NCBI RefSeq assembly: GCF_037975215.1
Contig: NZ_CP150239.1
Location: 2,766,001-2,830,000 of the forward strand
Reading direction: 5' to 3'
DNA: 64,000 bases
From: Solibacillus sp. FSL R5-0449
GTDB taxonomy: Bacteria > Bacillota > Bacilli > Bacillales_A > Planococcaceae
A program made the position numbers and the translations under genes. Below are positions 1-64,000 of the stretch, in pieces (position 1 is the first letter of the stretch; each line of letters opens with the position of its first letter). Below the pieces are notes generated by a model, which was given only the letters and a program-made list of their open reading frames with translations, was not told where the DNA came from and made no database searches.

Positions 1-721
1 AATTCTGCGAAACCTCGACTAATTGCTTTGCCTTTGGTAGCTGGGGACTTTTCATCCCTTCTACCTGGCGGTATAAGAATAGTAGCTCTTCGGGTGCTTT
101 CCCTTTGATATCCGATGGTAGTGGTGTCATTTCGAGCACCGCATACGCCATTTTCCCGAAGCTTTTAAATACTTGTGTAAACTCCGGGAAGAAGCGATCT
201 AACCAACGAATCAAGCGATTTTGTAGGGCATTTAAATCTTCTTGGATTTTCGTTCGTAATGTCGCACCATTTCGTAACTCGGCTTCGATTCCTTCGAGAA
301 ATCGAGGATAGCTGAAGCGACCGTCGCGCATAAGGCGAGCGATGACAAGTGCGTCTTTTTGGTCATTCTTCGTTTGAAGGTTGTCATCCAACTCCTTGGA
401 ACGATTGACGTGCATCGGGTTGACCATTACGAATGGAATTCCGTAGCTTGTCAGAAAGGCCGCCAAGTTCATCCAGTAGTGTCCTGTTGGCTCAAAACCA
501 ACTAGAATTTCCTGTTTTTCATGGGTATCTTTTAACGTAAGCAGTCGCTCATAAAAGCTTTCAAATCCAATGCGTGACTGCGCAATAGGAAATGATTTTT
601 GGAGCACTCGGCCTCGATCATCAATAGCACAGGCAAAATGTTTGTGCTTCGCAATGTCAATGCCGATTACGAGTGTATTTTCAGAAACTTGATTAATTTT
701 ATGGTTCGTATTAGAATTCAT
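1..721 (-). CDS. IS110-family transposase, N-terminal part only (partial)
   Basis: Encodes residues 1 to about 240 of the same 425-residue transposase seen whole at 27023-28300. The visible half has the DEDD/RuvC-like nuclease domain: D22 in GIDIAK, E77 in FEPTGHYW, and D120/D123 in KNDQKDALVIARL. IS110 transposases use this domain with a C-terminal serine domain to cut and join DNA. The reading frame is intact to the window edge, so this copy may be functional. The start is the ATG matching that of copy 2. Confidence 0.93.
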   Translation of the reverse strand, partial: MNSNTNHKINQVSENTLVIGIDIAKHKHFACAIDDRGRVLQKSFPIAQSRIGFESFYERLLTLKDTHEKQEILVGFEPTGHYWMNLAAFLTSYGIPFVMVNPMHVNRSKELDDNLQTKNDQKDALVIARLMRDGRFSYPRFLEGIEAELRNGATLRTKIQEDLNALQNRLIRWLDRFFPEFTQVFKSFGKMAYAVLEMTPLPSDIKGKAPEELLFLYRQVEGMKSPQLPKAKQLVEVSQN

Positions 722-836
722 TAAGATAGTCCTCTCGTAGATGAATGAGTCAATTTAGTCGTTGATACTCAAGCATCATACAGGAGGGCTTTTTTGTTTT
801 CAAGTCCCTGAAAATCCTTCTAACAGGAATGCTCCT
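1..836 (-). mobile_element. IS110/IS1111-type insertion sequence, copy 1 (cut by window start)
   Basis: Bases 1-836 are identical, as far as I can read, to 27580-28415, and the two copies diverge right after a shared CTCCT. This fixes the 5' (transposase-upstream) end of the element at about 836. The 3' end, with the noncoding RNA region, lies outside the window. The flank beyond the end (CATCTATAC) differs from that of copy 2, so these are independent insertions and not one duplicated block. Confidence 0.9.
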
Positions 837-877
837 CATCTATACTTTCATCCCAACAACTTAAATCCGTATAATTT

Positions 878-1299
878 TTATTCCAGATGCAAAAATTCAC
901 TATTGGGATCTGATGTAGAAAATCCTTGTATCGTAATATCGTATTTATTGCGAGCTAAATAGCTATATACCACCTGTGGTTCATTCTCAAATACGACCCC
1001 TATAAGATACGGATTCGATGATTCATAGCCTGCTTCACGATGAGGCACAATTTGAAATTCCCACGTTTCATCAGGATATTTATTCTCCAAGTGCAACTGG
1101 ATATAACTCATTTTCTTTTCAATCTGCATATCGATCCAAAATGGACGCACGAAATAAATGACGCTAAATGACACGATAAGAAAAAGAGCCAACCACTGAA
1201 TATTTTTCCTTCGCTTCCCCTTGAAAAAAAAGAAATGAAAAAAGCAAGAACTACAATGCTACTAGCTATCAATATTTGAATGATTTCTATTGGATGCAA
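878..1299 (-). pseudogene. Small membrane protein, frameshifted paralogue of the gene at 29131-29553
   Basis: From a TTG start at 1299 (after GGGGAGATTCC) the frame reads LHPIEIIQILIASS, like its paralogue, then leaves frame in a run of eight A (plus strand 1224-1231). The second frame resumes the paralogue's sequence: YFVRPFWIDMQIEKKMSYIQ through GYESSNPYLIGV to FLHLE and a stop. The span is 422 bases against 423 in the intact paralogue, so a single-base loss explains the break. An intact product would have one or two N-terminal membrane segments and a soluble C-terminal domain of about 90 residues. Function unknown. It lies 42 bases from the IS end. Confidence 0.75.
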
Positions 1300-1543
1300 G
1301 GAATCTCCCCCTTTTTTTCAAATCAGTGAGTTCGTTTAAAAGGATGTACAATATGAAGGATTTAATAATTTCTATTACGTGGCTAAATAAAAATAAAGAA
1401 AATTTTATATAAAAAACAATTTTCACCAATATGGCGGAAATCCTAATACACACTATTTTACCTTTTTTTAGTAAATAAAGAAGTCTTATGATAATATTTG
1501 TGTAGCATAAATTTTAAGGATATAAAAGAATGAGGTTGAGAAT

Positions 1544-1750
1544 ATGGATAGTAGTCAGAAGTTAGGCATACTCGTAGCTATTTTAGGCGGTTTGTCTCTT
1601 ATGTTTTTAGGTGTACTTTACAATATTGGGGTAAGTGGTTTAATTATGGGGATTTTTACCATCACTATGTTTATAGTCTTGTCTACATTAGTTAGTAAAA
1701 TGATTGTGCAATTAAAGGAGAAGAAGATTACTCGGGAAGAAAAATTCTAA
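1544..1750 (+). CDS. Small two-segment membrane protein, 68 aa
   Basis: Family not recognised. The protein is almost entirely two hydrophobic segments (about residues 8-28 and 30-50) followed by a charged tail (KEKKITREEKF). A GAGG motif sits about 8 bases before the ATG. It is a single-gene unit closed by the strong bidirectional hairpin at 1772-1811. Confidence 0.6.
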   Translation: MDSSQKLGILVAILGGLSLMFLGVLYNIGVSGLIMGIFTITMFIVLSTLVSKMIVQLKEKKITREEKF

Positions 1751-1771
1751 ATTCCCTTATTCAGCTACAAA

Positions 1772-1811
1772 AAAACCGGTAAACACTGTTACTACAGCAT
1801 TTACCGGTTTT
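1772..1811. terminator. Bidirectional intrinsic terminator
   Basis: Perfect 12-bp inverted repeat AAAACCGGTAAA / TTTACCGGTTTT with a 16-base loop and T-runs on both strands. It sits between the convergent small genes at 1544-1750 and 1841-2143. Confidence 0.85.
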
Positions 1812-1840
1812 TATTTTCTCTGTAAATATTTTTTATAACC

Positions 1841-2143
1841 TCAAATATTTAAATAGCTAAAAATGAACGGTAACGAAAGTAAAATTGCTGAAAGAGTTAT
1901 AAGGGTTAATGAGATACCTATTGATAACTTTTCTTTCCGTTTCCGCTCATCCCATCCATTAAATTGATATTTGTTTCGATACAATACATACATAAATATA
2001 AAAATTGCAATCAAACTGATCCAACTATACTTTTCAGCACCAATATCTATATATGTATAGATATTCTTAAAAACAGCCCCTACGATTATCATCGGAACTA
2101 CAAAAATGAAGAAAATTCTAAAAAGTTTTAATAAGAATCCCAT
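1841..2143 (-). CDS. Hypothetical three-segment membrane protein, 100 aa
   Basis: Family not recognised. Three hydrophobic segments (about residues 5-25, 39-55 and 73-95) are separated by a short basic loop (NGWDERKRKEKLS), which suggests an integral membrane protein with a cytoplasmic charged loop. AGGTGAGG lies 3-4 bases before the ATG and decides the start. It ends in the shared terminator at 1772-1811. Confidence 0.6.
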   Translation of the reverse strand: MGFLLKLFRIFFIFVVPMIIVGAVFKNIYTYIDIGAEKYSWISLIAIFIFMYVLYRNKYQFNGWDERKRKEKLSIGISLTLITLSAILLSLPFIFSYLNI

Positions 2144-2199
2144 TTACCTCACCTGTTTTTTAGTTAATATTACCATAAATAAATGAACCCTAACATTTA

Positions 2200-2243
2200 A
2201 AAAAGACACGAAAGTTGGTGTTTACACAGCATTCATGTCTTTT
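2200..2243 (-). terminator. Intrinsic terminator of the Spo0E-like gene
   Basis: Minus-strand stem AAAAGACATGAA ... TTCGTGTCTTTTTT with a following T-run, about 45 bases downstream of the stop at 2286. Confidence 0.7.
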
Positions 2244-2285
2244 AATTTAATTATGAACACCTGCTATTAAGTAAGGTAACAACTG

Positions 2286-2465
2286 CTAGGCACTAACTTC
2301 ATTGCTGAAAATTACAGTGTATTCATTCAGTAACTTATCTAATTTTTGACTTAAACTAACAGTCGTAGGATGGTTTAAACCATTTTCCATACCAGACTTA
2401 ATCATAGCATTTCTAAGGACCTCTACATTTTTACGGATATTTACTTTTTCAAATATATTATTCAT
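2286..2465 (-). CDS. Spo0E-like aspartyl-phosphate phosphatase, 59 aa
   Basis: The translation ends with the Spo0E family signature: a G/H-P stretch (ENGLNHPTTV) then LSQKLDKLLNEYT, close to the family's SQxLDxLIxxY core. Known members are helical-hairpin phosphatases that dephosphorylate Spo0A~P and restrain entry into sporulation. The length fits the family. The start is an ATG preceded by GAGGAGAG. A second member lies at 16282-16446. Function is inferred from the motif alone; a related phosphorelay target is possible. Confidence 0.8.
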   Translation of the reverse strand: MNNIFEKVNIRKNVEVLRNAMIKSGMENGLNHPTTVSLSQKLDKLLNEYTVIFSNEVSA

Positions 2466-2798
2466 TGGGAATCTCTCCTCATTATTATTAATTTTTTATA
2501 TCAACCAAATACAATAATTTACAAAGTGCTTATATTATGTAAATACACAATAAAACGAACTATTAAACCTATCTAAACCAAAAATATGGAAAAAATTTTA
2601 ATTTGTAGTTTAGAAGCACAATAAAAATACGTAAATATTCTCAAATTAATGATTTACGCATTTTTATTGGAATTCTATTTATCCATTTTTTATGTATATC
2701 CTGAAACTTTATGGAAAGCGCGATGGTAGGTTTCTGAAAAAGAATCTGAATATAAGAGGATTTTTCGATGGATTATTAAAGCAATGACTCCTATCCGT
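2466..2798. other. Gene-free stretch with a possible short coding remnant
   Basis: Mostly A+T-rich DNA holding the promoter side of the Spo0E gene. On the plus strand 2692-2787 reads as an open frame (MYILKLYGKRDGRF... ending DGLLKQ). It looks protein-like but has no ribosome-binding site, so I regard it as a decayed fragment at best. Confidence 0.35.
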
Positions 2799-3026
2799 TT
2801 AATTTTTTATGTCCTTCTTAGACTTTAAATTTAGTACTAACTCGTATCCAAAGGCTACTAAAATTCCAGACCAAAAAATTATTCCTGAAGTCAGGGGCTC
2901 ACTTTCCGATATTAAACCACAAATATAATTGATAAAAAGCAGCAACATATAAGTATAAAAGCCAAGCATGGCCCCACTTCCCCAATTACTTTGCTCAAAT
3001 TTAGACATCTTTTTGAAGAATTTCAT
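2799..3026 (-). CDS. Hypothetical two-segment membrane protein, 75 aa
   Basis: Family not recognised. A basic N-terminus (MKFFKKMSKFEQ) is followed by two hydrophobic segments (about residues 17-38 and 46-65) and a lysine-rich C-terminus, suggesting both ends are cytoplasmic. GGAGGGGAACC lies just before the ATG. Monocistronic. Confidence 0.6.
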   Translation of the reverse strand: MKFFKKMSKFEQSNWGSGAMLGFYTYMLLLFINYICGLISESEPLTSGIIFWSGILVAFGYELVLNLKSKKDIKN

Positions 3027-3311
3027 GGTTCCCCTCCACTCTGTAGTCTTTCAGCTCTCATAAATGGGCTTTAGCCATCCTACAACACTTAAATATAATA
3101 CAATAACTTTATCGCAATAAACTAGGATAACTTGCCATAAATTACAGTTATGGAAAAATTGCATCAAAAGCTGTAGATCGAAAGCTTTTTAATTGTTACT
3201 TAAGATGGAATTAAAGGGATATGGGTGCTGGCTGAAATTTCTTTTCAATGTCTCTCTGTGGTCTTTTAATACAGGTGGATAAAAAATGTAGGGAATGAAT
3301 TTAGGTTTTCA

Positions 3312-3345
3312 CTTATTCAACAAACGGGCCATATTGTTGAATAAG
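3312..3345. repeat. Family A palindromic repeat, perfect copy
   Basis: CTTATTCAACAA / TTGTTGAATAAG form 12-bp perfect arms around a GGGCCAT-containing centre. It is the cleanest of about ten related copies, all intergenic. Confidence 0.85.
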
Positions 3346-3393
3346 ATTTTTTTAGGGAGAGTGTTATAAAAGAATACCTTCATGTTCAAAAGA

Positions 3394-3431
3394 AAAGGCA
3401 CGAATGTTGATACAACAACAATCGTGTCTTT
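3394..3431 (-). terminator. Intrinsic terminator of the YjcQ-like operon
   Basis: On the minus strand AAAGACACGATTGTTG pairs imperfectly with CAACATTCGTGCCTTTT, and the second arm ends in Ts. It lies 28 bases past the stop at 3459. Confidence 0.7.
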
Positions 3432-3458
3432 CGGAAACGTTAAGTTTTTTATGTATGC

Positions 3459-3731
3459 TTAATTCAATTGTTCGGCTAAAAAATTCTCTCCTAAAGGTGT
3501 TAATTTGGCTTTGCTTAGATCAACAGAGTGTACTCTTTCGTCATAATATTCATCATTGCCAAACCAGTAGATAGTAATATTTGTAATGTACTTTAAATCA
3601 TCTAAGTATTCAATAAATTCTGCCCACATATCTAAACTTAAATTGTATGATGTATAAACAGGTGTTGTACCATTCTTGATTTCTTTTAAAATACTAAGTA
3701 TTATTTCTTTGTTTTCCAAATTAAATACCAC
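3459..3731 (-). CDS. YjcQ-like winged-helix protein, 90 aa
   Basis: The pattern (ENKEIILSILKEI, then a helical segment DMWAEFIEYLDDLKYIT, and LTPLGENFLAEQ at the end) is what I associate with the YjcQ family of small winged-helix proteins, common in phages and mobile regions; assignment is from memory. GGAGGTGG precedes the ATG. It follows the 49-aa gene at 3749-3898 by 17 bases on the same strand, so the two probably form an operon. No substrate or operator can be inferred. Confidence 0.5.
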   Translation of the reverse strand: MVFNLENKEIILSILKEIKNGTTPVYTSYNLSLDMWAEFIEYLDDLKYITNITIYWFGNDEYYDERVHSVDLSKAKLTPLGENFLAEQLN

Positions 3732-3748
3732 CTCCGCTATCTAACTCA

Positions 3749-3898
3749 TCAAATGTTCTTTATTAAACGAATAATCATTTTAGGAATAAACATTAAAATG
3801 TTCCAAGCCACTTCAAATAAGATTGAACTCGTAAGATCCCCTAGCAACTCTTTAAAAAGGCCGTCATGCCTCTCCTTCTTTGTTTTTTTATTTTTCAT
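3749..3898 (-). CDS. Small amphipathic or membrane-associated protein, 49 aa
   Basis: Translates as a basic N-terminus (MKNKKTKKERHDG), a helical segment (LFKELLGDLTSSILFEVAW) and a hydrophobic, basic tail (NILMFIPKMIIRLIKNI). GGAG stands 8 bases before the ATG, and the stop is 17 bases before the next gene's start. Composition suggests a peripheral membrane or single-span peptide. Family not named with certainty. Confidence 0.55.
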   Translation of the reverse strand: MKNKKTKKERHDGLFKELLGDLTSSILFEVAWNILMFIPKMIIRLIKNI

Positions 3899-4271
3899 TT
3901 TCTGACTCCAACTAACTCAAGATTTATTTGAATTATAATCCATTTTTATTTTTAAAACCAATTGATGAAAGTAATATAATCAAAACCGTCGTTTGGTAAC
4001 AATAATAAGGTGTCACCCCTTATTCCACAATCTGGGCGCGATTGTTGAGCAAAACAATTAGAAAATGAACAAACCTTCTTTCTAATAGATATTTCTTTTT
4101 TGAAAGAAGGTTTGTGAGGCATTTTTAATTGAACTTTATTACAAAGCAACATTCGGTGTGCTTTTTCATTTGCCTTAAAGTTTTTCCCCCGTCGTTCGAG
4201 ATAAGTGAAAATAAAACTTCTGCTTAATCGGTTTTTGGGAAATTTTATCCCTATTTCTCATTTCAATAAAG
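3899..4271. other. Gene-free stretch with repeats and a 14-bp hairpin
   Basis: Holds a family C element (3981-4000), a degenerate family A copy (4020-4054) and a hairpin ACAAACCTTCTTTC / GAAAGAAGGTTTGT (4069-4115) that may end the gene at 4272-4655. An open frame crossing these repeats on the minus strand is not credible as a gene. Confidence 0.6.
4020..4054. repeat. Family A palindromic repeat, degenerate
   Basis: CTTATTCCACAATCTGGGCG then CGATTGTTGAGCAA keeps the family outline (ATTCCACAAT...GGGC...ATTGTTGA) with mismatches in the outer arms. Confidence 0.7.
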
Positions 4272-4655
4272 CTATTTGTTATTTTTAGGGAAAAATTTAA
4301 TACAGCAATTTTCATTTTCATTTAAGAATCTTAAATCTTCAATCGTTATTTGTTGTGGGTTAATTCGATGTATATTCCTAGAAGGCACTTTTTCACTGTG
4401 CCATATTGACCAAAATTCTACTCGGTTTTGTTCTTCAACATTGTCCTTAATATAGTCAACAAGTTGGTTTAAAAACGTTTCATTTTTATTACCTCTAACT
4501 TTGTAGATATTAGGCTTTTGAATTTGCCCTCCTGCCGCGATAGGAGGATTTTGTCTGCAAGGAAGAACTTCGAACTGTTCTCCAAAATGGTTTTCTTCTA
4601 AAGCTATAACAGTCGGTAAGGGTTTTTTTGAAGCAAAATAACGATAAAGGCTCAT
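4272..4655 (-). CDS. Hypothetical soluble protein, 127 aa
   Basis: Not recognised. A soluble mixed alpha/beta-looking sequence without signal peptide or membrane segment, with the motifs YFASKKPLPTVIAL near the N-terminus and EFWSIWHSEKVPSRNIHRIN in the middle. AGAAAGAGGT precedes the ATG by about 6 bases. Monocistronic, flanked by family A repeats on both sides. Confidence 0.55.
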   Translation of the reverse strand: MSLYRYFASKKPLPTVIALEENHFGEQFEVLPCRQNPPIAAGGQIQKPNIYKVRGNKNETFLNQLVDYIKDNVEEQNRVEFWSIWHSEKVPSRNIHRINPQQITIEDLRFLNENENCCIKFFPKNNK

Positions 4656-4725
4656 TATATACCTCTTTCTACATAATTTTTATTGTTTTAAATGATATAC
4701 CAAATAATTTCACTTTGCATAAAAA

Positions 4726-4802
4726 CTTATTCCGCAATATGGCCCTAAAACGGAAAGACGCGATCTTCTTATTGAAGAATCGCGCCCAGATTATTGAATA
4801 AG
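4726..4802. repeat. Family A repeat with inserted inner hairpin
   Basis: The outer family A arms (CTTATTCCGCAATATGGCCC ... ATTATTGAATAAG) enclose a second hairpin GCGATTCTTC-type stem (CGCGATCTTC TTATT GAAGAATCGCG). The same compound form recurs at 5648-5723, and its inner hairpin alone at 7661-7708. Confidence 0.85.
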
Positions 4803-4878
4803 TAAATCCTAGTTGAACGTCATGTTAATAAGAACTTTACTCCATGTGAGATAGTTCATAGAAAACTTTACTAATAAA

Positions 4879-4925
4879 AACTGCCCTTCAATTATTAGAC
4901 ATAATCTAGCAATTGAAGGGCAGTT
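4879..4925 (-). terminator. Intrinsic terminator
   Basis: Perfect 15-bp stem AACTGCCCTTCAATT / AATTGAAGGGCAGTT followed on the minus strand by TTTTTATT; ends the gene at 4938-5495. Confidence 0.85.
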
Positions 4926-4937
4926 CGTATAAGGACT

Positions 4938-5495
4938 TTATTTTTTTTCCTGTTCAATAAATTCCACGTTATATTGTTTAGCTACCCTATAAATTTCACT
5001 TTTATCTTCTTGCAAGAACTGATCGTTTAAAGGAATTCGAATAGAATCTCCTCCAACTGAAGTAAAAATATATTCTTCATGCGTACCTATATCATCGACA
5101 TAATATTCGAGAACTACTTCTTGCATTTCAGACCATTGAAATTTTTTTTCGTCGAATAATTTATTTGAGACCACTTCTTCTTTTCCTATATATGTATAAC
5201 TTAAAATCGATAAATAGAAAACAAAGAGTCCCCCTGCAATAATAACACTTGATAGGCTAAAAGTGAGTTTGTTCTGTTTAATTACCGGAATCATTAATCC
5301 GATAAATAAAATAAAACATGCAGCCATTACTAGTCTAAAATTGATTTCTTCCGGATAGAGTATGATTGCCAATCTATCAAATACAAATGTTTGAACATAG
5401 AACACAGGAAATATTGCTCCTAAAACAGGTATGCTGATAAGAGCTACTATGGCGAGCACTAAAAAGATTAGACGAGGCGAGTATTGAGTTCGCAT
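4938..5495 (-). CDS. Hypothetical membrane protein, 185 aa
   Basis: Four hydrophobic segments lie in the first 115 residues (about 9-32, 37-47, 52-70 and 81-104). A polar C-terminal domain of about 75 residues reads like a PH-fold strand pattern (FQWSEMQEVVLEYYVDD..., YIFTSVGGDSIRIPL). The layout, membrane anchor plus cytosolic sensing-like domain, is common in uncharacterised Bacillales proteins. The start is an ATG with GGGGGAATTAAA before it. Monocistronic with its own terminator. Confidence 0.55.
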   Translation of the reverse strand: MRTQYSPRLIFLVLAIVALISIPVLGAIFPVFYVQTFVFDRLAIILYPEEINFRLVMAACFILFIGLMIPVIKQNKLTFSLSSVIIAGGLFVFYLSILSYTYIGKEEVVSNKLFDEKKFQWSEMQEVVLEYYVDDIGTHEEYIFTSVGGDSIRIPLNDQFLQEDKSEIYRVAKQYNVEFIEQEKK

Positions 5496-5829
5496 TTTAA
5501 TTCCCCCTTTGAATTAAATAAGAATAGGTATTGTCCCTAACTAGTTATACGGATAAGGTAACACAAAGTTTCAATTTTCTGAATTAATTAACAAAATTTT
5601 CTAAACTTATCTTTTTTACCAAAAAGTTAATCCTCCTTTAATAAAAATTTTATTCCACAATATGGCCCTATAACGGAAAAACGCGATCTTCTTATTGAAG
5701 AATCGCGCCCGATTGTTGAATAACGTTCAGCAAAATATGTTATATCGGAAAAGAAGATTTTGTTTTATATTGAGGAAGAAAAATAATTATAAAATTACCA
5801 CCACTTTTCTCCGTGCTCATTTTCATTGT
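5496..5829. other. Gene-free stretch holding a compound family A repeat
   Basis: Contains the promoter side of the gene ending at 5495 and the repeat at 5648-5723. I see no further gene. Confidence 0.55.
5648..5723. repeat. Family A repeat with inserted inner hairpin
   Basis: Nearly identical to the copy at 4726-4802: same outer arms, same CGCGATCTTC/GAAGAATCGCG inner stem, a few point differences. Confidence 0.85.
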
Positions 5830-6633
5830 TTAATTTTTGGTAGCAGAAATATCGCCACTATTAGTTTCTAATTGGATTAGTATAGCTCCTTTTCCTGTCT
5901 TAGCGTTGTTTTGATACTTATTAAATAAATTCACATCACCTGATGATGTATTCACTTCAAATTCAACGTCTGTCGGCTCCTTCTTTGATCTAATATTAAT
6001 GTCGCCACTACCCGTTTTAGCATTTATTGAATCTAGAATTTCGTTATTTGTTATTAAAACATCACCACTATCTGTTATAGTTTTAATTCTTCCTTGTAAA
6101 TTTTCTATGGTAACATCACCAGATACTGTTCTTAAATTTACATCCTCAGAATTGATCTTCTTAACATTTATATCGCCACTGTCAGTTGAAATTCCAATTG
6201 ATTCAGCTTTAAGACTTTGCCAAAATACATCAGACGAAGATCCATTTACATTCACATTGCTATACGTTTTTTCTGGAATATAAATTTTCAATTTTATAGT
6301 TGGAACATAAAGGTTAAAGTTAAACCACTTACTATTATCGGGCAGCAAGGATATAGCAAGTGTTTCTCCTTCGTCTTTCACTGAAAATTCATTCAATATG
6401 CTATCTACACCTTTACCAACTAATTCGACTCTAGCTTCATCGGAACTAGGTATGCTGATGAATTCCACATCTGTATTATCTACATCAATTTCTATGGAAG
6501 TAATATGCTCATTTTTGATTAACCTTTTTTCATCTATGGTAATTTTATTATTCATTAAACTATAAGTTACAACAATTCCTATTACGCCTATAATAATTAC
6601 AAGGACAGCAATTAAAGATAACTTTTTAATCAT
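5830..6633 (-). CDS. DUF4097 beta-repeat membrane-anchored protein, 267 aa
   Basis: An N-terminal hydrophobic anchor (IKKLSLIAVLVIIIGVIGIV) precedes a region of repeating short strands with SGD turns: STDSGDINV, TVSGDVTI, TDSGDVLI, TGSGDINI, TSSGDVNL and TNSGDISA. This is the beta-helix-like DUF4097/LiaG pattern, seen in cell-envelope stress operons. I chose the ATG at 6633, which overlaps the stop of the preceding gene (ATGATTAA) and has AAAGGTGG 8 bases upstream. It is the last gene of the padR-DUF1700-DUF4097 operon, so it is probably co-translated and PadR-controlled. Its biochemical role is not known to me. Confidence 0.8.
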   Translation of the reverse strand: MIKKLSLIAVLVIIIGVIGIVVTYSLMNNKITIDEKRLIKNEHITSIEIDVDNTDVEFISIPSSDEARVELVGKGVDSILNEFSVKDEGETLAISLLPDNSKWFNFNLYVPTIKLKIYIPEKTYSNVNVNGSSSDVFWQSLKAESIGISTDSGDINVKKINSEDVNLRTVSGDVTIENLQGRIKTITDSGDVLITNNEILDSINAKTGSGDINIRSKKEPTDVEFEVNTSSGDVNLFNKYQNNAKTGKGAILIQLETNSGDISATKN

Positions 6634-7187
6634 ATTGATTACCACCTTTCACTATTGACAAATTAAATTTTAAGTAACGAAGGAATCCCCTTTTTATGTT
6701 AACTGTTCCATAATAAATACCAACCGAGATGAATAAACCAACTCCACATAATATCATTGAAAAGAAAACATCAAACCATTCAAAAGTACCGGTATTCACA
6801 ATAGCGCTAGAAAATACTAATAACGGACTGACAATCCCGGCTAAACCAGTTACCCACCCTGCTAATAAAAGTGCAACAAGCCCAAGAAATGGACCGAGCA
6901 CAAGCAATAGATTGACAAAACTAAGACCAATTACTGCCCAAATTGCTTGGAATACATTTCTAGTGGATGAGGTTTCTTCTCCTTTTGTAATAAAATAATC
7001 TGCTAGTAATTCTTTAGATAGTTGTTTTGGTGACCCCAGTGATTTTACAATCTGACCTTCTGTCTTTCCTTCCATTACATCCATTGAAAAATATTCTTCA
7101 TAATCTTGCAATATTTCCTCTTTCTCATTTTTTTGGAAGACTTTGTAAATTTACACCTAAGACTAATAAAAATTTACTTTTATTCAT
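6626..7187 (-). pseudogene. DUF1700/HAAS-domain membrane protein with a one-base frameshift
   Basis: From the ATG at 7187 (overlapping the padR stop as ATGAATAA) the frame reads [20 protein letters not shown] and stops. One frame over, the typical HAAS sequence continues (NEKEEILQDYEEYF, GKTEGQIVKSLGSPKQL) with about three membrane segments to the end. The switch is at a run of seven T on the plus strand (7128-7134); six would restore one 186-residue frame. HAAS proteins are signalling or adaptor proteins typically encoded right after PadR regulators. A TTG at 7111 with GAGG upstream might still start a shortened product. Confidence 0.75.
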
Positions 7188-7503
7188 GAGAAATTCCCTC
7201 CTTAATTAATTGATTGACTCCTTTAGAGAATTCATTCCATTCCTCAACTAGTTGATATAGGTATGTACGACCTTTATCTGTGAGCTTATAATACTTTCTC
7301 GGTGGACCTTCAAGAGATTCCTGTAAATAGTTTGTAAAATACTCTTCTTTCGTTAACCTTCTTAATAATGGATAAACAGATCCTTCGGAGATTTCAATTT
7401 GGTTTGAAATCTCTTGAACGAGTTCATAACCATAACGATCCTTCTTATCCAGCAATACAAGCACACATAGTTCTAAAACACCCTTTTTAAACTGAACGTT
7501 CAA
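7180..7503 (-). CDS. PadR-family transcriptional regulator, 107 aa
   Basis: Has the PadR winged-helix layout: [38 protein letters not shown], then the wing [16 protein letters not shown] and a helical dimerisation tail. Length fits PadR-s1. The start is a TTG at 7503 with GAGGTG seven bases upstream. It heads an operon in which both downstream junctions overlap by 8 bases. PadR proteins usually repress their own operon until an envelope or drug signal appears; here the regulated product is presumably the DUF1700/DUF4097 pair. Confidence 0.88.
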
Positions 7504-7835
7504 TGTTTTTCACCTCGTCTCTAATAAAATCAGCTACCTTATATTATATAGTTCCTAATTTCGATTAGCCTTGTTAGCTATAGCATAACACTATGTACTA
7601 TTCATTGCAAGGTACCTAATTACATTTGCTAATATTATTTTTCATTCAAGCTCTCGCTAATTGGAAAACGCGATCTTCTTATTGAAGAATCGCGCCGGAT
7701 TGTTGAATTTCATTTTTCAATTAAAGCATCTGTGGTGAAATTAATTCGTATAAAAAGTAACTTTTACAATTGGAATGGACCGTAACAAGACGATCCATTT
7801 TATATTAATGAATTTGTATAGAATAAATACATCAA
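7504..7835. other. Gene-free stretch with a family A inner hairpin
   Basis: Contains the padR promoter side and the repeat at 7661-7708; nothing else identifiable. Confidence 0.5.
7661..7708. repeat. Family A repeat, left arm missing
   Basis: GGAAAACGCGATCTTCTTAT through GAAGAATCGCGCC and GATTGTTGAA: the inner hairpin plus the right half of the compound repeat. Confidence 0.75.
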
Positions 7836-8489
7836 CTATTCAATCTTATCCGGGGTTGACGCCATGATAAGTTCTTTTCCATAAGTAGATGGATCTACTA
7901 ATGCTTTAAGCATCACATGTGCGACATCCGCTCTATTTGTTCGAGGCGCTCTAGGCATTTTATAACCAGTTGCTGCATCACGAACAAGAGGATTTTCCAT
8001 TTTCACTCCATTAAACAATGGACCAGGATGAACTGTTGTCCAATCTAATCCGGAATCTCTAAATTTGATTTCGCCTGCCAAATGATCTGCAAAATTTCCT
8101 TTTAAGAAGGTGCGTGTACCAAGTCGATAAGGATAGCGTGTATTATTAAATGTATTTCCAACACCTAAAGCAGACAAACTTACGATTCGTTTTACATTTG
8201 CAACCCTCATTGCTGTAATTACATTTGGTACCACCCATTCAAATAATCTATCATTGCGATTTGAAATGGAATTACCAAGCGCCATAAATACAGCATCAAC
8301 TTCTTTTATTGCTTTAGTCAACAATTCAATATTATCTAAATTACCAGTGAAAACTGTTAAATTCTTTTGTGTTTGCATAGATTCAGGACGTCTGACGAAA
8401 GCGATTACCTCATAACCTTTTTCTAAACTTTGTTTCACTAATGCTTGACCTGTGCGACCAGTTGCACCAATAATTAATAGTTTCATCAC
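7836..8489 (-). CDS. NAD(P)-binding SDR-like oxidoreductase (NmrA/YwnB type), 217 aa
   Basis: Begins with the Rossmann signature IIGATGRTGQALVKQ (about residues 5-19) followed by a strand with VRRPESM, typical of NAD(P)H-binding proteins of the PF13460 type. It lacks the classical SDR YxxxK, as atypical members do. These are soluble enzymes or redox sensors of unknown substrate. Two starts fit (GTG 8489, ATG 8486); GGAG spacing favours GTG. It lies 42 bases after the phosphoesterase gene on the same strand and may belong to the TetR-controlled unit. Confidence 0.82.
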   Translation of the reverse strand: MMKLLIIGATGRTGQALVKQSLEKGYEVIAFVRRPESMQTQKNLTVFTGNLDNIELLTKAIKEVDAVFMALGNSISNRNDRLFEWVVPNVITAMRVANVKRIVSLSALGVGNTFNNTRYPYRLGTRTFLKGNFADHLAGEIKFRDSGLDWTTVHPGPLFNGVKMENPLVRDAATGYKMPRAPRTNRADVAHVMLKALVDPSTYGKELIMASTPDKIE

Positions 8490-8531
8490 TATTTCACTCC
8501 CTTATCCATTTCTAATTTAAATGATGACATT

Positions 8532-9677
8532 TTAATCCAAAATAATTTCTACAATTTCGTTATTCGTTCCTACTCGCATGGGCATTCCCCACGTACCAAC
8601 ACCAGAAGTAACGATTACATGTGGACTATTAGGATTTTTTTGATAATGTCCATAATCGACTTCAAATACATGTTTTGTTATAAGGTTCCCCGGGAAAATC
8701 TGACCTTTATGCGTATGTCCCGATAAAATTAAATCCACATGGTTATTGTATTGATCTAAATTACTCGGCGTATGATCCATTACAATTAGTGGCAGTTCCG
8801 GATCAATTTCATCCAATATTTCTTGGATATCTTTTCTTATTAAGTCTCCGTACCCACCAATTGGTGAAGGATCTAAGCGTCCAACTAATGCAAAGCGCTC
8901 ATCAATAATCAAATACTCATCTTTTAATAACGTAATGTTACTACTTTCAATTAGCTCTACCATTCTAGTAAATGTTTTACCACCATCATGGTTACCAAGC
9001 GTTGCAAATACACCATACGTTGCTTCCAGCTGTTTGAATAACTCCCTTACTCGTTCAGGATTTTTAATTGTATTATAATCATCATTAAAAATATCTCCTG
9101 GAATCGCAATTATATCTGGTTTCATTGCATTAATCCTCTCAACTATTTCCTCAAGTCGACTTTCTGAATGCACTGCTCCTAAATGTAAATCGCTGATTAA
9201 AACAATTTTCAAATGCGGAGAAACAACTGAATCCTTCGTTTCAATCTTATATTGTACTTCTTTAATCTGCATCGCATTACATGTACCGTATCCTACAAAG
9301 CCAATTGTACATAAAATAGCAAAAAGCCAAGTCCATACGAGAACATTTGAAGGAATTGGTGAAGAAATCAACTGAAATATAGTCCCGATAAATAAAACAA
9401 AATCTGCCACAACGAATGCTAACAATAAATAGATGAAAATTCCCATCCAGTAAGAACCAAACCAAGTTGCAAACTCATCAATAGCTCCGGGTACAGGTAA
9501 AAATACGAGGATAAAGGTAAGCGCAATAACACCATACATACATGCAAATATCCAAGTATTGATTGTCGGAAAAATAAGTACAAGCCCCCTATAAAGTCGG
9601 TGGCCAATATATAGATTGGCACCGCCATATAGGAGGAGTACAAGTGATATTCCAAAAAACATGGTCAATTTACTCAT
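8532..9677 (-). CDS. Membrane-anchored metallophosphoesterase, 381 aa
   Basis: Four hydrophobic segments in the first 130 residues are followed by a calcineurin-like domain. Metal-binding motifs are in order: SDLHLG (162-167), GDIFND (194-199), GNHDGG (228-233), a MDHTP stretch and SGHTHKGQ. This is the YkuE/YaeI-like arrangement; such enzymes hydrolyse phosphoesters near the membrane, but no substrate can be read. AGGAGGAG precedes the ATG. It starts 9 bases after the stop of the YhgE-type exporter gene, so both are very likely one operon. Confidence 0.9.
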   Translation of the reverse strand: MSKLTMFFGISLVLLLYGGANLYIGHRLYRGLVLIFPTINTWIFACMYGVIALTFILVFLPVPGAIDEFATWFGSYWMGIFIYLLLAFVVADFVLFIGTIFQLISSPIPSNVLVWTWLFAILCTIGFVGYGTCNAMQIKEVQYKIETKDSVVSPHLKIVLISDLHLGAVHSESRLEEIVERINAMKPDIIAIPGDIFNDDYNTIKNPERVRELFKQLEATYGVFATLGNHDGGKTFTRMVELIESSNITLLKDEYLIIDERFALVGRLDPSPIGGYGDLIRKDIQEILDEIDPELPLIVMDHTPSNLDQYNNHVDLILSGHTHKGQIFPGNLITKHVFEVDYGHYQKNPNSPHVIVTSGVGTWGMPMRVGTNNEIVEIILD

Positions 9678-9686
9678 ACACTCCTC

Positions 9687-10877
9687 CTATGCTTCTACTT
9701 GCTCAGCTACAATTTCTTCTTGTTTATCTTTTGATTTCTTCCATACACTTAATATAATAACAACACAACTTACACCGATCATCCATACTTGTGTAGCAAC
9801 TAAGTCCCAAGATAATTCGGCATTAAAGAAGAATAGTTCACGTAATCCTTCTACCATGAAGCGCATTGGTAACAAAGGATATAGCCAGTCACGATAAAAT
9901 ACTGACATCATTTCTGGTGCTAACCCAAATAACGGTGCGCCAAAGAATAATAGTAAGACGAAAATTGGCATCGCTCTAAAACCAATCCATGAGAATAACG
10001 CTAAAATCAATAGAATAAAGCTAATTGAAGTAATGCTTAAAAATAATGCCGTATCCATAAACGATGGAATGTTTAATCCTACAATATCGCCTGCAATCCA
10101 CGTAAAGCCAAATCCTATAAATATTGCGGCAATGAACGCCATCAGTAATTGTAAGCCTTTTGTTGCAAAGCTTTCTTTACGAGACACATGCTTTAATTTA
10201 CTTGCTGTAAAGAATAAAATCGCAGCCCCTACTAAACTTGCTAACCACATTGGCTGTAGCATTAAAAATGGTGCATTGCCGTTTGCTGTATTTTTAGATA
10301 CTTCATTGACGTTAATTACGTTTTTTTGAATAGGTGTTACAAGGTTTCCAGCAAGCTGTGCTGATACAAGCTCACCATTTTTTTCAGCACTTTCGATCAA
10401 CTGTGTACGTACAGCATTGTTCATATTATCAACAACACCATTTAAGACTTGCCCTGCAATTGTTGATACTTGCATGTGCATCCCTTGGTTAATATAAATT
10501 TGCACCGCAGGATTCGTCGGTGCTGGTGTTTGAAGAGATACTTGCTTTTCACTAAAATTATTTGGGATTACAAGTGCGCCGTAATACTTCTGCGCATCTA
10601 ACCCTTTTTGTACAGCTTCATCACTCTCTACAAATACCCATTTAATCATTTCAGATGCTTCTAAATCACTCGACCCGTTTTCAATCATGTCAACGATTGT
10701 TTGCCCCATATTCATTGTCGTTCCGTTCGGTAACGTTACTCCCTCGTCCTCATTGACAATTGCAATTGGTAAATCCCTTACCTTTGGCTGAACGTTCGGA
10801 TAGAGCGTTAACGAAAAGATGAAAATAATCGCGAGTGTAATGAACGGTAACGCTAACACTAATTTATTCTTTAACAT
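9687..10877 (-). CDS. YhgE/Pip-type ABC-2 membrane exporter, 396 aa
   Basis: Short YhgE/Pip-like layout: one N-terminal membrane helix, an extracytoplasmic domain (PIAIVNEDEGVTLPNGTTMN, then ALVIPNNFSEKQ) and about five C-terminal helices. This is the ABC-2-like permease form without a nucleotide-binding subunit nearby. AGGAGGAAGA precedes the ATG. The gene is divergent from the TetR gene at 11034, with two inverted repeats between them, so it is probably the main TetR target. Likely role: drug or lipid-like molecule export, by family analogy only. Confidence 0.83.
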   Translation of the reverse strand: MLKNKLVLALPFITLAIIFIFSLTLYPNVQPKVRDLPIAIVNEDEGVTLPNGTTMNMGQTIVDMIENGSSDLEASEMIKWVFVESDEAVQKGLDAQKYYGALVIPNNFSEKQVSLQTPAPTNPAVQIYINQGMHMQVSTIAGQVLNGVVDNMNNAVRTQLIESAEKNGELVSAQLAGNLVTPIQKNVINVNEVSKNTANGNAPFLMLQPMWLASLVGAAILFFTASKLKHVSRKESFATKGLQLLMAFIAAIFIGFGFTWIAGDIVGLNIPSFMDTALFLSITSISFILLILALFSWIGFRAMPIFVLLLFFGAPLFGLAPEMMSVFYRDWLYPLLPMRFMVEGLRELFFFNAELSWDLVATQVWMIGVSCVVIILSVWKKSKDKQEEIVAEQVEA

Positions 10878-10891
10878 TCTTCTTCCTCCTT

Positions 10892-10910
10892 AAACAACGA
10901 CATGTTGTTT
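10892..10910. promoter_or_regulatory. Candidate TetR operator 1
   Basis: Inverted repeat AAACAAC-GACAT-GTTGTTT, 14 bases upstream of the exporter start, in the divergent spacer. It shares the ACAAC/GTTGT half-site with operator 2. Confidence 0.6.
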
Positions 10911-10972
10911 TACTACTTTGATTTGATTATAATGAGCGTATAAACGATGAACAACAAGCAAAATAAAGCGAT

Positions 10973-10990
10973 GTGTTGCGTATACAACAC
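10973..10990. promoter_or_regulatory. Candidate TetR operator 2
   Basis: Inverted repeat GTGTTG-CGTATA-CAACAC, about 45 bases upstream of the tetR start; a further GTGTTGTG half-site follows. Location and shared half-sites support autoregulation by the TetR protein. Confidence 0.6.
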
Positions 10991-11033
10991 TAAGTTCAAT
11001 TGTGTTGTGAAAAGTTAAAGGAGGTAATAATGA

Positions 11034-11654
11034 ATGAATCCACTACACCCAGATTTACGCGTTGTTCGAACACGACAAGCGATACGGAATGCATTTTTTG
11101 AACTATTAGAGGAAAAAGGCTTTGAAGCCATTACAGTGAAAGATATTACAACAAGAGCAACGATTAACAGGGCAACCTTTTACGCACATTATGATGATAA
11201 ATTTGCGCTCATGAACGCATTAGAGGAAGAAATGATGCAAGAACTGAATAACATTACTACGGAAAATATCCCCGCGCTGATCAAACTGATAGAAGAAGGT
11301 AATAATAAAATGAAGACAAGCCCCATTGCTGTTGCCACACTTACATACATTGGGCAAAATCGGACATTTATGAAAGCAATGCTTGGTCCACATGGTAATA
11401 TTGCTTTCCAATTACGGTTAAAGGACTTCATTTGGAAATCAATCTTCTCAAATGATGCCCATCCCTTCATTAAAAAGGACAAACTGCTTGTACCAGGGCA
11501 ATATTTGGCTTCATACATCGCTTCTGCACATATTGGTGTAATTCAACAATGGTTAATGGATGGAACGAAAGAAACACCTGAAGAAATGGCGAACATCCTT
11601 TCAACAATGACGGTGAACGGCATTGTTTATGCGGCAGGGTTAAAGCATCCATAG
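11034..11654 (+). CDS. TetR/AcrR-family regulator, 206 aa
   Basis: N-terminal HTH of the TetR family: RTRQAIRNAFFELLEEKGFE, then VKDITTRATINRATFYAHYDDK (about residues 12-55). The C-terminal ligand domain is the type common in Bacillales TetR regulators next to YhgE-like exporters. AGGAGG lies 9 bases before the ATG. Divergent from the exporter with two candidate operators between; likely a ligand-released repressor of the exporter, phosphoesterase and oxidoreductase unit. Ends in the terminator at 11656-11695. Confidence 0.9.
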   Translation: MNPLHPDLRVVRTRQAIRNAFFELLEEKGFEAITVKDITTRATINRATFYAHYDDKFALMNALEEEMMQELNNITTENIPALIKLIEEGNNKMKTSPIAVATLTYIGQNRTFMKAMLGPHGNIAFQLRLKDFIWKSIFSNDAHPFIKKDKLLVPGQYLASYIASAHIGVIQQWLMDGTKETPEEMANILSTMTVNGIVYAAGLKHP

Positions 11655-11655
11655 A

Positions 11656-11695
11656 AAAAGCCAGCAATCCAGATAAATGGACTGCTAGCTTTTTT
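11656..11695. terminator. Bidirectional intrinsic terminator
   Basis: Stem AAAAAGCCAGCAATCCA / TGGACTGCTAGCTTTTTT between the convergent tetR and MMPL genes, with T-runs on both strands. Confidence 0.85.
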
Positions 11696-11698
11696 CTG

Positions 11699-13882
11699 TT
11701 ATTTCTTTTCTTTTTCTACCATTTTTAAGACGGCTTCGCCTTCCATATCGACGTTCGGCAAGATACGGTCTAACCATTTCGGCATATACCAAGCTGATTT
11801 ACCAAGTAACATCATAACAGCTGGTACCATCATCATACGGACAACAAACGCATCGAAAATAACACCGAACGTTAATGTTAAGCCGATAATTTTAGTCATT
11901 GGATCTGTTGAGAACATAAAGCCACCAAATACAGCGACCATAATAAGGGCAGCAGCTACGACAACACCGCCACTATCACGTACTCCCGCCATAACCGCTT
12001 TACGTGCGTTACCTGAATGGGCAAATTCTTCACGCATACGGCTTACTAAGAATACTTCATAGTCCATCGCTAAACCGAATAAAATACCTGTTGCGATAAT
12101 TGGTAAGAAACTTAAAACTGGACTCGTTGTCACGAAACCAAATAGTTCATAGAAGTTTCCGTCTTGAACAACCCATGTGACAAACCCTAATGTGGCACCT
12201 AATGATAAGACGAAGCCAAGTACTGCTTTAAGTGGTACTAAGATTGAACGGAATGCAACCATGAAAATAATGAACGCTAATACAACAATGATCGATGCGA
12301 ATACTGGTAAAGCCTCTGATAAACGTTCAGAAATGTCGATATACATCGCTGTATTACCTGTCACATTTAATTTCACGCCGTCAAATTTTGTATCACGTAG
12401 CTCATGTACAAGCTCTATTGTTTTTTCATCACTTGGACCATTCATTGGATTTAATGTCAGTACAGCCATTTCACCTGATTCTTTTGGAATCACATTTGTA
12501 ATGACATCGACTTGATCCATTGCTAAAATATCAGCTTGTAGTTGGTCAAGTTTCGATAATACTTCCCCATCTTTTTCTGTTGCCTCTACTACAACCACAA
12601 GTGACGCGTGAACTCCTTCACCATAACCCTCTTTTAATAAATCATACGCATCACGCTGAGGTGTGCCTTCTTCATACACGCCATCATCCGGTAATCCTAG
12701 TTCCATATGGAAAATCGGAATCGCTGTAATAGCTAAAAACGCAATCGTAATTGTAGCAATTAAAACAGGGATTTTGTTTAAAACCTTCGCCCAGCCTTGT
12801 AATAACTTACCTGAGAATTTCACTCGATCTGTTACTCTTTCAGCTATCGTCTTTTTACGATCAACTGCAGGTGTGATTTTTTCACCAAATAACATTAATA
12901 CGGCAGGTGTAACAATCACTGCAATTAATATCGCAATGAATACTGTTAACGCTGCTGAAATCCCCATCATTGTTAAGAATGGAATTTGTGGAACAGCTAA
13001 TGCTAATAACGCAATAATTACCGTAATCCCAGCAAACACAACTGCTGTACCAGCTGTACCATTTGCAATGGCAATCGACTGTTGAATCGAATACCCTTTT
13101 GCAAACTCTTGACGGAAACGAGAAATAATAAATAATCCGTAATCAATGCCTACTGCAATTCCAAGCATTGCAGCTAACGTGATTGCTACAAATGCAACTG
13201 TAGCGTAATTTGAAATAATCATGACACCGCATAAACCGATAATTAAGCCAATGATCGCTGTAATTACAGGCATACCCGCTAAAAGAAGTGAGCCGAACGT
13301 AAAGAATAAAATTACAACCGCCACAATGACACCAATTACCTCTGAAGACATATCGCTAGGTCCTTGATTATATATCTCAGTTTCTGAAGAATACAATTCG
13401 GTCTGAATACCTGCATCTTCTGTGATTGCAAACGTTTCACGCAGTTCATCTGCTTGTGACAATTTAAATTCTGAAGAAGTTACATCATAAATGGCCATTA
13501 AGAAGCCGATTGTTTGCTCTTCATTATAATTTTGTAGCATATCTGGTGTGACAACTGTTTCAACACCATCAATTGCTGCAACTTCCTCTGCTAATGAAGC
13601 TAATGAAGTTTTTACATCCTCATCGACTAACGTTTTGCCTTCAGGTGCTTTCACTATGATTTGCATTTGAGCACCGGCGTCCCCAACTTCAGGGAATTCC
13701 TCTTTTAACATATCAATCGTATCCTGAGCTGGCGTGCCAGGGATTGTCATATCATCTTTTAATTGTGGGCCTAACACACCTGCCATGACACCAACTGCAA
13801 TTAAAATCGCTAGTAAACCTGCAATAATTGACTTCGGATGGCGTGTTGAAAATAACCCTAATTTGTACAATAACTTTGCCAC
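11699..13882 (-). CDS. ydfJ: MMPL/RND-type membrane transporter (YdfJ-like), 727 aa
   Basis: Two homologous halves, each with one helix, a large extracytoplasmic loop and five helices, including GIAVGIDYGLFIISRFRQEF and its partner GLAMDYEVFLVSRMREEF, the MMPL signatures. Such proteins export lipids or drugs using the proton gradient. Length fits YdfJ. I prefer the GTG start at 13882, seven bases after AGAGGAG; an upstream ATG at 13900 overlaps that site. Two-component genes lie immediately upstream on the same strand. In Bacillus subtilis YdfHI is reported to control ydfJ, and gene order here fits that. Confidence 0.9.
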   Translation of the reverse strand: MAKLLYKLGLFSTRHPKSIIAGLLAILIAVGVMAGVLGPQLKDDMTIPGTPAQDTIDMLKEEFPEVGDAGAQMQIIVKAPEGKTLVDEDVKTSLASLAEEVAAIDGVETVVTPDMLQNYNEEQTIGFLMAIYDVTSSEFKLSQADELRETFAITEDAGIQTELYSSETEIYNQGPSDMSSEVIGVIVAVVILFFTFGSLLLAGMPVITAIIGLIIGLCGVMIISNYATVAFVAITLAAMLGIAVGIDYGLFIISRFRQEFAKGYSIQQSIAIANGTAGTAVVFAGITVIIALLALAVPQIPFLTMMGISAALTVFIAILIAVIVTPAVLMLFGEKITPAVDRKKTIAERVTDRVKFSGKLLQGWAKVLNKIPVLIATITIAFLAITAIPIFHMELGLPDDGVYEEGTPQRDAYDLLKEGYGEGVHASLVVVVEATEKDGEVLSKLDQLQADILAMDQVDVITNVIPKESGEMAVLTLNPMNGPSDEKTIELVHELRDTKFDGVKLNVTGNTAMYIDISERLSEALPVFASIIVVLAFIIFMVAFRSILVPLKAVLGFVLSLGATLGFVTWVVQDGNFYELFGFVTTSPVLSFLPIIATGILFGLAMDYEVFLVSRMREEFAHSGNARKAVMAGVRDSGGVVVAAALIMVAVFGGFMFSTDPMTKIIGLTLTFGVIFDAFVVRMMMVPAVMMLLGKSAWYMPKWLDRILPNVDMEGEAVLKMVEKEKK

Positions 13883-13931
13883 AATATTTACTCCTCTCAT
13901 GTTGAATACATTGTTATCGTACGATAGAAAA

Positions 13932-13962
13932 ATGCCCGAACGTAGTGACGTTTGGGCATGTT
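13932..13962 (-). terminator. Terminator between ydfI and ydfJ
   Basis: ATGCCCGAACGT / ACGTTTGGGCAT hairpin followed on the minus strand by TTTTTC. It separates the two-component operon from the exporter gene, which must then have its own promoter in the remaining 50 bases. Confidence 0.7.
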
Positions 13963-13966
13963 TTCA

Positions 13967-14584
13967 TTAGATTAAATTTTTCTCAATGGCGACTGAAAGA
14001 GCCTGGGTACGTGATTTCACATCAAGTTTTTCGTAGATTACGGTTAAATAATTTTTTAGCGTACGTTCGGAAATAAAAAGCTTATCCGCAATTTCACTGT
14101 TTTTTAAACCTTTTGAGAGGTAATTTAAAATAATAAGCTCCTTTTGTGTTAAAAATAATTTATTTGCCTGACTGTCTTTCGCTACCGTAATCGCTTCTTC
14201 AATATCAGGTGGAAACCACGTTTCATCATTTGCCACTTTATTGATCGTTTCATAAATGACGCTACGTTTTGCATCTTTCAGTAGGTAGCTCTTTACACCG
14301 AGCTCTACGGCTTCAAGAAGCATATACTTTTCTTTATAGGTTGTCAAAACAATAACAGGAATATGTCGTCCTGACTTTTTTAATGCACGCAGCACACCAA
14401 TGCCGTCTAGTACGGGCATATTTAAATCAAGTAAAATGAGCTCAGGCTCTAGTGTTTCGAGCATTTTAAGTGCTTCCTGTCCATTTTCTGCTTCTCCGAT
14501 GACCTCGTTCTGTTGCTTTAGTTCAAGTACAAGTCGCAGACCTTCTCGTACAATATCATGGTCATCAATAATGAATATTTTCAT
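13967..14584 (-). CDS. ydfI: NarL/LuxR-type response regulator (YdfI-like), 205 aa
   Basis: Receiver domain with acidic pocket DDHD (7-10), phospho-acceptor D53 in LILLDLNMP and the switch residues in VIVLTTYKEKY, followed by a C-terminal LuxR HTH (LTQKELIILNYLSKGLKNSE, then ISERTLKNYLTVIYEKL). It sits 12 bases after the kinase gene and directly upstream of the MMPL exporter. Likely activates that exporter when phosphorylated. Confidence 0.92.
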   Translation of the reverse strand: MKIFIIDDHDIVREGLRLVLELKQQNEVIGEAENGQEALKMLETLEPELILLDLNMPVLDGIGVLRALKKSGRHIPVIVLTTYKEKYMLLEAVELGVKSYLLKDAKRSVIYETINKVANDETWFPPDIEEAITVAKDSQANKLFLTQKELIILNYLSKGLKNSEIADKLFISERTLKNYLTVIYEKLDVKSRTQALSVAIEKNLI

Positions 14585-14596
14585 TCTTTCACCTAC

Positions 14597-15742
14597 TTAT
14601 AATGGAATTTTCACGATTATTTTTGTCCCTTTGTCTATCTTACGAAAAATGTTAAATTGACCGTTTAGTAGTTCTGTTCGTTCTCTCATCCCAATAATGC
14701 CGTAATGACTCGTCCCACTCGCGCGTGTATAACCTACACCATCATCTTCAATTTCAAAGATTAGAAAATTATGTTCAATCGTTGCTTTGACTTGAATAAC
14801 CTTTGCCCTCGCATGCTTAAACGTATTTGTTACGGCTTCTTTTAAAATCGCAATGATATGATTTGCGATTTCTTCATCTACCACAATGTTATCCTCTAAC
14901 TTCATCTCAATTGGAATCGAAAATAATGTTTTTAAATTCGCAACTTCTTTTACAAGACGATGATTGAGCATTATTTCTTCCGATAAACGTAAATCATCGA
15001 CGACTTCTCTCGCCTCGACAATCGATTGTTCCACTTGCGTTTTGGCTAGTTTCAAGAGCTCCCCAGCTTCTTTCACATCTCCGTCTTCTAAATACTCATC
15101 CATGACTTCCATCTTTAAATTGACACCAATTAGTCGCTGAATCAGTGAATCATGTAAGTCACGTGCCATTCGTTGCCGCTCATTTTGTTTGGTTAATGCT
15201 TCGATCCTTTTATTCGCAAGGAGTAATTCTCTATTTTCCACTTCTTTTTGATTAAAGGTCGCAAACCCTAAAAGGATGAATAGGAGTGAAATTAAAAAGA
15301 TAAATATGGCGTAATCCAATTTATATTGCTCATACATAATCGATAGCATAAAAAAACCATATACAATGTAGAAAACTAAAAATGCCACGAATTTTTTCGC
15401 CTTATTATACAAATAAAAAGACTGCGTAATTAATGTACCGCCAAACACAATTAATACAATAATCGCAAAATCATGAACGAATAAGGATGACAGCAATACT
15501 ATGAGCGATTGGATGAGTAAATAAAATGTCCCTAACCGTATATAGATTTTATTCCCATACCAGTGCAACACGCTTAATAAGATACAGCCTACTATAAAGA
15601 GAAGTGTTTCAATTACTGTTGCACCATTTACTGAAATTAATATTGCAATAATCAGCGTCACCAAAATATGGGCGATCGTAAAAGGGGTTCTCAAAATGGA
15701 CGTATTATAATTGAGGAGCTCAAAATGCTCTTGTACTTTCAT
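14597..15742 (-). CDS. ydfH: HisKA_3-type sensor histidine kinase (YdfH-like), 381 aa
   Basis: About five to six membrane segments (residues 20-160) without a large extracellular domain, a coiled linker, then the HisKA_3 box RMARDLHDSLIQRL with phospho-acceptor H197, and an HATPase domain (LKEAVTNTFKHARA, EDDGVG). The small sensor suggests detection of a membrane-borne signal. It forms an operon with ydfI. Confidence 0.92.
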   Translation of the reverse strand: MKVQEHFELLNYNTSILRTPFTIAHILVTLIIAILISVNGATVIETLLFIVGCILLSVLHWYGNKIYIRLGTFYLLIQSLIVLLSSLFVHDFAIIVLIVFGGTLITQSFYLYNKAKKFVAFLVFYIVYGFFMLSIMYEQYKLDYAIFIFLISLLFILLGFATFNQKEVENRELLLANKRIEALTKQNERQRMARDLHDSLIQRLIGVNLKMEVMDEYLEDGDVKEAGELLKLAKTQVEQSIVEAREVVDDLRLSEEIMLNHRLVKEVANLKTLFSIPIEMKLEDNIVVDEEIANHIIAILKEAVTNTFKHARAKVIQVKATIEHNFLIFEIEDDGVGYTRASGTSHYGIIGMRERTELLNGQFNIFRKIDKGTKIIVKIPL

Positions 15743-15991
15743 TGAATCACTCTTTCATTCTGCATTTTCTTCTATATTTAATTTTTACCCTGATAACAAT
15801 TTCATCCTAATATATATAACGTATCTTATCCACAACCCCCGAAGCAACTGACTTTCGGGCATTTAATTAGCAGAAGAAAAAATGTGTTCCTCCAATATTT
15901 GTTCCATTAACAAAAAACACTTTCCTTATTCAAGGAAAGCGCAGATTGTTAATGTACCCCTGGGGTCGTTTGGTATCTTTCATAAAAGAAG

Positions 15992-16025
15992 GTTATTCAA
16001 TAATATGGCCCGATTGTGGAATAAG
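15992..16025. repeat. Family A palindromic repeat
   Basis: TTATTCAATAATATGGCCCG followed by ATTGTGGAATAAG; both outer arms are recognisable. Confidence 0.8.
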
Positions 16026-16141
16026 AAAATAACTTGCCTATCTACACAGGAATTTAAATAAACTTTTTTACAAATTATCATCTTTATTAAAAATGATCAG
16101 TCTCTATTATAAATTATCGAACTTTATTTCAAAGCCACATG

Positions 16142-16265
16142 AATTCCCGTACTCGAAAAACCAGATTTGAAAGGCTTTTCCCATTGGATAGTGTAATGCA
16201 ATGCCTTCTGGGATGAGGTTGTAACGTAGGCTGGAATCTGTCCCGAGTAGTCCTCTATTAAACCC
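16142..16265 (-). pseudogene. Fragment of a VanZ-family gene
   Basis: Read on the minus strand, about 120 bases match 46211-46335 inside the intact VanZ gene with only scattered mismatches. They cover the codons for the stretch around LIPEGIALHYPMGKAF and IWFFEYGN. There is no start codon or continuing frame, so this is a duplicated, truncated remnant. Confidence 0.85.
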
Positions 16266-16281
16266 AAAAATTAACATTTAA

Positions 16282-16446
16282 TCAATCAACAGTACCAGAA
16301 TACTTATTAAGCAATTTATCCAATTCTTGACTGTGATTTACTACTTCGGGGTGTGTGAACCCTAAATCCTTCGCTTTTTTATACATTTGTTTTCTTTTTA
16401 ATTCAATTCTTATTTTTAATATTGATTTTAATATTAAAATTTTCAT
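16282..16446 (-). CDS. Spo0E-like aspartyl-phosphate phosphatase, 54 aa
   Basis: The C-terminal half reads KAKDLGFTHPEVVNHSQELD then KLLNKYS, an excellent match to the Spo0E core (G...H..V...SQxLDxLLNxY). The N-terminus is a lysine-rich helix. Known relatives dephosphorylate Spo0A~P. The Shine-Dalgarno site is weak. Second such gene in the window, unrelated in position to the ger operon by strand but close to it. Confidence 0.8.
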   Translation of the reverse strand: MKILILKSILKIRIELKRKQMYKKAKDLGFTHPEVVNHSQELDKLLNKYSGTVD

Positions 16447-16831
16447 CCGTTTTTTTCCTTATTTAGTTTTTGATTTACTAATTTATTTTTTTAATTTAAT
16501 ATTCTAAAACATTAAAGCACAGAATTGAATAGAAAATTGAAAATTTAAATTATTCGTAATATTAATAGTTAAATGTAGATAATATTACTATAAAATATAG
16601 TTTTCTTAATTAAACAATAATCTGTCAGGTTATTAATTAGGACGAGTTTAATAAAAAGTAGCAACTGAGTGAATTCAGTTGCTATTTTTAAAATAATTCA
16701 TAAAATCAATGCGAATTCCCATATGATTTGTTGTTTTTTCCTTCTTAAACGAACTTGTATTATACACTTCTTTTATCCTCAAATAAATGCCGGCTTAGAA
16801 CATCGACATCATACAATGGAAAGCCGACCCT
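16447..16831. other. Very A+T-rich gene-free stretch with a terminator-like hairpin
   Basis: A 10-bp stem TAGCAACTGA / TCAGTTGCTA (16659-16684) with A- and T-runs on either side could terminate the ger operon transcript. No coding sequence seen. Confidence 0.55.
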
Positions 16832-17056
16832 TTACCGCATTATTTTAGCTAAAGGGTCAAATAAATAACGAAGAACAGTAATGGGTCCGGACATATTTTC
16901 AAGATTAATAAAGGAAAGAATAATTGACAACATTAAGATTACTGAAACTGTAATTTTATCCGTTTTAGGTGCTTTCTTTAGCCGCTTCCAATCATATAAG
17001 ACAATGGACCAAATACAAACTTGTATGATAAATATCGTCATCCAATCTAATTGCAT
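16832..17056 (-). CDS. Germinant-receptor D subunit-like protein, 74 aa
   Basis: Two hydrophobic segments (about 6-22 and 34-51) around a basic loop (DWKRLKKAPKTDK) and a conserved-looking tail (NLENMSGPITVLRYLF). Small two-helix D proteins encoded next to germinant receptor operons modulate germination in Bacillus; size, topology and position fit. Its ATG overlaps the gerC stop by one base, so translation is coupled. A close paralogue is at 50131-50352. Confidence 0.8.
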   Translation of the reverse strand: MQLDWMTIFIIQVCIWSIVLYDWKRLKKAPKTDKITVSVILMLSIILSFINLENMSGPITVLRYLFDPLAKIMR

Positions 17057-18234
17057 TATTCTTCCACCTCATTTCTTGGAAGTGCAGCAGGCGGACCAAT
17101 ATAACCCGGTCCTTTTATTTTTGCCTTAACCTGAATTTTTATCTCGATTTCAGAGTATTTTTCATCCCAATTGTCTTTAACTTTATTCCATTCGTTTGGA
17201 TATTTTTGATGAAACCGTCTCCCGAAATTTGCCGCATCTGCATGGAACTCTTTTTGGAGCTGTTCAATCGTCTTGGATATTCGTTCCCTTAAACCTGTTT
17301 CATACTCTTTTTCGATGGTTTTGATGACATCTTTGTTCATAAGATTTAAATGAGTTTCATTTTGAACAATGTCTCCGCTAATTCCAATATGGAGATTCAT
17401 TATCCAGTTGCCATCTGCAATTTCGGGACTGAATTTAACCTTACCTGATGTTGGTGTCATTGCAATTTCCCCGTCTTCCCCTTCAAGCTTAATTGAAATT
17501 GTACTTCTCTTTACTTCGTCTTTTAACCACAGTAAGCTGCGGGCCTCCTCTTTATTCAACGTTCCTGCCATTTGATCTTCCTTAAAAATGGCTGTCCCAT
17601 GAATAATTGGTATTGTTTCATTAGGTTTTTTTGCTTGTTCTGTTAATTCAAGCTTTTTAATATAGGGCATTGAAACACTTTCACTAGTTCCCATTAAAGC
17701 CATATCGACATCTCTTAACGTTGTTTTGATACCGGATTCTTCCTCTACCAATTTTCTAAGCGCCTCTCCCGAGTATCTTTCTAAAGGAGGAACTAACGTC
17801 AGCATCTCCATTGCTTCGCCTTCACTTACAAATAGCAAAGAATTTCCACGAGGACTAGGATGACGAACCAGAAAGTCTATTTCATTGCGAATCCCTTTCT
17901 TGGCAAGTTCCTCACCCAAAATATAGATTTTACATTGCCCCCAGAAGAGTCTTCTCGGGACATGTTCTTGTAGATTGGCAATGGCAGTGGCAAGATTATC
18001 TCCTGTCCCTTCTCGAACAAATGTGGAGCCTGCACTAGGATCCTCGCCACCTTGACCCGTTGTGATTGTACGAGGGATAAATATTTGAACTGACACTCTA
18101 GTTTCTCCATCATCTAAGTAATCTATTGCAGTAGCAGTAATAATTCCTAGGTCCTGCAATTCCACTCTACTCCAACAACCGGAGAGAAGGGGAAGGATAA
18201 ATAAAAGCATTAAAATAAGATAGTTTTTCTTCAA
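17056..18234 (-). CDS. Ger(x)C-family germinant-receptor lipoprotein (C subunit), 392 aa
   Basis: Signal peptide with lipobox LLSGC (Cys20), then the GerC opening WSRVELQDLGIITATAIDYL and a full-length GerC body with the typical central segment RLFWGQCKIYILGEELAKKG. C subunits are lipid-anchored on the outer face of the spore inner membrane and needed for receptor function. The ATG overlaps the B-subunit stop (ATGA). Length normal. Confidence 0.95.
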   Translation of the reverse strand: MKKNYLILMLLFILPLLSGCWSRVELQDLGIITATAIDYLDDGETRVSVQIFIPRTITTGQGGEDPSAGSTFVREGTGDNLATAIANLQEHVPRRLFWGQCKIYILGEELAKKGIRNEIDFLVRHPSPRGNSLLFVSEGEAMEMLTLVPPLERYSGEALRKLVEEESGIKTTLRDVDMALMGTSESVSMPYIKKLELTEQAKKPNETIPIIHGTAIFKEDQMAGTLNKEEARSLLWLKDEVKRSTISIKLEGEDGEIAMTPTSGKVKFSPEIADGNWIMNLHIGISGDIVQNETHLNLMNKDVIKTIEKEYETGLRERISKTIEQLQKEFHADAANFGRRFHQKYPNEWNKVKDNWDEKYSEIEIKIQVKAKIKGPGYIGPPAALPRNEVEE

Positions 18235-19322
18235 CCGCTTTCACTTCTTTTTCTTCGTGCATAAGCAATCAGCAGTAAAATCAGCGGCAGAATAGTCTGA
18301 ACAAGCACAAAATAAAAAGGCATAATAGTGGACATATAGTCTACCAAAACTACTAAATTTGGAATGTCCCAATAACTGAAGAAAATTATAAATACGCTTA
18401 GAGGAAACACAATCAGCCGATAATCTGAAAGTCGAAATAACTGCGCAAGCCCTAAGCTGGATACATATAAAAATATGGCTATTTTAACAAAGCTTCCCAG
18501 AATCCAGGAAGCCATGATAATTACTTCAAAGTTCTCGAAAAATCCTAATACGTTAATGGCACGGACAATTGAGTATACTGGATAAAATTGATTGGCAGAT
18601 GACACCCCTAAAAAAGTGAGAACAAAAAAGTTAACGTATAACAGCATTAGCATAACGTAGAAGGAAGCCCTCATCCCGGATTTCAAACTCTCTTTTGAGT
18701 TCTTAATGAAAGGGAAAATAAAGGCTAAAATAAAAAACTCACTAAACCATGCTTGATGTATAAAGCCGCCCTTCAGGACAGGGAGTAATCCATTTTCTAA
18801 AATCGGAAGCATATTAGAGACGTCAATATCCTTAATCAGAAAAAGTAGGGATACCGCTGTGCTTAGATAAAGTGTCGTGCAAATAACAGCAGCCCTTGCA
18901 ATCACTTCAATTCCACCACGCACGGCCATTGCACTGACTAAAACAATTGTGACGGAAATTAAGATGGTAGGTGTTTCTAGCAGTACATTATTAGTAATGA
19001 AGTCGGAATACTGTCTGACTATGATTCCCGTATTATGAATATAAAAGGAGATTAGAACAAAGCCGAATATCTTTCCTAACAGCTTTCCCAAAATCTCTTC
19101 ACTATATTGAACAGGGGTCATCTTCGGAAATAGTTGATGAAGCTTCCAAGCTATAAACACCGTTAGAAAACCTAAGAAAGAACCTGCGATTGGAGTCATC
19201 CACATATCATGCTGGGCAAATTTGGCGGCTGCGGATGGAATTGATAATATACCGGTCGCGATTATAGTCGGAACGATTAAAATTTCCATCTGAAGGCTTG
19301 AGATTCTTCCTTTTTCCAACAA
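18231..19322 (-). CDS. GerB-family germinant-receptor permease-like subunit, 363 aa
   Basis: Ten hydrophobic segments in the APC-transporter-like layout of B subunits, opening with ISSLQMEILIVPTIIATGIL. Conserved features include the stretch after PVQYSEEILGK. B subunits carry the germinant-binding site. It lies 35 bases after the A-subunit stop and overlaps the C gene by 4 bases. The germinant cannot be predicted from sequence. Confidence 0.94.
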   Translation of the reverse strand: MLEKGRISSLQMEILIVPTIIATGILSIPSAAAKFAQHDMWMTPIAGSFLGFLTVFIAWKLHQLFPKMTPVQYSEEILGKLLGKIFGFVLISFYIHNTGIIVRQYSDFITNNVLLETPTILISVTIVLVSAMAVRGGIEVIARAAVICTTLYLSTAVSLLFLIKDIDVSNMLPILENGLLPVLKGGFIHQAWFSEFFILAFIFPFIKNSKESLKSGMRASFYVMLMLLYVNFFVLTFLGVSSANQFYPVYSIVRAINVLGFFENFEVIIMASWILGSFVKIAIFLYVSSLGLAQLFRLSDYRLIVFPLSVFIIFFSYWDIPNLVVLVDYMSTIMPFYFVLVQTILPLILLLIAYARRKRSESG

Positions 19323-19357
19323 AATACTTCACCTCCATCTTATTGTAGTGTTTATCA

Positions 19358-20884
19358 TTAAGGACCTGGTTTTAAATTCGTTCCTTGTCTCGTTTCATTA
19401 AAATCACCCGTTAAGTGCGGACGCTTGTTCATTTTCCATAAAGGAGAACGTAGAATTGTATCTCTCAGCGGATGTTTTTGCAGTGTGTTGACCGGGCTTA
19501 AATACGGAATGCCAAATGATCTTAATGTGGATAAATGTATAATGAGCATAATAAATGCAAGCATCACTCCAACTAATCCTAATACGCCTGCTAAAAGTAT
19601 GATAGGGAACCTTAAGAGGCGAATGGCAAGCCCAACCGAATAACGAGGGACCATAAAAGAGGCGATTCCGGTGATACTGACCACAATAATCATAGGGGCA
19701 GAAACAATCCCTGCTTGAACCGCTGCCTGTCCAATCACAAGTGCACCAACAATACTAACAGCAGAACCAACCTGTTTAGGAAGACGTATTCCAGCTTCAC
19801 GTAATGCTTCAAAGGCGATCTCCATGATAATTACTTCTACAAGGGCAGGAAAAGGGACACTTTCTCTGGAAGATGCAATACTTAGCAGTAAGTCCGTTGG
19901 AACCATTTCCTGATGAAACGTCGTAATAGCGACATAAACAGAAGGGAGAAATAAGGCGATTATTAAAAAAAGAAACCGGAGAGTTCTGATAAATGACCCA
20001 ATCCAAAATCGTTCATAATAGTCTTCCTGAGATTGAAAAAGACTAAAGAAACTCACAGGTACAATCAATGCAAAAGGTGTCCCTTCAATCATTAAAACGG
20101 CTCGGCCTTCCAGTAAGTTAGCGCAAACTACATCTGGCCGTTCCGTATACAATACTTGCGGAAAAGGAGAATAGGTACTTTCTTCAATAAATTGTTCGAT
20201 ATACCCGCTTTCCAGCACCCCATCAATATCAATGCGGTTAAGCCGATTTTCTATTTCCTCAAGTAAGGTTTTATCTGCTAACCCCTCAATATAAGCAATC
20301 GCGACCTTTGTTTTCGTATATTTTCCGACAGTGACGCTTCTCATTTTCAGTGCCGGGTCTTTAATGATGCGTCGTACTAAAGAAGTATTGGTTCCAAGTG
20401 ATTCAGTGAAACCTTCTCTTGACCCTCGAATGGCAGTTTCGGCTTGGGGTTCCTCAATCGAACGTTTTTCAAATTTTACTAGCCCCAAGGCTAAAGCTTC
20501 CTCTGACCCGTTCAAAAGCAGAAGGGGGTTTCCGCCTGCAATTGCCTCGACACAGGCTACATACGTGGAAACTTTATCTATATTTGCAATCGGCAATCGG
20601 TGTTTAATAGAAAGGAGCATGTTTGTTTCATCGAACTCTTTTTCATTCAGTAATGTTTCAAGTACCTGATCTTCAAGCTTTTGGGTATCGCTTAATCCTT
20701 CTATATAAATAACGGCTACCTCGTTCTTACCGGCAATAAAAGAACAAAAAACTACATCCGGACTATCCTTGTATAGAGCGGAGAAAAAATTTAAGTTATC
20801 TTCAAGCTTCTTTGATAATGGGATGTCCTGGGATACGGAATCCTTTTCCTCTTTCTTTAAAGAACGCGATCTAATATAAATCAC
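19358..20884 (-). CDS. GerA-family germinant-receptor A subunit, 508 aa
   Basis: A soluble N-terminal half (two alpha/beta subdomains, with DVVFCSFIAGKNEVAVIYIE), then the conserved block ESTYSPFPQVLYTERPDVV and EGRAVLMIEGTPFALIVPV, and about five to six membrane helices with RESVPFPALVEVIIMEIAFE. These are GerA hallmarks; A subunits form the ligand-gated oligomer in the spore membrane. A GTG at 20884 gives the longest frame, but GAGGTGA overlaps it, so the true start may be a few codons later. First gene of the operon. Confidence 0.94.
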   Translation of the reverse strand: MIYIRSRSLKKEEKDSVSQDIPLSKKLEDNLNFFSALYKDSPDVVFCSFIAGKNEVAVIYIEGLSDTQKLEDQVLETLLNEKEFDETNMLLSIKHRLPIANIDKVSTYVACVEAIAGGNPLLLLNGSEEALALGLVKFEKRSIEEPQAETAIRGSREGFTESLGTNTSLVRRIIKDPALKMRSVTVGKYTKTKVAIAYIEGLADKTLLEEIENRLNRIDIDGVLESGYIEQFIEESTYSPFPQVLYTERPDVVCANLLEGRAVLMIEGTPFALIVPVSFFSLFQSQEDYYERFWIGSFIRTLRFLFLIIALFLPSVYVAITTFHQEMVPTDLLLSIASSRESVPFPALVEVIIMEIAFEALREAGIRLPKQVGSAVSIVGALVIGQAAVQAGIVSAPMIIVVSITGIASFMVPRYSVGLAIRLLRFPIILLAGVLGLVGVMLAFIMLIIHLSTLRSFGIPYLSPVNTLQKHPLRDTILRSPLWKMNKRPHLTGDFNETRQGTNLKPGP

Positions 20885-21487
20885 CTCAATTTCCGTCGAA
20901 ACATTACTTTAAATCTAACCTAGATAAAACAAAAATATACATACCGGCAATAAGGAAGGAGAATCAAAGATCAAATAAAAATACTGTGTTGTGTTGTAGT
21001 GATTTTATTAATTAAAAAAAATGAGGAGTTAACTATTTATATGTAATGATTAAATAAGGATTGGTTAATGATTTTCAATCATCGGGCGTTGTTGGGGAAC
21101 AACGCTCTTAGGAAACCCTCAATTAGAAAAAAAGTTGCTCCACAATATGGCCCGATTATTGAATAAGTAAAAACCTGCATTCCCATACAGGTTTCTTATC
21201 AAACTTTATTATAAATGATCAAACTTAAATATAACTCAATCTTTATTAAAAGACCACAACTAAGAGATTACATTTTGTCCTTTCCTTAGTAGCTTGTTTG
21301 TTTAACCATAGTGAAAACCAAAAACACATTTATGTTTTATACCATCTATTAGTACACTCATGAATAATATTCTTTTAGGCATAAAATATACTTCATACTA
21401 GAATATTTGTTAATATTTGGTTGTAAGTTCTAGTAACTTTCAAACTAATGGTTTGCATAGGAGAAATATAGAGTGTCGTTGTTCTTA
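20885..21487. other. Gene-free stretch between the ger operon and the subtilase cassette
   Basis: Holds the ger promoter side, a GCGTTGTT / AACAACGC hairpin (about 21084-21104), the family A repeat at 21134-21167 and long A+T-rich DNA leading to the structured leader at 21488. No gene seen. Confidence 0.55.
21134..21167. repeat. Family A palindromic repeat
   Basis: GTTGCTCCACAATATGGCCC then GATTATTGAATAAG; typical family A centre and right arm, altered left arm. Confidence 0.8.
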
Positions 21488-21591
21488 CCTGGAAGTCGTA
21501 GGTACATAAAATGAAGGAGATAGTTTATAGACATTATAAGGTAAATATGAGCATTGAGGGGATTGACCTAACCTCTGATGCTTCCACCAGG
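21488..21591 (+). ncRNA. Candidate structured leader RNA upstream of the secreted-protein operon
   Basis: An outer pairing CCTGG (21488-21492) with CCAGG (21587-21591) encloses a second stem: GCATTGAGG (21551-21559) with CCTCTGATGC (21572-21581), nine pairs with a one-base bulge. A 28-codon frame (ATG 21511 to TGA 21597) spans the same segment and could instead be a leader peptide. It ends about 85 bases before the secreted-protein start. I match it to no known riboswitch class. Confidence 0.35.
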
Positions 21592-21678
21592 AGTTGAGAA
21601 TATCGTTTCTATATGGTACCTAAGCTATTAGTGATGTTCAAAATTATGTATTTACTCAAATGGATGGGGGATTTTCAC

Positions 21679-22665
21679 ATGAAAAAAGGTTATATATCTT
21701 CACTTGTAGCTGCATTAGTACTTTCAGTTTCTTTACCTGTTGGCGCTGCAAATGTATCTATTGAAAATGTTAATAATACTCTTGTTGAAAAAGGATTAGA
21801 TAAGTCTATTGTAGAGTTAATGCCTATTTCTGAAAAAGATGAAATTTATAAAGCATTAATTGAGAATCCAGATAATGTTCAAATTACACATTCTTTTATG
21901 AATGTTGATAATTTAGCTCAAATTGAATATTTTACTAATACGGATGACCAAGAACTATTAAAGACAGGGATAACTAATGAAGACATTAAAAGTATTAGGA
22001 AGTCGTTAAAAAAATTAGAAGACTTTACTTTTGATGAATTAAACAAAAAAAAGGAAATTAGTAATTTCGAATATAAATTACTTCAAAAAGCATTGACAAA
22101 GAACCCTAATTATAAAAATCAAAAAGTACCTAAAAACAATGAGGTTACTTCATCAGGTCAAATCTCAAGTTCAAAACTCGCTTTTGATATGGTAGTAACT
22201 AATAAAACTGCTTCATACCCTTTGTACTCGGTATATATGTATTACAATTGGTCTAGTCCATACTTTACCGATATTTTCAATGACAAAATAGGAGTGGTCT
22301 GGAGTGGGGATTTTAATACTCAAAAAATAACTACTAATGCTGATTACTATAAGGCAAGCTATGAATTAAGTAAATACTATGATAAGCATGGGTCTTATAA
22401 TTTAGAAGTATCTCAGACTCCAAACACAGGTATAGTATTTTCTACTCCACAATCTAAATCTGTAGGAACTGCTCAAAATAAGTTTGGGACAATGAATTTT
22501 GAAATTTATAAAAATAGTAAAAGTAATGAGTCTAAAAAAATTGTGTCTCAGTATGCCCATGCTATAACAGCTATCGGTGGAGTATCACTTAGCATTCCGC
22601 CCTCAGTTGATATTGGTGTAGGTTATGATAGTAGTCCACAAAGAGCTGCAAACATAACAAATTAA
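21679..22665 (+). CDS. Secreted protein of unknown function, 328 aa
   Basis: Signal peptide (KKGYISSLVAALVLSVSLPV then GAA, likely cut near residue 23). It is followed by a helical, lysine-rich pro-region-like stretch of about 140 residues and a beta-rich C-terminal domain (YPLYSVYMYYNWSSPYFTDI, IGVVWSGDFNT). I chose the ATG at 21679 because GGGGG stands 8 bases before it and the signal peptide begins there. No known family. It is 56 bases before a subtilase gene on the same strand, so it may be that protease's substrate, inhibitor or partner. Confidence 0.7.
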   Translation: MKKGYISSLVAALVLSVSLPVGAANVSIENVNNTLVEKGLDKSIVELMPISEKDEIYKALIENPDNVQITHSFMNVDNLAQIEYFTNTDDQELLKTGITNEDIKSIRKSLKKLEDFTFDELNKKKEISNFEYKLLQKALTKNPNYKNQKVPKNNEVTSSGQISSSKLAFDMVVTNKTASYPLYSVYMYYNWSSPYFTDIFNDKIGVVWSGDFNTQKITTNADYYKASYELSKYYDKHGSYNLEVSQTPNTGIVFSTPQSKSVGTAQNKFGTMNFEIYKNSKSNESKKIVSQYAHAITAIGGVSLSIPPSVDIGVGYDSSPQRAANITN

Positions 22666-22721
22666 ATTTATATCTCCAGGTTTAATTAAATCTGGAGATA
22701 TTTTTATAAAGGGAGTCTAAA

Positions 22722-23759
22722 ATGAAAAGCATACCCAAATTTTCTATTATACTTATTTTAACTTTATTGTTTTTATCCTATATTTTTATTTTCAATAATG
22801 CACCAAAAGAAGCAATTTTAGTACCTGAAACACAATGGGCACTTAATAATAATGGACAACTCATCAAGGAGGTAAATGGAAAAAAAGATGTTGATATAAA
22901 TGCTGTTGAGGCTTGGGAAATAACTAAAGGGAATTCTGACGTAGTAATTGGTGTAATTGATACGGGTATTGAGGTTTCCAACAAGAATTTAGAATCATCT
23001 ATATACATAAATGATCAAGAAATCCCAAATAATGGTATAGATGATGATAAAAATGGTTACATAGATGATATAAACGGATGGGATTTCTATAATAATGATA
23101 ATACGTTATATGATGATTTACTTTGGGACCATCATGGTACATTTATTACTTCCCTTATAGTAAGTAATCATTCAGATGATAATAAAATTTGGGGTATTGC
23201 TCCAAATGTAAAAGTTCTACCTATGAAATTTTTACAGGGCTCGTCGGGGAATATTAATGATGCAATAAGAGCTATTGACTATGCTTACTCAATGGGAGTA
23301 AGAATAATAAATTGCAGTTGGGATATGTTAGAATTTAATGATACCTTATATAAAAAGATGAAAGAATATAAGGACGTGTTGTTTATAACGTCAGCAGGTA
23401 AGGAGGATTTTAATTTAATTGATGATAAAATCTATCCTTGTGCGTTTGATCTTAAAAACGTTATTTGTGTTAAAGCAATAGATAACAAGGGAGATAAATA
23501 TGTTTATTCTGGGTATGGATTAGATAATATAGTTGCTGCTCCAGGTGTTGAACTTACAGGACTTATGCCTGAGAATGAAAATTTTTCTTATTCAGGTACT
23601 TCCTTTGCCACTGCCTATGTCAGTGGAATTGCTGCACTTATAAAAAGTAATAATCCAAACTTAAATAGCATTGAAATAGCTGAAATATTAATTAAAAGTA
23701 GAAAAGGTTCTGACAAGGGATATATTATAGATGCAGAAAAAGCCCTAAAATCCAAATAG
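22722..23759 (+). CDS. Membrane-anchored S8 (subtilisin-like) peptidase, 345 aa
   Basis: Uncleaved-looking N-terminal helix (IILILTLLFLSYIFIF) then a peptidase S8 domain with D80 (VIDTG), H138 (DHHGT) and S293 (GTSFATAYVSG). A Ca-binding-like loop DDDKNGYIDDINGWDF lies between the first two. The usual oxyanion-hole Asn (AAGN) reads SAGKED here, so Asn is replaced by Lys. No long propeptide. It could be an active atypical protease or a pseudoprotease. GGGAG precedes the ATG; a short hairpin-like AAATCTGGAGATATT region separates it from the upstream gene. Confidence 0.88.
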   Translation: MKSIPKFSIILILTLLFLSYIFIFNNAPKEAILVPETQWALNNNGQLIKEVNGKKDVDINAVEAWEITKGNSDVVIGVIDTGIEVSNKNLESSIYINDQEIPNNGIDDDKNGYIDDINGWDFYNNDNTLYDDLLWDHHGTFITSLIVSNHSDDNKIWGIAPNVKVLPMKFLQGSSGNINDAIRAIDYAYSMGVRIINCSWDMLEFNDTLYKKMKEYKDVLFITSAGKEDFNLIDDKIYPCAFDLKNVICVKAIDNKGDKYVYSGYGLDNIVAAPGVELTGLMPENENFSYSGTSFATAYVSGIAALIKSNNPNLNSIEIAEILIKSRKGSDKGYIIDAEKALKSK

Positions 23760-23844
23760 TCGACATTACAGCTTTTTATTTATACTTACTATTATAAGGG
23801 CAACGAGAAAGAAATTTAATATATAGATTAAAGGAGGCAATTAA

Positions 23845-24087
23845 ATGTTAAAATATTCTTTAGGAATAATGGTTTTGGTAATACTGTTCCAAGTTTTTTC
23901 AAAATCAAAAAATATGAATCTGTTTCTCCCTATATTTTTCACCTTGCTAACCATAGTTCCTATATTATTAAAAACAGATTTTGGATTATTAACAATACCC
24001 TATATTATATTTTTATTGATACTATGGATAGTATTTATGTATAAGAGAGTGAGGATTTTTGCCCGTTCAAAGAGTGACATATATTAA
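23845..24087 (+). CDS. Small three-segment membrane protein, 80 aa
   Basis: Hydrophobic segments about residues 4-19, 25-42 and 47-66, then a basic tail (MYKRVRIFARSKSD). AAAGGAGGC precedes the ATG. 85 bases after the subtilase gene and before the terminator, so probably the last gene of a three-gene unit. Not recognised; an immunity or accessory role is only a guess from position. Confidence 0.6.
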   Translation: MLKYSLGIMVLVILFQVFSKSKNMNLFLPIFFTLLTIVPILLKTDFGLLTIPYIIFLLILWIVFMYKRVRIFARSKSDIY

Positions 24088-24148
24088 TAATAAATAATAT
24101 GTCTTTAAATGCTTTAGAATCCTATTTGAGAACGCATCCATAAAGAAC

Positions 24149-24190
24149 GGCACTATTCCTTTTAATAGTGAATAGTGCCAATTATTTTTC
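24149..24190 (+). terminator. Intrinsic terminator of the subtilase unit
   Basis: GGCACTATTC / GAATAGTGCC stem followed by AATTATTTTTC, 60 bases after the last stop. Confidence 0.8.
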
Positions 24191-24287
24191 AAATTTATAG
24201 CATTTCTACATATATTCAAATTCATTAATTATATGTAATAAACCCGATGTGATTAATAAAGTATACAAAAGTTAACCTTATCAATAA

Positions 24288-24327
24288 AAAATTTGGCTCG
24301 TACATATCAAATGTATGAGCCACTTTT
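24288..24327 (-). terminator. Intrinsic terminator of the ECF operon
   Basis: Minus-strand stem TGGCTCATACAT / ATGTACGAGCCA, followed by AAATTTTTT. Lies 40 bases past the anti-sigma stop. Confidence 0.8.
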
Positions 24328-24367
24328 TGTTCATATAAGTAATGATTAGGGACAAATTTGAACATTG

Positions 24368-25141
24368 CTATTCCTCTGGTTCTGGAAATATTATCATTCC
24401 ATCATGGCTTGTTCTACCATCTATGAAAGGATTTACATTATAGTATTCATCTAATTCATGTAACACTTCATGCAGTTCATCTAAAATTGGGTCCCACCTG
24501 CTTACCTCTTGTTCAAGTGCTTGTTCAGCTATTTGCTTAGCTTTTTTAAATTCTAGTAATTTATCTTCACCAGGTTTAATGTTATCTAAAAATAAAATAA
24601 TGCTTTCTAAATACTCTATAAAAGTAGGATGGTCTACTTCTCCATGTATTCCACCTGCCATATAGATTGAATTCTGTGTAATTACTGCTGCTTTAAGGTG
24701 TGCCGCAAACAGATTATAATTTGGATCTGAATAATCATAGTAAATAACTTTATCAGTGTCAGGGTCACGTTTACTTAAAGTCTCTGCGTCCCATAAGGAG
24801 TATTTCCCCCCGACTACTAATTCTTTCTTTTCCTGTTCCTTATCATTGTCGGGGACGGCTATCGAACCTTCATCATTTTGATTATTGCCTAACTGATTTT
24901 CTGATTGATTTGTTTCGGAGGCATTTTCTAAAACAACATCATTATTACTGATAAAAGTAATGCCCAAAAATAATACTGCTCCAGTTAATACAACTGCAAG
25001 TGCGTTTTGAAAGTAATGTGGCTTCGTTTTTCGATTTTGTTCTACTTTATGAATCTTATCTAATACCATTCTTTTATTTTCTTTTGTAAATGAAGTCTTT
25101 AAATTCTTCTCATAATTTAGTTCTTTAAGATGTTTATCCAA
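24368..25141 (-). CDS. Putative membrane anti-sigma factor, 257 aa
   Basis: A cytosolic N-terminus of about 45 residues, one membrane helix (NALAVVLTGAVLFLGITFI) and an extracellular domain (VVGGKYSLWDAETLSKRDPD, then SIYMAGGIHGEVDHPTF). It overlaps the sigma gene by 8 bases: TTG start with AAAGGAGG upstream, coupled to the sigma stop. Position and topology mark it as the cognate anti-sigma; no zinc-binding ZAS motif is visible. Confidence 0.75.
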   Translation of the reverse strand: MDKHLKELNYEKNLKTSFTKENKRMVLDKIHKVEQNRKTKPHYFQNALAVVLTGAVLFLGITFISNNDVVLENASETNQSENQLGNNQNDEGSIAVPDNDKEQEKKELVVGGKYSLWDAETLSKRDPDTDKVIYYDYSDPNYNLFAAHLKAAVITQNSIYMAGGIHGEVDHPTFIEYLESIILFLDNIKPGEDKLLEFKKAKQIAEQALEQEVSRWDPILDELHEVLHELDEYYNVNPFIDGRTSHDGMIIFPEPEE

Positions 25142-25718
25142 TTATTATACCTCCTTTAACTAACAGGTCTCGTAATTTTTTTCTTGCTCTTAGCATCCGC
25201 GTTTGAAGTGTGCTTTCCTTTTCTTTTAAGATGAAGCTGATTTCTTTTATAGACAATTCTTTGTAATAATAAAGAATTATAACTTCTCGGTATTTAATTG
25301 GTAGTTCCATAATTTTTTCAAAGAGTCCATCTTTTGCTGTCTTTTGAATGTACTCTTCTGCTATATCAATTGTTCGAGATTTATTAGATTCTTGCTGGGT
25401 TAGTCGCTGAATTAAGTTTACAGGGCGTAAACGATGCCTTCTTATGTAATCTTTACACTTGTTTGCAGCAATCGAATAGATCCAGCTTTTAAGAGATGAA
25501 TCCCCCTTAAATGAATCAATCTTCAAATATACGGTCACAAATACTTCTTGTGTTACATCATCAGCATCTGCTTCATTATTCATATATGTATATACGAATT
25601 TTTTTACGTCATCACCATAGGTATCCATAATGTCTTCAATTGCTTCAATTGGGTTTGATTTTATATGTTCAAATGAATCAGTTCTAATATCTATGAGAAA
25701 TCCCTCCTTACTTGCCAA
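25134..25718 (-). CDS. ECF-type RNA polymerase sigma factor, 194 aa
   Basis: Region 2 (NNEADADDVTQEVFVTVYLK, LKSWIYSIAANKCKDYIRRH) and region 4 (LPIKYREVIILYYYKELSIK, KEKESTLQTRMLRARKKL) are clear. The start is a TTG 8 bases after GGGAGGGG. The operon partner is the downstream anti-sigma gene. It likely activates its own operon and perhaps neighbours upon envelope stress. The first of three ECF loci in the window. Confidence 0.92.
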   Translation of the reverse strand: MASKEGFLIDIRTDSFEHIKSNPIEAIEDIMDTYGDDVKKFVYTYMNNEADADDVTQEVFVTVYLKIDSFKGDSSLKSWIYSIAANKCKDYIRRHRLRPVNLIQRLTQQESNKSRTIDIAEEYIQKTAKDGLFEKIMELPIKYREVIILYYYKELSIKEISFILKEKESTLQTRMLRARKKLRDLLVKGGIIIG

Positions 25719-25792
25719 AATTACCCCTCCCTATCATTAGTTCTATATATAAGACGTTACAAACAAAAAAAATATTGCATTTATTTACTAAA

Positions 25793-25828
25793 AAAAGCTC
25801 AATTTGTTAAAAAACAAATTGAGCTTTT
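25793..25828 (-). terminator. Intrinsic terminator of the secreted-protein pair
   Basis: Perfect 16-bp stem AAAAGCTCAATTTGTT / AACAAATTGAGCTTTT, just after the stop at 25844 on the minus strand. Confidence 0.85.
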
Positions 25829-25843
25829 ATCAAATTAGCGAGG

Positions 25844-26209
25844 TTATTCATTTTCTTGCAATGAACTTGGTGCCATACAAACTCCTTCGCATCTAACATA
25901 ACCGCCATATTTTATATATAACTTTTTTGGATTTCTAGAATCCGCTTCATGTGATATATATGTTAAAGTTCCTGAGTAACCGCCTTTATTATATTCAACA
26001 GAGTATGGAACGGGTGGTTGTCCCCAAAAAGTTGAATTAACCTCTACATATCTAGTAGTATAAGTGGATTGTTGAGAAAGTGTATCTTCTTCTACGAAAC
26101 CTATACTTTCCTTATATGTATTAGCAGATGCGAAATTTGTATTAGTAAATAAACATAGTGAAATTATTAAAAAAGCCCCCAACATCTTAAATGCTTTTGT
26201 CATTTTCAT
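25844..26209 (-). CDS. Small secreted protein with C-terminal Cys pair, 121 aa
   Basis: Signal peptide (MLGAFLIISLCLFTNTNFASA), mature part with PYSVEYNKGGYSGTLTY and a closing YVRCEGVCMAP (C-x3-C). The tandem gene at 26249 has the same plan (GTLKL, YVSCYKNC), so they are diverged paralogues. The Cys pair probably forms a disulfide outside the cell. Family unknown to me; a secreted peptide or bacteriocin-like role is possible but unproven. GGAG precedes the start by 8-10 bases. Confidence 0.65.
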   Translation of the reverse strand: MKMTKAFKMLGAFLIISLCLFTNTNFASANTYKESIGFVEEDTLSQQSTYTTRYVEVNSTFWGQPPVPYSVEYNKGGYSGTLTYISHEADSRNPKKLYIKYGGYVRCEGVCMAPSSLQENE

Positions 26210-26248
26210 ATTAATGGAGCATCTCCTTTTTATAAAAAATAATATTTA

Positions 26249-26614
26249 CTATTTTTCATCAGCAATACTATTTGCTATTGCACAATTCTTATAGCAAGAA
26301 ACATACCCCTCATACCATCCACCAAGTGCTTCATTAGGGTATTCATCTGAAGGGTCATGATCATCATAATATGCTCCTACAAGTTTCAGTGTCCCTCTAA
26401 ACATTCCATCATCGTAGATATAGGTTGTGGGCATATTAAATTTCCATGGGATTCGTACAAATTTGCTCACGACTGGAGTTGAAGAACTTTGAACAGTTTC
26501 AACTGACTTTTCACTATAATTATTCAATGGAGCAGCGGATGTAGTTGAGGCAGTCGTAAATAGCCCCGTTACTAGAACACTGGTAACTACTAATCCTCCT
26601 AGTATTTTTTTCAT
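26249..26614 (-). CDS. Small secreted protein with C-terminal Cys pair, paralogue, 121 aa
   Basis: Signal peptide (LGGLVVTSVLVTGLFTTAST), then MFRGTLKLVGAYYDDHD and YEGYVSCYKNCAIANS. Same length, same order of motifs and same C-x3-C as the downstream neighbour at 25844, 39 bases away on the same strand. The two share a terminator at 25793. GAGGGAGG precedes the ATG. No cytoplasmic export or maturation enzyme lies next to them. Confidence 0.65.
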   Translation of the reverse strand: MKKILGGLVVTSVLVTGLFTTASTTSAAPLNNYSEKSVETVQSSSTPVVSKFVRIPWKFNMPTTYIYDDGMFRGTLKLVGAYYDDHDPSDEYPNEALGGWYEGYVSCYKNCAIANSIADEK

Positions 26615-26788
26615 TTTCTTCCTCCCTCTATAAATGTTGATGTATCAATGGCTTGCGCCATTTTTCAGCGTCAAAAAATATTTTTTTCGACTCGTACATC
26701 TATCGTTATTTTGTAATTCTTGATTTTTCTTACATATTGACTGTAAGCTTCGCTAAAGGAGAAACCATTAACTGGTAATAATTCTCCT

Positions 26789-27022
26789 GATCCTGTGCGA
26801 TATATCGATGCACTTTTGGATCTCTGCGTTGCTTATGATGACGGACCCTCCCATATCTCTAGGCGTCTGGTGCGCGTACATTCCTTCGTTCGGTCTATTC
26901 ATAAGGCAGAGGCTGGCGATGCTCCTCAGGGGACTCATTTGACTATGACTCAACGGTCGAATGGGATAAATAATGCCGGCTTCTCCGTGTCATCCTCTTG
27001 TCTTGACTTCCGGTGGTGACGC
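26789..27022 (-). ncRNA. Candidate bridge-RNA region of the IS1111-like element
   Basis: About 230 noncoding bases between the transposase stop and the IS 3' end, clearly richer in G+C than the flanks. IS1111-subgroup elements are known to encode their bridge RNA on this side. Plus-strand GGATAAATAAT and TTCTCC (26965-26986) resemble the two halves of the rebuilt target (GGTAATAATTCTCC), as expected of a target-binding loop. Overlapping open frames on both strands are judged fortuitous. Confidence 0.5.
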
Positions 27023-28300
27023 TTAGGCAGCCGTTTGAAGACTGGCGAAATCGGTTATCATTTGATGTTCGTTAAACATGGTTTTCTTTTTGCACAAGGC
27101 ATGTAAAACTTTTAGTAACTTCCCACAAAGCAGAACGATGGATTGCTTCTTGCGGAGTGGGTTTTTAGTACGTGTTGTGTAATATTCATGAAGTTGCTTA
27201 AAGGCTGGATTATGCAAGATGACCGGCATCATCACTCGGAATAGGAGGGCGCGAAGTTTGCGTCTTCCTCGTTTGGAAATCCGTTTTTGTCCCTTTTGCT
27301 GACCAGAAGAGTTTTCACGCAATGTGAGTCCCGCTAGTTTGATTAATTGGCGTGGATGCGCATATTGTGTGAGAGAACCAACCTCTGACAGTAAATCGAC
27401 AATTGTGACGTCCCCGATTCCCGGTACCGATGCCAAATACTCATAATCCGTCATTTGTTTCGCAAGCTCGATTAATTGAGCCGTTAATTCGTCGAGCTGA
27501 GCTTGCATTAATTTCATTTGAGAAAGGAGTGTGGCGATTTCAAGTTTGGCCATCACTAAACCTTCTGTCAGTCCGATTGAATTCTGCGAAACCTCGACTA
27601 ATTGCTTTGCCTTTGGTAGCTGGGGACTTTTCATCCCTTCTACCTGGCGGTATAAGAATAGTAGCTCTTCGGGTGCTTTCCCTTTGATATCCGATGGTAG
27701 TGGTGTCATTTCGAGCACCGCATACGCCATTTTCCCGAAGCTTTTAAATACTTGTGTAAACTCCGGGAAGAAGCGATCTAACCAACGAATCAAGCGATTT
27801 TGTAGGGCATTTAAATCTTCTTGGATTTTCGTTCGTAATGTCGCACCATTTCGTAACTCGGCTTCGATTCCTTCGAGAAATCGAGGATAGCTGAAGCGAC
27901 CGTCGCGCATAAGGCGAGCGATGACAAGTGCGTCTTTTTGGTCATTCTTCGTTTGAAGGTTGTCATCCAACTCCTTGGAACGATTGACGTGCATCGGGTT
28001 GACCATTACGAATGGAATTCCGTAGCTTGTCAGAAAGGCCGCCAAGTTCATCCAGTAGTGTCCTGTTGGCTCAAAACCAACTAGAATTTCCTGTTTTTCA
28101 TGGGTATCTTTTAACGTAAGCAGTCGCTCATAAAAGCTTTCAAATCCAATGCGTGACTGCGCAATAGGAAATGATTTTTGGAGCACTCGGCCTCGATCAT
28201 CAATAGCACAGGCAAAATGTTTGTGCTTCGCAATGTCAATGCCGATTACGAGTGTATTTTCAGAAACTTGATTAATTTTATGGTTCGTATTAGAATTCAT
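27023..28300 (-). CDS. IS110-family transposase/recombinase, 425 aa
   Basis: N-terminal RuvC-like DEDD domain (D22 in GIDIAK, E77 in GFEPTGHYW, D120 and D123 in KNDQKDALVIARL), a coiled-coil middle, and a C-terminal Transposase_20 domain (YLASVPGIGDVTIVDLLSEV) with the serine motif LRENSSGQQKG (S331/S332). Full length and intact. In this family the protein uses a bridge RNA to pair donor and target DNA and recombine them. Confidence 0.96.
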   Translation of the reverse strand: MNSNTNHKINQVSENTLVIGIDIAKHKHFACAIDDRGRVLQKSFPIAQSRIGFESFYERLLTLKDTHEKQEILVGFEPTGHYWMNLAAFLTSYGIPFVMVNPMHVNRSKELDDNLQTKNDQKDALVIARLMRDGRFSYPRFLEGIEAELRNGATLRTKIQEDLNALQNRLIRWLDRFFPEFTQVFKSFGKMAYAVLEMTPLPSDIKGKAPEELLFLYRQVEGMKSPQLPKAKQLVEVSQNSIGLTEGLVMAKLEIATLLSQMKLMQAQLDELTAQLIELAKQMTDYEYLASVPGIGDVTIVDLLSEVGSLTQYAHPRQLIKLAGLTLRENSSGQQKGQKRISKRGRRKLRALLFRVMMPVILHNPAFKQLHEYYTTRTKNPLRKKQSIVLLCGKLLKVLHALCKKKTMFNEHQMITDFASLQTAA

Positions 28301-28641
28301 TAAGATAGTCCTCTCGTAGATGAATGAGTCAATTTAGTCGTTGATACTCAAGCATCATACAGGAGGGCTTTTTTGTTTTCAAGTCCCTGAAAATCCTTCT
28401 AACAGGAATGCTCCTTATTATGATATCTTAATAACTATGCTTGGAAGAGTTTCTGGCCAGAACCTTCATAAGTAGCATAACAAAAAATTCCACTTAGATT
28501 ATTTTTTATGCCTAAAAGAATATGTGTTATATAAATTCAAATTATATGACATGATTTAAATAGATTACTTTATACTCATAAAAAATACACATTTACATTT
28601 TTTCTTGTTAACTCAGTGCTCAATGTTGTTTTGAATAAAAG

Positions 28642-28946
28642 TTAACCCGTATTTTTATCACAAGGTAATGTGCTACATCTCGGACGAATGGGAAATATTC
28701 TAGGAGACACTAATGGGCTTACAATCTTACGACAATCTATATCTTCACTCCAAATGAATGCTGTTTCTAACGTTCTTCTAATAGGGCTTATAAAAATAAT
28801 ATCTTTATTGTTTAAATAAATTTGATTTTTAAAAGTTTTGCTTGTTCAATTCCTTTAGCAGTTAATGAAGGATTTTCTATATGTAGGCTGTTAGGTATAT
28901 CTAATGTATGTTCTCCTTCACCGTGACGAATAAACACTAACTCCAT
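28642..28946 (-). pseudogene. Histidine-phosphatase (phosphoglycerate-mutase-like) gene, frameshifted and truncated
   Basis: AAAAGGAG and an ATG start MELVFIRHGEGEHTLD, the RHG motif, and LTAKGIEQAKLL. A frameshift near 28815-28825 follows, and the adjacent frame resumes with NKDIIFISPIRRTLETA, the second conserved motif. It stops after LPCDKNTG, lacking the C-terminal half (family size about 180-190). It is 226 bases from the IS end. Confidence 0.8.
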
Positions 28947-29130
28947 TTAAACACTCCTTTTAGTTTATTATCAGTAATTTTGAGTTATTATTCAATCTCC
29001 TCATGGTTTATTTTAAAAAAAGCGACCACAGCGAAGTTTGGAAATGTTTAAAGGAATGCTTGTTAAAAATGTATGTTTAGTTAAATTTGGAAATACGGAA
29101 AGAGTGGGCTTCAAAATAACATAGTAATTT

Positions 29131-29553
29131 TTATTCTAAATGTAATAAATTACTTTTTGAATCAGATTTAATAAACCCTTGTTGGGTAATATCATATTTA
29201 TTACGAGCGAAATATTGATATTCCACTTGTGGTTCATTATCAAATATGACACCAATAAAATATGGATTCGAAGATTCATAACCATCTTCACGATGAGGCA
29301 CTGTTCGAAATTCCCACGTTTCTCCAGGATACTTTTTCTCCAAATGCAACTGTATATAACTTACTTTCTTTTCAATTTGTATATCTGTCCAATATGGACG
29401 TACAAAATAAATGATGCCAAAAGACACTAAAAATAAAAGAGCCAACCCCTGAATCCTTTTTCTCCTTTTTCCTTTAAAAATAAAAGAAATGAACAAAATA
29501 AAAACTAAAATTCCACTGGCAATCAACAATTGAATAATTTCTATTGGGTGCAA
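29131..29553 (-). CDS. Small membrane protein, intact paralogue of 878-1299, 140 aa
   Basis: I chose the TTG at 29553, five bases after GGGGAGG, because the frameshifted paralogue begins at the same residue (LHPIEIIQ). Two hydrophobic segments (about 6-23 and 32-50) precede a soluble domain with EKKYPGETWEFRTVPHREDG and YESSNPYFIGVIFDNEPQVE. The spaced layout resembles small DUF-type envelope proteins; family not identified. It follows the lipoprotein gene at 29633 on the same strand. Confidence 0.65.
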   Translation of the reverse strand: MHPIEIIQLLIASGILVFILFISFIFKGKRRKRIQGLALLFLVSFGIIYFVRPYWTDIQIEKKVSYIQLHLEKKYPGETWEFRTVPHREDGYESSNPYFIGVIFDNEPQVEYQYFARNKYDITQQGFIKSDSKSNLLHLE

Positions 29554-29598
29554 TGAATCCTCCCCTTTATCAATTAGTTCGTTAATTAAATTATAACG

Positions 29599-29620
29599 TC
29601 CCCAAACCGCTGTTTGGGGA
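29599..29620. repeat. Family C short palindrome
   Basis: TCCCCAAA-CCGCTG-TTTGGGGA, in the gap between two minus-strand genes. One of six similar elements, five of them between 29.6 and 31.8 kb. Confidence 0.7.
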
Positions 29621-29632
29621 TATTTTAAACGC

Positions 29633-29977
29633 TTATTCTCCAGGCATAATTCCAATTACATTTAATGTTTCTGGGTCTACAAATATAAGGGGTGCAGAAA
29701 GTGCATCTACTATCGTAACTACAAAAATTTCTTTACCAATATATGAATTATCTATATTTTTGTAGCTATCATCAGTCTTGATTTTTTCCACCGACGCATT
29801 TCTCCATTCATTTATCTTATAAAATTCAGTATTCCAACTCTCTTGTTCAATATAATCCAATACGGCATTTCTAACCTTGGTATCGATTTCATTTTCTTCT
29901 AATTCATTGTTTGTACAACCCGTACTAAAAAATGACGCTAAGATAAGAATAAAAAAACAGATATGCTTCACTTTCAA
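29633..29977 (-). CDS. Putative lipoprotein, 114 aa
   Basis: Signal peptide with lipobox FFSTGC (Cys about residue 21), then an acidic, PepSY-like or YfjS-like small domain: NAVLDYIEQESWNTEFYKIN and VVTIVDALSAPLIFVDPETL. The start is uncertain: GTG 29983 lies inside the GGGGGGG site, so I prefer TTG 29977. Lipid-anchored to the outer membrane face of the cell membrane. Family not named. Confidence 0.6.
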   Translation of the reverse strand: MKVKHICFFILILASFFSTGCTNNELEENEIDTKVRNAVLDYIEQESWNTEFYKINEWRNASVEKIKTDDSYKNIDNSYIGKEIFVVTIVDALSAPLIFVDPETLNVIGIMPGE

Positions 29978-30066
29978 AAACACCCCCCCGTTTTATTAAG
30001 TAATTTCGACATCATCTTTGTTACTCCTTCTATCAACAAAACTGTATGTTAGTCAGAACAAAGAAG

Positions 30067-30085
30067 TCCAAACCGACGTTTGGGA
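30067..30085. repeat. Family C short palindrome
   Basis: TCCAAACCGACGTTTGGGA; central CGACG with complementary CCAAA/TTTGG arms. Confidence 0.65.
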
Positions 30086-30117
30086 GTATTACTAAACATA
30101 ACCTTATAATAGCATTC

Positions 30118-30151
30118 GTTATTCCACAATCGGGCCATATTGTGGAGCAAC
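30118..30151. repeat. Family A palindromic repeat
   Basis: GTTATTCCACAATCGGGCCA then TATTGTGGAGCAAC; near-perfect arms TTCCACAAT/ATTGTGGA, in the orientation opposite to most copies. Confidence 0.8.
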
Positions 30152-30313
30152 ATTTTTTTGGGGGAGTGTAAAAAAAAGATGCAGATTTATAACGATAAAA
30201 GAATGGCTATACAAGTTTTTATGCAAATTAAAGATCATACCCAGTAAGCAAAAAGCCCTTATATCAAGGGTTTAGGAGACTTGCATAAAATAGCGTATAA
30301 ACAATGTTCCATA

Positions 30314-30364
30314 AAAAAACAGACAAACGTTGCTACAGTTAATAACGTTTGTCTGTTTTTTTTG
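30314..30364. terminator. Intrinsic terminator of the gene at 30418
   Basis: Perfect stem AACAGACAAACGTT / AACGTTTGTCTGTT with long T-runs in both directions. Confidence 0.85.
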
Positions 30365-30366
30365 CG

Positions 30367-30387
30367 TCCCCAAACTTGCGTTTGGGA
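30367..30387. repeat. Family C short palindrome
   Basis: TCCCCAAACTTGCGTTTGGGA followed by ACGTTATTAAG, the tail shared with the copy at 31021. Confidence 0.7.
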
Positions 30388-30417
30388 ACGTTATTAAGTT
30401 AATTTATGTATATGTTA

Positions 30418-30969
30418 TTAATCCCAATAATTAAATACTAAATCTCCAACTGTACGTGACCAAAAATAATTTACATAGTGAAGTTCAACATCATTTAGCT
30501 CATTTTCATTCAAAAGAATATAATTATCACAATAATGCTCTCTATTAACCATTTCATTAGCGTCATCGGTATTTAAAATGATTTTTCCGCTATCTTTAGC
30601 CTGACGCACCAATGGCTCTTCTAGCTGATACACTGTTAGTACCTCATAGTGCTTTTCAAACAAGGATTGTAAAGAAGGATAATCCATAAAATATAAGTTA
30701 CTCGTTCGACGTTCACCTATAAAATAACCAAATGCTATATAGTCATACATATGGTTATAAAAAATATAAAAGGTTTCTTCATCAACTTCTACATAAGCGT
30801 GAGCATAATGTACATCAATGTCTGGCTCATACCACGCCAAAACGCGACCGCTTATTTGCTGAACATACGAATAGCAGCATTTTTTAAATTCAGTGCTATA
30901 CGCTTCCAAATCTCGTTCAAGTGATAAATCTCCACCAGTAAAACCTGTTACACCCCTTTTTAAAATCAT
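30418..30969 (-). CDS. Orphan protein, paralogue of 48880-49359, 183 aa
   Basis: Not a family I know. Starts MILKRGVTGFTGGDLSLERD and ends with SRTVGDLVFNYWD; both ends are shared almost exactly with the second copy. Aromatic-rich, no signal peptide or membrane helix, so soluble. Compared with the paralogue it carries an insertion (DANEMVNREHYCDNYI, about 142-157). Such rapidly diverging duplicate orphan genes sometimes are immunity proteins, but no toxin is next to it. Confidence 0.6.
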   Translation of the reverse strand: MILKRGVTGFTGGDLSLERDLEAYSTEFKKCCYSYVQQISGRVLAWYEPDIDVHYAHAYVEVDEETFYIFYNHMYDYIAFGYFIGERRTSNLYFMDYPSLQSLFEKHYEVLTVYQLEEPLVRQAKDSGKIILNTDDANEMVNREHYCDNYILLNENELNDVELHYVNYFWSRTVGDLVFNYWD

Positions 30970-31020
30970 ATGTGTAATCTCCTTACTGTAATTTCATTAA
31001 GTATATCTTATTTGATAATA

Positions 31021-31041
31021 TTCCCTAAGTGGCATTTGGGA
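31021..31041. repeat. Family C short palindrome, degenerate
   Basis: TTCCCTAAGTGGCATTTGGGA followed by ACGTTATT, the same tail as at 30388. Confidence 0.55.
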
Positions 31042-31099
31042 ACGTTATTTAGACTTATTTTGCATATTTTTAATAATCCTAACTAAATAAAATTTAGCT

Positions 31100-31627
31100 T
31101 TATAACGTTTCAACCATTTGAAAAATCTCTTTGTAAAGGTCATCTAACTCTTTTTCATCTTTTAAATAGAAATACCAAACATCTTCTCTATCTGCATCTA
31201 TATCGGATAGATAAATTGTCGTATGAGAGCCATTATTTAAAGATTCCCAACGAGCCGTTTCATAGGTAGCCCCTGCTCTTATGAATGGAAAATGCCTTTT
31301 TGGTGAATCAAAAAAAATAATCGGCATTTCAGAATCACTATAAACATCAACAAATCTATCATCAGATGCTTCTTCAAATATCACTGGTGTTATCATAACA
31401 GCATCAAAATTTGTTGAAATCTGTGTTGCATCTTCGCTAAATTTATCTAGTGAAATTGACTCAAAATGAATGTTTTTGTTATTTAATTCTGGAATATCAC
31501 CAATTACAGCAATTTTTAAAGGTTCTCCATCATATTTAACTTCATTACTTGAACAAGCACTTAGAGTTAGTAAGAAAAAAATAGATATAATACTTAAAAT
31601 CATACTTAATCTCATACTTAATCTCAT
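31100..31627 (-). CDS. Putative lipoprotein, 175 aa
   Basis: Signal peptide with lipobox TLSACSS (Cys about residue 25). The N-terminus MRLSMRLSM is a tandem duplication, so either ATG could serve; AGGAGGTG favours the first. The body starts with a Rossmann-like strand (LKIAVIGDIPELN) and reads like a small alpha/beta binding-protein-like domain. Surface-anchored; ligand unknown. Monocistronic. Confidence 0.7.
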   Translation of the reverse strand: MRLSMRLSMILSIISIFFLLTLSACSSNEVKYDGEPLKIAVIGDIPELNNKNIHFESISLDKFSEDATQISTNFDAVMITPVIFEEASDDRFVDVYSDSEMPIIFFDSPKRHFPFIRAGATYETARWESLNNGSHTTIYLSDIDADREDVWYFYLKDEKELDDLYKEIFQMVETL

Positions 31628-31733
31628 CGTGACACCTCCTAAATAACATATCCCCTTATATTACCATTTAGGAGTGATTTTAAATAGTTGCTGCTGTTTG
31701 AGTGAATTACTATGATAGTTGAAAATAAAAACC

Positions 31734-31756
31734 TTCCCAAAGCGACGTTTGGTAAC
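31734..31756. repeat. Family C short palindrome
   Basis: TTCCCAAAGCGACGTTTGGT followed by AAC; nearly the same core as the copies at 3981 and 30067. Confidence 0.65.
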
Positions 31757-31838
31757 ATAATTTTCTAGTCCTGTACTCAAAATCGTATTTGTGCTTCTTT
31801 TTTATGTAAGGTAGTAGACCACACGAATATGACGAACC

Positions 31839-31872
31839 CTTATTCCACAATCTGGGCGCTTTAATTGAATAT
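31839..31872. repeat. Family A palindromic repeat, degenerate right arm
   Basis: CTTATTCCACAATCTGGGCG then CTTTAATTGAAT; left half identical to the copy at 4020. Confidence 0.7.
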
Positions 31873-31926
31873 TCTCATCCCGAAATAAGTAAACATTTTT
31901 ATAAAAAACAAACTCGATAAACAAAG

Positions 31927-31968
31927 AACAAACTGTTTTGATCAAACTTTGTTTCAAAACAGTTTGTT
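31927..31968. terminator. Long hairpin, probable terminator of the gene at 32056
   Basis: Fifteen perfect pairs with a 12-base loop, about 90 bases past the stop of the minus-strand gene; only a weak T-run follows. Confidence 0.5.
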
Positions 31969-32055
31969 TCTTTCTGTATAAATCAGCGTTTGCAATTCAC
32001 TTTTAATTAAACTTTATTAAAATGCTTCAACACACTAATAAAAAATTTACTATTA

Positions 32056-32463
32056 TTAGGTAAAGAATTTTATATTAAAACCTAAATGTCTGACAATTTC
32101 AGTTTGAGCTTCATTAAATACTTTAATCTCTATAAATAGAGAACGCTCAAGATCTCCTAGATGGTTATAACCTATAACATTTTGTTTTAATTCATTTTTT
32201 TTGATAAGGATTGACGGAACTTCTAATGACTCAAGTGTTTCACCATCTTCATTTTCGTCTCTTCCAAATTTAATGAGAATATTGTGTTCAAATTTATTTT
32301 TTATATCAAACAAAACATATAATTTTTTCTCAACTTCTTCAAAGTATATTCTTACAAATTGAATAAACAAGGCATCGTCATTTAATACATTGAAATAAAA
32401 ACTTACATCATCTTCACTAACTGTAGTACCATTTGTAAAATCAAAATTAATTATTTTTTTCAT
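32056..32463 (-). CDS. Hypothetical beta-rich protein, 135 aa
   Basis: Unrecognised. The alternating strand pattern (KKLYVLFDIKNKF, ILIKFGRDENEDGE, NVIGYNHLGDLERSLFIEIK) suggests a beta-sandwich, soluble, no signal peptide. I chose the ATG at 32463 because GGGAGGG lies 6 bases before it; a longer frame up to 32505 has no ribosome site. Convergent with nothing; divergent from the recombinase gene. Confidence 0.55.
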   Translation of the reverse strand: MKKIINFDFTNGTTVSEDDVSFYFNVLNDDALFIQFVRIYFEEVEKKLYVLFDIKNKFEHNILIKFGRDENEDGETLESLEVPSILIKKNELKQNVIGYNHLGDLERSLFIEIKVFNEAQTEIVRHLGFNIKFFT

Positions 32464-32597
32464 TACTTCCCTCCCGATTGGATAACCTATAAACATTATA
32501 CTCAATTTCTTTGGGGAATCTCTGTATGAAAAACTCTCACTCTGTACATACTAGAATTTAGATTACTAGTTTTAACCTATGTGGGAGAGTGAAAGAA

Positions 32598-33440
32598 ATG
32601 TTATTATCCGAAGCGTGGAAAAATTATCAACAAGATAAAAAAATCGAGGGGTATTCAACACTTACATTAAAAACATATTCTTTTCAATACAATCTTTTAT
32701 TGCGGTTTTTTGGTGATATTGATATGAATGGATTTAGTACAGAAAAATTAAAAGAATACTTACTACATACAGGAAAACACTTGAAGCCTTCTAGTTTAGG
32801 GCATAGGATTCGATTTGTGAAATCACTATTTAGATGGTCACATGAAGAGGGATATATTCCAAAAAATCCTGCCGCTAAATTGAAAGAGCCGAAATTAGGA
32901 AAAAGAATTCCTAAGTTTCTATCAGAATTAGAGATTGAACATTTAAGGGAAGCTTGCCAAACAACGATGGAAAATGCGCTATTTGAGTTTATGTATTCGA
33001 CCGGCTGCCGTATTGGGGAAGTCGTAAAAATAGATCGACATGATATTGATTTCCGAACAAATTCGGTCATTGTACAAGGGAAAGGTGATAAAGAAAGAGA
33101 AGTATACTTTAATACTCGCTGCGCTATTTGGTTAAAAAGATATTTAGACGAACGAGATGATGAAGATCCTTGTTTATTTATTACGAACAGGAAACCTAAA
33201 AGGCGGATGAGCATTGATAACTTGAGATATATTATTAAGCGCGTATCAAATCGGGCTGGAATAAAAAAGTGTATACATCCGCATCAGTTACGACACAGCT
33301 ATGCAACACATATGATTAATAACGGTGCGCCAATCGATGTCATCCAAAGTCTACTTGGGCACGAAAAGAGTGAGACGACAAAGATTTATGCACAGCTAAG
33401 CGGTAAAATAAGACAGGATTACTATAGTAAATACTTTTGA
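32598..33440 (+). CDS. XerC/D-like tyrosine recombinase, 280 aa
   Basis: N-terminal SAM-like core-binding domain (about 1-85) and catalytic domain with all expected residues: Arg in STGCRIGEV, Lys in GKGDKER, H-x-x-R in HPHQLRHSYATH, His in LLGHEKSE, Tyr in TKIYAQL. Size is that of Xer and transposon recombinases, smaller than phage integrases. The ATG at 32598 has GGGAG 11 bases upstream; a GTG at 32589 lies too close. No other phage or transposon gene adjoins, so it is an orphan recombinase; its site is not evident. Confidence 0.92.
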   Translation: MLLSEAWKNYQQDKKIEGYSTLTLKTYSFQYNLLLRFFGDIDMNGFSTEKLKEYLLHTGKHLKPSSLGHRIRFVKSLFRWSHEEGYIPKNPAAKLKEPKLGKRIPKFLSELEIEHLREACQTTMENALFEFMYSTGCRIGEVVKIDRHDIDFRTNSVIVQGKGDKEREVYFNTRCAIWLKRYLDERDDEDPCLFITNRKPKRRMSIDNLRYIIKRVSNRAGIKKCIHPHQLRHSYATHMINNGAPIDVIQSLLGHEKSETTKIYAQLSGKIRQDYYSKYF

Positions 33441-33567
33441 AATTAAAATTTAAGCAATCCTAGAAGTGCAGTATATAAAATTTCGCTTCTTTCCGTCATA
33501 GGGCCATTTTATATAACACTCAGATGACATTCATTTTAATTCAAAAAAGCATGTGGAGGGAGAATTT

Positions 33568-33858
33568 TTGAAAACGAGATATCATTCTTGGAAAAGCTAT
33601 GTTTATTTAACCGTTAGTGTGATCGTTACGGTTCTTATGATTTTATTAGAGCCAATTGGAATAGCCACAAAAGAAAAGCTGACAGGGAGTATAATTTTTC
33701 TTATATTGGCAGGGAATCTCGTGTCTGTCTTACTCGGTGTTTTAACACTTACATCTAAGGACGAACGGAAATTGATTCCTAGTATAGCTGCCGTATTTAC
33801 TTTCTTAAATGTAGGTGTGGTGATTTTCTTTTTCTGGTTTGGTGCAAACTTTGCGTGA
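33568..33858 (+). CDS. Three-segment membrane protein, 96 aa
   Basis: Three hydrophobic segments (about 12-32, 39-60 and 70-92). GGAGGGAG is followed after six bases by the TTG at 33568, so I take that start rather than the GTG overlapping the site. Not recognised. Ends in a terminator at 33941. Confidence 0.6.
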   Translation: MKTRYHSWKSYVYLTVSVIVTVLMILLEPIGIATKEKLTGSIIFLILAGNLVSVLLGVLTLTSKDERKLIPSIAAVFTFLNVGVVIFFFWFGANFA

Positions 33859-33940
33859 GTAAAAGATATTTTTCAATCAGACAAATTTAGTCCAAACTTT
33901 GAATGGAGCGTTCCCATTTTAACTTATATCTAATATAGAA

Positions 33941-33982
33941 GAATCCATTTTGATCAATCTTTCAAAATGGATTCTTTTTTTA
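33941..33982 (+). terminator. Intrinsic terminator
   Basis: GAATCCATTTTGA / TCAAAATGGATTC stem followed by TTTTTT; ends the gene at 33568-33858. Confidence 0.85.
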
Positions 33983-34130
33983 AAGCTATACCTTCACTTT
34001 ACCTAAGTATCAACATCAACAGTTTTATTCGTAGCTAGGTGGAATCCTTCTCCAACCATAAAGCTGCATACCTTCTCTTACTCATATAAATCATTCCAAT
34101 TCCACCTTTCACTGTTTTTAAATAACTAAA

Positions 34131-34283
34131 TTAGTAATGACGATGACGTGTGTAATCTTCTACTTTTCGCTTGTTCTCTTCAAAAATACGTTTTACTTTT
34201 TCTTCATGTAGTGCTTGCTCACGAGAGATTTCACGCTCCCGCTTTGAAATAGCGATTGAAAGTGTAAAAAAGTTTAGTACCAT
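34131..34283 (-). CDS. yrzI: YrzI-family small protein, 50 aa
   Basis: Sequence pattern fits YrzI: hydrophobic start (VLNFFTLSIAIS), a basic/acidic helix (KREREISREQALHEEKV) and NKRKVEDYTRHRHY. GGAGGTGATAATCC precedes the ATG. In B. subtilis the yrzI transcript carries short upstream frames and is a target of the ribosome-associated nuclease Rae1. Here too a short frame (34422-34514) lies upstream, with two hairpins between. YrzI-type peptides can be toxic when overproduced. Confidence 0.75.
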   Translation of the reverse strand: MVLNFFTLSIAISKREREISREQALHEEKVKRIFEENKRKVEDYTRHRHY

Positions 34284-34321
34284 GGATTATCACCTCCTTA
34301 AAGTGCCCTGAAAATGGAAAA

Positions 34322-34348
34322 AACCGCAGAGAGACTTCCCCTGCGGTT
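34322..34348 (-). terminator. Hairpin 2 upstream of yrzI
   Basis: AACCGCAG / CTGCGGTT stem; on the minus strand followed by TTTTTTCC. It has nearly the same stem as the hairpin at 34367. Confidence 0.75.
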
Positions 34349-34366
34349 AAAAAAAGGCATAAAAAT

Positions 34367-34395
34367 ACCGCAGGGGCACACTTCTCCCTGCGGTA
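34367..34395 (-). terminator. Hairpin 1 upstream of yrzI
   Basis: TACCGCAGGG / CCCTGCGGTA stem followed on the minus strand by TTTTTATG, 27 bases after the 30-codon frame. Confidence 0.8.
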
Positions 34396-34421
34396 TGGGC
34401 ATACTTAATCAATTAAAGAGT

Positions 34422-34514
34422 TTAAGCAATCCATTCCAGTCTGGTCGAATGTGTGATTTTTGTTTTCATTGAAGTTGTAATATCTAGTGACATTAATTTA
34501 TTGATAACGATCAT
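34422..34514 (-). CDS. Short leader-type peptide upstream of yrzI, 30 aa
   Basis: MIVINKLMSLDITTSMKTKI then THSTRLEWIA, with a consensus TAAGGAGG about 10 bases before the ATG. It is followed by two tandem terminator-like hairpins and then yrzI. The strong ribosome site argues that it is translated. By analogy with the yrzI leader frames of B. subtilis it may govern transcript stability. Confidence 0.55.
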   Translation of the reverse strand: MIVINKLMSLDITTSMKTKITHSTRLEWIA

Positions 34515-34821
34515 GTTCTTCGACCTCCTTAGAATTTTTTTTGATTACTGTGTAAGTATATTCCCTCACACTTTGTTTGTAAACATCTTTTTGCAAATTT
34601 TCAAAATTAAGTAAAAACTTATTAAAAAAAGTATATAAATGTTGAATTAACAACATTCTTTCCACTCTATTGATGCCCCTATTGTTGCATCCCTAAACGT
34701 GTAAGACGCAAAGTACCAGCACACTTTTTTAGTATATGAAGTAGCTACGAATTTGTTCCTACTTATTGTTAAGCCTCAAAAAAGGACATAACACAGAACT
34801 ATGTTATGTCCCTTCATTGCC
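34515..34821. other. Gene-free stretch with the terminator of the M20 operon
   Basis: A+T-rich promoter DNA for the yrzI locus, then GGACATAACA / TGTTATGTCC (34784-34811), followed on the minus strand by TTTTTTG. Confidence 0.65.
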
Positions 34822-36015
34822 TTATATAACGCTACTTACCGAATGTTTCTTTAAATACTCCAATGTCGCCTTCGCAAGTGTGTTTGCAGCTACGAGAAGC
34901 GCACGTTCGTCGATATCGAACTTCGGATGGTGGTGCGGGTACGCTTCTTCTTTTTCAGGATCGCGTGCACCTGTGAAGTAAAATGTGCCCGGTACTTTTT
35001 CTAAATAATAGGCAAAGTCCTCTCCGCCCATTTCCGGCTCACAAATGACTACTTCTTCAACACCTGGTGTTTCTTTCGCCTGCTCGATGAAGAACTTTGT
35101 TGTCTCACGGTCATTAATAACAGCCGAATAGCCACGCACATAATCGTAATCATAATCAGCCTTCATCACTAAACATGCCGCCTTCAGCACATCTTCCAGC
35201 TCACGCTCAATTTGGTCACGTGTTTCTTCATCAAACACTCGAACTGTCCCTTTAATTTTTACCGAATCGGCAATTACGTTGAATGGATTTAATGCTTCAA
35301 AGTGACAAACCGAAACAACAGCCGGTTTTACTGGACTAATACGGCGCCCTAAAATTTGCTGAGCATTTACAACAAACTGGGAACCGATATAAATCGAATC
35401 TTTCGTTTCCTGTGGTTTTGCCCCGTGTCCGCCCTTGCCTTTAATCGTAATGTAGAAAGCATCTGCTGCAGCCATTAATGGCCCTTCACAAACAGCGATT
35501 TTCCCCTGCTCGACCGGTGCCCATAAATGCTGACCGAAAATTACATCCACCCCGTCCAGGCAGCCATCTTCAATCATCGCAGTCGCTCCACCCGGTGCAA
35601 TTTCTTCACCGAATTGATGGATGAACACGACATTCCCCTCAATCTCATCTTGGATCTTGTTCAGCGCTTTAGCCAATACAAGCAGTGATGCCGTATGTCC
35701 GTCATGACCACATGCATGCATTCGGCCATCTACCTTCGATTTATAAGGAACATCATTTTGCTCCTGGATTGCCAGTGCATCGAAATCCGCACGTAACGCA
35801 ACCGTTTTACCAGGTTTCCCACCTCGTAATGTAGCAACTACCCCGCGTCCCCCTACACCTTCACGTACTTCATGTCCAAGTGCACGATGGTATTCTGCAA
35901 TATATTTTGGTGTTTCCACTTCTTCATGTGAAAGCTCCGGATTTTCGTGCAGGTAACGGCGAATCGCTACCATTTCATCATAATGCTGTTCTAGTATGTC
36001 AAATACATTTGTCAT
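34822..36015 (-). CDS. M20-family amidohydrolase (AbgB/HipO-like), 397 aa
   Basis: Dinuclear-metal hydrolase: HACGHDGH near residue 100, QFGEEIAPGGA with the catalytic Glu, GQHLWAPVE and a lid domain with GHGAKPQETKDS. Such enzymes cleave N-acyl or aminobenzoyl amino acids in the cytosol. I chose the ATG at 36015 with GGGGATGG five bases upstream. It follows the AbgT-type transporter by 70 bases, which points to uptake and cleavage of p-aminobenzoyl-glutamate or another N-acyl amino acid. A 50-bp copy of part of this gene lies at 55386. Confidence 0.92.
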   Translation of the reverse strand: MTNVFDILEQHYDEMVAIRRYLHENPELSHEEVETPKYIAEYHRALGHEVREGVGGRGVVATLRGGKPGKTVALRADFDALAIQEQNDVPYKSKVDGRMHACGHDGHTASLLVLAKALNKIQDEIEGNVVFIHQFGEEIAPGGATAMIEDGCLDGVDVIFGQHLWAPVEQGKIAVCEGPLMAAADAFYITIKGKGGHGAKPQETKDSIYIGSQFVVNAQQILGRRISPVKPAVVSVCHFEALNPFNVIADSVKIKGTVRVFDEETRDQIERELEDVLKAACLVMKADYDYDYVRGYSAVINDRETTKFFIEQAKETPGVEEVVICEPEMGGEDFAYYLEKVPGTFYFTGARDPEKEEAYPHHHPKFDIDERALLVAANTLAKATLEYLKKHSVSSVI

Positions 36016-36084
36016 GTTTTCCATCCCCAATTTCTAAGTTGTCTGTTGTTTGAATAACTCGTTATTCCCTCAAACCCGGGAATC

Positions 36085-37605
36085 TTATTTTAAGAAAATG
36101 CCATCGCCAGGTCCTAATGGCAGGCCAAGTAAGAACCATACTGCGAATAAAATAATCCACATAATCGCGAAGAATACTGAGTAAGGCAGTAACGCCGAGA
36201 TTAATGTACCGATTCCGATATTTTTATCGTAGCGTCGAGCAAATGCTAGTAAAATCGCAAAATATGCAAGCATTGGTGTGATTGGGTTCGTAATTGAATC
36301 CCCTACACGGTACGCCATTTGTGTTACAGCCGGTGAGTAGTTTAAGTACATGAACATCGGTACAAAAATCGGAGCAAGTAATGCCCATTTAGCCGATGCA
36401 CTTGCAATCAGTAAGTTGATGAATGCACAAATAATGATGAACCCGATAAACATCGGTGCGCCTGTGAAGTTCATATTTTGTAAAAACTCTGCGCCTTTAA
36501 TCGCTAAGATCGGTCCGATATTACTCCATCCGAAGTAAGCAATCATTTGTGCTGCAACGAATGCCAATACGATGAATGAAGAAAGGTCACCGATTGATTT
36601 AAACATTTGTTCCGCTACATCGCGGTCCGATTTTACTTTCTTCGTCACGATACCGTATGTTAAGCCCGGTAGTAAGAAGAAGAATAGCATAATCGGTACG
36701 ATCCCCGTCATAAACGGTGAATTTAAAAAGCCGTTATCTTCCGGATTACGCAGTAGACCTGATTCCGGTACAACTAAAATCGCCATTAAGATGATGTACG
36801 CTAACGTTACAACCCCTGCCCAGCGAAGACCTTTGTTTTCTAAGGCTGTAAGTGGTTCAGCAACTTCAATTTTCCCGCTGTATTTTCCAAAGCGAGGTTC
36901 TACGAATTTACCTGTTACCCAAGTTGCGACAACAACTAATATAAATGTCGAAACGATCAGGAAGTAGTAGTTCATCGTTGCAAGTCCAGTATATGTAGGA
37001 TCAACCAATTGGGCTGATGTTTGTGTAATGCCCAGTAATAATACGTCTAATGACGAAATAATAAGGTTTGCACTAAACCCTCCGGCAATTGCGGCATAGG
37101 TGGCGATTAATCCGACTAACGGATTTCTTCCAACACTCATGAAAATCATTGCGGCAATTGGAGGTAAAATAATGAAGGCTGCGTCTGCTGCAACATTCCC
37201 GACAAGACCTGTCAGTAAAATAACAGGTAAGATGATTTTTTTCGGAGCACTTAACACGGTCTTTTTCATTAATGCCGATATTAATCCACTGTTTTCAGCT
37301 ACCCCAATACCGATCATCGTCACGACCACGATTCCTAGTGGCGCAAAGCTCGTAAAGTTACTTACCATGTTTGTCACGATTTGAATAAGTCCTTCACGAT
37401 TCAATAGATTGATTACTTCAATCGTTTCATCCGTTCCCGGCTTTACAGCAGAAACCCCAAGTTTTGATAGAACAAGTGATAGCGCCAGTACAAAGAACGC
37501 TAAAATGACGAATAATGTGACCGGATCGGGAAGCTTATTCCCCGCTCGTTCAATTCCGTCTAGAAACCTATCAACCATTTTTTTCTTACCAACTTTACTT
37601 TCCAT
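36085..37605 (-). CDS. abgT: AbgT-family transporter, 506 aa
   Basis: Full-length AbgT layout with many membrane helices, the opening DRFLDGIERAGNKLPDPVTL, and the conserved segments around GNVAADAAFIILPPIAAMIF and SASAKWALLAPIFVPMFM. AbgT proteins transport p-aminobenzoyl-glutamate or export sulfonamides. The downstream M20 hydrolase supports the catabolic/folate-salvage role. First gene of the pair; GGGGGATAC precedes the ATG. Confidence 0.92.
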   Translation of the reverse strand: MESKVGKKKMVDRFLDGIERAGNKLPDPVTLFVILAFFVLALSLVLSKLGVSAVKPGTDETIEVINLLNREGLIQIVTNMVSNFTSFAPLGIVVVTMIGIGVAENSGLISALMKKTVLSAPKKIILPVILLTGLVGNVAADAAFIILPPIAAMIFMSVGRNPLVGLIATYAAIAGGFSANLIISSLDVLLLGITQTSAQLVDPTYTGLATMNYYFLIVSTFILVVVATWVTGKFVEPRFGKYSGKIEVAEPLTALENKGLRWAGVVTLAYIILMAILVVPESGLLRNPEDNGFLNSPFMTGIVPIMLFFFLLPGLTYGIVTKKVKSDRDVAEQMFKSIGDLSSFIVLAFVAAQMIAYFGWSNIGPILAIKGAEFLQNMNFTGAPMFIGFIIICAFINLLIASASAKWALLAPIFVPMFMYLNYSPAVTQMAYRVGDSITNPITPMLAYFAILLAFARRYDKNIGIGTLISALLPYSVFFAIMWIILFAVWFLLGLPLGPGDGIFLK

Positions 37606-37774
37606 AAAGTATCCCCCTAGAAGTTAATGTTTTATACAATAACAAATTAAATAGGAGATAGCAATAAATTATGCAAATTTTTAGATTTTTCTTTATATTT
37701 ATATAGTAATTTTGTATATTTTAGGAGTAATTTGGGTTTTAAGCTTTTTCCTGGATGAGTATTTTTCCCCAAAT

Positions 37775-37828
37775 AAAAAAAGCCTGGCGATACCATGGCA
37801 CATCCGGTGTGCCATGTTCCCATGCTTT
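37775..37828 (-). terminator. Long terminator hairpin
   Basis: AAGCATGGGAACATGGCACA pairs with TGTGCCATGG...CCAGGCTT, followed by TTTTTTTATTT on the minus strand. Ends the gene at 37899. A spurious frame crosses it. Confidence 0.8.
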
Positions 37829-37898
37829 CCACTTCATATTTTGTAGTGCTGTTCCTATGTAAAAGCGAATACTCTTTTAATAGGCTCACACTAGTAAG

Positions 37899-38156
37899 TT
37901 AGTTTTTAGAAAGTGCACGTTTTTTCTGAACGTACATGTTTTTCAATTTCGCGTAGTAGGCCGCTGCATGTACTGCCCCAGGATCTTTTTTGCGCATAGC
38001 AAATTCGAATGCCTCGACTAAATGTTCCGTATTAACCGATTCACTTCGGATGTTAATTAAATCGTAATGCTTATAGTTGTCAGGTACTTTTGCTAAAATA
38101 TCCTGATCCCCCGTAATTGAAATTAAATGATTGTCGTTAAAAAATAGTTGTAGCAT
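37899..38156 (-). CDS. Hypothetical soluble protein, 85 aa
   Basis: Not recognised. Starts with a beta-rich portion (LQLFFNDNHLISITGDQDIL) and ends in a basic helix (AAAYYAKLKNMYVQKKRALS). AAAAGGGGATATGG precedes the ATG. Monocistronic between the AbgT operon and the divergent DUF2062 gene. Confidence 0.6.
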   Translation of the reverse strand: MLQLFFNDNHLISITGDQDILAKVPDNYKHYDLINIRSESVNTEHLVEAFEFAMRKKDPGAVHAAAYYAKLKNMYVQKKRALSKN

Positions 38157-38412
38157 AGTCCATATCCCCTTTTCTGTTTAGTATCGTGATGTCACCCTTT
38201 GATCGCTTGCTTCAGCTGTTTTTAACCAACTGTATTTATACGTCTTCTAACCATTACCCCATTTATGTAAAATGAATCATGAATCAGTAAAAAAAATCTC
38301 TATTAATATAATTATTCAGAAAAATGAAATCCAAAACCGGTAATTTCGGTATAATATATGTGTAAAGACTGATTTACGGTTATGACGAAGTACTTAGAGA
38401 GGATAGTCATCT

Positions 38413-38886
38413 ATGAAAATAACACGCGTCATCAAATATAATTTAATCCGGCTCTTTCGGCTTAAATCTGGTCCACATCAAGTGGCGTCAGGGGTAACGA
38501 TTGGCTTTATCCCTAGCTGGCTCCCGACATTCGGACTCGGCCCCGTTCTTTCCGTCGGGATGGCAAGACTCATGAAGGCAAATACCGTTTCCGCACTTGT
38601 CGGGGGTGTCCTCGGTACTTTCATTTGGCCGCTGCTATTCTTTTTAAATTACAAGGTCGGCAGCTTACTCCTCGACCGAACACCAAAAGTAGATGAAGTC
38701 GATGAAGTAGAATACATAGATGCAATCGAACATACGTATACCGGAATAGTGAATTCCCATTCGAGCGGATACACCTTTTTAGCAGGGGCTATGTGCAATA
38801 TCGTCATCTCCTCGATTCTCCTATACATCATGATCTATATCATGTTCAAGACGTACCGGGTAAGGATTTTAAATAAAATTCGGTAA
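38413..38886 (+). CDS. DUF2062 membrane protein, 157 aa
   Basis: Opens with KYNLIRLFRLKSGPHQVASG then a G-rich membrane segment (VTIGFIPSWLPTFGLGPVL, LVGGVLGTFIWPLLFFLNY), the DUF2062 signature, and a last helix near residues 121-145. Function unknown in general. GAGAGGATAG precedes the ATG. Followed 76 bases later by the GGDEF gene, possibly one transcript. Confidence 0.85.
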   Translation: MKITRVIKYNLIRLFRLKSGPHQVASGVTIGFIPSWLPTFGLGPVLSVGMARLMKANTVSALVGGVLGTFIWPLLFFLNYKVGSLLLDRTPKVDEVDEVEYIDAIEHTYTGIVNSHSSGYTFLAGAMCNIVISSILLYIMIYIMFKTYRVRILNKIR

Positions 38887-38962
38887 TTCTCGCTTACTTG
38901 GCAGAATTTCGGGAATATTATAAAATTACTTTTTACAATAATGAGATAAGCAAGGTGATCAA

Positions 38963-39601
38963 ATGCCCTACAGGGGAAGAATATTAGCAACAGGAATCGG
39001 TCTCTTATTTAATATATTGCGTTATTTCTACTATCATCAGTATTTAGGCTTGCCCTTCTATTGGACATTTTTCGTTTTAACAGCCATTTTCCTCAGTATC
39101 GCCTGGTGGGCCGGCAAGCAATTTGATAAGGTCAAATACCTGTCAGAAAGAGATCCGCTAACCGGTACGTATAACCGACGGACTGTCGAAGAATACTTTC
39201 ACAAGGCTACGAAGATAAGTGATTTAAAGAAACAATCATTAGGGGTCATCATGCTCGATTTAAATAAATTTAAAGAAGTAAACGATGAGTTCGGTCATCA
39301 AAAAGGCGATGAACTGCTTATACAAGTGGCTACCGCACTAACGACATTTGTCGGGAAACATGATTTAGTGGCAAGATGGGGCGGCGATGAATTCGTCGTG
39401 CTCGTAGACAATATGCAAGAAAATACAGCCGACGACTATGTCAAAGAACTCCAGCAAGCCATCACATTGAGAAATGCCGAGAACTTTCCAAATGTCGAGG
39501 CATCTGTCGGCTATTCCCTTTACCCTCAGCACGGAAAGAGCTTTCAGAAGCTTGTGCAAGAGGCGGATGCTTATATGTATAAAGATAAGAAGGAGCATTG
39601 A
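38963..39601 (+). CDS. Membrane-anchored GGDEF diguanylate cyclase, 212 aa
   Basis: Two N-terminal helices (about 9-24 and 32-50) and a complete GGDEF domain: DPLTGTYNRRTVEEYF (64-79), metal-binding D99 in IMLDLNKFK, and GGDEF at 140-144. The inhibitory I-site RxxD five residues upstream is absent (GKHD), so product inhibition is probably missing. Makes c-di-GMP from GTP at the membrane; no sensory domain beyond the helices. Confidence 0.9.
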   Translation: MPYRGRILATGIGLLFNILRYFYYHQYLGLPFYWTFFVLTAIFLSIAWWAGKQFDKVKYLSERDPLTGTYNRRTVEEYFHKATKISDLKKQSLGVIMLDLNKFKEVNDEFGHQKGDELLIQVATALTTFVGKHDLVARWGGDEFVVLVDNMQENTADDYVKELQQAITLRNAENFPNVEASVGYSLYPQHGKSFQKLVQEADAYMYKDKKEH

Positions 39602-39641
39602 TGCTGCTTAGACAAGGAATGTTGTCACCTTCTTGAAATCT

Positions 39642-39667
39642 GACCCTTTTTTAAGGGTCTTTTTTTA
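39642..39667 (+). terminator. Intrinsic terminator of the GGDEF gene
   Basis: GACCCTT TTTT AAGGGTC followed by seven T. Confidence 0.85.
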
Positions 39668-39781
39668 TCGCTAGATTTTGAGAGAATTTTCCTTTGTTTG
39701 AGGCATTATTTTCAAGTTTTTTGTATTTCTCTAAAAATTAAAGTTCCTGACACTATAATGTTAAAAACAAGGAATAAATCA

Positions 39782-39802
39782 CTACTAATTTGCGAGGGAT
39801 AT
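39782..39802 (+). repeat. Direct repeat, copy 1 (upstream of LysE gene)
   Basis: CTACTAATTTGCGAGGGATA, overlapping the ribosome-site region of the LysE gene; 19 of 20 bases match the copy at 40510. Confidence 0.75.
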
Positions 39803-39809
39803 ACGGAGC

Positions 39810-40460
39810 ATGATTCAATATATACTTTTAGGTTTTATAATTGCTTTACCTATCGGGGCGATCTCAATCGAAATGACTAAACAGGGACTGCAAAATGGCT
39901 TTTGGTATGCATGGATGGTCGGCATTGGGGCAATCACTGTTGATATATGTATGTTATTCGCATTAAATTTAGGACTGATCGATGTGCTTAACCGATTTAA
40001 AACTTATTTATGGCTGCTAGGCGCTATTTTCCTCACACAGCTAGGCTGGCAATCCATAAAATGCCGCGCATCATTATCAAAGGAATGCGAGGCAAAGACA
40101 GAATCGCTATTTAAAATTTTCAGAAGTGGCCTAATGATCGGGTTAAATCCCGGCAATATTGTATTTTGGCTTTCTGTATTAGGAACGTCTATTGCTGGAG
40201 CTAGTAATAATACCGAAATGAGCCTTGTCTTCGTTTCCCTTTCCATTTTGCTAGGCATCGCATTACACGATGTTCTTTTGGCGGGTATTACAAGCTTCTT
40301 TCGCCGCTTTATGACGCCAAAAGCAGAGTACATCGTATCCATCGCGGCAGGCATCGCATTGTTTGGCTTTGCTGCTTATTTCGCAAAAGAATGGGCAGTC
40401 AGTGTAGATGTAGTGAATTCTGTTCGGTTTTTAGTAGTGGAAGTGTTAGGTAATACATAA
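39810..40460 (+). CDS. LysE-family translocator, 216 aa
   Basis: Six hydrophobic segments in LysE/RhtB order, with LPIGAISIEMTKQGLQNGFW at the N-terminus and GLMIGLNPGNIVFWLSVLG in the middle. Such proteins export amino acids or related metabolites. A near-identical 20-base sequence flanks the gene on both sides (39782-39802 and 40510-40530). Confidence 0.85.
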   Translation: MIQYILLGFIIALPIGAISIEMTKQGLQNGFWYAWMVGIGAITVDICMLFALNLGLIDVLNRFKTYLWLLGAIFLTQLGWQSIKCRASLSKECEAKTESLFKIFRSGLMIGLNPGNIVFWLSVLGTSIAGASNNTEMSLVFVSLSILLGIALHDVLLAGITSFFRRFMTPKAEYIVSIAAGIALFGFAAYFAKEWAVSVDVVNSVRFLVVEVLGNT

Positions 40461-40509
40461 GCGTACGTTGGTTGATTTACATAATAGAAGAGAAACGTGG
40501 AGAAGAAAG

Positions 40510-40530
40510 CTACTAATTTACGAGGGATAC
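40510..40530 (+). repeat. Direct repeat, copy 2 (downstream of LysE gene)
   Basis: CTACTAATTTACGAGGGATA, 50 bases past the LysE stop. No gene follows it on this strand. Confidence 0.75.
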
Positions 40531-40556
40531 TCATTTTGTTACCGGTTTAACGCTTA

Positions 40557-40595
40557 AAAAAACTCACTCAACAAACGTTAAAGTGAGTTCAAAAA
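40557..40595. terminator. Intrinsic terminator of the second ECF operon
   Basis: AACTCACT / AGTGAGTT stem with A- and T-runs on both sides, directly after the anti-sigma stop on the minus strand. Confidence 0.75.
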
Positions 40596-40601
40596 TTATA
40601 G

Positions 40602-41708
40602 TTAGTATATTCCTCTACCAAATGCTGGCTGCCAAATTCCTTGATCATTCTTCTCCATTTTTAATTCTGTTGGGCCTTCATAAGAAATATATTTAATAAC
40701 CCCTTGTGTATCTGTTAACTGCTCAAATTCTGCGTTTTCTAAACCATCGAACAATCGTGCAATTATAAGTCTGTTCACTTCCTCTGTTAACAACTTCTGA
40801 CGTACTATTTTTGTTTTCTCATAATATCTTCGGACACTGTCTGTTTCAGTATTAACATTTGTTGTGAACAATGCTTCATATGTTCGATAATCTTTTTCAA
40901 TATCACTTAATAAAAACATTTTAGTAATCGCTTGAGGTGTTACATCTTTTAACCGGTTCACATCGTAATCTGTTTTAAAGCCATCAAAAACTCGTTGCTC
41001 TTGTTCAGTTAGTTCAAAAGATAACTCAAAGTTTTGGAAGCCACTAATCTTTCCTACTAAATTTCCTTTATTAATTTTTAAAATGGAGTGCCCATCATTA
41101 TGTTGATAAACAACAACTTCATCTTCTTTCGTAGAAATTGATTTATTGATAAACGGTTCTTGTTTTGTTCCTTTATTATGGAATAAATATGGATTGTTAA
41201 ATGGATCTTCCTCATTAGTTACTTCTTTATTTAAACCATGTATTTTTAATGCCTGATTATCCACTAGTACCTGACCGTGATTCATTGTTACGGTATCATT
41301 TTCTAAACCTAAAACAGTTGAAACTATTAGCCCTTCAGATCCATAAAAGGCAACATAATCTCCATAAGTAATTGATGCTTTCTTATCGATAACCATTGGC
41401 AAAAAGTGTAGCATCCATTGTTCCCCTAGTAATTCCGCGTATTGTGGGTTAATTACCTCCAAAGATGAAATATCATCGATAATGGGAAGCAATTCATTAT
41501 TTTCACTAGCTGTTTGTAAATTACTTTCTTGAAAAGGCTCCATAGAAAATAGCAAAACAATCATCAAACAAGCAGCAATTGTTACTGTTAGGACTTGCCA
41601 GTTACTCTTTTTTCTTGTTTTAGGTTGCGCGATTCTCCGTTGTATCTCTTTAGTAAAGGGTGCATCTCTTCGTAATTCATCCTGTAACCTGTCTTTAAAG
41701 TCCTTCAT
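40602..41708 (-). CDS. Putative membrane anti-sigma factor, 368 aa
   Basis: Cytosolic N-terminus of about 35 residues, one helix (WQVLTVTIAACLMIVLLF) and a large extracellular domain. Its middle part (YGDYVAFYGSEGLIVSTVLG) recalls the beta-fold of signal-peptidase/LexA-like domains. It overlaps the sigma gene by 14 bases, so it is translationally coupled and is presumably its inhibitor. No zinc motif. Confidence 0.7.
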   Translation of the reverse strand: MKDFKDRLQDELRRDAPFTKEIQRRIAQPKTRKKSNWQVLTVTIAACLMIVLLFSMEPFQESNLQTASENNELLPIIDDISSLEVINPQYAELLGEQWMLHFLPMVIDKKASITYGDYVAFYGSEGLIVSTVLGLENDTVTMNHGQVLVDNQALKIHGLNKEVTNEEDPFNNPYLFHNKGTKQEPFINKSISTKEDEVVVYQHNDGHSILKINKGNLVGKISGFQNFELSFELTEQEQRVFDGFKTDYDVNRLKDVTPQAITKMFLLSDIEKDYRTYEALFTTNVNTETDSVRRYYEKTKIVRQKLLTEEVNRLIIARLFDGLENAEFEQLTDTQGVIKYISYEGPTELKMEKNDQGIWQPAFGRGIY

Positions 41709-42204
41709 AAAATATCTCCCCCAAGTCCTGATTGGTTCTTAATAACTCTCTTGCTCGGCGAATCCTAGTACGAACGGTATTTTGTGATATTTTTAAGAAA
41801 CTTGATATTTCAGGAACACTAAATTCCTCATAATAAAACAGGATAATCACCTCTCGATAATGAAGTGGTAAGGAAAAAACAATTTGTTTTAATGTGGACT
41901 GTTCTTCAGTGGAAATATACCTTTGCTCCACGGAAAGCTCGTCTTTACGGATAGGCCAAAACTTTGAAATAATAGCGTTTCTCTTTTTCCTCCTAAGCTC
42001 ATCATGGCAACAATTAATAGCAATTCGAGTTAGATATGTTTTCAAGGAAGCGTCTTTCCGGTAGTTGTCTTTATGTAATAAAAACTTCATTATTACGTCT
42101 TGTGTAACTTCTTCTGCAAGCTGATAATCTTTCATATATAAATAATTAAGATGATATAAATATTCACCATATCGTTCTATGATTTGTTCAACATTCAGAT
42201 CCAA
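41695..42204 (-). CDS. ECF-type RNA polymerase sigma factor, 169 aa
   Basis: Region 2 (LAEEVTQDVIMKFLLHKDNY, LKTYLTRIAINCCHDELRRK) and region 4 (LPLHYREVIILFYYEEFSVP, KISQNTVRTRIRRARELL) are complete. GGAGGTGC precedes the start. Forms an operon with the overlapping anti-sigma gene. Confidence 0.92.
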   Translation of the reverse strand: MDLNVEQIIERYGEYLYHLNYLYMKDYQLAEEVTQDVIMKFLLHKDNYRKDASLKTYLTRIAINCCHDELRRKKRNAIISKFWPIRKDELSVEQRYISTEEQSTLKQIVFSLPLHYREVIILFYYEEFSVPEISSFLKISQNTVRTRIRRARELLRTNQDLGEIFYEGL

Positions 42205-42297
42205 CGAACATGCACCTCCTTTATCCTTTACTACTTAGACGCTTACTTTTTATAAAATTGTTCAATTTATTGGAAATATTTTAACCTATTCATCAAA

Positions 42298-42332
42298 AAA
42301 GCATGTTTTGAAGGATTATCAAAACATGCTTT
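42298..42332 (-). terminator. Intrinsic terminator
   Basis: Perfect 14-bp stem AAAGCATGTTTTGA / TCAAAACATGCTTT followed by TTTTTTGATG on the minus strand. Confidence 0.85.
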
Positions 42333-42487
42333 GCATAATAATTATATGTTAAAATACTTTATTCTATCTTCATCCTTCTTCTAAAGTCTTCCATTTCAAA
42401 CGATTCATTCTTTCATTTAATTCGGCTGAATTCAATTGGTAATTCTTCCTGTTTCGCCTGGATTTTTCTTAACTCTGCCACTTGTTG

Positions 42488-42952
42488 TTATTGCTCACAT
42501 TCTCTCGTATATTCAATCGCACAATCCTTTAATGTATCTGCAAGATTGTTTAGTACATAACTTTCAAATTTGTCCAGAACGGTTGGATTTAAATAATTCG
42601 GACCTATATTGAGTGTTTTTAAATTATGGTTGAGTTCCGTTGCTATCTGATTCAATTCATTGATTTGGTGTTTATTGTTTTCCAACTTTCGAATTGTTAA
42701 CTTTTCACTTGTACGAAATAAGTAAATAAACGTCGAGATGATGACCACAGAACTTATATAAAATATTATGTCATCTTCAAAACCAGCTACTACTAATAAA
42801 ATTATCGTTAAGGTGCTTACTAATAATAATTTCATGAATGAAATTGGGACTGGCTTTCTAAGTTCGTTTAAGTTATTTTCAATACTTGCTTTATCAGACA
42901 ATAGTTGTTGCGCTTGCTTAATTTCATCTAAAACCAACTGCTTATTACTCAT
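42488..42952 (-). CDS. Coiled-coil membrane protein, probably C-terminally truncated, 154 aa
   Basis: The ATG at 42952 follows GGGGGGGAAATGT. A coiled coil, two helices (MKLLLVSTLTIILLVVAGF and IIFYISSVVIISTFIYLF) and a second helical region end at TAA 42488. Directly after the TAA the same frame goes on protein-like (QQVAELRKIQAKQEELPIEF), and a further frame adds NERMNRLKWKTLEEG. The original C-terminus has probably decayed by a nonsense and a frameshift mutation. Function unknown. Confidence 0.55.
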   Translation of the reverse strand: MSNKQLVLDEIKQAQQLLSDKASIENNLNELRKPVPISFMKLLLVSTLTIILLVVAGFEDDIIFYISSVVIISTFIYLFRTSEKLTIRKLENNKHQINELNQIATELNHNLKTLNIGPNYLNPTVLDKFESYVLNNLADTLKDCAIEYTRECEQ

Positions 42953-43471
42953 ACATTTCCCCCCCAAAAATTCCAAGTCTTTTAAATTCATTGGTCGGAA
43001 CAACAAATTCTAAATATGATCTTAAATTAACTAAGCGTTACAAGCTTTATCTTGTCCAAAAGTTGAATACTTATATATTATGTAGGAAGATTAAATCAAT
43101 AATGTAGCCCGGGTGCATAAATGATTTATTAAAATTGTTTGTACACCCGGTTCGTTATTATCTATTTTATTTTTTTGGAACTTATCAGATTAAATTAAAT
43201 TGTCAAAATATTTATTCCAGTCACTGTACCTATTCTCTAAAAGTTTCAATTTCTACGTAAATACTTTATCTTCTTCATAATTCCCTATATTTTGTTAAAA
43301 TCATTTATTACTCTATGTGAGTTTTTTCAAAATTAATTATATAATGAGTTTAGACAATATTACAAAATGCAATGTTTGATTTTATTGATTTACGTACGTA
43401 TAATCATGCATTAACTGATAGATTAGTAACATGGTAACAAAAGAAATATTTAAAATATTGGAGTGAATTAA
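42953..43471. other. Gene-free stretch with a family B repeat
   Basis: Contains the repeat at 43104-43157 and A+T-rich promoter DNA for the Abi_2 gene; TACGTACGTA at 43391-43400 is a perfect short palindrome that might be an operator. Confidence 0.5.
43104..43157. repeat. Family B palindromic repeat
   Basis: GCCCGGGTGCATAAATGATT ... AATTGTTTGTACACCCGGTT: arms CCGGGTGcA / TgCACCCGG around an AATTGTT core. Related copies at 51870 and 55439. Confidence 0.8.
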
Positions 43472-44446
43472 ATGGTTCGTGGAAAAACAGTAAATGGGCT
43501 AATGAGACATTTGAGAGATACTCATAGCATTGAAATAAATGGTAGCAAGAATAAAAAAGACTTGCTTAATATGGGCTATTATCACGGTTTTAAAGGTTAC
43601 CGCTTTATCGGTCAATCAGAAAATAAAATTTCTTATACTAAGTTTGATGAAGTTGTAGCGGTCTATCAATTTGATTCTAATTTAAAAACAATTTTTTACC
43701 CAAATATTATGTTTATAGAAACTGCCATTAAAAACTATACTTTAAATACATTGATTAATTTAGGTCCTGTTGACTTTGAACATGTTTTCACTAATCTCTT
43801 AAATGATTATAAAAGTGAAAATACAGGCAATAGCAAATATCGTGATAAAATGAAAAAGCGCTTAGAACTTAGAAATAAAATTAACGAAGCCATCAGCTAT
43901 AATTATTCCGATAAAGTCCCGGTTATTCAACATTTCTTTCACACGAATCAACAAATGCCTCTGTGGGCTATATTTGAAGTAATTAACTTAGGTGTATTCG
44001 GATTCTTCTTACAATGCTTAAATATAGATACTCGAATTAAAATTACTGAAGACTTAAATCTTCATACTACCTCACATAATCAAAACGGCAGAATTGTTGA
44101 AGATATTATCTTCTTAATTAAAGAATTGCGCAATGCCGTAGCGCATAATTCGGTTGTATTTGATTGTAGATTTAAGAAAACTAACCCACCCTCAAGACTA
44201 AAGGAATATTTACAGAGTGAAACCAATATTGATAATATTAATTTTGATAATATTATAGATTACTTCATCTTGGTTATTTTCTTGTTAAAAAAATTAGGTG
44301 TTACTAAAACAGAACTCAAGAAAATCATTAAAAATTTCCATAATGAATCTGAACAATTACGTGATGGAATCCCTGTCCCTATACACACTTCTATTATGGG
44401 TTCAGACTTCAAGAAAAAAATCAATAAATTATCTAATTATATCTGA
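43472..44446 (+). CDS. Abi_2 (AbiD/AbiF-like) abortive-infection protein, 324 aa
   Basis: N-terminal Abi_2 motif (LLNMGYYHGFKGYRF), the central MPLWAIFEVINLGVFGFF, and a HEPN-type R-x4-H (R220 NAVA H225) in ELRNAVAHNS. Members are RNase-like effectors that act in phage defence by stopping infected cells. GGAG lies 9 bases before the ATG. The gene is solitary, as AbiD and AbiF often are, and bounded by repeats and gene debris. Confidence 0.85.
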   Translation: MVRGKTVNGLMRHLRDTHSIEINGSKNKKDLLNMGYYHGFKGYRFIGQSENKISYTKFDEVVAVYQFDSNLKTIFYPNIMFIETAIKNYTLNTLINLGPVDFEHVFTNLLNDYKSENTGNSKYRDKMKKRLELRNKINEAISYNYSDKVPVIQHFFHTNQQMPLWAIFEVINLGVFGFFLQCLNIDTRIKITEDLNLHTTSHNQNGRIVEDIIFLIKELRNAVAHNSVVFDCRFKKTNPPSRLKEYLQSETNIDNINFDNIIDYFILVIFLLKKLGVTKTELKKIIKNFHNESEQLRDGIPVPIHTSIMGSDFKKKINKLSNYI

Positions 44447-44782
44447 GTAAATACTTTACGTATAATATTACTTGTAGTATCATAAAATACAACTAATTGC
44501 GGTGTATAGCTTCGGCTTGCACTTAAGGGAGCTGGATGCGTCTGGCTCTCTTTTAATTATGATTTTATATTTTCTTTTTAATTTACTTCTCCTCCTATAA
44601 ATCCGTTCTCGTTAATTCTTTCCTTTTTCATGGTTTCTGATAAACGTATCTACAATACGAGTAACTCAACGTAACTGCCTCCACGCTTCAACAGTTCATC
44701 CACTACTTCTTTTACCATTGATTCATGTCCATACAAATAAGATGTATTGTAATTCTAACTGCCCTATTTCCTTCATTTATAT
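44447..44782. other. Graveyard of gene fragments after the Abi_2 gene
   Basis: A hairpin AAGGGAGC / GCTCTCTTTT (about 44526-44555) probably ends the Abi_2 transcript. At 44606-44640 some 31 bases match the DUF421 genes (around the codons MKKERI). At 44652-44745 (minus) a coding-like remnant reads YGHESMVKEVVDELLKRGGS. None has an intact frame. Confidence 0.55.
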
Positions 44783-45102
44783 CTACTTTAACCCCTCTAC
44801 AAATTCATTCAAGTATTCGCTCATTTCCTTATAATGCGTCCAATGTAAATAATGCTGCCCTTCCAGCACGACTAATTTATTAGTTTTTATATTGTATTGT
44901 CTCCTTGGCCCTTTGTATAAACGTGCATCTTTTTACCGTCTACTTCGACGAATTCCCCGATTGCCGGGTATTTTCTTTGTTCATACGCGGTCATTATCTT
45001 ACTGTAAATGACCCAAAGAACCGCCACTGCTACTGCAGCTAATAAAATTGTTTTAATAATCGTCCACAATCTGAACTTCTTTTTGCCTTTAATTACGTTC
45101 AC
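44783..45102 (-). pseudogene. Alpha/beta-hydrolase gene with internal deletion
   Basis: The N-terminus (KFRLWTIIKTILLAAVAVAV anchor, then GEFVEVDGKKMHVYTKGQGD) is typical of membrane-anchored alpha/beta hydrolases, up to where the first strand and oxyanion HG would follow. After a stop the typical C-terminal end appears (VLEGQHYLHWTHYKEMSEYL then NEFVEGLK). About 200 residues with the nucleophile are missing. Confidence 0.75.
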
Positions 45103-45184
45103 AACTCCCTATGATTTCAATGTTCCCTTGATACAGAGAACTTGTTTGCTGTACCAAGGGTTTATATCGAGCTAATTTACTCCA

Positions 45185-45568
45185 CTATTCCGTATATGCA
45201 ATCGCGCTAATTTCGATTAATTGCTCAGGTGACGCCAAATGGTTTACTCCGATTAGGCTGCCGGCTGGGCGATGCTCCCCCATATATTCCTTGAAAATTT
45301 CGATCGCCGGCCCTGTATCCTCTAGCGCATTCGTTAAATAAATTTCTAAATAAGCAAGGTTCGATCTCGTAATATTAAACCCTTCTAATACACGGTCTAG
45401 ATTGGCCAGCGTTTGCCGAGTTTGCGCTTCAATATCTCCGTCACCGACAAAGGCCCCTTCCGAATCATGTGAAAACTGCCCGGAAATATAGACGGTTCCA
45501 TCTACACTGAACCCTTGAGAAATACCATGATCCCAAAGATCGTGGTTGACGGTTTTAATTTTTTTCAT
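45185..45568 (-). CDS. RidA/YjgF-family protein, 127 aa
   Basis: Rid trimer fold pattern: SQGFSVDGTVYISGQFSHDS, TRQTLANLDRVLEGF, and AYLEIYLTNALEDTGPAIEI. The catalytic Arg typical of RidA sits in EHRPAGSLIGVN. Some Rid proteins remove reactive enamine/imine intermediates. I chose the ATG at 45568 with AAAGGAATGG upstream. Divergent from the HxlR regulator gene. Confidence 0.9.
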   Translation of the reverse strand: MKKIKTVNHDLWDHGISQGFSVDGTVYISGQFSHDSEGAFVGDGDIEAQTRQTLANLDRVLEGFNITRSNLAYLEIYLTNALEDTGPAIEIFKEYMGEHRPAGSLIGVNHLASPEQLIEISAIAYTE

Positions 45569-45673
45569 TTTTACCATTCCTTTACTTGAGAATAGGTTAA
45601 ATATAAAATAGTCGTATATAAAAAAATAGTACGCACTTTTTTGAAAGGTACTATCAGAAAGGATAGTGTAAAT

Positions 45674-46015
45674 ATGGGGATGTCTGACTATGTAGAGAAA
45701 GGCAACGTTCGGGAGACACCTTTTGGCTATACATTATCAATTATTGGCGGCAAGTGGAAAATGCTCATTATTTATATATTGGCTGAAAACGAAACCGTAC
45801 GTTTTAATGAATTGCAAAGAAAATTAGGGACGATTACCTTCAAAATATTAAGTTCACAGCTTAAAGAATTGGAAGCAGACGGAATAATTGTACGAAAAGA
45901 ATATCCGCAAATTCCCCCTAAAGTAGAGTACAGCCTTACCCCTAAAGCCCAAACCCTTTTACCGGCTTTGGAGCAGTTATGTGATTGGGGATTAAAAAAT
46001 CAAAAAAATAGTTAG
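45674..46015 (+). CDS. HxlR-family transcriptional regulator, 113 aa
   Basis: HxlR winged helix: TLSIIGGKWKMLIIYILAEN, VRFNELQRKLGTITFKILSS, LKELEADGIIVRKEYPQIPP and a dimerisation helix. Has no N-terminal Cys, so it is not the formaldehyde-sensing kind. ATG at 45674 with AAAGGATAG. The divergent spacer with GTATATAAAAAAATAGTACG-like repeats probably holds the operator for both genes. Confidence 0.9.
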   Translation: MGMSDYVEKGNVRETPFGYTLSIIGGKWKMLIIYILAENETVRFNELQRKLGTITFKILSSQLKELEADGIIVRKEYPQIPPKVEYSLTPKAQTLLPALEQLCDWGLKNQKNS

Positions 46016-46130
46016 AATTTTTATGCGTTTCATACTATAGTTTTTAAAGGACAGAACGAATTTCTAGTAATGAAATTCGTTCTTTTATTTGCTGTTGAAA
46101 TTGTAGATGAACAAAAAGAAAGGACATTTT

Positions 46131-47135
46131 ATGAAACAAGTAAATTTACGTAAACTCACAATGGTGCTGTTAGCAATCTATACAGCGCTGATCCTCTATT
46201 TTTTATACCTTGGTTTTAATAGAGGGCTACTCGGAACTGACTCCAGCTTACGTTACAACCTCATCCCAGAAGGCATTGCATTGCACTATCCAATGGGAAA
46301 AGCCTTTCAAATCTGGTTTTTCGAGTACGGGAATTTTTTAGCATTCATCCCTTTTGGCGTGGTCATTCCCCTCCTGTTTCGTTGTAGTTTTAAACGCTTT
46401 ATCATCGGTTTTGTTGTGTCGATCACATTGCTTGAAACGATTCAAATGCTGACACATTTAGGCTCTTTTGATATTAATGACATTATCATCAATACAATTG
46501 GTGCTGCTGTAGGTTATGCCGCACAGCGACTCGTCAAGGATAACCGAGATAACCTTAGAGGAATTATCAAAATCGTACTGGTTTCCATTGTGCTAGCGCT
46601 TGGAACAATAATCATCGTCGGTGGGATGAATCAATATTTAGAAAAAGGCGAAGGAGAAACGGTGGCCCTCAATAATCTGAAGCAAGAAGATGGATCGATT
46701 CAGTGGATTGAAAACTTGTCCCCGTTTACAGTTGGTCAAAATGAAGTAGCTCCCCAGATTAATTTAATGGATCGGGAGACTACGAAAGACAGTGAATTCG
46801 TGTATCGTTTGGATGGTCAGTATAAATATATGACAGGTTATGTGGCACTCCCTGACGATGTATTAAACACTACAAGCACAAAGAATATTGAAGTTGAATT
46901 CATCAGCGGTGGAGAAGTAATTTATTCAGTCGGGTTATCCGCTACAAGTGGCGAAAATGGCGTAGAGACATTTGAAGTCCCTCTTCATGAAGTGGATGAT
47001 TTAACAATCAAGGTAAACAGTGAATATGCGAATCCGATTACACATGCTTTGATATGGGATGTCATACTTACAGAGGAAAATGCGGGGCAGAAGGTGATTA
47101 ATAGTTTAAAAGAAAAGATTAAATCGTTATTTTAA
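46131..47135 (+). CDS. VanZ-family membrane protein with C-terminal extracellular domain, 334 aa
   Basis: VanZ-like helices in residues 1-150, with PMGKAFQIWFFEYGNFLAFI and LLETIQMLTHLGSFDINDII, then one helix and a beta-rich NPCBM-like tail (DSEFVYRLDGQYKYMTGYVA, EVEFISGGEVIYSVGL). VanZ proteins are linked to glycopeptide tolerance, but this is not a vancomycin cluster. AGAAAGGAC precedes the ATG at 46131. A 120-bp copy of part of it lies at 16142-16265. Confidence 0.85.
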   Translation: MKQVNLRKLTMVLLAIYTALILYFLYLGFNRGLLGTDSSLRYNLIPEGIALHYPMGKAFQIWFFEYGNFLAFIPFGVVIPLLFRCSFKRFIIGFVVSITLLETIQMLTHLGSFDINDIIINTIGAAVGYAAQRLVKDNRDNLRGIIKIVLVSIVLALGTIIIVGGMNQYLEKGEGETVALNNLKQEDGSIQWIENLSPFTVGQNEVAPQINLMDRETTKDSEFVYRLDGQYKYMTGYVALPDDVLNTTSTKNIEVEFISGGEVIYSVGLSATSGENGVETFEVPLHEVDDLTIKVNSEYANPITHALIWDVILTEENAGQKVINSLKEKIKSLF

Positions 47136-47157
47136 CATATTCTAGCCATAGAAAAAC

Positions 47158-47197
47158 TGCACCTCCTTGTTAAATGGGTCTAACCAAGGGGGTGCAG
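47158..47197. terminator. Terminator between convergent genes
   Basis: CTGCACCTCCTTG / CCAAGGGGGTGCAG hairpin, 22 bases past the VanZ stop. Confidence 0.7.
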
Positions 47198-47278
47198 ATT
47201 AAAATTTTCTATCAGCCTTTATTTTTCTGCAAACTACTCGTTTCAATATTAGCGGTGAAAATGGATACTACCCCTACC

Positions 47279-47599
47279 TCATTCGTTGATGCTCGTTTCA
47301 CGAATTGTATCGCTGAACACTTCATAAGGCTCCATACCGGAAACATAAAACGTATAAGTAGTTTCAACTGCCAGGGAGTCCTTTCTCACCACTTCAAACT
47401 CATACGTGACATCCGTCCAACCGTATCCTACCTGTTTAATCTCATAGTCCATCTCTGGATAAGTTTCTTGCAAAAATGTTTCCAGGCTTTCTTTTGCTCT
47501 TTGTTTATGCACTGTATTTCCGCTTATTTGCATGTAAGCGTACACTAGCACACCAATTAACAAAACAGCAATTACACTATATAGTATTTTCTTTTTCAT
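47279..47599 (-). CDS. Small anchored extracytoplasmic protein, 106 aa
   Basis: N-terminal helix (KILYSVIAVLLIGVLVYAYM) without lipobox, then a small alpha/beta domain (LETFLQETYPEMDYEIKQVG, TYTFYVSGMEP). It resembles YfjS/DUF3139-like small Bacillales proteins, from memory. Third gene of the sigma/anti-sigma operon (one base after the anti-sigma stop), so likely part of the same stress output. Confidence 0.6.
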   Translation of the reverse strand: MKKKILYSVIAVLLIGVLVYAYMQISGNTVHKQRAKESLETFLQETYPEMDYEIKQVGYGWTDVTYEFEVVRKDSLAVETTYTFYVSGMEPYEVFSDTIRETSINE

Positions 47600-47600
47600 A

Positions 47601-48149
47601 TTAATTTTCCTCTCTTACTTTAAGAATGCAAAAGCCGATAACAATTCCGATAAACGTTATGATTAAATGGACAATCACGGCTGTGAGTACGATCGAAATA
47701 GCCTCTAAAAAGTTTCCCCCATAAAATTCTCCAAACCAATCCGTCATATACAACAGACAGTTCCATATAAAATTCGGTATCCCCGCAAGCAGAACGGCGA
47801 TAAGAATTGAACGGTAAAATAAATAGGTAACCGCGCCCAGTAAGGCATAGGTCAGAATAAATCCACTCTTGTTATTCATCACGGTCGTCCCCATCGCCAA
47901 GATAAAGGCAACCGCAACAAAGAAAATCTGGATTGTTGTCAGCTTCAGTGTAATTTTCCGAATCATTTTTTTAGTGCCACCGCCATGTTCTACCTCAACA
48001 GGCAGCGGAATTTGAGATTGTTCAGCCATCTGGCGGCACTCTTGGCAACTTTTCAAGTGTTCCTCGACAAATTGTTTTGTCTCCAGCTGAAGCAGATCTT
48101 CCTCATATAAAGGGAAAAGATCTTGAATAATCGGACATTCCTTGGTCAT
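47601..48149 (-). CDS. Zinc-finger (ZAS-type) anti-sigma factor, 182 aa
   Basis: Cytosolic N-terminus with C5, H31, C35 and C38 (EEHLKSCQEC), the H-x3-C-x2-C of zinc-associated anti-sigma domains, followed by three to four membrane helices from residue 72 on. It overlaps the sigma gene by 4 bases (ATGA). Likely holds the ECF sigma factor at the membrane. Confidence 0.88.
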   Translation of the reverse strand: MTKECPIIQDLFPLYEEDLLQLETKQFVEEHLKSCQECRQMAEQSQIPLPVEVEHGGGTKKMIRKITLKLTTIQIFFVAVAFILAMGTTVMNNKSGFILTYALLGAVTYLFYRSILIAVLLAGIPNFIWNCLLYMTDWFGEFYGGNFLEAISIVLTAVIVHLIITFIGIVIGFCILKVREEN

Positions 48150-48751
48150 AAAGTCACCTCCATTAATTTTTGTATCTTTAATTTCAGCCGGTGAAACGTC
48201 ACCCGCGCATAGTTTTCTGATTTACCAATTAAATCACCAATTTCTGCAAAGCTCAGTTCTCCATATATGCGCAGCAATACAATTTCCCTTGAGGCATCAT
48301 CCAGTTTTGAAATATGATGTAAAAGTATTCTTGTATCTTCATTAACTTCTGCTAATTCTTCCAGTGATAGCATTTCAGTCTCTGGAAGAGTTGCGAGTTT
48401 TTGCATTAAGCTTTGCTGATACTTGTTTTTCCGGTAATATTTTTTCAGTAAATTCCCCGCAATCGAGAATATCCATGTCGACAAAGTGGAATGTCCATTA
48501 AAGGAACCAATGCTTTTACAGGCCTCATAAAAGGTATCGTGGCAAAGATCTTGAGCAGTCATCCGATTTCCTGTCTTGGATAAAAAAAACGCATAGAGTT
48601 TTGGATGAATTTGTTCATATTGTTCCTCTAGCTTGTTCATAACTGCCCTCACTTTCTTGTTGTTCGTAGTATTAATACCACGACTCTCTATTTCGTTACA
48701 AATTATTTTAAAATATTTTGTAACCAGTTTTCCGTAGATTTCTTTATCCAT
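48146..48751 (-). CDS. ECF-type RNA polymerase sigma factor, 201 aa
   Basis: Region 2 (GNRMTAQDLCHDTFYEACKS, LSTWIFSIAGNLLKKYYRKN) and region 4 (LDDASREIVLLRIYGELSFA, IGKSENYARVTFHRLKLKI), which resembles YlaC/SigV-like factors. First gene of a three-gene operon. The start is uncertain: no strong Shine-Dalgarno before 48751, and later in-frame ATGs (MNKLEEQYEQIHPKLYAFFL) are plausible. Confidence 0.9.
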   Translation of the reverse strand: MDKEIYGKLVTKYFKIICNEIESRGINTTNNKKVRAVMNKLEEQYEQIHPKLYAFFLSKTGNRMTAQDLCHDTFYEACKSIGSFNGHSTLSTWIFSIAGNLLKKYYRKNKYQQSLMQKLATLPETEMLSLEELAEVNEDTRILLHHISKLDDASREIVLLRIYGELSFAEIGDLIGKSENYARVTFHRLKLKIQKLMEVTL

Positions 48752-48879
48752 GTGTAGATATTGTGATTCCTGTTAGTGTCAGAGTAAAAATCCCATGAAC
48801 AGCAAAAATAAGAGGAATCCGGTTCGGTACCGAAATCCTCAACTTCTTATGTAACGGGACTAGCCCGTGATGATACTTA

Positions 48880-49359
48880 CTAATCCCAATAATTAAATAC
48901 TAAATCTCCTACTGTCTGTGACCGGAAATGCTTCATCAAACGCAGTTCCACATCATTAAGTTCATTAGCATTCATTAAAATAATCCCTTTGCCATTCGTT
49001 TGATATACTAAGGGCTCTGCTAATTGTGAGGCAGTTAATACTGTATAGTGATGTTCAAACAAGGAGCCTAATATTTGATGGTCAATAAATTTTAAGCTCC
49101 CAATATCACAATTGCTGGTGAAGGCGATATAATTATACATATTATTATAGAAAATATAGAACTCTTCCCCATCGATTTTCACATGAGCATGGGCATACCC
49201 AATATCATGATCCGGCTCATAAAAGGCCATAATGCGCCCATTTAATTGCTGAACATACGCGTAGCAATATTTTTTAAATTCAGCAGTATGGGCAGACCAA
49301 TCACGCTCAAGTGATAAATCCTCTGCAGTAAAGCCTGTTACGCCTCTTTTCAAAATCAT
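48880..49359 (-). CDS. Orphan protein, paralogue of 30418-30969, 159 aa
   Basis: Shares the start MILKRGVTGFTAEDLSLERD and the end SQTVGDLVFNYWD with the paralogue, with about half of the residues between also matching. I chose the ATG at 49359 (GAGAGGG 8 bases upstream), equal to the paralogue's start. It lies 35 bases after a DUF421 gene on the same strand; that linkage is not found at 30.4 kb. Soluble, function unknown. Confidence 0.6.
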   Translation of the reverse strand: MILKRGVTGFTAEDLSLERDWSAHTAEFKKYCYAYVQQLNGRIMAFYEPDHDIGYAHAHVKIDGEEFYIFYNNMYNYIAFTSNCDIGSLKFIDHQILGSLFEHHYTVLTASQLAEPLVYQTNGKGIILMNANELNDVELRLMKHFRSQTVGDLVFNYWD

Positions 49360-49393
49360 GGATAAAGCCCTCTCTTTCACTGTCATACTTTCA

Positions 49394-49903
49394 TCAGCTC
49401 TCTCTAGTCAATCTTACATTAGCCAAGGTATTTCCCAGCTCTCCACTAATAACTGATAAGCTGCCATCGTTTTCAAGTACGATGGCTTGAACTTCTTTTA
49501 AGTCTCCGATTCCATCACTCCGCACTGACTGGAGTATATCTCCCTCGCTAATTCTTTCCTTTTTCATCGTTTCTCTCAGAAATGAGCCATTTATATAGAG
49601 TAAGCTTGGCTCGGATTTAATGAGTTTATTGAATTTTTTCCAACGTACAGATGTGAACGTCAATACGAATTGCAATAGTATCAACAGGACAAATGCCAAC
49701 AGTCCCTCTAGCAAGCTCACATTTTTATCCAGTAAAATTGTAGAGAGGACAGAACCAATCGCTACTGTCACCACTAAATCGAAAGCATTTAATTGGGTTA
49801 ATGACCGTTTCCCGGAAGTCAGCAGAAATAAGATTAAGCCGACATAAGCAAGAATGCCGACAGTGATAATTCGAATAAAACTGTCCAATGTTATTGAGAA
49901 CAT
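49394..49903 (-). CDS. DUF421 (YetF-like) membrane protein, copy 1, 169 aa
   Basis: Three N-terminal helices with LLTSGKRSLTQLNAFDLVVT and VAIGSVLSTILL, then the small soluble domain (SEPSLLYINGSFLRETMKKE, RISEGDILQSVRSDGIGDLK, VQAIVLENDGSLSVI): DUF421 family, short form. Such proteins affect spore and envelope traits in bacilli, precise role unknown. Very close to the copy at 56540-57055, including flanks. AAAGGAGC precedes the start. Confidence 0.88.
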   Translation of the reverse strand: MFSITLDSFIRIITVGILAYVGLILFLLTSGKRSLTQLNAFDLVVTVAIGSVLSTILLDKNVSLLEGLLAFVLLILLQFVLTFTSVRWKKFNKLIKSEPSLLYINGSFLRETMKKERISEGDILQSVRSDGIGDLKEVQAIVLENDGSLSVISGELGNTLANVRLTRES

Positions 49904-50073
49904 GCTACCAGCTCCTTTCTGTAATCGTTAGCTGCTCAAGTAAGCAATCCTAAAAGTAGGTTAAAGATTTTTATCTAAAATATTCTCAAAACCACTTAAA
50001 TTGCTGAAACTACTCTTCCCTATACCCCATTCACCATACTTTTTAGTTAAAAACCCAAAATTGTCCGCTAAAC

Positions 50074-50131
50074 GGGACCGGGTTATATTGGTCCGCCTGC
50101 TGCCCTTCCAATAGATGAGGTGAAAGAATAA
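50074..50131 (+). pseudogene. 3' tail of a lost GerC-type gene
   Basis: Reads GPGYIGPPAALPIDEVKE and a stop, nearly identical at protein and DNA level to the end of the gerC gene at 17056 (GPGYIGPPAALPRNEVEE). The stop overlaps the next ATG by one base, exactly as in the complete operon. The rest of the gene is absent. Confidence 0.88.
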
Positions 50132-50352
50132 TGCAATCAGATTGGATTACGGTATTGATTCTCCAAGTCTGTATTTGTTCCATTGTCTTATATGACTGGA
50201 AGCAGCTGAAGAAAGCACCGAAGACGGATAAAATTGCCGCTTCAGTAATCCTGATTCTGCTTTTCCTGTCCTTTGTTAATCTTGAAAATCTGCCGGGACC
50301 TATAACTCTTCTCCGCTATCTAATTGAACCGTTAGGGAGAACAATACAGTAA
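50131..50352 (+). CDS. Orphaned germinant-receptor D subunit-like protein, 73 aa
   Basis: Close paralogue of 16832-17056: two helices around YDWKQLKKAPKTDK and the tail NLENLPGPITLLRYLI. It is intact and keeps GAGGTGAAAGAATA as ribosome site, but stands without A, B or C genes. Whether it is expressed is unclear; it could still modulate the receptor at 17-21 kb. Confidence 0.8.
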   Translation: MQSDWITVLILQVCICSIVLYDWKQLKKAPKTDKIAASVILILLFLSFVNLENLPGPITLLRYLIEPLGRTIQ

Positions 50353-50696
50353 AGATTTAAAAAGGAAAAGAACCGCCTTCATCTGCTGAAAGGCGGTTTA
50401 ATCTATTGGTACGCTGTACTGGATAATAATTTTATCCTCTACTATCCATGCTCTAGATGAGTTGGACGATTTTCCGGAGTCATCTTAATCCACTCAAATT
50501 TAATTAATCGACACATTGCGTATAAAAAGTGGCATAGAAACATACTACAAATTCCCTATTTTTTTCACTGAAATATTTTGAGATTTTCTTTTAGTGTCCG
50601 CGTTTAATCGACTCAAATACATAGGATGCCGAATAACCATACTTTTTACCCTTTCCCTTACAATAGCAACAAATAATAAAATTAGTATGATAAGGT
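50353..50696. other. Gene-free stretch with a terminator before the toxin gene
   Basis: AACCGCCTT / AAGGCGGTT (50371-50398) with a weak T-tract ends the D-protein gene. The rest is A+T-rich promoter DNA without a convincing gene. Confidence 0.6.
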
Positions 50697-50725
50697 GTAT
50701 TTTCCAAAATATATTTGGAAAATAC
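50697..50725. promoter_or_regulatory. Perfect palindrome upstream of the toxin gene
   Basis: GTATTTTCCAAA-ATATA-TTTGGAAAATAC: 12-bp perfect arms, 23 bases before the toxin start codon. Located in the expected 5' leader or core promoter, so an operator for a repressor or an RNA hairpin that limits expression. Confidence 0.6.
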
Positions 50726-50748
50726 ATAATATTAAGGGAAGTGTTAAT

Positions 50749-51291
50749 ATGAAAAAATTACTCTCAATCACTTTAGCTATGTTTCTGTTTATATCCTATG
50801 GCGGAGTAGGTAATGCTGCTGAAATTTTTAACAATGAAGATACCAGTAGTCTTACTAACAATTTAAGCAAGGAGTATATCCTTGATGAAGATAATTTAAA
50901 TAATGACGAGCCAGTAATCCAGCCTTATGCTTTGCCGGCTATACTTGCTCCAGCTGCATCCATCCTTGTTAGTTATATTGCAAAACATGGACTTAAAAAA
51001 GCAATTGGAAATTGGTCAAAATCTATAGTTTCAACAATGATCCGTTCTATACCTGCTGTAACTAAAGCTGCTGCTAAGGATTTAGGTTATACTGAAGTGG
51101 AAGGTCAGTATTCTCATGGGGCCAAAATATTTAAAGCTGGTAAAAAAGCTAAAGGACCTAAATATATTTCTGTTGATAAAGACGGTCATAATGGAGGGAC
51201 TTGGAAAGGTGCTTCTTCAATTAAAAATTTAGGCAGCAAGAAAACACGATCTGGTACTTATGATGAAGAATTGAATAGAATAGGTGATTAA
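50749..51291 (+). CDS. Secreted polymorphic toxin (Ntox21-like C-terminal domain), 180 aa
   Basis: Sec signal peptide (KKLLSITLAMFLFISYGG, cut near GNA), a short linker, a hydrophobic stretch (ALPAILAPAASILVSYIA, 61-78) and a C-terminal toxin domain with SHGAKIFKAG, YISVDKDGHNGGTWKGAS (139-156) and RSGTYDEELNRIGD (167-180). The H-N-G-G-x-W-K and R-x-G-T-Y-D-x-x-L-N-R-I-G-D pattern is what I recall for the novel-toxin-21 family of polymorphic toxins. GGGAAG precedes the ATG at 50749. The next gene overlaps its stop, as immunity genes do. Confidence 0.75.
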   Translation: MKKLLSITLAMFLFISYGGVGNAAEIFNNEDTSSLTNNLSKEYILDEDNLNNDEPVIQPYALPAILAPAASILVSYIAKHGLKKAIGNWSKSIVSTMIRSIPAVTKAAAKDLGYTEVEGQYSHGAKIFKAGKKAKGPKYISVDKDGHNGGTWKGASSIKNLGSKKTRSGTYDEELNRIGD

Positions 51292-51805
51292 AATGGTTAA
51301 ATTAGATTGGTTTAATATTGATTTTGATTATAATAAAAGTACTCCTTTTTTTCAGTCAGCACCAAATTATCGAATTCGTTTCGATATCGATAAACTAGAG
51401 AACGCTACATTACAAAATCTTCTTGATATGATATATGATCAAAATGAAGAAATTGAACTGATATTTATATCCGAATATATAATAAACGGAAAACGAATAT
51501 CCTCTAAATCAAATATAAATAAAATTATTACGATCAAAAATTGGAGAGAAATACCTGAAATTGACAAAGAAACAAATGAAGGTGCAGTTTACGCAAATAT
51601 TAAACGTTTAAAACAATCCGACGTTTTCAACTATTGTATGGCGATTAAAAGAGGTTTTAAAGAAATATATCTTTCCTTTTTTTCAGACACTTATATGGTA
51701 TATATTAGTAGTGATGTTATTGATATTATTTCAAATGATGAAAGTAAAATCGATAAACTAAAAGACAGCTATAGTGAATTGTATGATACGCATTATAATA
51801 AGTAG
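51284..51805 (+). CDS. Putative immunity protein for the adjacent toxin, 170-173 aa
   Basis: A cytosolic, acidic alpha/beta protein (FNIDFDYNKSTPFFQSAPNY, GFKEIYLSFFSDTYMVYIS) with no known family. The GTG at 51284 overlaps the toxin stop by 8 bases; the ATG at 51293 with GGTGAT upstream is an alternative. The immunity role is inferred from the toxin order and coupling. Confidence 0.65.
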   Translation: MIKMVKLDWFNIDFDYNKSTPFFQSAPNYRIRFDIDKLENATLQNLLDMIYDQNEEIELIFISEYIINGKRISSKSNINKIITIKNWREIPEIDKETNEGAVYANIKRLKQSDVFNYCMAIKRGFKEIYLSFFSDTYMVYISSDVIDIISNDESKIDKLKDSYSELYDTHYNK

Positions 51806-51869
51806 GCATCTTAATAACGAACCTGTTTATTAAGGATTTCTGAATAAAATTTTATATAACCCTAATAGT

Positions 51870-51920
51870 GACCCGGGTGCATAAACAATTCTGCAATTGT
51901 TCGTGTAGCCGGGTCGTTGT
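51870..51920. repeat. Family B palindromic repeat
   Basis: GACCCGGGTGCATAAACAAT ... ATTGTTCGTGTAGCCGGGTC: arms pair with a few mismatches; it follows the immunity gene and may act as a terminator. Confidence 0.8.
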
Positions 51921-52041
51921 AATTTAATGATGTTAGTGCAGCAAACAACTAATAAATGATTAATTTACCAATCAATGAAAAGGATTAACTTGAGCATACA
52001 TAATAAAAGCATATAATGAAGACATAAAGGGGGTATCTTTG

Positions 52042-53637
52042 ATGAGGTTTAATCGAATTTTTCAACAGTTTGCAGGAATAACCGATGCAATCAAAGCATT
52101 TCCACTCGTTACTGGGCTCTTACTTGTTTTATTCATCTTGAATGTAGCAGAAATTAGCGGTACTGTGACAAACTATGATCAATGGTTGGCAACGCTTGTC
52201 GTTGCTGTATTCGCTGCATCTGTAGCAGACTTATTTGCTAAACGCGTCCTAACGTATAGCATCGCCATTATTTTTACAGGTCTTTTCTTTTTGATCAGCA
52301 ACGCCAATGATCTTATATTAGCGATCCAAACAGGCATTGTTGTAAGTACGCTCATGATGGGCTTTATATGGCTCGGCAAAGATAATTTCAGTGCACGTTT
52401 TTTCCAGATTTTTAAAAGCATTCTCATCACAGCCTTCTTCTCCATCGTCATCTTTGTTGGATTAATGCTTGTTTATGCAGCGATCAATTATTTACTGTTT
52501 CCAGTTAATTCAACTATCATCGGGTATATCGCAGCTACTGTATTTGGATTGTTTACTCCATTATTCTTCCTGTCCCTGACGATGAAGAAAGCAGAGTCAG
52601 CCCATATTCTTGAGGTGTTAATATCGTATGTCATTGTACCGCTGACAATGGTGTATGCGGTGATTTTAGTGATATATATTGCACTGCATTTCACCGACTG
52701 GTCGGAAAATTTACTCGAGCCATTATTAGTGTCTTTCGTGACAACTGTACTCATCGTGTACTTTTTAAGCTACCAGATTAATAATGTGTTAACGAAATGG
52801 TTCCGACTTATTTTCCCGAAAGTGTTACTTGTCATTGTGCTTTACCAGCTCGTTGTCTCCATCATGAAAATCGGAGAGACTGGCATTACACATGGCCGTT
52901 ATTTTGTTATTTTATTCGGCTTATTTGCCATCATCATCGCACTGATCCTGACATTCATGCAAAAAAAGCAATGGCTTGTTGCACCGATTTTTATCGGGTT
53001 TAGTTTACTTTCTGTCATCCCGCCTGTTGATGCCTTTACGATTAGTAAAAACAATCAGGAAAATCTGCTGCAGGAGCGTTTGCAATCGCTCAATATGTAT
53101 GATGGAGAAGTCCAGCCGAATCCGGATATTTCTAATGAGGATAAACAATTCATTACGGAGAAATTCGATTATTTAAAGCGCATGGGTTATGACATTGCGT
53201 GGCTGCCAGATCAACCGTTCGATAAAATCTTTGGGTTCTCGCAGCAATATAAAGATTATACGAACGAAGTGTATTATACGACGAACTTAGATTGGGATGA
53301 ACCGGTTATTACCGACATTGATCAATACGATTATTTTGTGCAAGTATCCGCTTCACAAAATTCAATGCACCGACGATTTGAATTAGCCAACAATATGCAG
53401 CTCCGTTTACAAAAGGATCAGCTCGTGCTAGAGAAAGACGAGCAGGAGCTTCTAGCATGGCCGTTGGAGGAACTAGACACCCTCTTTACAAGTGATTACA
53501 GCGAGTTAACTTTAGAAGAAGCTACGCTCATCGCGGAAAACGACCGCGCGAAGCTAAAAATCATCGTTCAAAACGCTCAATCCTATGGCAATCAACGCTA
53601 CGCGGAATTGTATGTTTTTGTGCAGGTGAAGGAATAA
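52042..53637 (+). CDS. DUF4153 membrane protein, 531 aa
   Basis: About ten membrane helices in residues 15-335 followed by a soluble C-terminal domain of about 190 residues (NEDKQFITEKFDYLKRMGYD, YTTNLDWDEPVITDIDQYDY). The helix pattern with FPLVTGLLLVLFILN and GRYFVILFGLFAIIIALIL is that of DUF4153 proteins, function unknown. ATG 52042 follows AAAGGGGG by 8 bases. Confidence 0.8.
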   Translation: MRFNRIFQQFAGITDAIKAFPLVTGLLLVLFILNVAEISGTVTNYDQWLATLVVAVFAASVADLFAKRVLTYSIAIIFTGLFFLISNANDLILAIQTGIVVSTLMMGFIWLGKDNFSARFFQIFKSILITAFFSIVIFVGLMLVYAAINYLLFPVNSTIIGYIAATVFGLFTPLFFLSLTMKKAESAHILEVLISYVIVPLTMVYAVILVIYIALHFTDWSENLLEPLLVSFVTTVLIVYFLSYQINNVLTKWFRLIFPKVLLVIVLYQLVVSIMKIGETGITHGRYFVILFGLFAIIIALILTFMQKKQWLVAPIFIGFSLLSVIPPVDAFTISKNNQENLLQERLQSLNMYDGEVQPNPDISNEDKQFITEKFDYLKRMGYDIAWLPDQPFDKIFGFSQQYKDYTNEVYYTTNLDWDEPVITDIDQYDYFVQVSASQNSMHRRFELANNMQLRLQKDQLVLEKDEQELLAWPLEELDTLFTSDYSELTLEEATLIAENDRAKLKIIVQNAQSYGNQRYAELYVFVQVKE

Positions 53638-53948
53638 GGAATGAAAGAAACAACCCCAAATTGTTGAACGTAACAATCTGGGGCTGTTTACCTGATTTTT
53701 AAAGATACGGAGAGATGCCTAATGACTATCACATCTTCTTTTTGCATTTGAATTGGCTCATAGTTTTCATTTTCAGAAAGAAGTAACACTGAATCACCCA
53801 TGCCCCCGGTGCATGAAATTATTTTGTAAAAGTAACAGGCACTTACACTATTGATAATTGGCACAGATATTGTAGCTATCCTGCTTTTTGATTTATACTT
53901 TAAGTACTACACATAATCGGCAATCGCTGTGATTGGAAGGAGAAACCC
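53638..53948. other. Gene-free stretch with a terminator and a possible coding remnant
   Basis: The hairpin at 53651-53688 ends the DUF4153 gene. On the minus strand 53688-53801 reads MGDSVLLLSENENYEPIQMQ..., coding-like but cut off at both ends and without a ribosome site; probably a remnant. A CCCCCGGTGCATGAA piece at 53804 resembles the family B core. Confidence 0.45.
53651..53688 (+). terminator. Hairpin after the DUF4153 gene
   Basis: CAACCCCAAATTGTT / AACAATCTGGGGCTG stem, 14 bases past the stop; short T-tract. Confidence 0.6.
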
Positions 53949-55136
53949 ATGATTATTCAATGTACAAAGAAAGTACTGGATACGCTAGACATTGACGATT
54001 CAAAAATAGTATCACCAGATGGCTTTGACCAGTATCCTGAAAGTTTACTAGGATGGCATGCCAACATCGTCACAATTTATAGAAGAAAAGTTTTAGTTTT
54101 GATGAATAATGAAACGCGATTTCCCGTCATTATCAATCGGCTTTTAAAGAAAGATCTTGCCAATCTTCATAGCTTAATTTATGAAGGTATTCGAGTTGCC
54201 CTTCGAATGGAAGGTGTTAGCGAATCGGTTATCGAAAAGTACTTTGCTTTATCAAAGGACCTAAGTTTTTCAAAAACCGCCAATCGAAGCATGGTGGCTA
54301 AATTGAACAAAACCGTAAATGAGGTTGAATTTTGGGCAGAATTTCTCGATAAGGACGTGACAATCCAGCGCTTTATTAGCCCGCTTGTTAGTAAAATGAT
54401 TCAATCCGATGCTCAAAATAAAGGCTATTATCCGAAAGTAAAAATGCTTGAGCGTTTAGCACAAATAACTGATGCTAAGGACGTTTCACAAATAATGGAT
54501 GTCGAGCTTTATCAACTGAACATTCAGCTTGACTTAGATGGCCATGAAATTTGGCGACGCGTGCAGATCCCAGCTAATTATTCATTCAGAAGCCTTCACA
54601 ACCTTATCCAAATCGTTTTCGACTGGCAAAACTATCACTTGCATGAATTTTCCGTCGAGCGAAAAGATAACAGGGACCTTAAAATTGTCATGGATGACGA
54701 CCCTGAAACACTTGAATTTGCCGATTCCTCTGGGGACGAAATTGTACAAGAACGATTCGTTTCGTTGGCTGAAATCTTCTCGCAACATCCAGAAGTTATT
54801 TACGAATATGATTTTGGCGACTCCTGGAAGCACATTATTACACTAGAAAAATCAATAACTGCAACGTCACAGCATGCAAAACTTATAGAAGGCAAAGGCG
54901 AACGCCCACCAGAAGATGTTGGCGGCTTACATGGGTTCAACGAATATTTAGCAATGATCAATGAACCCACTTCCCCTGAATATGAAAATATTATGGCTTG
55001 GGCTGCATCTCAAAAGGAACGAACTTTCTCCCTAGATTATACGAATCATCGCCTCAAGAGCATTTTGCACAACTATCGCTATTATGAGAATGAACAAATT
55101 TTAGCTAACAATAATTTTCTAGCAAGGTTAAAATAG
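53949..55136 (+). CDS. pRiA4b ORF-3-like protein with N-terminal DUF6933-like domain, 395 aa
   Basis: The N-terminal 180 residues (MIIQCTKKVLDTLDID, RKVLVLMNNETRFPVII, IYEGIRVALRMEGVSE) look like DUF6933. The C-terminal half is the pRiA4b ORF-3 domain: VELYQLNIQLDLDGHEIWRR, SFRSLHNLIQIVFDWQNYHL, EYDFGDSWKHIITLE, CPPEDVGG-like RPPEDVGGLHGFNEYL. Soluble, function unknown, frequent in accessory DNA. GGAAGGAG precedes the ATG. Confidence 0.85.
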   Translation: MIIQCTKKVLDTLDIDDSKIVSPDGFDQYPESLLGWHANIVTIYRRKVLVLMNNETRFPVIINRLLKKDLANLHSLIYEGIRVALRMEGVSESVIEKYFALSKDLSFSKTANRSMVAKLNKTVNEVEFWAEFLDKDVTIQRFISPLVSKMIQSDAQNKGYYPKVKMLERLAQITDAKDVSQIMDVELYQLNIQLDLDGHEIWRRVQIPANYSFRSLHNLIQIVFDWQNYHLHEFSVERKDNRDLKIVMDDDPETLEFADSSGDEIVQERFVSLAEIFSQHPEVIYEYDFGDSWKHIITLEKSITATSQHAKLIEGKGERPPEDVGGLHGFNEYLAMINEPTSPEYENIMAWAASQKERTFSLDYTNHRLKSILHNYRYYENEQILANNNFLARLK

Positions 55137-55385
55137 GTGTTGTAGTGCTAATTTTCCCGGAGCAGGCACTCATACACTTATATTGTAAGACGGTTCCAAC
55201 AATCGTTTGTTGTTTAAGGTGATAGCTTCGAGGATGGGATCTACCGCTGAGAGGGCGGTTAATTTTTATCGGTACAAATAATGGATATGCTATTTAAAAA
55301 GTGAACCGCCCATCTCAAACTTAATTGGGCGGTTCATTTATTTGTTTGTGCACCCGGTGCATGAATTTAATGGAGTCTGCCCTGC

Positions 55386-55436
55386 ATCCGGCCATCTACC
55401 TTCGATTTATAAAGAACACCATTTTGGTCCTGTTAG
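55386..55436 (-). pseudogene. 50-bp fragment of the M20 amidohydrolase gene
   Basis: Minus strand encodes QDQNGVLYKSKVDGRMQ, against QEQNDVPYKSKVDGRMH in the gene at 34822-36015; at DNA level about nine in ten bases match 35715-35765. No start, stop or flanking homology. Confidence 0.8.
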
Positions 55437-55438
55437 AA

Positions 55439-55490
55439 AAACCGGGTGCATAAACAATTCAACAATTGTTCGTGCACCCGGTTCGTTGTG
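55439..55490. repeat. Family B palindromic repeat
   Basis: AACCGGGTGCATAAACAATT / AATTGTTCGTGCACCCGGTT: best-preserved copy with arms AACCGGGTGCA / TGCACCCGGTT and ACAATT / AATTGT. Placed at the end of the SDR gene. Confidence 0.85.
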
Positions 55491-55509
55491 ATTTATTTAA
55501 TTTACAATT

Positions 55510-56262
55510 TTAATGGAGCATAATCGAGCCGCCATCAACCATTAACGTTTGACCTGTAATATATTTAGAGTCTTCTGAAGCTAAAAAGACCGCAGCACGT
55601 CCGATATCCTGTTCCGGATCACCGAATTTGCCCATCGGAATACCTGCAAGTACCTGTTCATGATATTCCGGCTGTGCTTTTGCCCATGCCTGTACACCCT
55701 CGGAATTGGCGATTGGTGAAATCAGGTTTGCTGTAATACCGTCCGCACCGAATTCATTTGCCACGACACGCGTAATTCCGCGAATCGCTTCTTTCGCTGC
55801 AGCATACGCAGCTTGTGTTTTATGCCCTTTTAACCCGGCACCTGAAGCAAAGTTAATAATATTGCCGCGCGTTTTCTTTAAATGCGGAATAGCCGCATGC
55901 ATTAAATACCATGTAGGATAGAAGCCTGTATCCATTGACAATGCTAAATGTTCTGGTGTTGTTTCAAGGAATGGCGTTTGTTTGGAAGCATGTGCATTGT
56001 TCACGAGCACATCTAAACGTCCATACTTCTCGACAACTTGTTCCACGACATTTTTCAGTTGATCATGCTTAGTCAAATCAAATTCAATAAAGCTCGAGTT
56101 CGGTGAATATTGCTGTAAATCCGCCAATACGTTTGCGCCGGCTTCCGGATTGAGATCAACTGCCACAACAATTGCCCCCTCTTTTGCCATTGCACGCCCC
56201 ATACCAGCGCCAATACCGCCAGCACCACCTGTAATGATCACTACTTTGTCTTTTAATTTCAA
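55510..56262 (-). CDS. Classical short-chain dehydrogenase/reductase, 250 aa
   Basis: Cofactor loop TGGAGGIG (11-18), NNAH (88-91), catalytic S140 in NFASGAG, Y153 and K157 in YAAAK, and the C-terminal GQTLMVDGG. Full-length SDR of the glucose-1-dehydrogenase/FabG kind; D36 after the second strand suggests NAD(H). Substrate unknown. GAAGGAGAAATTG precedes the ATG. Monocistronic. Confidence 0.92.
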   Translation of the reverse strand: MKLKDKVVIITGGAGGIGAGMGRAMAKEGAIVVAVDLNPEAGANVLADLQQYSPNSSFIEFDLTKHDQLKNVVEQVVEKYGRLDVLVNNAHASKQTPFLETTPEHLALSMDTGFYPTWYLMHAAIPHLKKTRGNIINFASGAGLKGHKTQAAYAAAKEAIRGITRVVANEFGADGITANLISPIANSEGVQAWAKAQPEYHEQVLAGIPMGKFGDPEQDIGRAAVFLASEDSKYITGQTLMVDGGSIMLH

Positions 56263-56428
56263 TACAATTTCTCCTTCTCAGAAAAACCACAAATCTAACG
56301 TGATTGTTCCCAGTATCGTTAATAACTTTTTTGTTACTAACAAATTAAATATACAACTACATCATTTTAGAGGCAAATGATTAACCGCACCTGTTATCCT
56401 TTCATTCTGTATCCTTGCTAGATTAAGT

Positions 56429-56490
56429 TCACTTCCCGCAGCACTTCTTAAACTTCTTTCCGCTGCCACATGGATCATTTCGACCAAGGC
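56429..56490 (-). pseudogene. SEC-C motif remnant
   Basis: Minus strand reads LGRNDPCGSGKKFKKCCGK and a stop. This is the zinc-binding SEC-C tail (NDPCPCGSGKKFKKCCGK) with two residues deleted. Stops lie just upstream in frame, so only the tail of a lost SEC-C protein remains. Confidence 0.75.
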
Positions 56491-56539
56491 GCTATTACAT
56501 TTACTTATATTAATTTGTAGAGCTTCATACAAATGTGAG

Positions 56540-57055
56540 CTACTTTTCATTAGCTTTAGTTAAACTTACATTAGCCAAAGTATTTCCTATTTCTCCATTA
56601 ATAACTGATAAGCTGCCATCGTTTTCAAGAACGATGGCTTGAACTTCCTTTAAGTCCCCAATTCCATCATTTCGTACAGACTGCAGGATATCGCCCTCGC
56701 TAATTCTTTCCTTTTTCATCGTTTCTCTAAGAATTGAACCATTTAAATAAAATAAGCTCGGCTCTGACTTGATGAGTTTATTGAATTTTTTCCACCGTAC
56801 AGATGTGAAGGTCAGCAAGAATTGCAATAAAATCAACAGAACAAATGCTAACAGTCCCTCTAGCAAGCTCACATTTTTATACAATAAAATTGTAGAGAGC
56901 ACAGAACCAATGGCTACTGTTACCACCAAATCGAAAGCATTTAATTGGGTTAACGACCGTTTCCCGGAAGTCAGCAGGAAGAAGATTAGACCAATATAAG
57001 CAAGAATGCCAACAGTGATAATTCTAATAAAACTTTCCAATGTTATTGAGAACAT
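56540..57055 (-). CDS. DUF421 (YetF-like) membrane protein, copy 2, 171 aa
   Basis: Nearly identical to 49394-49903 (LLTSGKRSLTQLNAFDLVVT, SEPSLFYLNGSILRETMKKE, RISEGDILQSVRNDGIGDLK), differing at roughly one residue in twelve. About 130 bases upstream also match. It ends with KANEK instead of RES. Small integral membrane protein with a cytosolic domain; role unknown. Confidence 0.88.
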   Translation of the reverse strand: MFSITLESFIRIITVGILAYIGLIFFLLTSGKRSLTQLNAFDLVVTVAIGSVLSTILLYKNVSLLEGLLAFVLLILLQFLLTFTSVRWKKFNKLIKSEPSLFYLNGSILRETMKKERISEGDILQSVRNDGIGDLKEVQAIVLENDGSLSVINGEIGNTLANVSLTKANEK

Positions 57056-57302
57056 GCTACCAGCTCCTATCTGTAATATTTAGCTTCTCAAGTAGGCAAT
57101 CATAAAAAAAGCTTAAAGATTCTTATCTAAAACATTCTCATAACCACTTAAGTAATCTACTTTTTTTGTATACCCCATTCATAATCTTCCAAATACTCAT
57201 CGTTTTAATTTAAAGCTTGTTACGACTCTTTTTAAAAGAATTGAACACTCATTTATAAAACCCAAAATATTGATAAAATTTCAGAGGGCGCTTTAGATAG
57301 TT

Positions 57303-58295
57303 TTATATTAATTCGTATGTAATTTCCGCATTCTTATATTTCTCCTGAAAGCGATGAAGCTCGTCCTTATCAAAGAAAAATGCAATTTCACGGTTATTGT
57401 AGACTGCTTTCGCAACTTTCTCGAACGGCTCTTGATTGCCTTCAAAATAAGTAGGCGTTATTGTTGATATACGCTCATAGCAAACCTTTCCTAACTCCAG
57501 CGATCGTTCTGGATTAACTTTGTACCATCCTTTAAAGACATATTCAAACCCGCCAAACTCACTTCGGACATGGGCGAATAATGCAATTTCTTGTCTCAGC
57601 TCATACAATCGTTTCTTCATATACGCTGCATTAAATTCCGAGTCTGTATGATACTCTGTGAAGAATTGCTCGTCCGCGTTTAGTTCATTATCCCAACTGG
57701 CATTCGGATAAAATTTTAACGCTTTAATGTCGATTGCCTCCTGAAATTTATGTTTGGCCCCACTTCCTTGTAATCCTTTATACCCTGCCCCAAAACAGTT
57801 GCAGCAATCTTTTACAGTTTTGAAGGCAATGTGCTCCGTTGCATCCAAATACCCTCTATGTACGTAAGTCATTGGATTATATCCTTGTTCAACATCCCAC
57901 ACTTTATAATCCATGGATTCAAACCTTTGACGAATATGTAATACGACTGAGTCGATTCTTTCATTCATTTCCTGCAAATCATTAATCACTTTTATACGAA
58001 TGACCTCACATTCAATCGCTTGTACGATATCATGTTGACGCATAGAATCACTAAGTATCATTTCTTCTGATAAATGATAGGGCTCATCAATTTCAATAAT
58101 CATATTGATTTGTGGAAAATAGATATCTGCTAGCGCGTAGGTTTTTGTTTCTATATCCCGGACGATATATTGCTGAGTAATCATTTTTATATCCGGGTTA
58201 TTCAGTAGATGCCAAATCCGTGATACCACGTAGTTTTCGTCATTTTTCTTATTTGTTTTGGATAGTTGTTTTTTAATAAAGTTGTATTTTTTCAT
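57303..58295 (-). CDS. AbaSI/PvuRts1I-like modification-dependent endonuclease, 330 aa
   Basis: The N-terminal 130 residues form a Vsr/PD-(D/E)xK-like nuclease domain: VVSRIWHLLNN, QQYIVRD, ALADIYFPQINMIIEIDEPY (54-73; candidate metal ligands D57, E68, D70) and a following D..R..DI. The linker PMTYVHRGYLDATEHIAFKT and C-terminal part (FGAGYKGLQGSGAKHKF, EIALFAHVRSEFGGFEYVFK) fit the SRA-like reader of AbaSI. Such enzymes cut DNA with hydroxymethyl- or glucosyl-hydroxymethyl-cytosine, a phage defence. Assignment from memory of AbaSI. No methylase adjoins, as expected. Confidence 0.7.
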   Translation of the reverse strand: MKKYNFIKKQLSKTNKKNDENYVVSRIWHLLNNPDIKMITQQYIVRDIETKTYALADIYFPQINMIIEIDEPYHLSEEMILSDSMRQHDIVQAIECEVIRIKVINDLQEMNERIDSVVLHIRQRFESMDYKVWDVEQGYNPMTYVHRGYLDATEHIAFKTVKDCCNCFGAGYKGLQGSGAKHKFQEAIDIKALKFYPNASWDNELNADEQFFTEYHTDSEFNAAYMKKRLYELRQEIALFAHVRSEFGGFEYVFKGWYKVNPERSLELGKVCYERISTITPTYFEGNQEPFEKVAKAVYNNREIAFFFDKDELHRFQEKYKNAEITYELI

Positions 58296-58390
58296 TTATT
58301 ACTCCTATACGAAGAAAGGTTTTTTGCATCACTAAAAAAGTGCCAGGCACAGTTACACTAGGAACATAGGAGCTTTTCAGCTAGCTCCTC

Positions 58391-59350
58391 TTATGATAGT
58401 CGATCTGAAATTGTCTGGACGGCATCCATAAATACTTTAACAAATGCTTCGCGATATACATCATGCAGTATATGTACGTTTGGTTTATTGCCTGTTGAAT
58501 TGTGTAAATCTACGACTGTTGCACCTGCTGTAATACCCTCTGTCGACATTTCTACATAGTAGTCTGTTCCTTTGAAAAACTCAGGATGTAGTAAATACAT
58601 GAAGGCAGAAACGTCATGGAAGCGGAGCACCTCGGCGTAATGCGGCTCACTAAAAGGTGTTGGTTTCGCTACGTCCAAATAATACGTCACAAGATCATAA
58701 GCCTTTTGGGCAAACTCAGTACCAATGTCTAGAATTTTTTCCGCCTCAGTTTGCGTGACGAATGCTTTGTGGGTCACATCTAACCCGCACATGCTCATCG
58801 GTACGCCTGATTGCATCACAATTTGAGCGGCATGCGGATCTACAAAGGCGTTAAATTCGGCAACGGCTGTTTTATTGCCACCTTGAGCTGCGCCACCCAT
58901 CCATGAAATAGTTTCAATGTTATCCTTTACTTCTGGGTGAGCGAGTAATAACGCTCCGACATTTGTTAAAGGACCTGTCGCAACAATCGTTACCTTCTCC
59001 TCACTCGCTAAAATCGTTTCACGCATAGCTGCAACTGCCGGACGGACATTTGTCGGTACTCCCACTTTCGGAAACTCTACTTTTCCAAACCCAAATGCAC
59101 CATGAATTTCCTCTGCAACTTCAAGCTTTCGGAACATCGGCTGCTCAAGCCCTCGTGCAATCGTCACGTCTTCTTTAATGTAATTTAAAAACGCATGTGC
59201 ATTGTAATTCGCCTTACTTTGCGAAATATTTCCAGATGCAGTCGTTACTAAACGAATATCAAAAATATCCTTATTGGCAAATGCTACTGTTAGCATCATT
59301 GCATCATCAATACCTGGATCTGTGTCAATAATTAGCGGTCGTCTTATCAT
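58391..59350 (-). CDS. Inosine-uridine preferring nucleoside hydrolase family protein, 319 aa
   Basis: Ca-binding N-terminal motif PLIIDTDPGIDDAMML, then VTIVATGPLTNVGALLLAHP, SWMGGAAQGGNKTAVAEFNA and HDVSAFMYLLHPEFF. Hydrolyses the N-glycosidic bond of ribonucleosides in salvage. I prefer the ATG at 59350 (TTAGGTGA about 8 bases upstream) over the one at 59374. Length normal, monocistronic. Confidence 0.92.
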   Translation of the reverse strand: MIRRPLIIDTDPGIDDAMMLTVAFANKDIFDIRLVTTASGNISQSKANYNAHAFLNYIKEDVTIARGLEQPMFRKLEVAEEIHGAFGFGKVEFPKVGVPTNVRPAVAAMRETILASEEKVTIVATGPLTNVGALLLAHPEVKDNIETISWMGGAAQGGNKTAVAEFNAFVDPHAAQIVMQSGVPMSMCGLDVTHKAFVTQTEAEKILDIGTEFAQKAYDLVTYYLDVAKPTPFSEPHYAEVLRFHDVSAFMYLLHPEFFKGTDYYVEMSTEGITAGATVVDLHNSTGNKPNVHILHDVYREAFVKVFMDAVQTISDRLS

Positions 59351-59460
59351 GCTGTATTCACCTAATTCTTTCATTTATAGTCTCAGTATTAGATTGCCAT
59401 AACCACTGTGGTAATTAAAGCAAAAAAGTATATCCTGATAAAATTAAGATTTACTCAGGT

Positions 59461-59760
59461 TTAATTTTCTATATCCTTATGTCGAGAAAACTCGATGAGC
59501 ATTAAGTCTTCTGTATCCTTCTCGATTTTTTCTATATCTGGACGATCCCAGTCCCCTCCGAAATACTTTTCTTTATCCAGTATATAATGAAGCTTCGTAT
59601 ACTCCGCCTTTTGTATTAATTGAAGAATATACCCTACCCGATCCATCATGTACTTATTTAAAGCCATCATATCTTTATTAGACAGTTGGCTAATGACTTC
59701 TAATGGTCTATTTTGAGGAATCTTTGAGTACTCATCATAACCATATTTACCAGTATGCAT
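59461..59760 (-). pseudogene. Decayed hypothetical gene, 99-codon remainder
   Basis: An open frame of 99 codons (KYGYDEYSKIPQNRPLEVIS, DKEKYFGGDWDRPDIEKIEK) without a ribosome site. Directly upstream, in another frame, RICIKKLDRQFMDELVDMEY and AYW look like its missing N-terminal part, so one or more frameshifts have broken it. Family unknown. Confidence 0.5.
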
Positions 59761-59848
59761 ATTCCATATCTACTAACTCATCCATGAATTGTCGATCAAG
59801 CTTTTTAATACAAATTCGACATATTCTTGTCTTTATTTTTAATTTTGT

Positions 59849-60607
59849 CTAATATATCATCTTTCCCTCTACTCTAGTACTACAACTGTTCAATTCACAC
59901 TCAAAAATTAATGGTGAGTGATCACTAACGCTCAGATATTCTCCAATTTCACCAATACTAAAATTCCTAATGTACGGTACAAATTCTTTAGAAACTAAAC
60001 AGTAATCTATATGGAAAGGTTTTTCTAAATTTTGATGATGATAGTAAGTATATTCGCTCTCCATACCATACTCCTCTTGATTAATATGGTGATAGCAACT
60101 AGTTAAATTATAGCTATTAAATAAGTCAATAATTTTATTATATCCACTCTTACCACCTAAACCTGAATAACTTGAAGTTACTCTCTTTTCAAGATTAAAA
60201 TCACCCATAATAATTACTGGGCTATTCTTAATAAGATTTTCATATTCAATAAATGCATTATATAAAACTTTTCCATAAGAAGCTGAAGGCATTCTCTTAG
60301 TCCAAACGGCAATAAGTGTAAAATTTTCTCTTCCACTCACTTTAATAGGTATAATCCATTCATACTTTATATCTTCTACTAACAATTCCAGTTTATAGTC
60401 TTTTGAAAAGGTAAACACACCTACTCCTAATCCTCTTACCTTCCCTTCCCCTATCCATAAACAATCTTCAAATTGAAAATCTTTTTCTGATTTTTGTGGA
60501 TTTTGTACTTCTTGAAGTATGGCAATATCAGGTGCTAAATTAGATATTCTTCTAATTTTTTCAATATTATTTAAGCCATTCTTAACATTCCATGAAATAA
60601 TTTTCAT
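59849..60607 (-). CDS. Endonuclease/exonuclease/phosphatase-fold enzyme, 252 aa
   Basis: EEP motifs in order: ISWNVKNG (N7), ILQEVQNP (E about 33), VIIMGDFNLE (D-x-N), HIDYCLVS and VSDHSPLIF. This is the fold of exonuclease III and related Mg-dependent phosphodiesterases; the sequence is compact (no extra domain), and the substrate is open. Length slightly below ExoA. It lies beside a defence-type operon but is separated from it by a terminator, so it is probably an independent unit. Confidence 0.85.
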   Translation of the reverse strand: MKIISWNVKNGLNNIEKIRRISNLAPDIAILQEVQNPQKSEKDFQFEDCLWIGEGKVRGLGVGVFTFSKDYKLELLVEDIKYEWIIPIKVSGRENFTLIAVWTKRMPSASYGKVLYNAFIEYENLIKNSPVIIMGDFNLEKRVTSSYSGLGGKSGYNKIIDLFNSYNLTSCYHHINQEEYGMESEYTYYHHQNLEKPFHIDYCLVSKEFVPYIRNFSIGEIGEYLSVSDHSPLIFECELNSCSTRVEGKMIY

Positions 60608-60694
60608 TGTTTTTCCCCTTGTTCTAAATAGTGTAATATCCCATCACATTATTGCCAAATTTAACCACATTAAATTGTACTCATAAATAGATAA

Positions 60695-60722
60695 AAACGC
60701 AATATCAAATGATATTGCGTTT
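60695..60722. terminator. Terminator of the Dnd-associated-like operon
   Basis: AAACGCAATATC / GATATTGCGTTT stem with T-tract on the minus strand, 24 bases after the stop at 60747. Confidence 0.85.
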
Positions 60723-60746
60723 ATTAATCTTACTATTATATATAAA

Positions 60747-61202
60747 TCAAAACGGTACATCTTTTAATGTTGCTAAAATATAACTCATTAAATCAACTTG
60801 GTAATTTTTGTATTTCACATCAAGCCTATTGCCGTCCCATTTTTCACGAAATACTTCTTCAATTAGTATTTCCATTCCACCCTCAGCATAGTTTTCTAGA
60901 ACTTTACGAGCTTCGGCATGGAATTCAGAATCATTGAAACGCTCTAAGTCTTTACCCTTATTTTCATCATTTAAAATCAGTGTATATATTAAATTACGCT
61001 CATCTAATGAGAAATAATTTGAACGGAATTCACGGCTTCTTTCAACTACTGGCGATAGTTTACCAGACTTTGCGCCAATTGCTGCGCAAATCAAAAATAA
61101 GGAATGATACTTCATATCATATGTGTTCGAGAAAAATGTATAAATATGTTCATATTTTTTACTCGTGTACATTATAATTTGCTTATCACCTAAAAAGTCC
61201 AT
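60747..61202 (-). CDS. Dnd-system-associated protein 4-like, 151 aa
   Basis: The stretch YHSLFLICAAIGAKSGKLSP ... FRSNYFSLDERNLIYTLILN ... KVLENYAEGGMEILIEEVF recalls the family called dnd system-associated protein 4 (AAxxG..., then ENYANGGLEIL); match is from memory. Soluble, no enzyme motifs. GGGGGC lies 8 bases before the ATG, and the gene begins 3 bases after the ATPase stop. As last gene of the operon it probably works with that ATPase. Confidence 0.6.
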   Translation of the reverse strand: MDFLGDKQIIMYTSKKYEHIYTFFSNTYDMKYHSLFLICAAIGAKSGKLSPVVERSREFRSNYFSLDERNLIYTLILNDENKGKDLERFNDSEFHAEARKVLENYAEGGMEILIEEVFREKWDGNRLDVKYKNYQVDLMSYILATLKDVPF

Positions 61203-61205
61203 TAC

Positions 61206-63233
61206 TTATAGCCCCCTTGTAGTTAGAGCTGCGTGTAACTCTACTTGTTCAATTTCTGCATCCATCACATCTCGTTGTACAATTCGATAAAATTTACCCA
61301 ACTTATTATTGTCTTTAAATACGCGTTCTTCATTCACCGTTAACTCAGTATCAGTTAATAATAGAACCCATTGTGATGCTAATGTTGGAATATTAATAAT
61401 AAGCTGATCGCGGTTATTTGCACTTAAGCGGTTAAATGGTGAGTCCATAAATAGCGGGAAGTTAATTAATATATTATCGCCACTTGCAATTTGCGCGAGT
61501 GCCGTAATGAACGCTAACGCTACAATTTGGCGCTGACCTTGTGAAATATCTTGTGTAATATCAATATCATCGTGTCCGATAATCTCAATCTCAAACTTAT
61601 CATTAATGTTAATTTTTTGAATTAAATTAATATCTTTACGATCAATTAAGCGTTTGAAAATATCAGTTGTTAAGTCACTTAAATTGTATCGCATTGTCGA
61701 ACTGAATTCTTCCGTAATTTCTTTCACATTTTTACGAATTCTTTCGATATAGTCTAAAACCTTGGAATCAAAAGCAAGTGTTTGATTGTTTTTAAACATA
61801 TCGGAAAGCTCGACTTCAAGTCGCTCTAATTGTTTTTCAGCTTCATCAATAGCATCTTTGACACGAGCAATTTGAATACGAGTTAGACTTTCTTTTTCGC
61901 GTTGTGTTTCTAGTGCATTTTTAATTTCTTCTAAATGTACTTCAGCACCTGCTCTTGAACCAATTTCTTTTTCAACCATCTCAATATCTCGAGCAATCTC
62001 TTTACGCTCTATATCTTTTTCACGTATTTTACGGAGTAACTTAACCATCTCTTGCTCGGAAGTGTCATAAGTATTCTGCTTTTCCGTAATTAAGTTTTTA
62101 ATAGAACTTGAAATTGTGACAAGCTCGGAACGACGATAGTTTTCACGTAGTGATTGTACATATAACATATTTTCCTTATGTACGCTTAGATCATTATCAC
62201 AGCAAGCACAACGACTTTGTTTTAATGAAAGATCTAATACATCTGATGGAACTATACTACCTTGATCAATTGTCAACTGCTCTAAGTAATTTGTGACATT
62301 TGGGAATGTAGCGTTAAGTAATAGAAACGATGCTTCATTACGAAGCTTGCCAACTACTTGTCCTTTTAAGTCATCTAAATATTCTACTTTAGAAGCCAGA
62401 TTTTCACGTAATCCTTTTAACTGATCTTGTATACGGCGGATATCTTCATTTTGTGATAACTGAAGCTCATAATGGGTAATTAATTTCTTACATTCATTTT
62501 GTTCAATTAATAACTGTTGTTGAATCACTTTTTGTTGATCGATTTCAGACTTTTTCACTTCAATTTCTTTTTCTTTACTTTCGATATCTGTGTTTCCAGC
62601 GTTATCTATAATTTGCTTTTTTTCAGAGCGGTGTAAAGTTTCAATTATATTATGAGCTTCTTCTAAGTTGTTAATTTGTAAGAGCTTCGAAATAGCTGTC
62701 CGTACCTCTTTTTTTACTTCATCAGTCGTTTTCGCCAACGTGTCAATTTTTTCAGCGTCAAATAAGAAGAAGTCTTTAATTTCTTCATCTAAAATTTCAT
62801 TCATTTTTGCACGAACTGTAACTTCATTATCAAAAGTTTGGGCACCGTAATTTCCATTTTCATCAAACATAACTAACTTTACGTAATCAAAACGTTCTTC
62901 GATACGGTCACCACGTTTAATTCCTTTTAAAGCTCGCGTAATTTCGAATTTACGTCCTAAATGTTCAAACGTAACTGTTACAGAGGTTTCAACTGGTCGC
63001 TTTGAATCCTCTAATAAGCGGAAACTAGCTAAGTGTACAGGCTCTTTCGGGTTATCTTGCTGAATATGTGTACTTCCATATAATGCATACATTAACGCTC
63101 TAAAAAGACCGGTCTTCCCTTTACCATTCTCTCCGAAAACAATCGTAATATTTTTTTCACCTAATGCAAATTCAATTGTTTGCTTGCCCATGTATTGACG
63201 AAAGTTTTGGAGTTCCATTTTTAAAAGTATCAT
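61206..63233 (-). CDS. DndD-like SMC/Rad50-type ATPase, 675 aa
   Basis: Walker A GENGKGKT (34-41), the DndD-typical FFLFDAEKID (155-164), long coiled coils (195-285, 375-510) around a CxCC hook (C342, C344, C345) that could bind zinc, ABC signature SQGQRQIVAL (564-573) and Walker B LFMDSPF (594-600). DndD is the ATPase of phosphorothioate modification, but related ATPases occur in other defence operons. The start ATG lies 4 bases after the 54-aa gene's stop. All key motifs are intact. Confidence 0.88.
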   Translation of the reverse strand: MILLKMELQNFRQYMGKQTIEFALGEKNITIVFGENGKGKTGLFRALMYALYGSTHIQQDNPKEPVHLASFRLLEDSKRPVETSVTVTFEHLGRKFEITRALKGIKRGDRIEERFDYVKLVMFDENGNYGAQTFDNEVTVRAKMNEILDEEIKDFFLFDAEKIDTLAKTTDEVKKEVRTAISKLLQINNLEEAHNIIETLHRSEKKQIIDNAGNTDIESKEKEIEVKKSEIDQQKVIQQQLLIEQNECKKLITHYELQLSQNEDIRRIQDQLKGLRENLASKVEYLDDLKGQVVGKLRNEASFLLLNATFPNVTNYLEQLTIDQGSIVPSDVLDLSLKQSRCACCDNDLSVHKENMLYVQSLRENYRRSELVTISSSIKNLITEKQNTYDTSEQEMVKLLRKIREKDIERKEIARDIEMVEKEIGSRAGAEVHLEEIKNALETQREKESLTRIQIARVKDAIDEAEKQLERLEVELSDMFKNNQTLAFDSKVLDYIERIRKNVKEITEEFSSTMRYNLSDLTTDIFKRLIDRKDINLIQKININDKFEIEIIGHDDIDITQDISQGQRQIVALAFITALAQIASGDNILINFPLFMDSPFNRLSANNRDQLIINIPTLASQWVLLLTDTELTVNEERVFKDNNKLGKFYRIVQRDVMDAEIEQVELHAALTTRGL

Positions 63234-63237
63234 CGTT

Positions 63238-63402
63238 TCATTTCATCTCCTTTGCTACATGCTCTCGTATGTTAGTACGCAGCGCATTACGAACCTCATC
63301 CTTTTGTGTCACTTGCTCCACATCTTGTAATAATTTCATAAGAAATGAACGATTCGGTTCCTCTAAATCATTAATACGTTTCAATAACTCCGAATTAATC
63401 AT
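63238..63402 (-). CDS. Small helical protein inside the defence operon, 54 aa
   Basis: MINSELLKRINDLEEPNRSF then LMKLLQDVEQVTQKDEVRNA, entirely helical and charged, no membrane segment. Its ATG overlaps the helicase stop (TATGATTAA), and its stop is 4 bases before the ATPase start, so it is a true member of the operon. Likely an adaptor between helicase and ATPase. Family unknown. Confidence 0.7.
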   Translation of the reverse strand: MINSELLKRINDLEEPNRSFLMKLLQDVEQVTQKDEVRNALRTNIREHVAKEMK

Positions 63403-64000
63403 AATTTTCGTATTCCTCCTTCATTGCGTAATACACATCCCACGGTTTCATATCCATCAAATGGTTTAGGTTATATGGTGAAATGTACGGTAATATCGTA
63501 TTTTTTGCATGTGATGGCGTGATGGAGCTATTCGCAAATTCCGCAAAGCGAGGTAACTCTTTACGTGCCACAGATGTGAATGATGAATCATCAGTATCTT
63601 TTGGCAATACAATAAAATCGTAAATTTCTGCAAGCACTTTACCATCGTATGTTCGTAAAATTCTTCCTCGACGTTGAACGAATTCTCGAGGATTTGAGGT
63701 GCTAGATAAAAAATAAGCTGTCTTCGTACTCGGTACATCTACACCTTCATCTAAACATTTGATTGCTACTAAAATTTGAATATCACCTGCAGCAAAACAA
63801 TTTAAAATTTCTTTACGTTGCTTATTTGGTACTGTTGAATCAAACTTGTGAACCTTTAACCCAAGACTAGCTAACATACGTGTTATTTCATTTACTTGTC
63901 CATCTGCACAATATACAATCGAATGTGAGATGGTTTCAATACCCTTTTTTTCTAACAATTCTATTAAACGTGGAATTTTTTGTTCTGCTTTACTTAAAAT
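63395..64000 (-). CDS. SF2 DEAD/DEAH-type helicase, C-terminal part (runs off window)
   Basis: The visible 201 residues are a helicase C domain: IVYCADGQVNEITRMLA, motif V region ILVAIKCLDEGVDVPS, motif VI FVQRRGRILRT, and a C-terminal tail to YENYD. The open frame continues past base 64000, so start and Walker motifs are not visible. First visible gene of the four-gene minus-strand operon with overlapping or almost touching junctions. Confidence 0.9.
   Translation of the reverse strand: MLSKAEQKIPRLIELLEKKGIETISHSIVYCADGQVNEITRMLASLGLKVHKFDSTVPNKQRKEILNCFAAGDIQILVAIKCLDEGVDVPSTKTAYFLSSTSNPREFVQRRGRILRTYDGKVLAEIYDFIVLPKDTDDSSFTSVARKELPRFAEFANSSITPSHAKNTILPYISPYNLNHLMDMKPWDVYYAMKEEYENYD

What the first reader, a model, noticed from the sequence alone, without database searches (positions are those of the whole stretch)
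60747..64000. Compact defence-type operon: SF2 helicase, 54-aa protein, DndD-like ATPase, Dnd-associated-4-like protein
Four minus-strand genes with an 8-base overlap, a 4-base gap and a 3-base gap. The ATPase has the FFLFDAEKI motif of DndD and a CxCC hook. The last gene resembles dnd system-associated protein 4. Within the window there is no DndB, DndC or DndE. It is either the restriction/associated arm of a phosphorothioate system whose core lies beyond 64000, or an independent helicase-ATPase system. The conserved tiny gene between helicase and ATPase is a component I do not recognise from named systems.
Basis: partly seen in the sequence, partly recalled or inferred. Interest (0 to 1): 0.75.

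Follow-up and report, generated by a model that had tools for sequence, protein, structure and literature searches.

The report
PbeABCD with sigma-like fifth gene
The four genes are a known virus-defence cassette (PbeABCD) that normally relies on sulfur marks in the host DNA, but here the marking genes were not found and a large gene carrying a promoter-reading (sigma-factor-like) domain is joined to the cassette, which may explain how unmarked copies of this system could work.

Summary
The four genes are PbeABCD (CxC ATPase/DndE-type system): PLD-helicase PbeA, 54-aa PbeB (by position and size), ATPase PbeC, PbeD. Beyond 64000 there is no dnd core but a fifth gene, 3 nt upstream of pbeA: a ~1089-aa protein with a sigma-70 region 4 (-35-reading helix-turn-helix) and a long family-specific C-terminal half. 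The parts I read of the two main Pbe papers do not mention it. In 30 Bacilli genomes with PbeABCD, 0 of 11 with this gene have DndC or DUF4007 (SspB) genes; of 19 without it, 18 do, and the other has methylase-like genes upstream of pbeA. The C-terminal half occurred only beside pbeA (6 of 398 and 5 of 261 genomes). Six of eight residues invariant in 14 members lie in the sigma-4 helix-turn-helix. I read this as a PT-independent five-gene variant of PbeABCD, with the sigma-4 protein as recognition or sensing subunit; that role is inferred. The association rests on one or two evolutionary events, and on plasmids of Alphaproteobacteria and Arthrobacter other sigma-4 proteins coexist with dnd genes.

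The parts
60747..61202 (-). pbeD-like gene, 151 aa (DndE-cognate position; 'DNA phosphorothioation-associated protein 4'-like)
   Evidence: TIGR04062 34.7 bits, below its cut-off of 74.25; last gene of the cassette in relatives; profile-profile match to DndE, probability 68%
61206..63233 (-). pbeC: CxC-type ABC ATPase, 675 aa, Walker A GENGKGKT, FLFDAE, CACC hook, ISQGQRQ signature
   Evidence: PADLOC PbeC PDLC02730 4e-212; motifs
63238..63402 (-). pbeB-like small gene, 54 aa
   Evidence: position and size; 58-aa relative in Kurthia massiliensis, 86.6 bits; small ORFs of 54-71 aa at the same place in 12 of 13 sigma-type loci looked at, and a 72-aa one in the 13th, L056; no PADLOC or Pfam model and no NCBIfam model above cut-off
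63395..64000 (-). 3' part of pbeA (PLD nuclease + SF2 helicase, 679 aa in all; continues outside the window to equivalent position 65434). Next upstream, wholly outside the window (L002:7438-10707, equivalent 65438-68707, minus strand): the fifth gene, 1089 aa from a GTG or 1083 aa from the ATG at L002:10689, with sigma-70 region 4 at residues 428-471 and a family-specific C-terminal ~600 residues
   Evidence: pbeA; PADLOC PbeA PDLC02707 1.1e-240; PLDc_2, ResIII, Helicase_C; HxK..GSAN motif. Fifth gene: Pfam PF04545 41 bits; gap of 3 nt to pbeA; a relative in the same place in 13 further loci
60695..60722 (-). terminator-like hairpin just after pbeD (12-bp stem, T-rich tail)
   Evidence: 10 such sites found in 12.5 kb, 5.0 expected by chance

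Best explanation
The locus is a five-gene operon: a large sigma-4 protein followed by pbeA, pbeB, pbeC and pbeD. It is a variant of the PbeABCD anti-virus system that does without phosphorothioate DNA. Shown here: the gene order, the tight packing, the absence of DndC and DUF4007 (SspB) from the genome, the restriction of the family-specific half of the sigma-4 protein to pbeA loci in the genomes searched, and the conservation of its -35-type helix-turn-helix. Inferred: the sigma-4 protein is the recognition or sensing subunit. It docks on promoter-like (-35) DNA or on RNA polymerase and thereby supplies what PT marks supply in the DndCDEA-PbeABCD system, namely where and when the PbeC/PbeD scanner and the PbeA helicase-nuclease act. 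PbeA then translocates on, nicks or blocks the invader DNA.
For: Four-gene identity. Fifth gene 3 nt upstream; gap of -20 to +18 nt (longest-ORF starts) in 19 of 19 loci with a sigma-4 gene upstream of pbeA. Its C-terminal half (A3) is found, at E<=1e-10, in 6 of 398 class genomes and 5 of 261 order genomes, and every hit lies next to pbeA (positions compared). PT genes by DndC TIGR03183 or DUF4007/SspB PF13182: first sample 0 of 7 genomes with the gene against 12 of 12 without; second, later sample 0 of 4 against 6 of 7, the exception having two methylase-like genes upstream of pbeA with one small gene between. Of 8 invariant residues in 14 proteins, 6 are T445, T456, R457, E458, R461 and Q462 in the sigma-4 helix-turn-helix, which aligns with SigA. 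A crude methylase-motif scan (ORFs of 150 aa or more) of the stretch held around each of the 14 loci gives no hit in 8, hits that I judge not to be methylases in 3 (two inside the sigma protein itself, one short ORF) and likely methylases in 3 (L168, L187, L188).
Against: The trait sits on one or two branches of the PbeA tree (2 changes; one clade not rejected, p-AU 0.11), so the 11/19 contrast is not 30 independent observations and the independent-pairs test has no power. Five plasmid loci carry a sigma-4 gene upstream of pbeA together with dnd genes (L070, L071, L072, L081, L167), though without the C-terminal half. Five plasmid loci have neither PT genes, nor a hit to my methylase queries, nor a sigma-4 gene (L069, L073, L075, L166, L171); of these L073 does have an annotated adenine methylase nearby. 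Likely methylases lie near three loci of the variant, one of them (L188) directly upstream of the sigma gene, and this genome has a type I HsdM-like gene about 9.5 kb beyond the fifth gene. The relative in G426 is broken in several genes. In two members the sigma-4 match is under Pfam's cut-off (L056, L168). No activity is known.
Confidence: 0.6

Rival explanations
1. The sigma-4 protein is only a transcription regulator of the pbe operon, and PbeABCD uses some unlinked methylation mark for self-recognition.
For: It holds a DNA-binding domain typical of transcription; a type I RM methylase lies in the same region; likely methylases lie near three other loci of the variant and near some other PbeABCD loci.
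Against: About 1000 aa with ~600 residues conserved beyond the helix-turn-helix; co-translation-type spacing directly before pbeA in all 14 loci; found only with pbeA in 398 and 261 genomes; no likely methylase in the stretch held around 11 of 14 such loci (8 with no motif hit, 3 with hits that I discounted).
Confidence: 0.2
2. A solitary, inactive PbeABCD: an acquired cassette that lost its PT partner, as Xiong et al. suggest for solitary copies.
For: Published PbeABCD fails without PT (PMC6459918); no DndC or DUF4007 here; one relative, G426, is visibly decayed.
Against: The long genes are open here and in 12 of the other 13 members of the variant (three of them with a short PbeA); the same five-gene order persists in several families of Bacilli and in L. 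plantarum plasmids.
Confidence: 0.12
3. The ordinary PT-restriction arm whose modification genes sit elsewhere in the genome.
For: Family membership of the four genes. One PAPS-reductase-like match of 21.2 bits, just under the cut-off of 22.5, in a 134-aa open frame.
Against: DndC and DUF4007 searches of the single-contig genome (99.97% complete) find nothing. Positive controls work: 12 of 12 genomes of the other class score with one of the two families, and a DndC and an SspD reach the PAPS-reductase cut-off (28.0 and 22.5 bits). A 134-aa frame is short beside these (446 aa, itself cut, and 277 aa).
Confidence: 0.05

Closest known systems
DndCDEA-PbeABCD (Haloterrigena jeotgali; PMC6459918)
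   Same: Same four genes in the same order; PLD-ResIII-helicase, small protein, coiled-coil ABC ATPase, ~150-aa last gene.
   Different: No DndC or SspB found in the genome; an extra large sigma-4 gene heads the operon.
CxC ABC-ATPase/DndE-anchored systems (PMC10853773)
   Same: PbeC with a CxC hook, PbeD as DndE cognate, small protein, HKD-SF2 protein; can occur without DndD systems, as that paper says.
   Different: Sections 16 and 17 and the passages found for sigma, HTH and RNA polymerase name methylases, MTaX1 and various nucleases, not a sigma-4 protein, as partners; the one sigma-related domain shown is inside some DndH proteins.
MZA system protein MzaA (NCBIfam NF041931)
   Same: A defence-linked protein with a sigma-70 region 4 helix-turn-helix.
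   Different: Match only over the helix-turn-helix (41.2 bits against a cut-off of 800).
Housekeeping sigma factors (SigA/RpoD region 4)
   Same: The TRERxRQIE recognition helix aligns with SigA.
   Different: No sigma region 2 or 3 by Pfam; a large C-terminal half with no Pfam match above cut-off.

Membership tests
PbeABCD cassette | Four genes A-B-C-D in order, one strand, closely packed | tested here: met
PbeABCD cassette | PbeA with PLD, ResIII and helicase C-terminal domains | tested here: met
   PADLOC PbeA 1e-240; TIGR04095 448.7 bits is below its cut-off of 600
PbeABCD cassette | PbeC: DndD-like ABC ATPase with CxC hook | tested here: met
   PADLOC PbeC 4e-212; CACC at residue 342; TIGR03185 DndD 136 bits, below its cut-off of 246
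PbeABCD cassette | PbeB: small protein between A and C | tested here: met
   by place and size, with small ORFs at the same place in related loci; not by sequence: no PADLOC or Pfam model matches it, and its one NCBIfam match is far below cut-off
PbeABCD cassette | PbeD: DndE cognate | tested here: inconclusive
   TIGR04062 below cut-off; hhalign with DndE 68% probability, control 0%; structure model too poor to use
PT-based DndCDEA-PbeABCD defence | PT-modification genes (DndC or Ssp type) in the genome | tested here: not met
   one search gives one sub-threshold PAPS-reductase match only
PT-based DndCDEA-PbeABCD defence | Protects against viruses | not testable with these tools
   needs a plaque assay
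Sigma-70 factor (for the fifth protein) | Regions 2 and 4 of sigma-70 | tested here: not met
   only region 4 found
MzaA (for the fifth protein) | Full-length match to the MzaA model above cut-off | tested here: not met
   41.2 bits against 800, helix-turn-helix only

The most novel reading that the evidence does not exclude
PbeABCD has been re-tooled in Bacilli into an immune system without epigenetic self-marks: a promoter-mimicking protein (sigma region 4, in some relatives after HhH/alpha-CTD-like modules) replaces the PT mark and lets the system judge DNA by its promoters or by the state of the host RNA polymerase.
Probability: 0.3. Interest if true: 0.82.

Novelty: new variant of a known kind. 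Interest (0 to 1): 0.55.

Why it matters
Xiong et al. found that 320 of 553 PbeAC pairs lack dndCD, and 165 lack any modification component nearby. They could only guess that these were inactive or had other partners (PMC6459918). A conserved fifth gene that, in the Bacilli genomes examined, stands where PT modification is missing gives a concrete candidate partner and turns the question into a gene-deletion experiment. If the sigma-4 part works as its sequence suggests, it would be a way to tell self from non-self through transcription signals rather than DNA marks.

Tried and rejected
Rejected: 'new four-gene system with an unrecognised tiny gene' (the genes fit PbeABCD). Rejected: 'dnd core beyond 64000'. 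Rejected: fifth protein = MzaA or a true sigma factor. Rejected: housekeeping locus (PbeA profile in 24 of 398 class genomes at E<=1e-60, 18 of them true PbeA, and in 8 of 261 order genomes at E<=1e-100; none of the 15 other genomes of the same genus).

Led nowhere: the genome-contig scan with PbeC gave one locus. The viral scan with PbeC gave none. The viral scan with the sigma proteins kept 80 loci, all matching only around the helix-turn-helix. Phage records gave no match to the fifth protein. Both structure models are unusable: the sigma relative as a single sequence, mean pLDDT 35, and PbeD with 2 rows, mean pLDDT 41.5; so no fold search was run. The HhH/alpha-CTD reading of the Bacilli sigma proteins is weak (hhalign 61%, 5 against 4 sequences); the Pfam alpha-CTD domain is above cut-off only in relatives L077 and L070. 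The promoter scan is no better than chance (58 found, 62.8 expected).

Rows dropped: of 24 genomes, six (G300, G378, G344, G087, G366, G242) matched only up to profile position 403 of 672, inside open frames of 849-1368 aa, and were not counted as PbeA. Five of 29 plasmid hits (H16, H17, H20, H21, H22, all L. plantarum) were not fetched. L078 was left out of the tree for its long branch. The short sigma-4 protein of L179 reads by eye like an ordinary full sigma factor and was not counted as the variant; L077's sigma-4 protein lies downstream of the cassette and was not counted as upstream.
Full report
OBSERVATION. The window is G000:C1:2766001-2830000 of a one-contig, 3.58-Mb genome, so the sequence beyond 64000 could be read. 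The helicase gene is complete at 679 aa, with an N-terminal PLD domain followed by ResIII and Helicase_C. A T-tailed hairpin follows pbeD at once (window 60695-60722), and a stem-loop lies at L002:11140-11115, just after the gene upstream of the operon (terminator-like sites 10 found, 5.0 expected by chance). Together with the spacing this suggests one five-gene unit; no transcript data exist here.

WHAT THE FOUR GENES ARE. PADLOC gives PbeA (1e-240) and PbeC (4e-212); the 54-aa and 151-aa proteins have no PADLOC hit. NCBIfam matches the helicase to 'DNA phosphorothioation system restriction enzyme' (448.7 bits, under the cut-off of 600), the ATPase to DndD (136, under 246) and the 151-aa protein to dnd_assoc_4 (34.7, under 74.25). 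PbeABCD was described in an archaeon as PLD-ResIII-helicase / 66 aa / ATPase / 152 aa, all four needed for full protection, and protection dependent on PT (PMC6459918; passages and section 8 read). PMC10853773 (passages and sections 16 and 17 read) identifies PbeB as a fast-evolving small protein, PbeC as a CxC ABC ATPase and PbeD as the DndE cognate. So the tiny gene has a name. Database records of relatives even call it 'CxC ATPase DNA modification system associated small protein'.

THE FIFTH GENE. Three nt upstream of pbeA lies a 1089-aa ORF (GTG start; the ATG at L002:10689 gives 1083 aa and matches the start of the relative, by eye). Its only Pfam domain above cut-off is sigma-70 region 4 (residues 428-471, 41 bits). 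No PADLOC or NCBIfam model covers the rest to any extent. A full-length relative (50% identity) heads the same five-gene order in Kurthia massiliensis. Directly upstream of pbeA, sigma-4 proteins stand in 19 of 54 PbeA loci examined: own, L024, 17 class genomes, 24 of 29 plasmid hits and 11 later genomes. In 14 of the 19 the protein carries the C-terminal region of the window's family (A3; eight of these were used to build it, and L056, L168 and L178 score only 54-61 bits). The gap to pbeA is -20 to +18 nt in 19 of 19, by longest-ORF starts. Searched as a profile at E<=1e-10, A3 occurs in 6 of 398 class genomes and 5 of 261 order genomes (the sets overlap), and every hit is next to pbeA.

PT MODULES. 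First sample, 19 genomes: DndC above cut-off in 9 and DUF4007 (SspB) in 3. These 12 are exactly the 12 genomes without the fifth gene; the 7 with it have neither. I then drew a second sample of 11 new genomes: PT genes in 6, none with the fifth gene; of the 5 without PT genes, 4 have the fifth gene and the other (G743) has two methylase-like genes upstream of pbeA with one small gene between. In all, 0 of 11 against 18 of 19; Fisher p = 2e-7 without correction for kinship. One of the 11 (G840) is only 81% complete, and one of the 19 (G587) has 7% contamination. Kinship matters: on a PbeA tree of 54 rows the variant is a 12-row clade plus one pair (2 changes), and a single clade is not rejected (p-AU 0.11, 53 rows). 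So this is a consistent property of one or two lineages, not many independent swaps.

RESULTS AGAINST. On plasmids, L070 (Arthrobacter), L071 and L072 (Rhodobacterales), L081 and L167 (Rhizobium) have a sigma-4 gene upstream of pbeA and dnd genes nearby. These sigma proteins lack A3, so they may be a different kind, but they show that a sigma-4 partner and PT can coexist. Five plasmid loci have none of the partners I searched for (L069, L073, L075, L166, L171), though L073 has an annotated adenine methylase nearby. For plasmids only the fetched stretch was checked, not the host chromosome. Methylation as a mark is not excluded: likely methylases lie near three of the 14 loci of the variant (L168, L187, L188), and in the window's genome an HsdM-like gene lies about 9.5 kb beyond the fifth gene.

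HOW IT MAY WORK. The 14 proteins of the variant are diverse (50% identity to Kurthia's; 16-25% in the other pairs measured). Eight residues are invariant; six of them are T445, T456, R457, E458, R461 and Q462 in the sigma-4 helix-turn-helix, aligned with the SigA helix. That these sigma residues contact the -35 hexamer is recalled from published sigma-4/DNA structures, not tested here. Relatives L077 and L070, not of the A3 kind, also carry an RNA polymerase alpha-CTD domain (41.2 and 25.8 bits, cut-off 23.8), and L054 has five tandem ~75-residue HhH-like modules before sigma-4; for the window's own protein that module is only weakly supported. My inference: the protein recognises promoter-like DNA or RNA polymerase and directs PbeC/PbeD and PbeA, taking the role that PT marks have elsewhere. 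Three Lactiplantibacillus members have a PbeA without the PLD motif (455-458 aa), so DNA cutting by that domain cannot be required in all of them.

LITERATURE. Searches for PbeABCD (10 papers), PbeA+PbeC, CxC/ABC ATPase/sigma factor/phosphorothioate, phosphorothioation/sigma-70 region/antiphage/helicase (32 papers, 12 listed), sigma factor-like/defense system (none) and SspABCD+PbeABCD listed no title or abstract that describes this fifth gene. Only open-access full text was searched, and of the papers listed I read only parts of PMC6459918, PMC10853773, PMC11662687, PMC12707154 and PMC12839542. The 2020 ABC-ATPase survey (10.1093/nar/gkaa726, recalled) is not held, so prior mention there cannot be excluded.

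VERDICT. Four genes: already known. Operon as a whole: a new variant of a known kind. Interest 0.55, because it gives solitary PbeABCD loci of Bacilli a specific, testable partner.

Noticed in passing
L055, L057, L058, L179, L185 (Bacilli chromosomes); L074, L078 (plasmids): Ssp-type PT-modification genes (SspB- and SspC-like) stand beside PbeABCD, an Ssp-Pbe pairing not mentioned in the Pbe passages I read.
   Followed up: partly
L002:11153-13751 (window-equivalent 69153-71751): An XRE regulator followed by a 682-aa PLD protein with weak matches to ATPases such as AriA and no close family: a possible two-gene defence candidate.
   Followed up: no
L002:13926-14717 (window-equivalent 71926-72717): PADLOC PDC-S02 (Mrr-type) protein split over two ORFs, apparently a broken gene.
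   Followed up: no
L003:247-11384 and L002:19057-19998: Type I restriction genes (HsdM-, HsdR- and HsdS-like, by eye), a 462-aa reverse-transcriptase-like protein and a 279-aa GIY-YIG-like protein: a likely defence island.
   Followed up: no
L002:15462-17927 and L188:1951-4565: Similar-looking DnaD-like and DnaB-like replication genes (by eye) lie near the same five-gene variant in two genomes of different genera: perhaps one kind of mobile element carries it.
   Followed up: no
L054:4991-8953: The sigma-4 protein of this locus has five tandem ~75-residue HhH-like modules before the helix-turn-helix.
   Followed up: partly
L060, L062, L063, L064, L068, L080, L168, L171: PbeA proteins of 455-517 aa without the PLD nuclease motif, helicase only; against cutting by PbeA as a universal step.
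   Followed up: partly
window 59849-60607: A 252-aa endonuclease/exonuclease/phosphatase-family protein lies beyond the hairpin after pbeD; no relative of it was seen in the 18 loci (for the family).
   Followed up: partly
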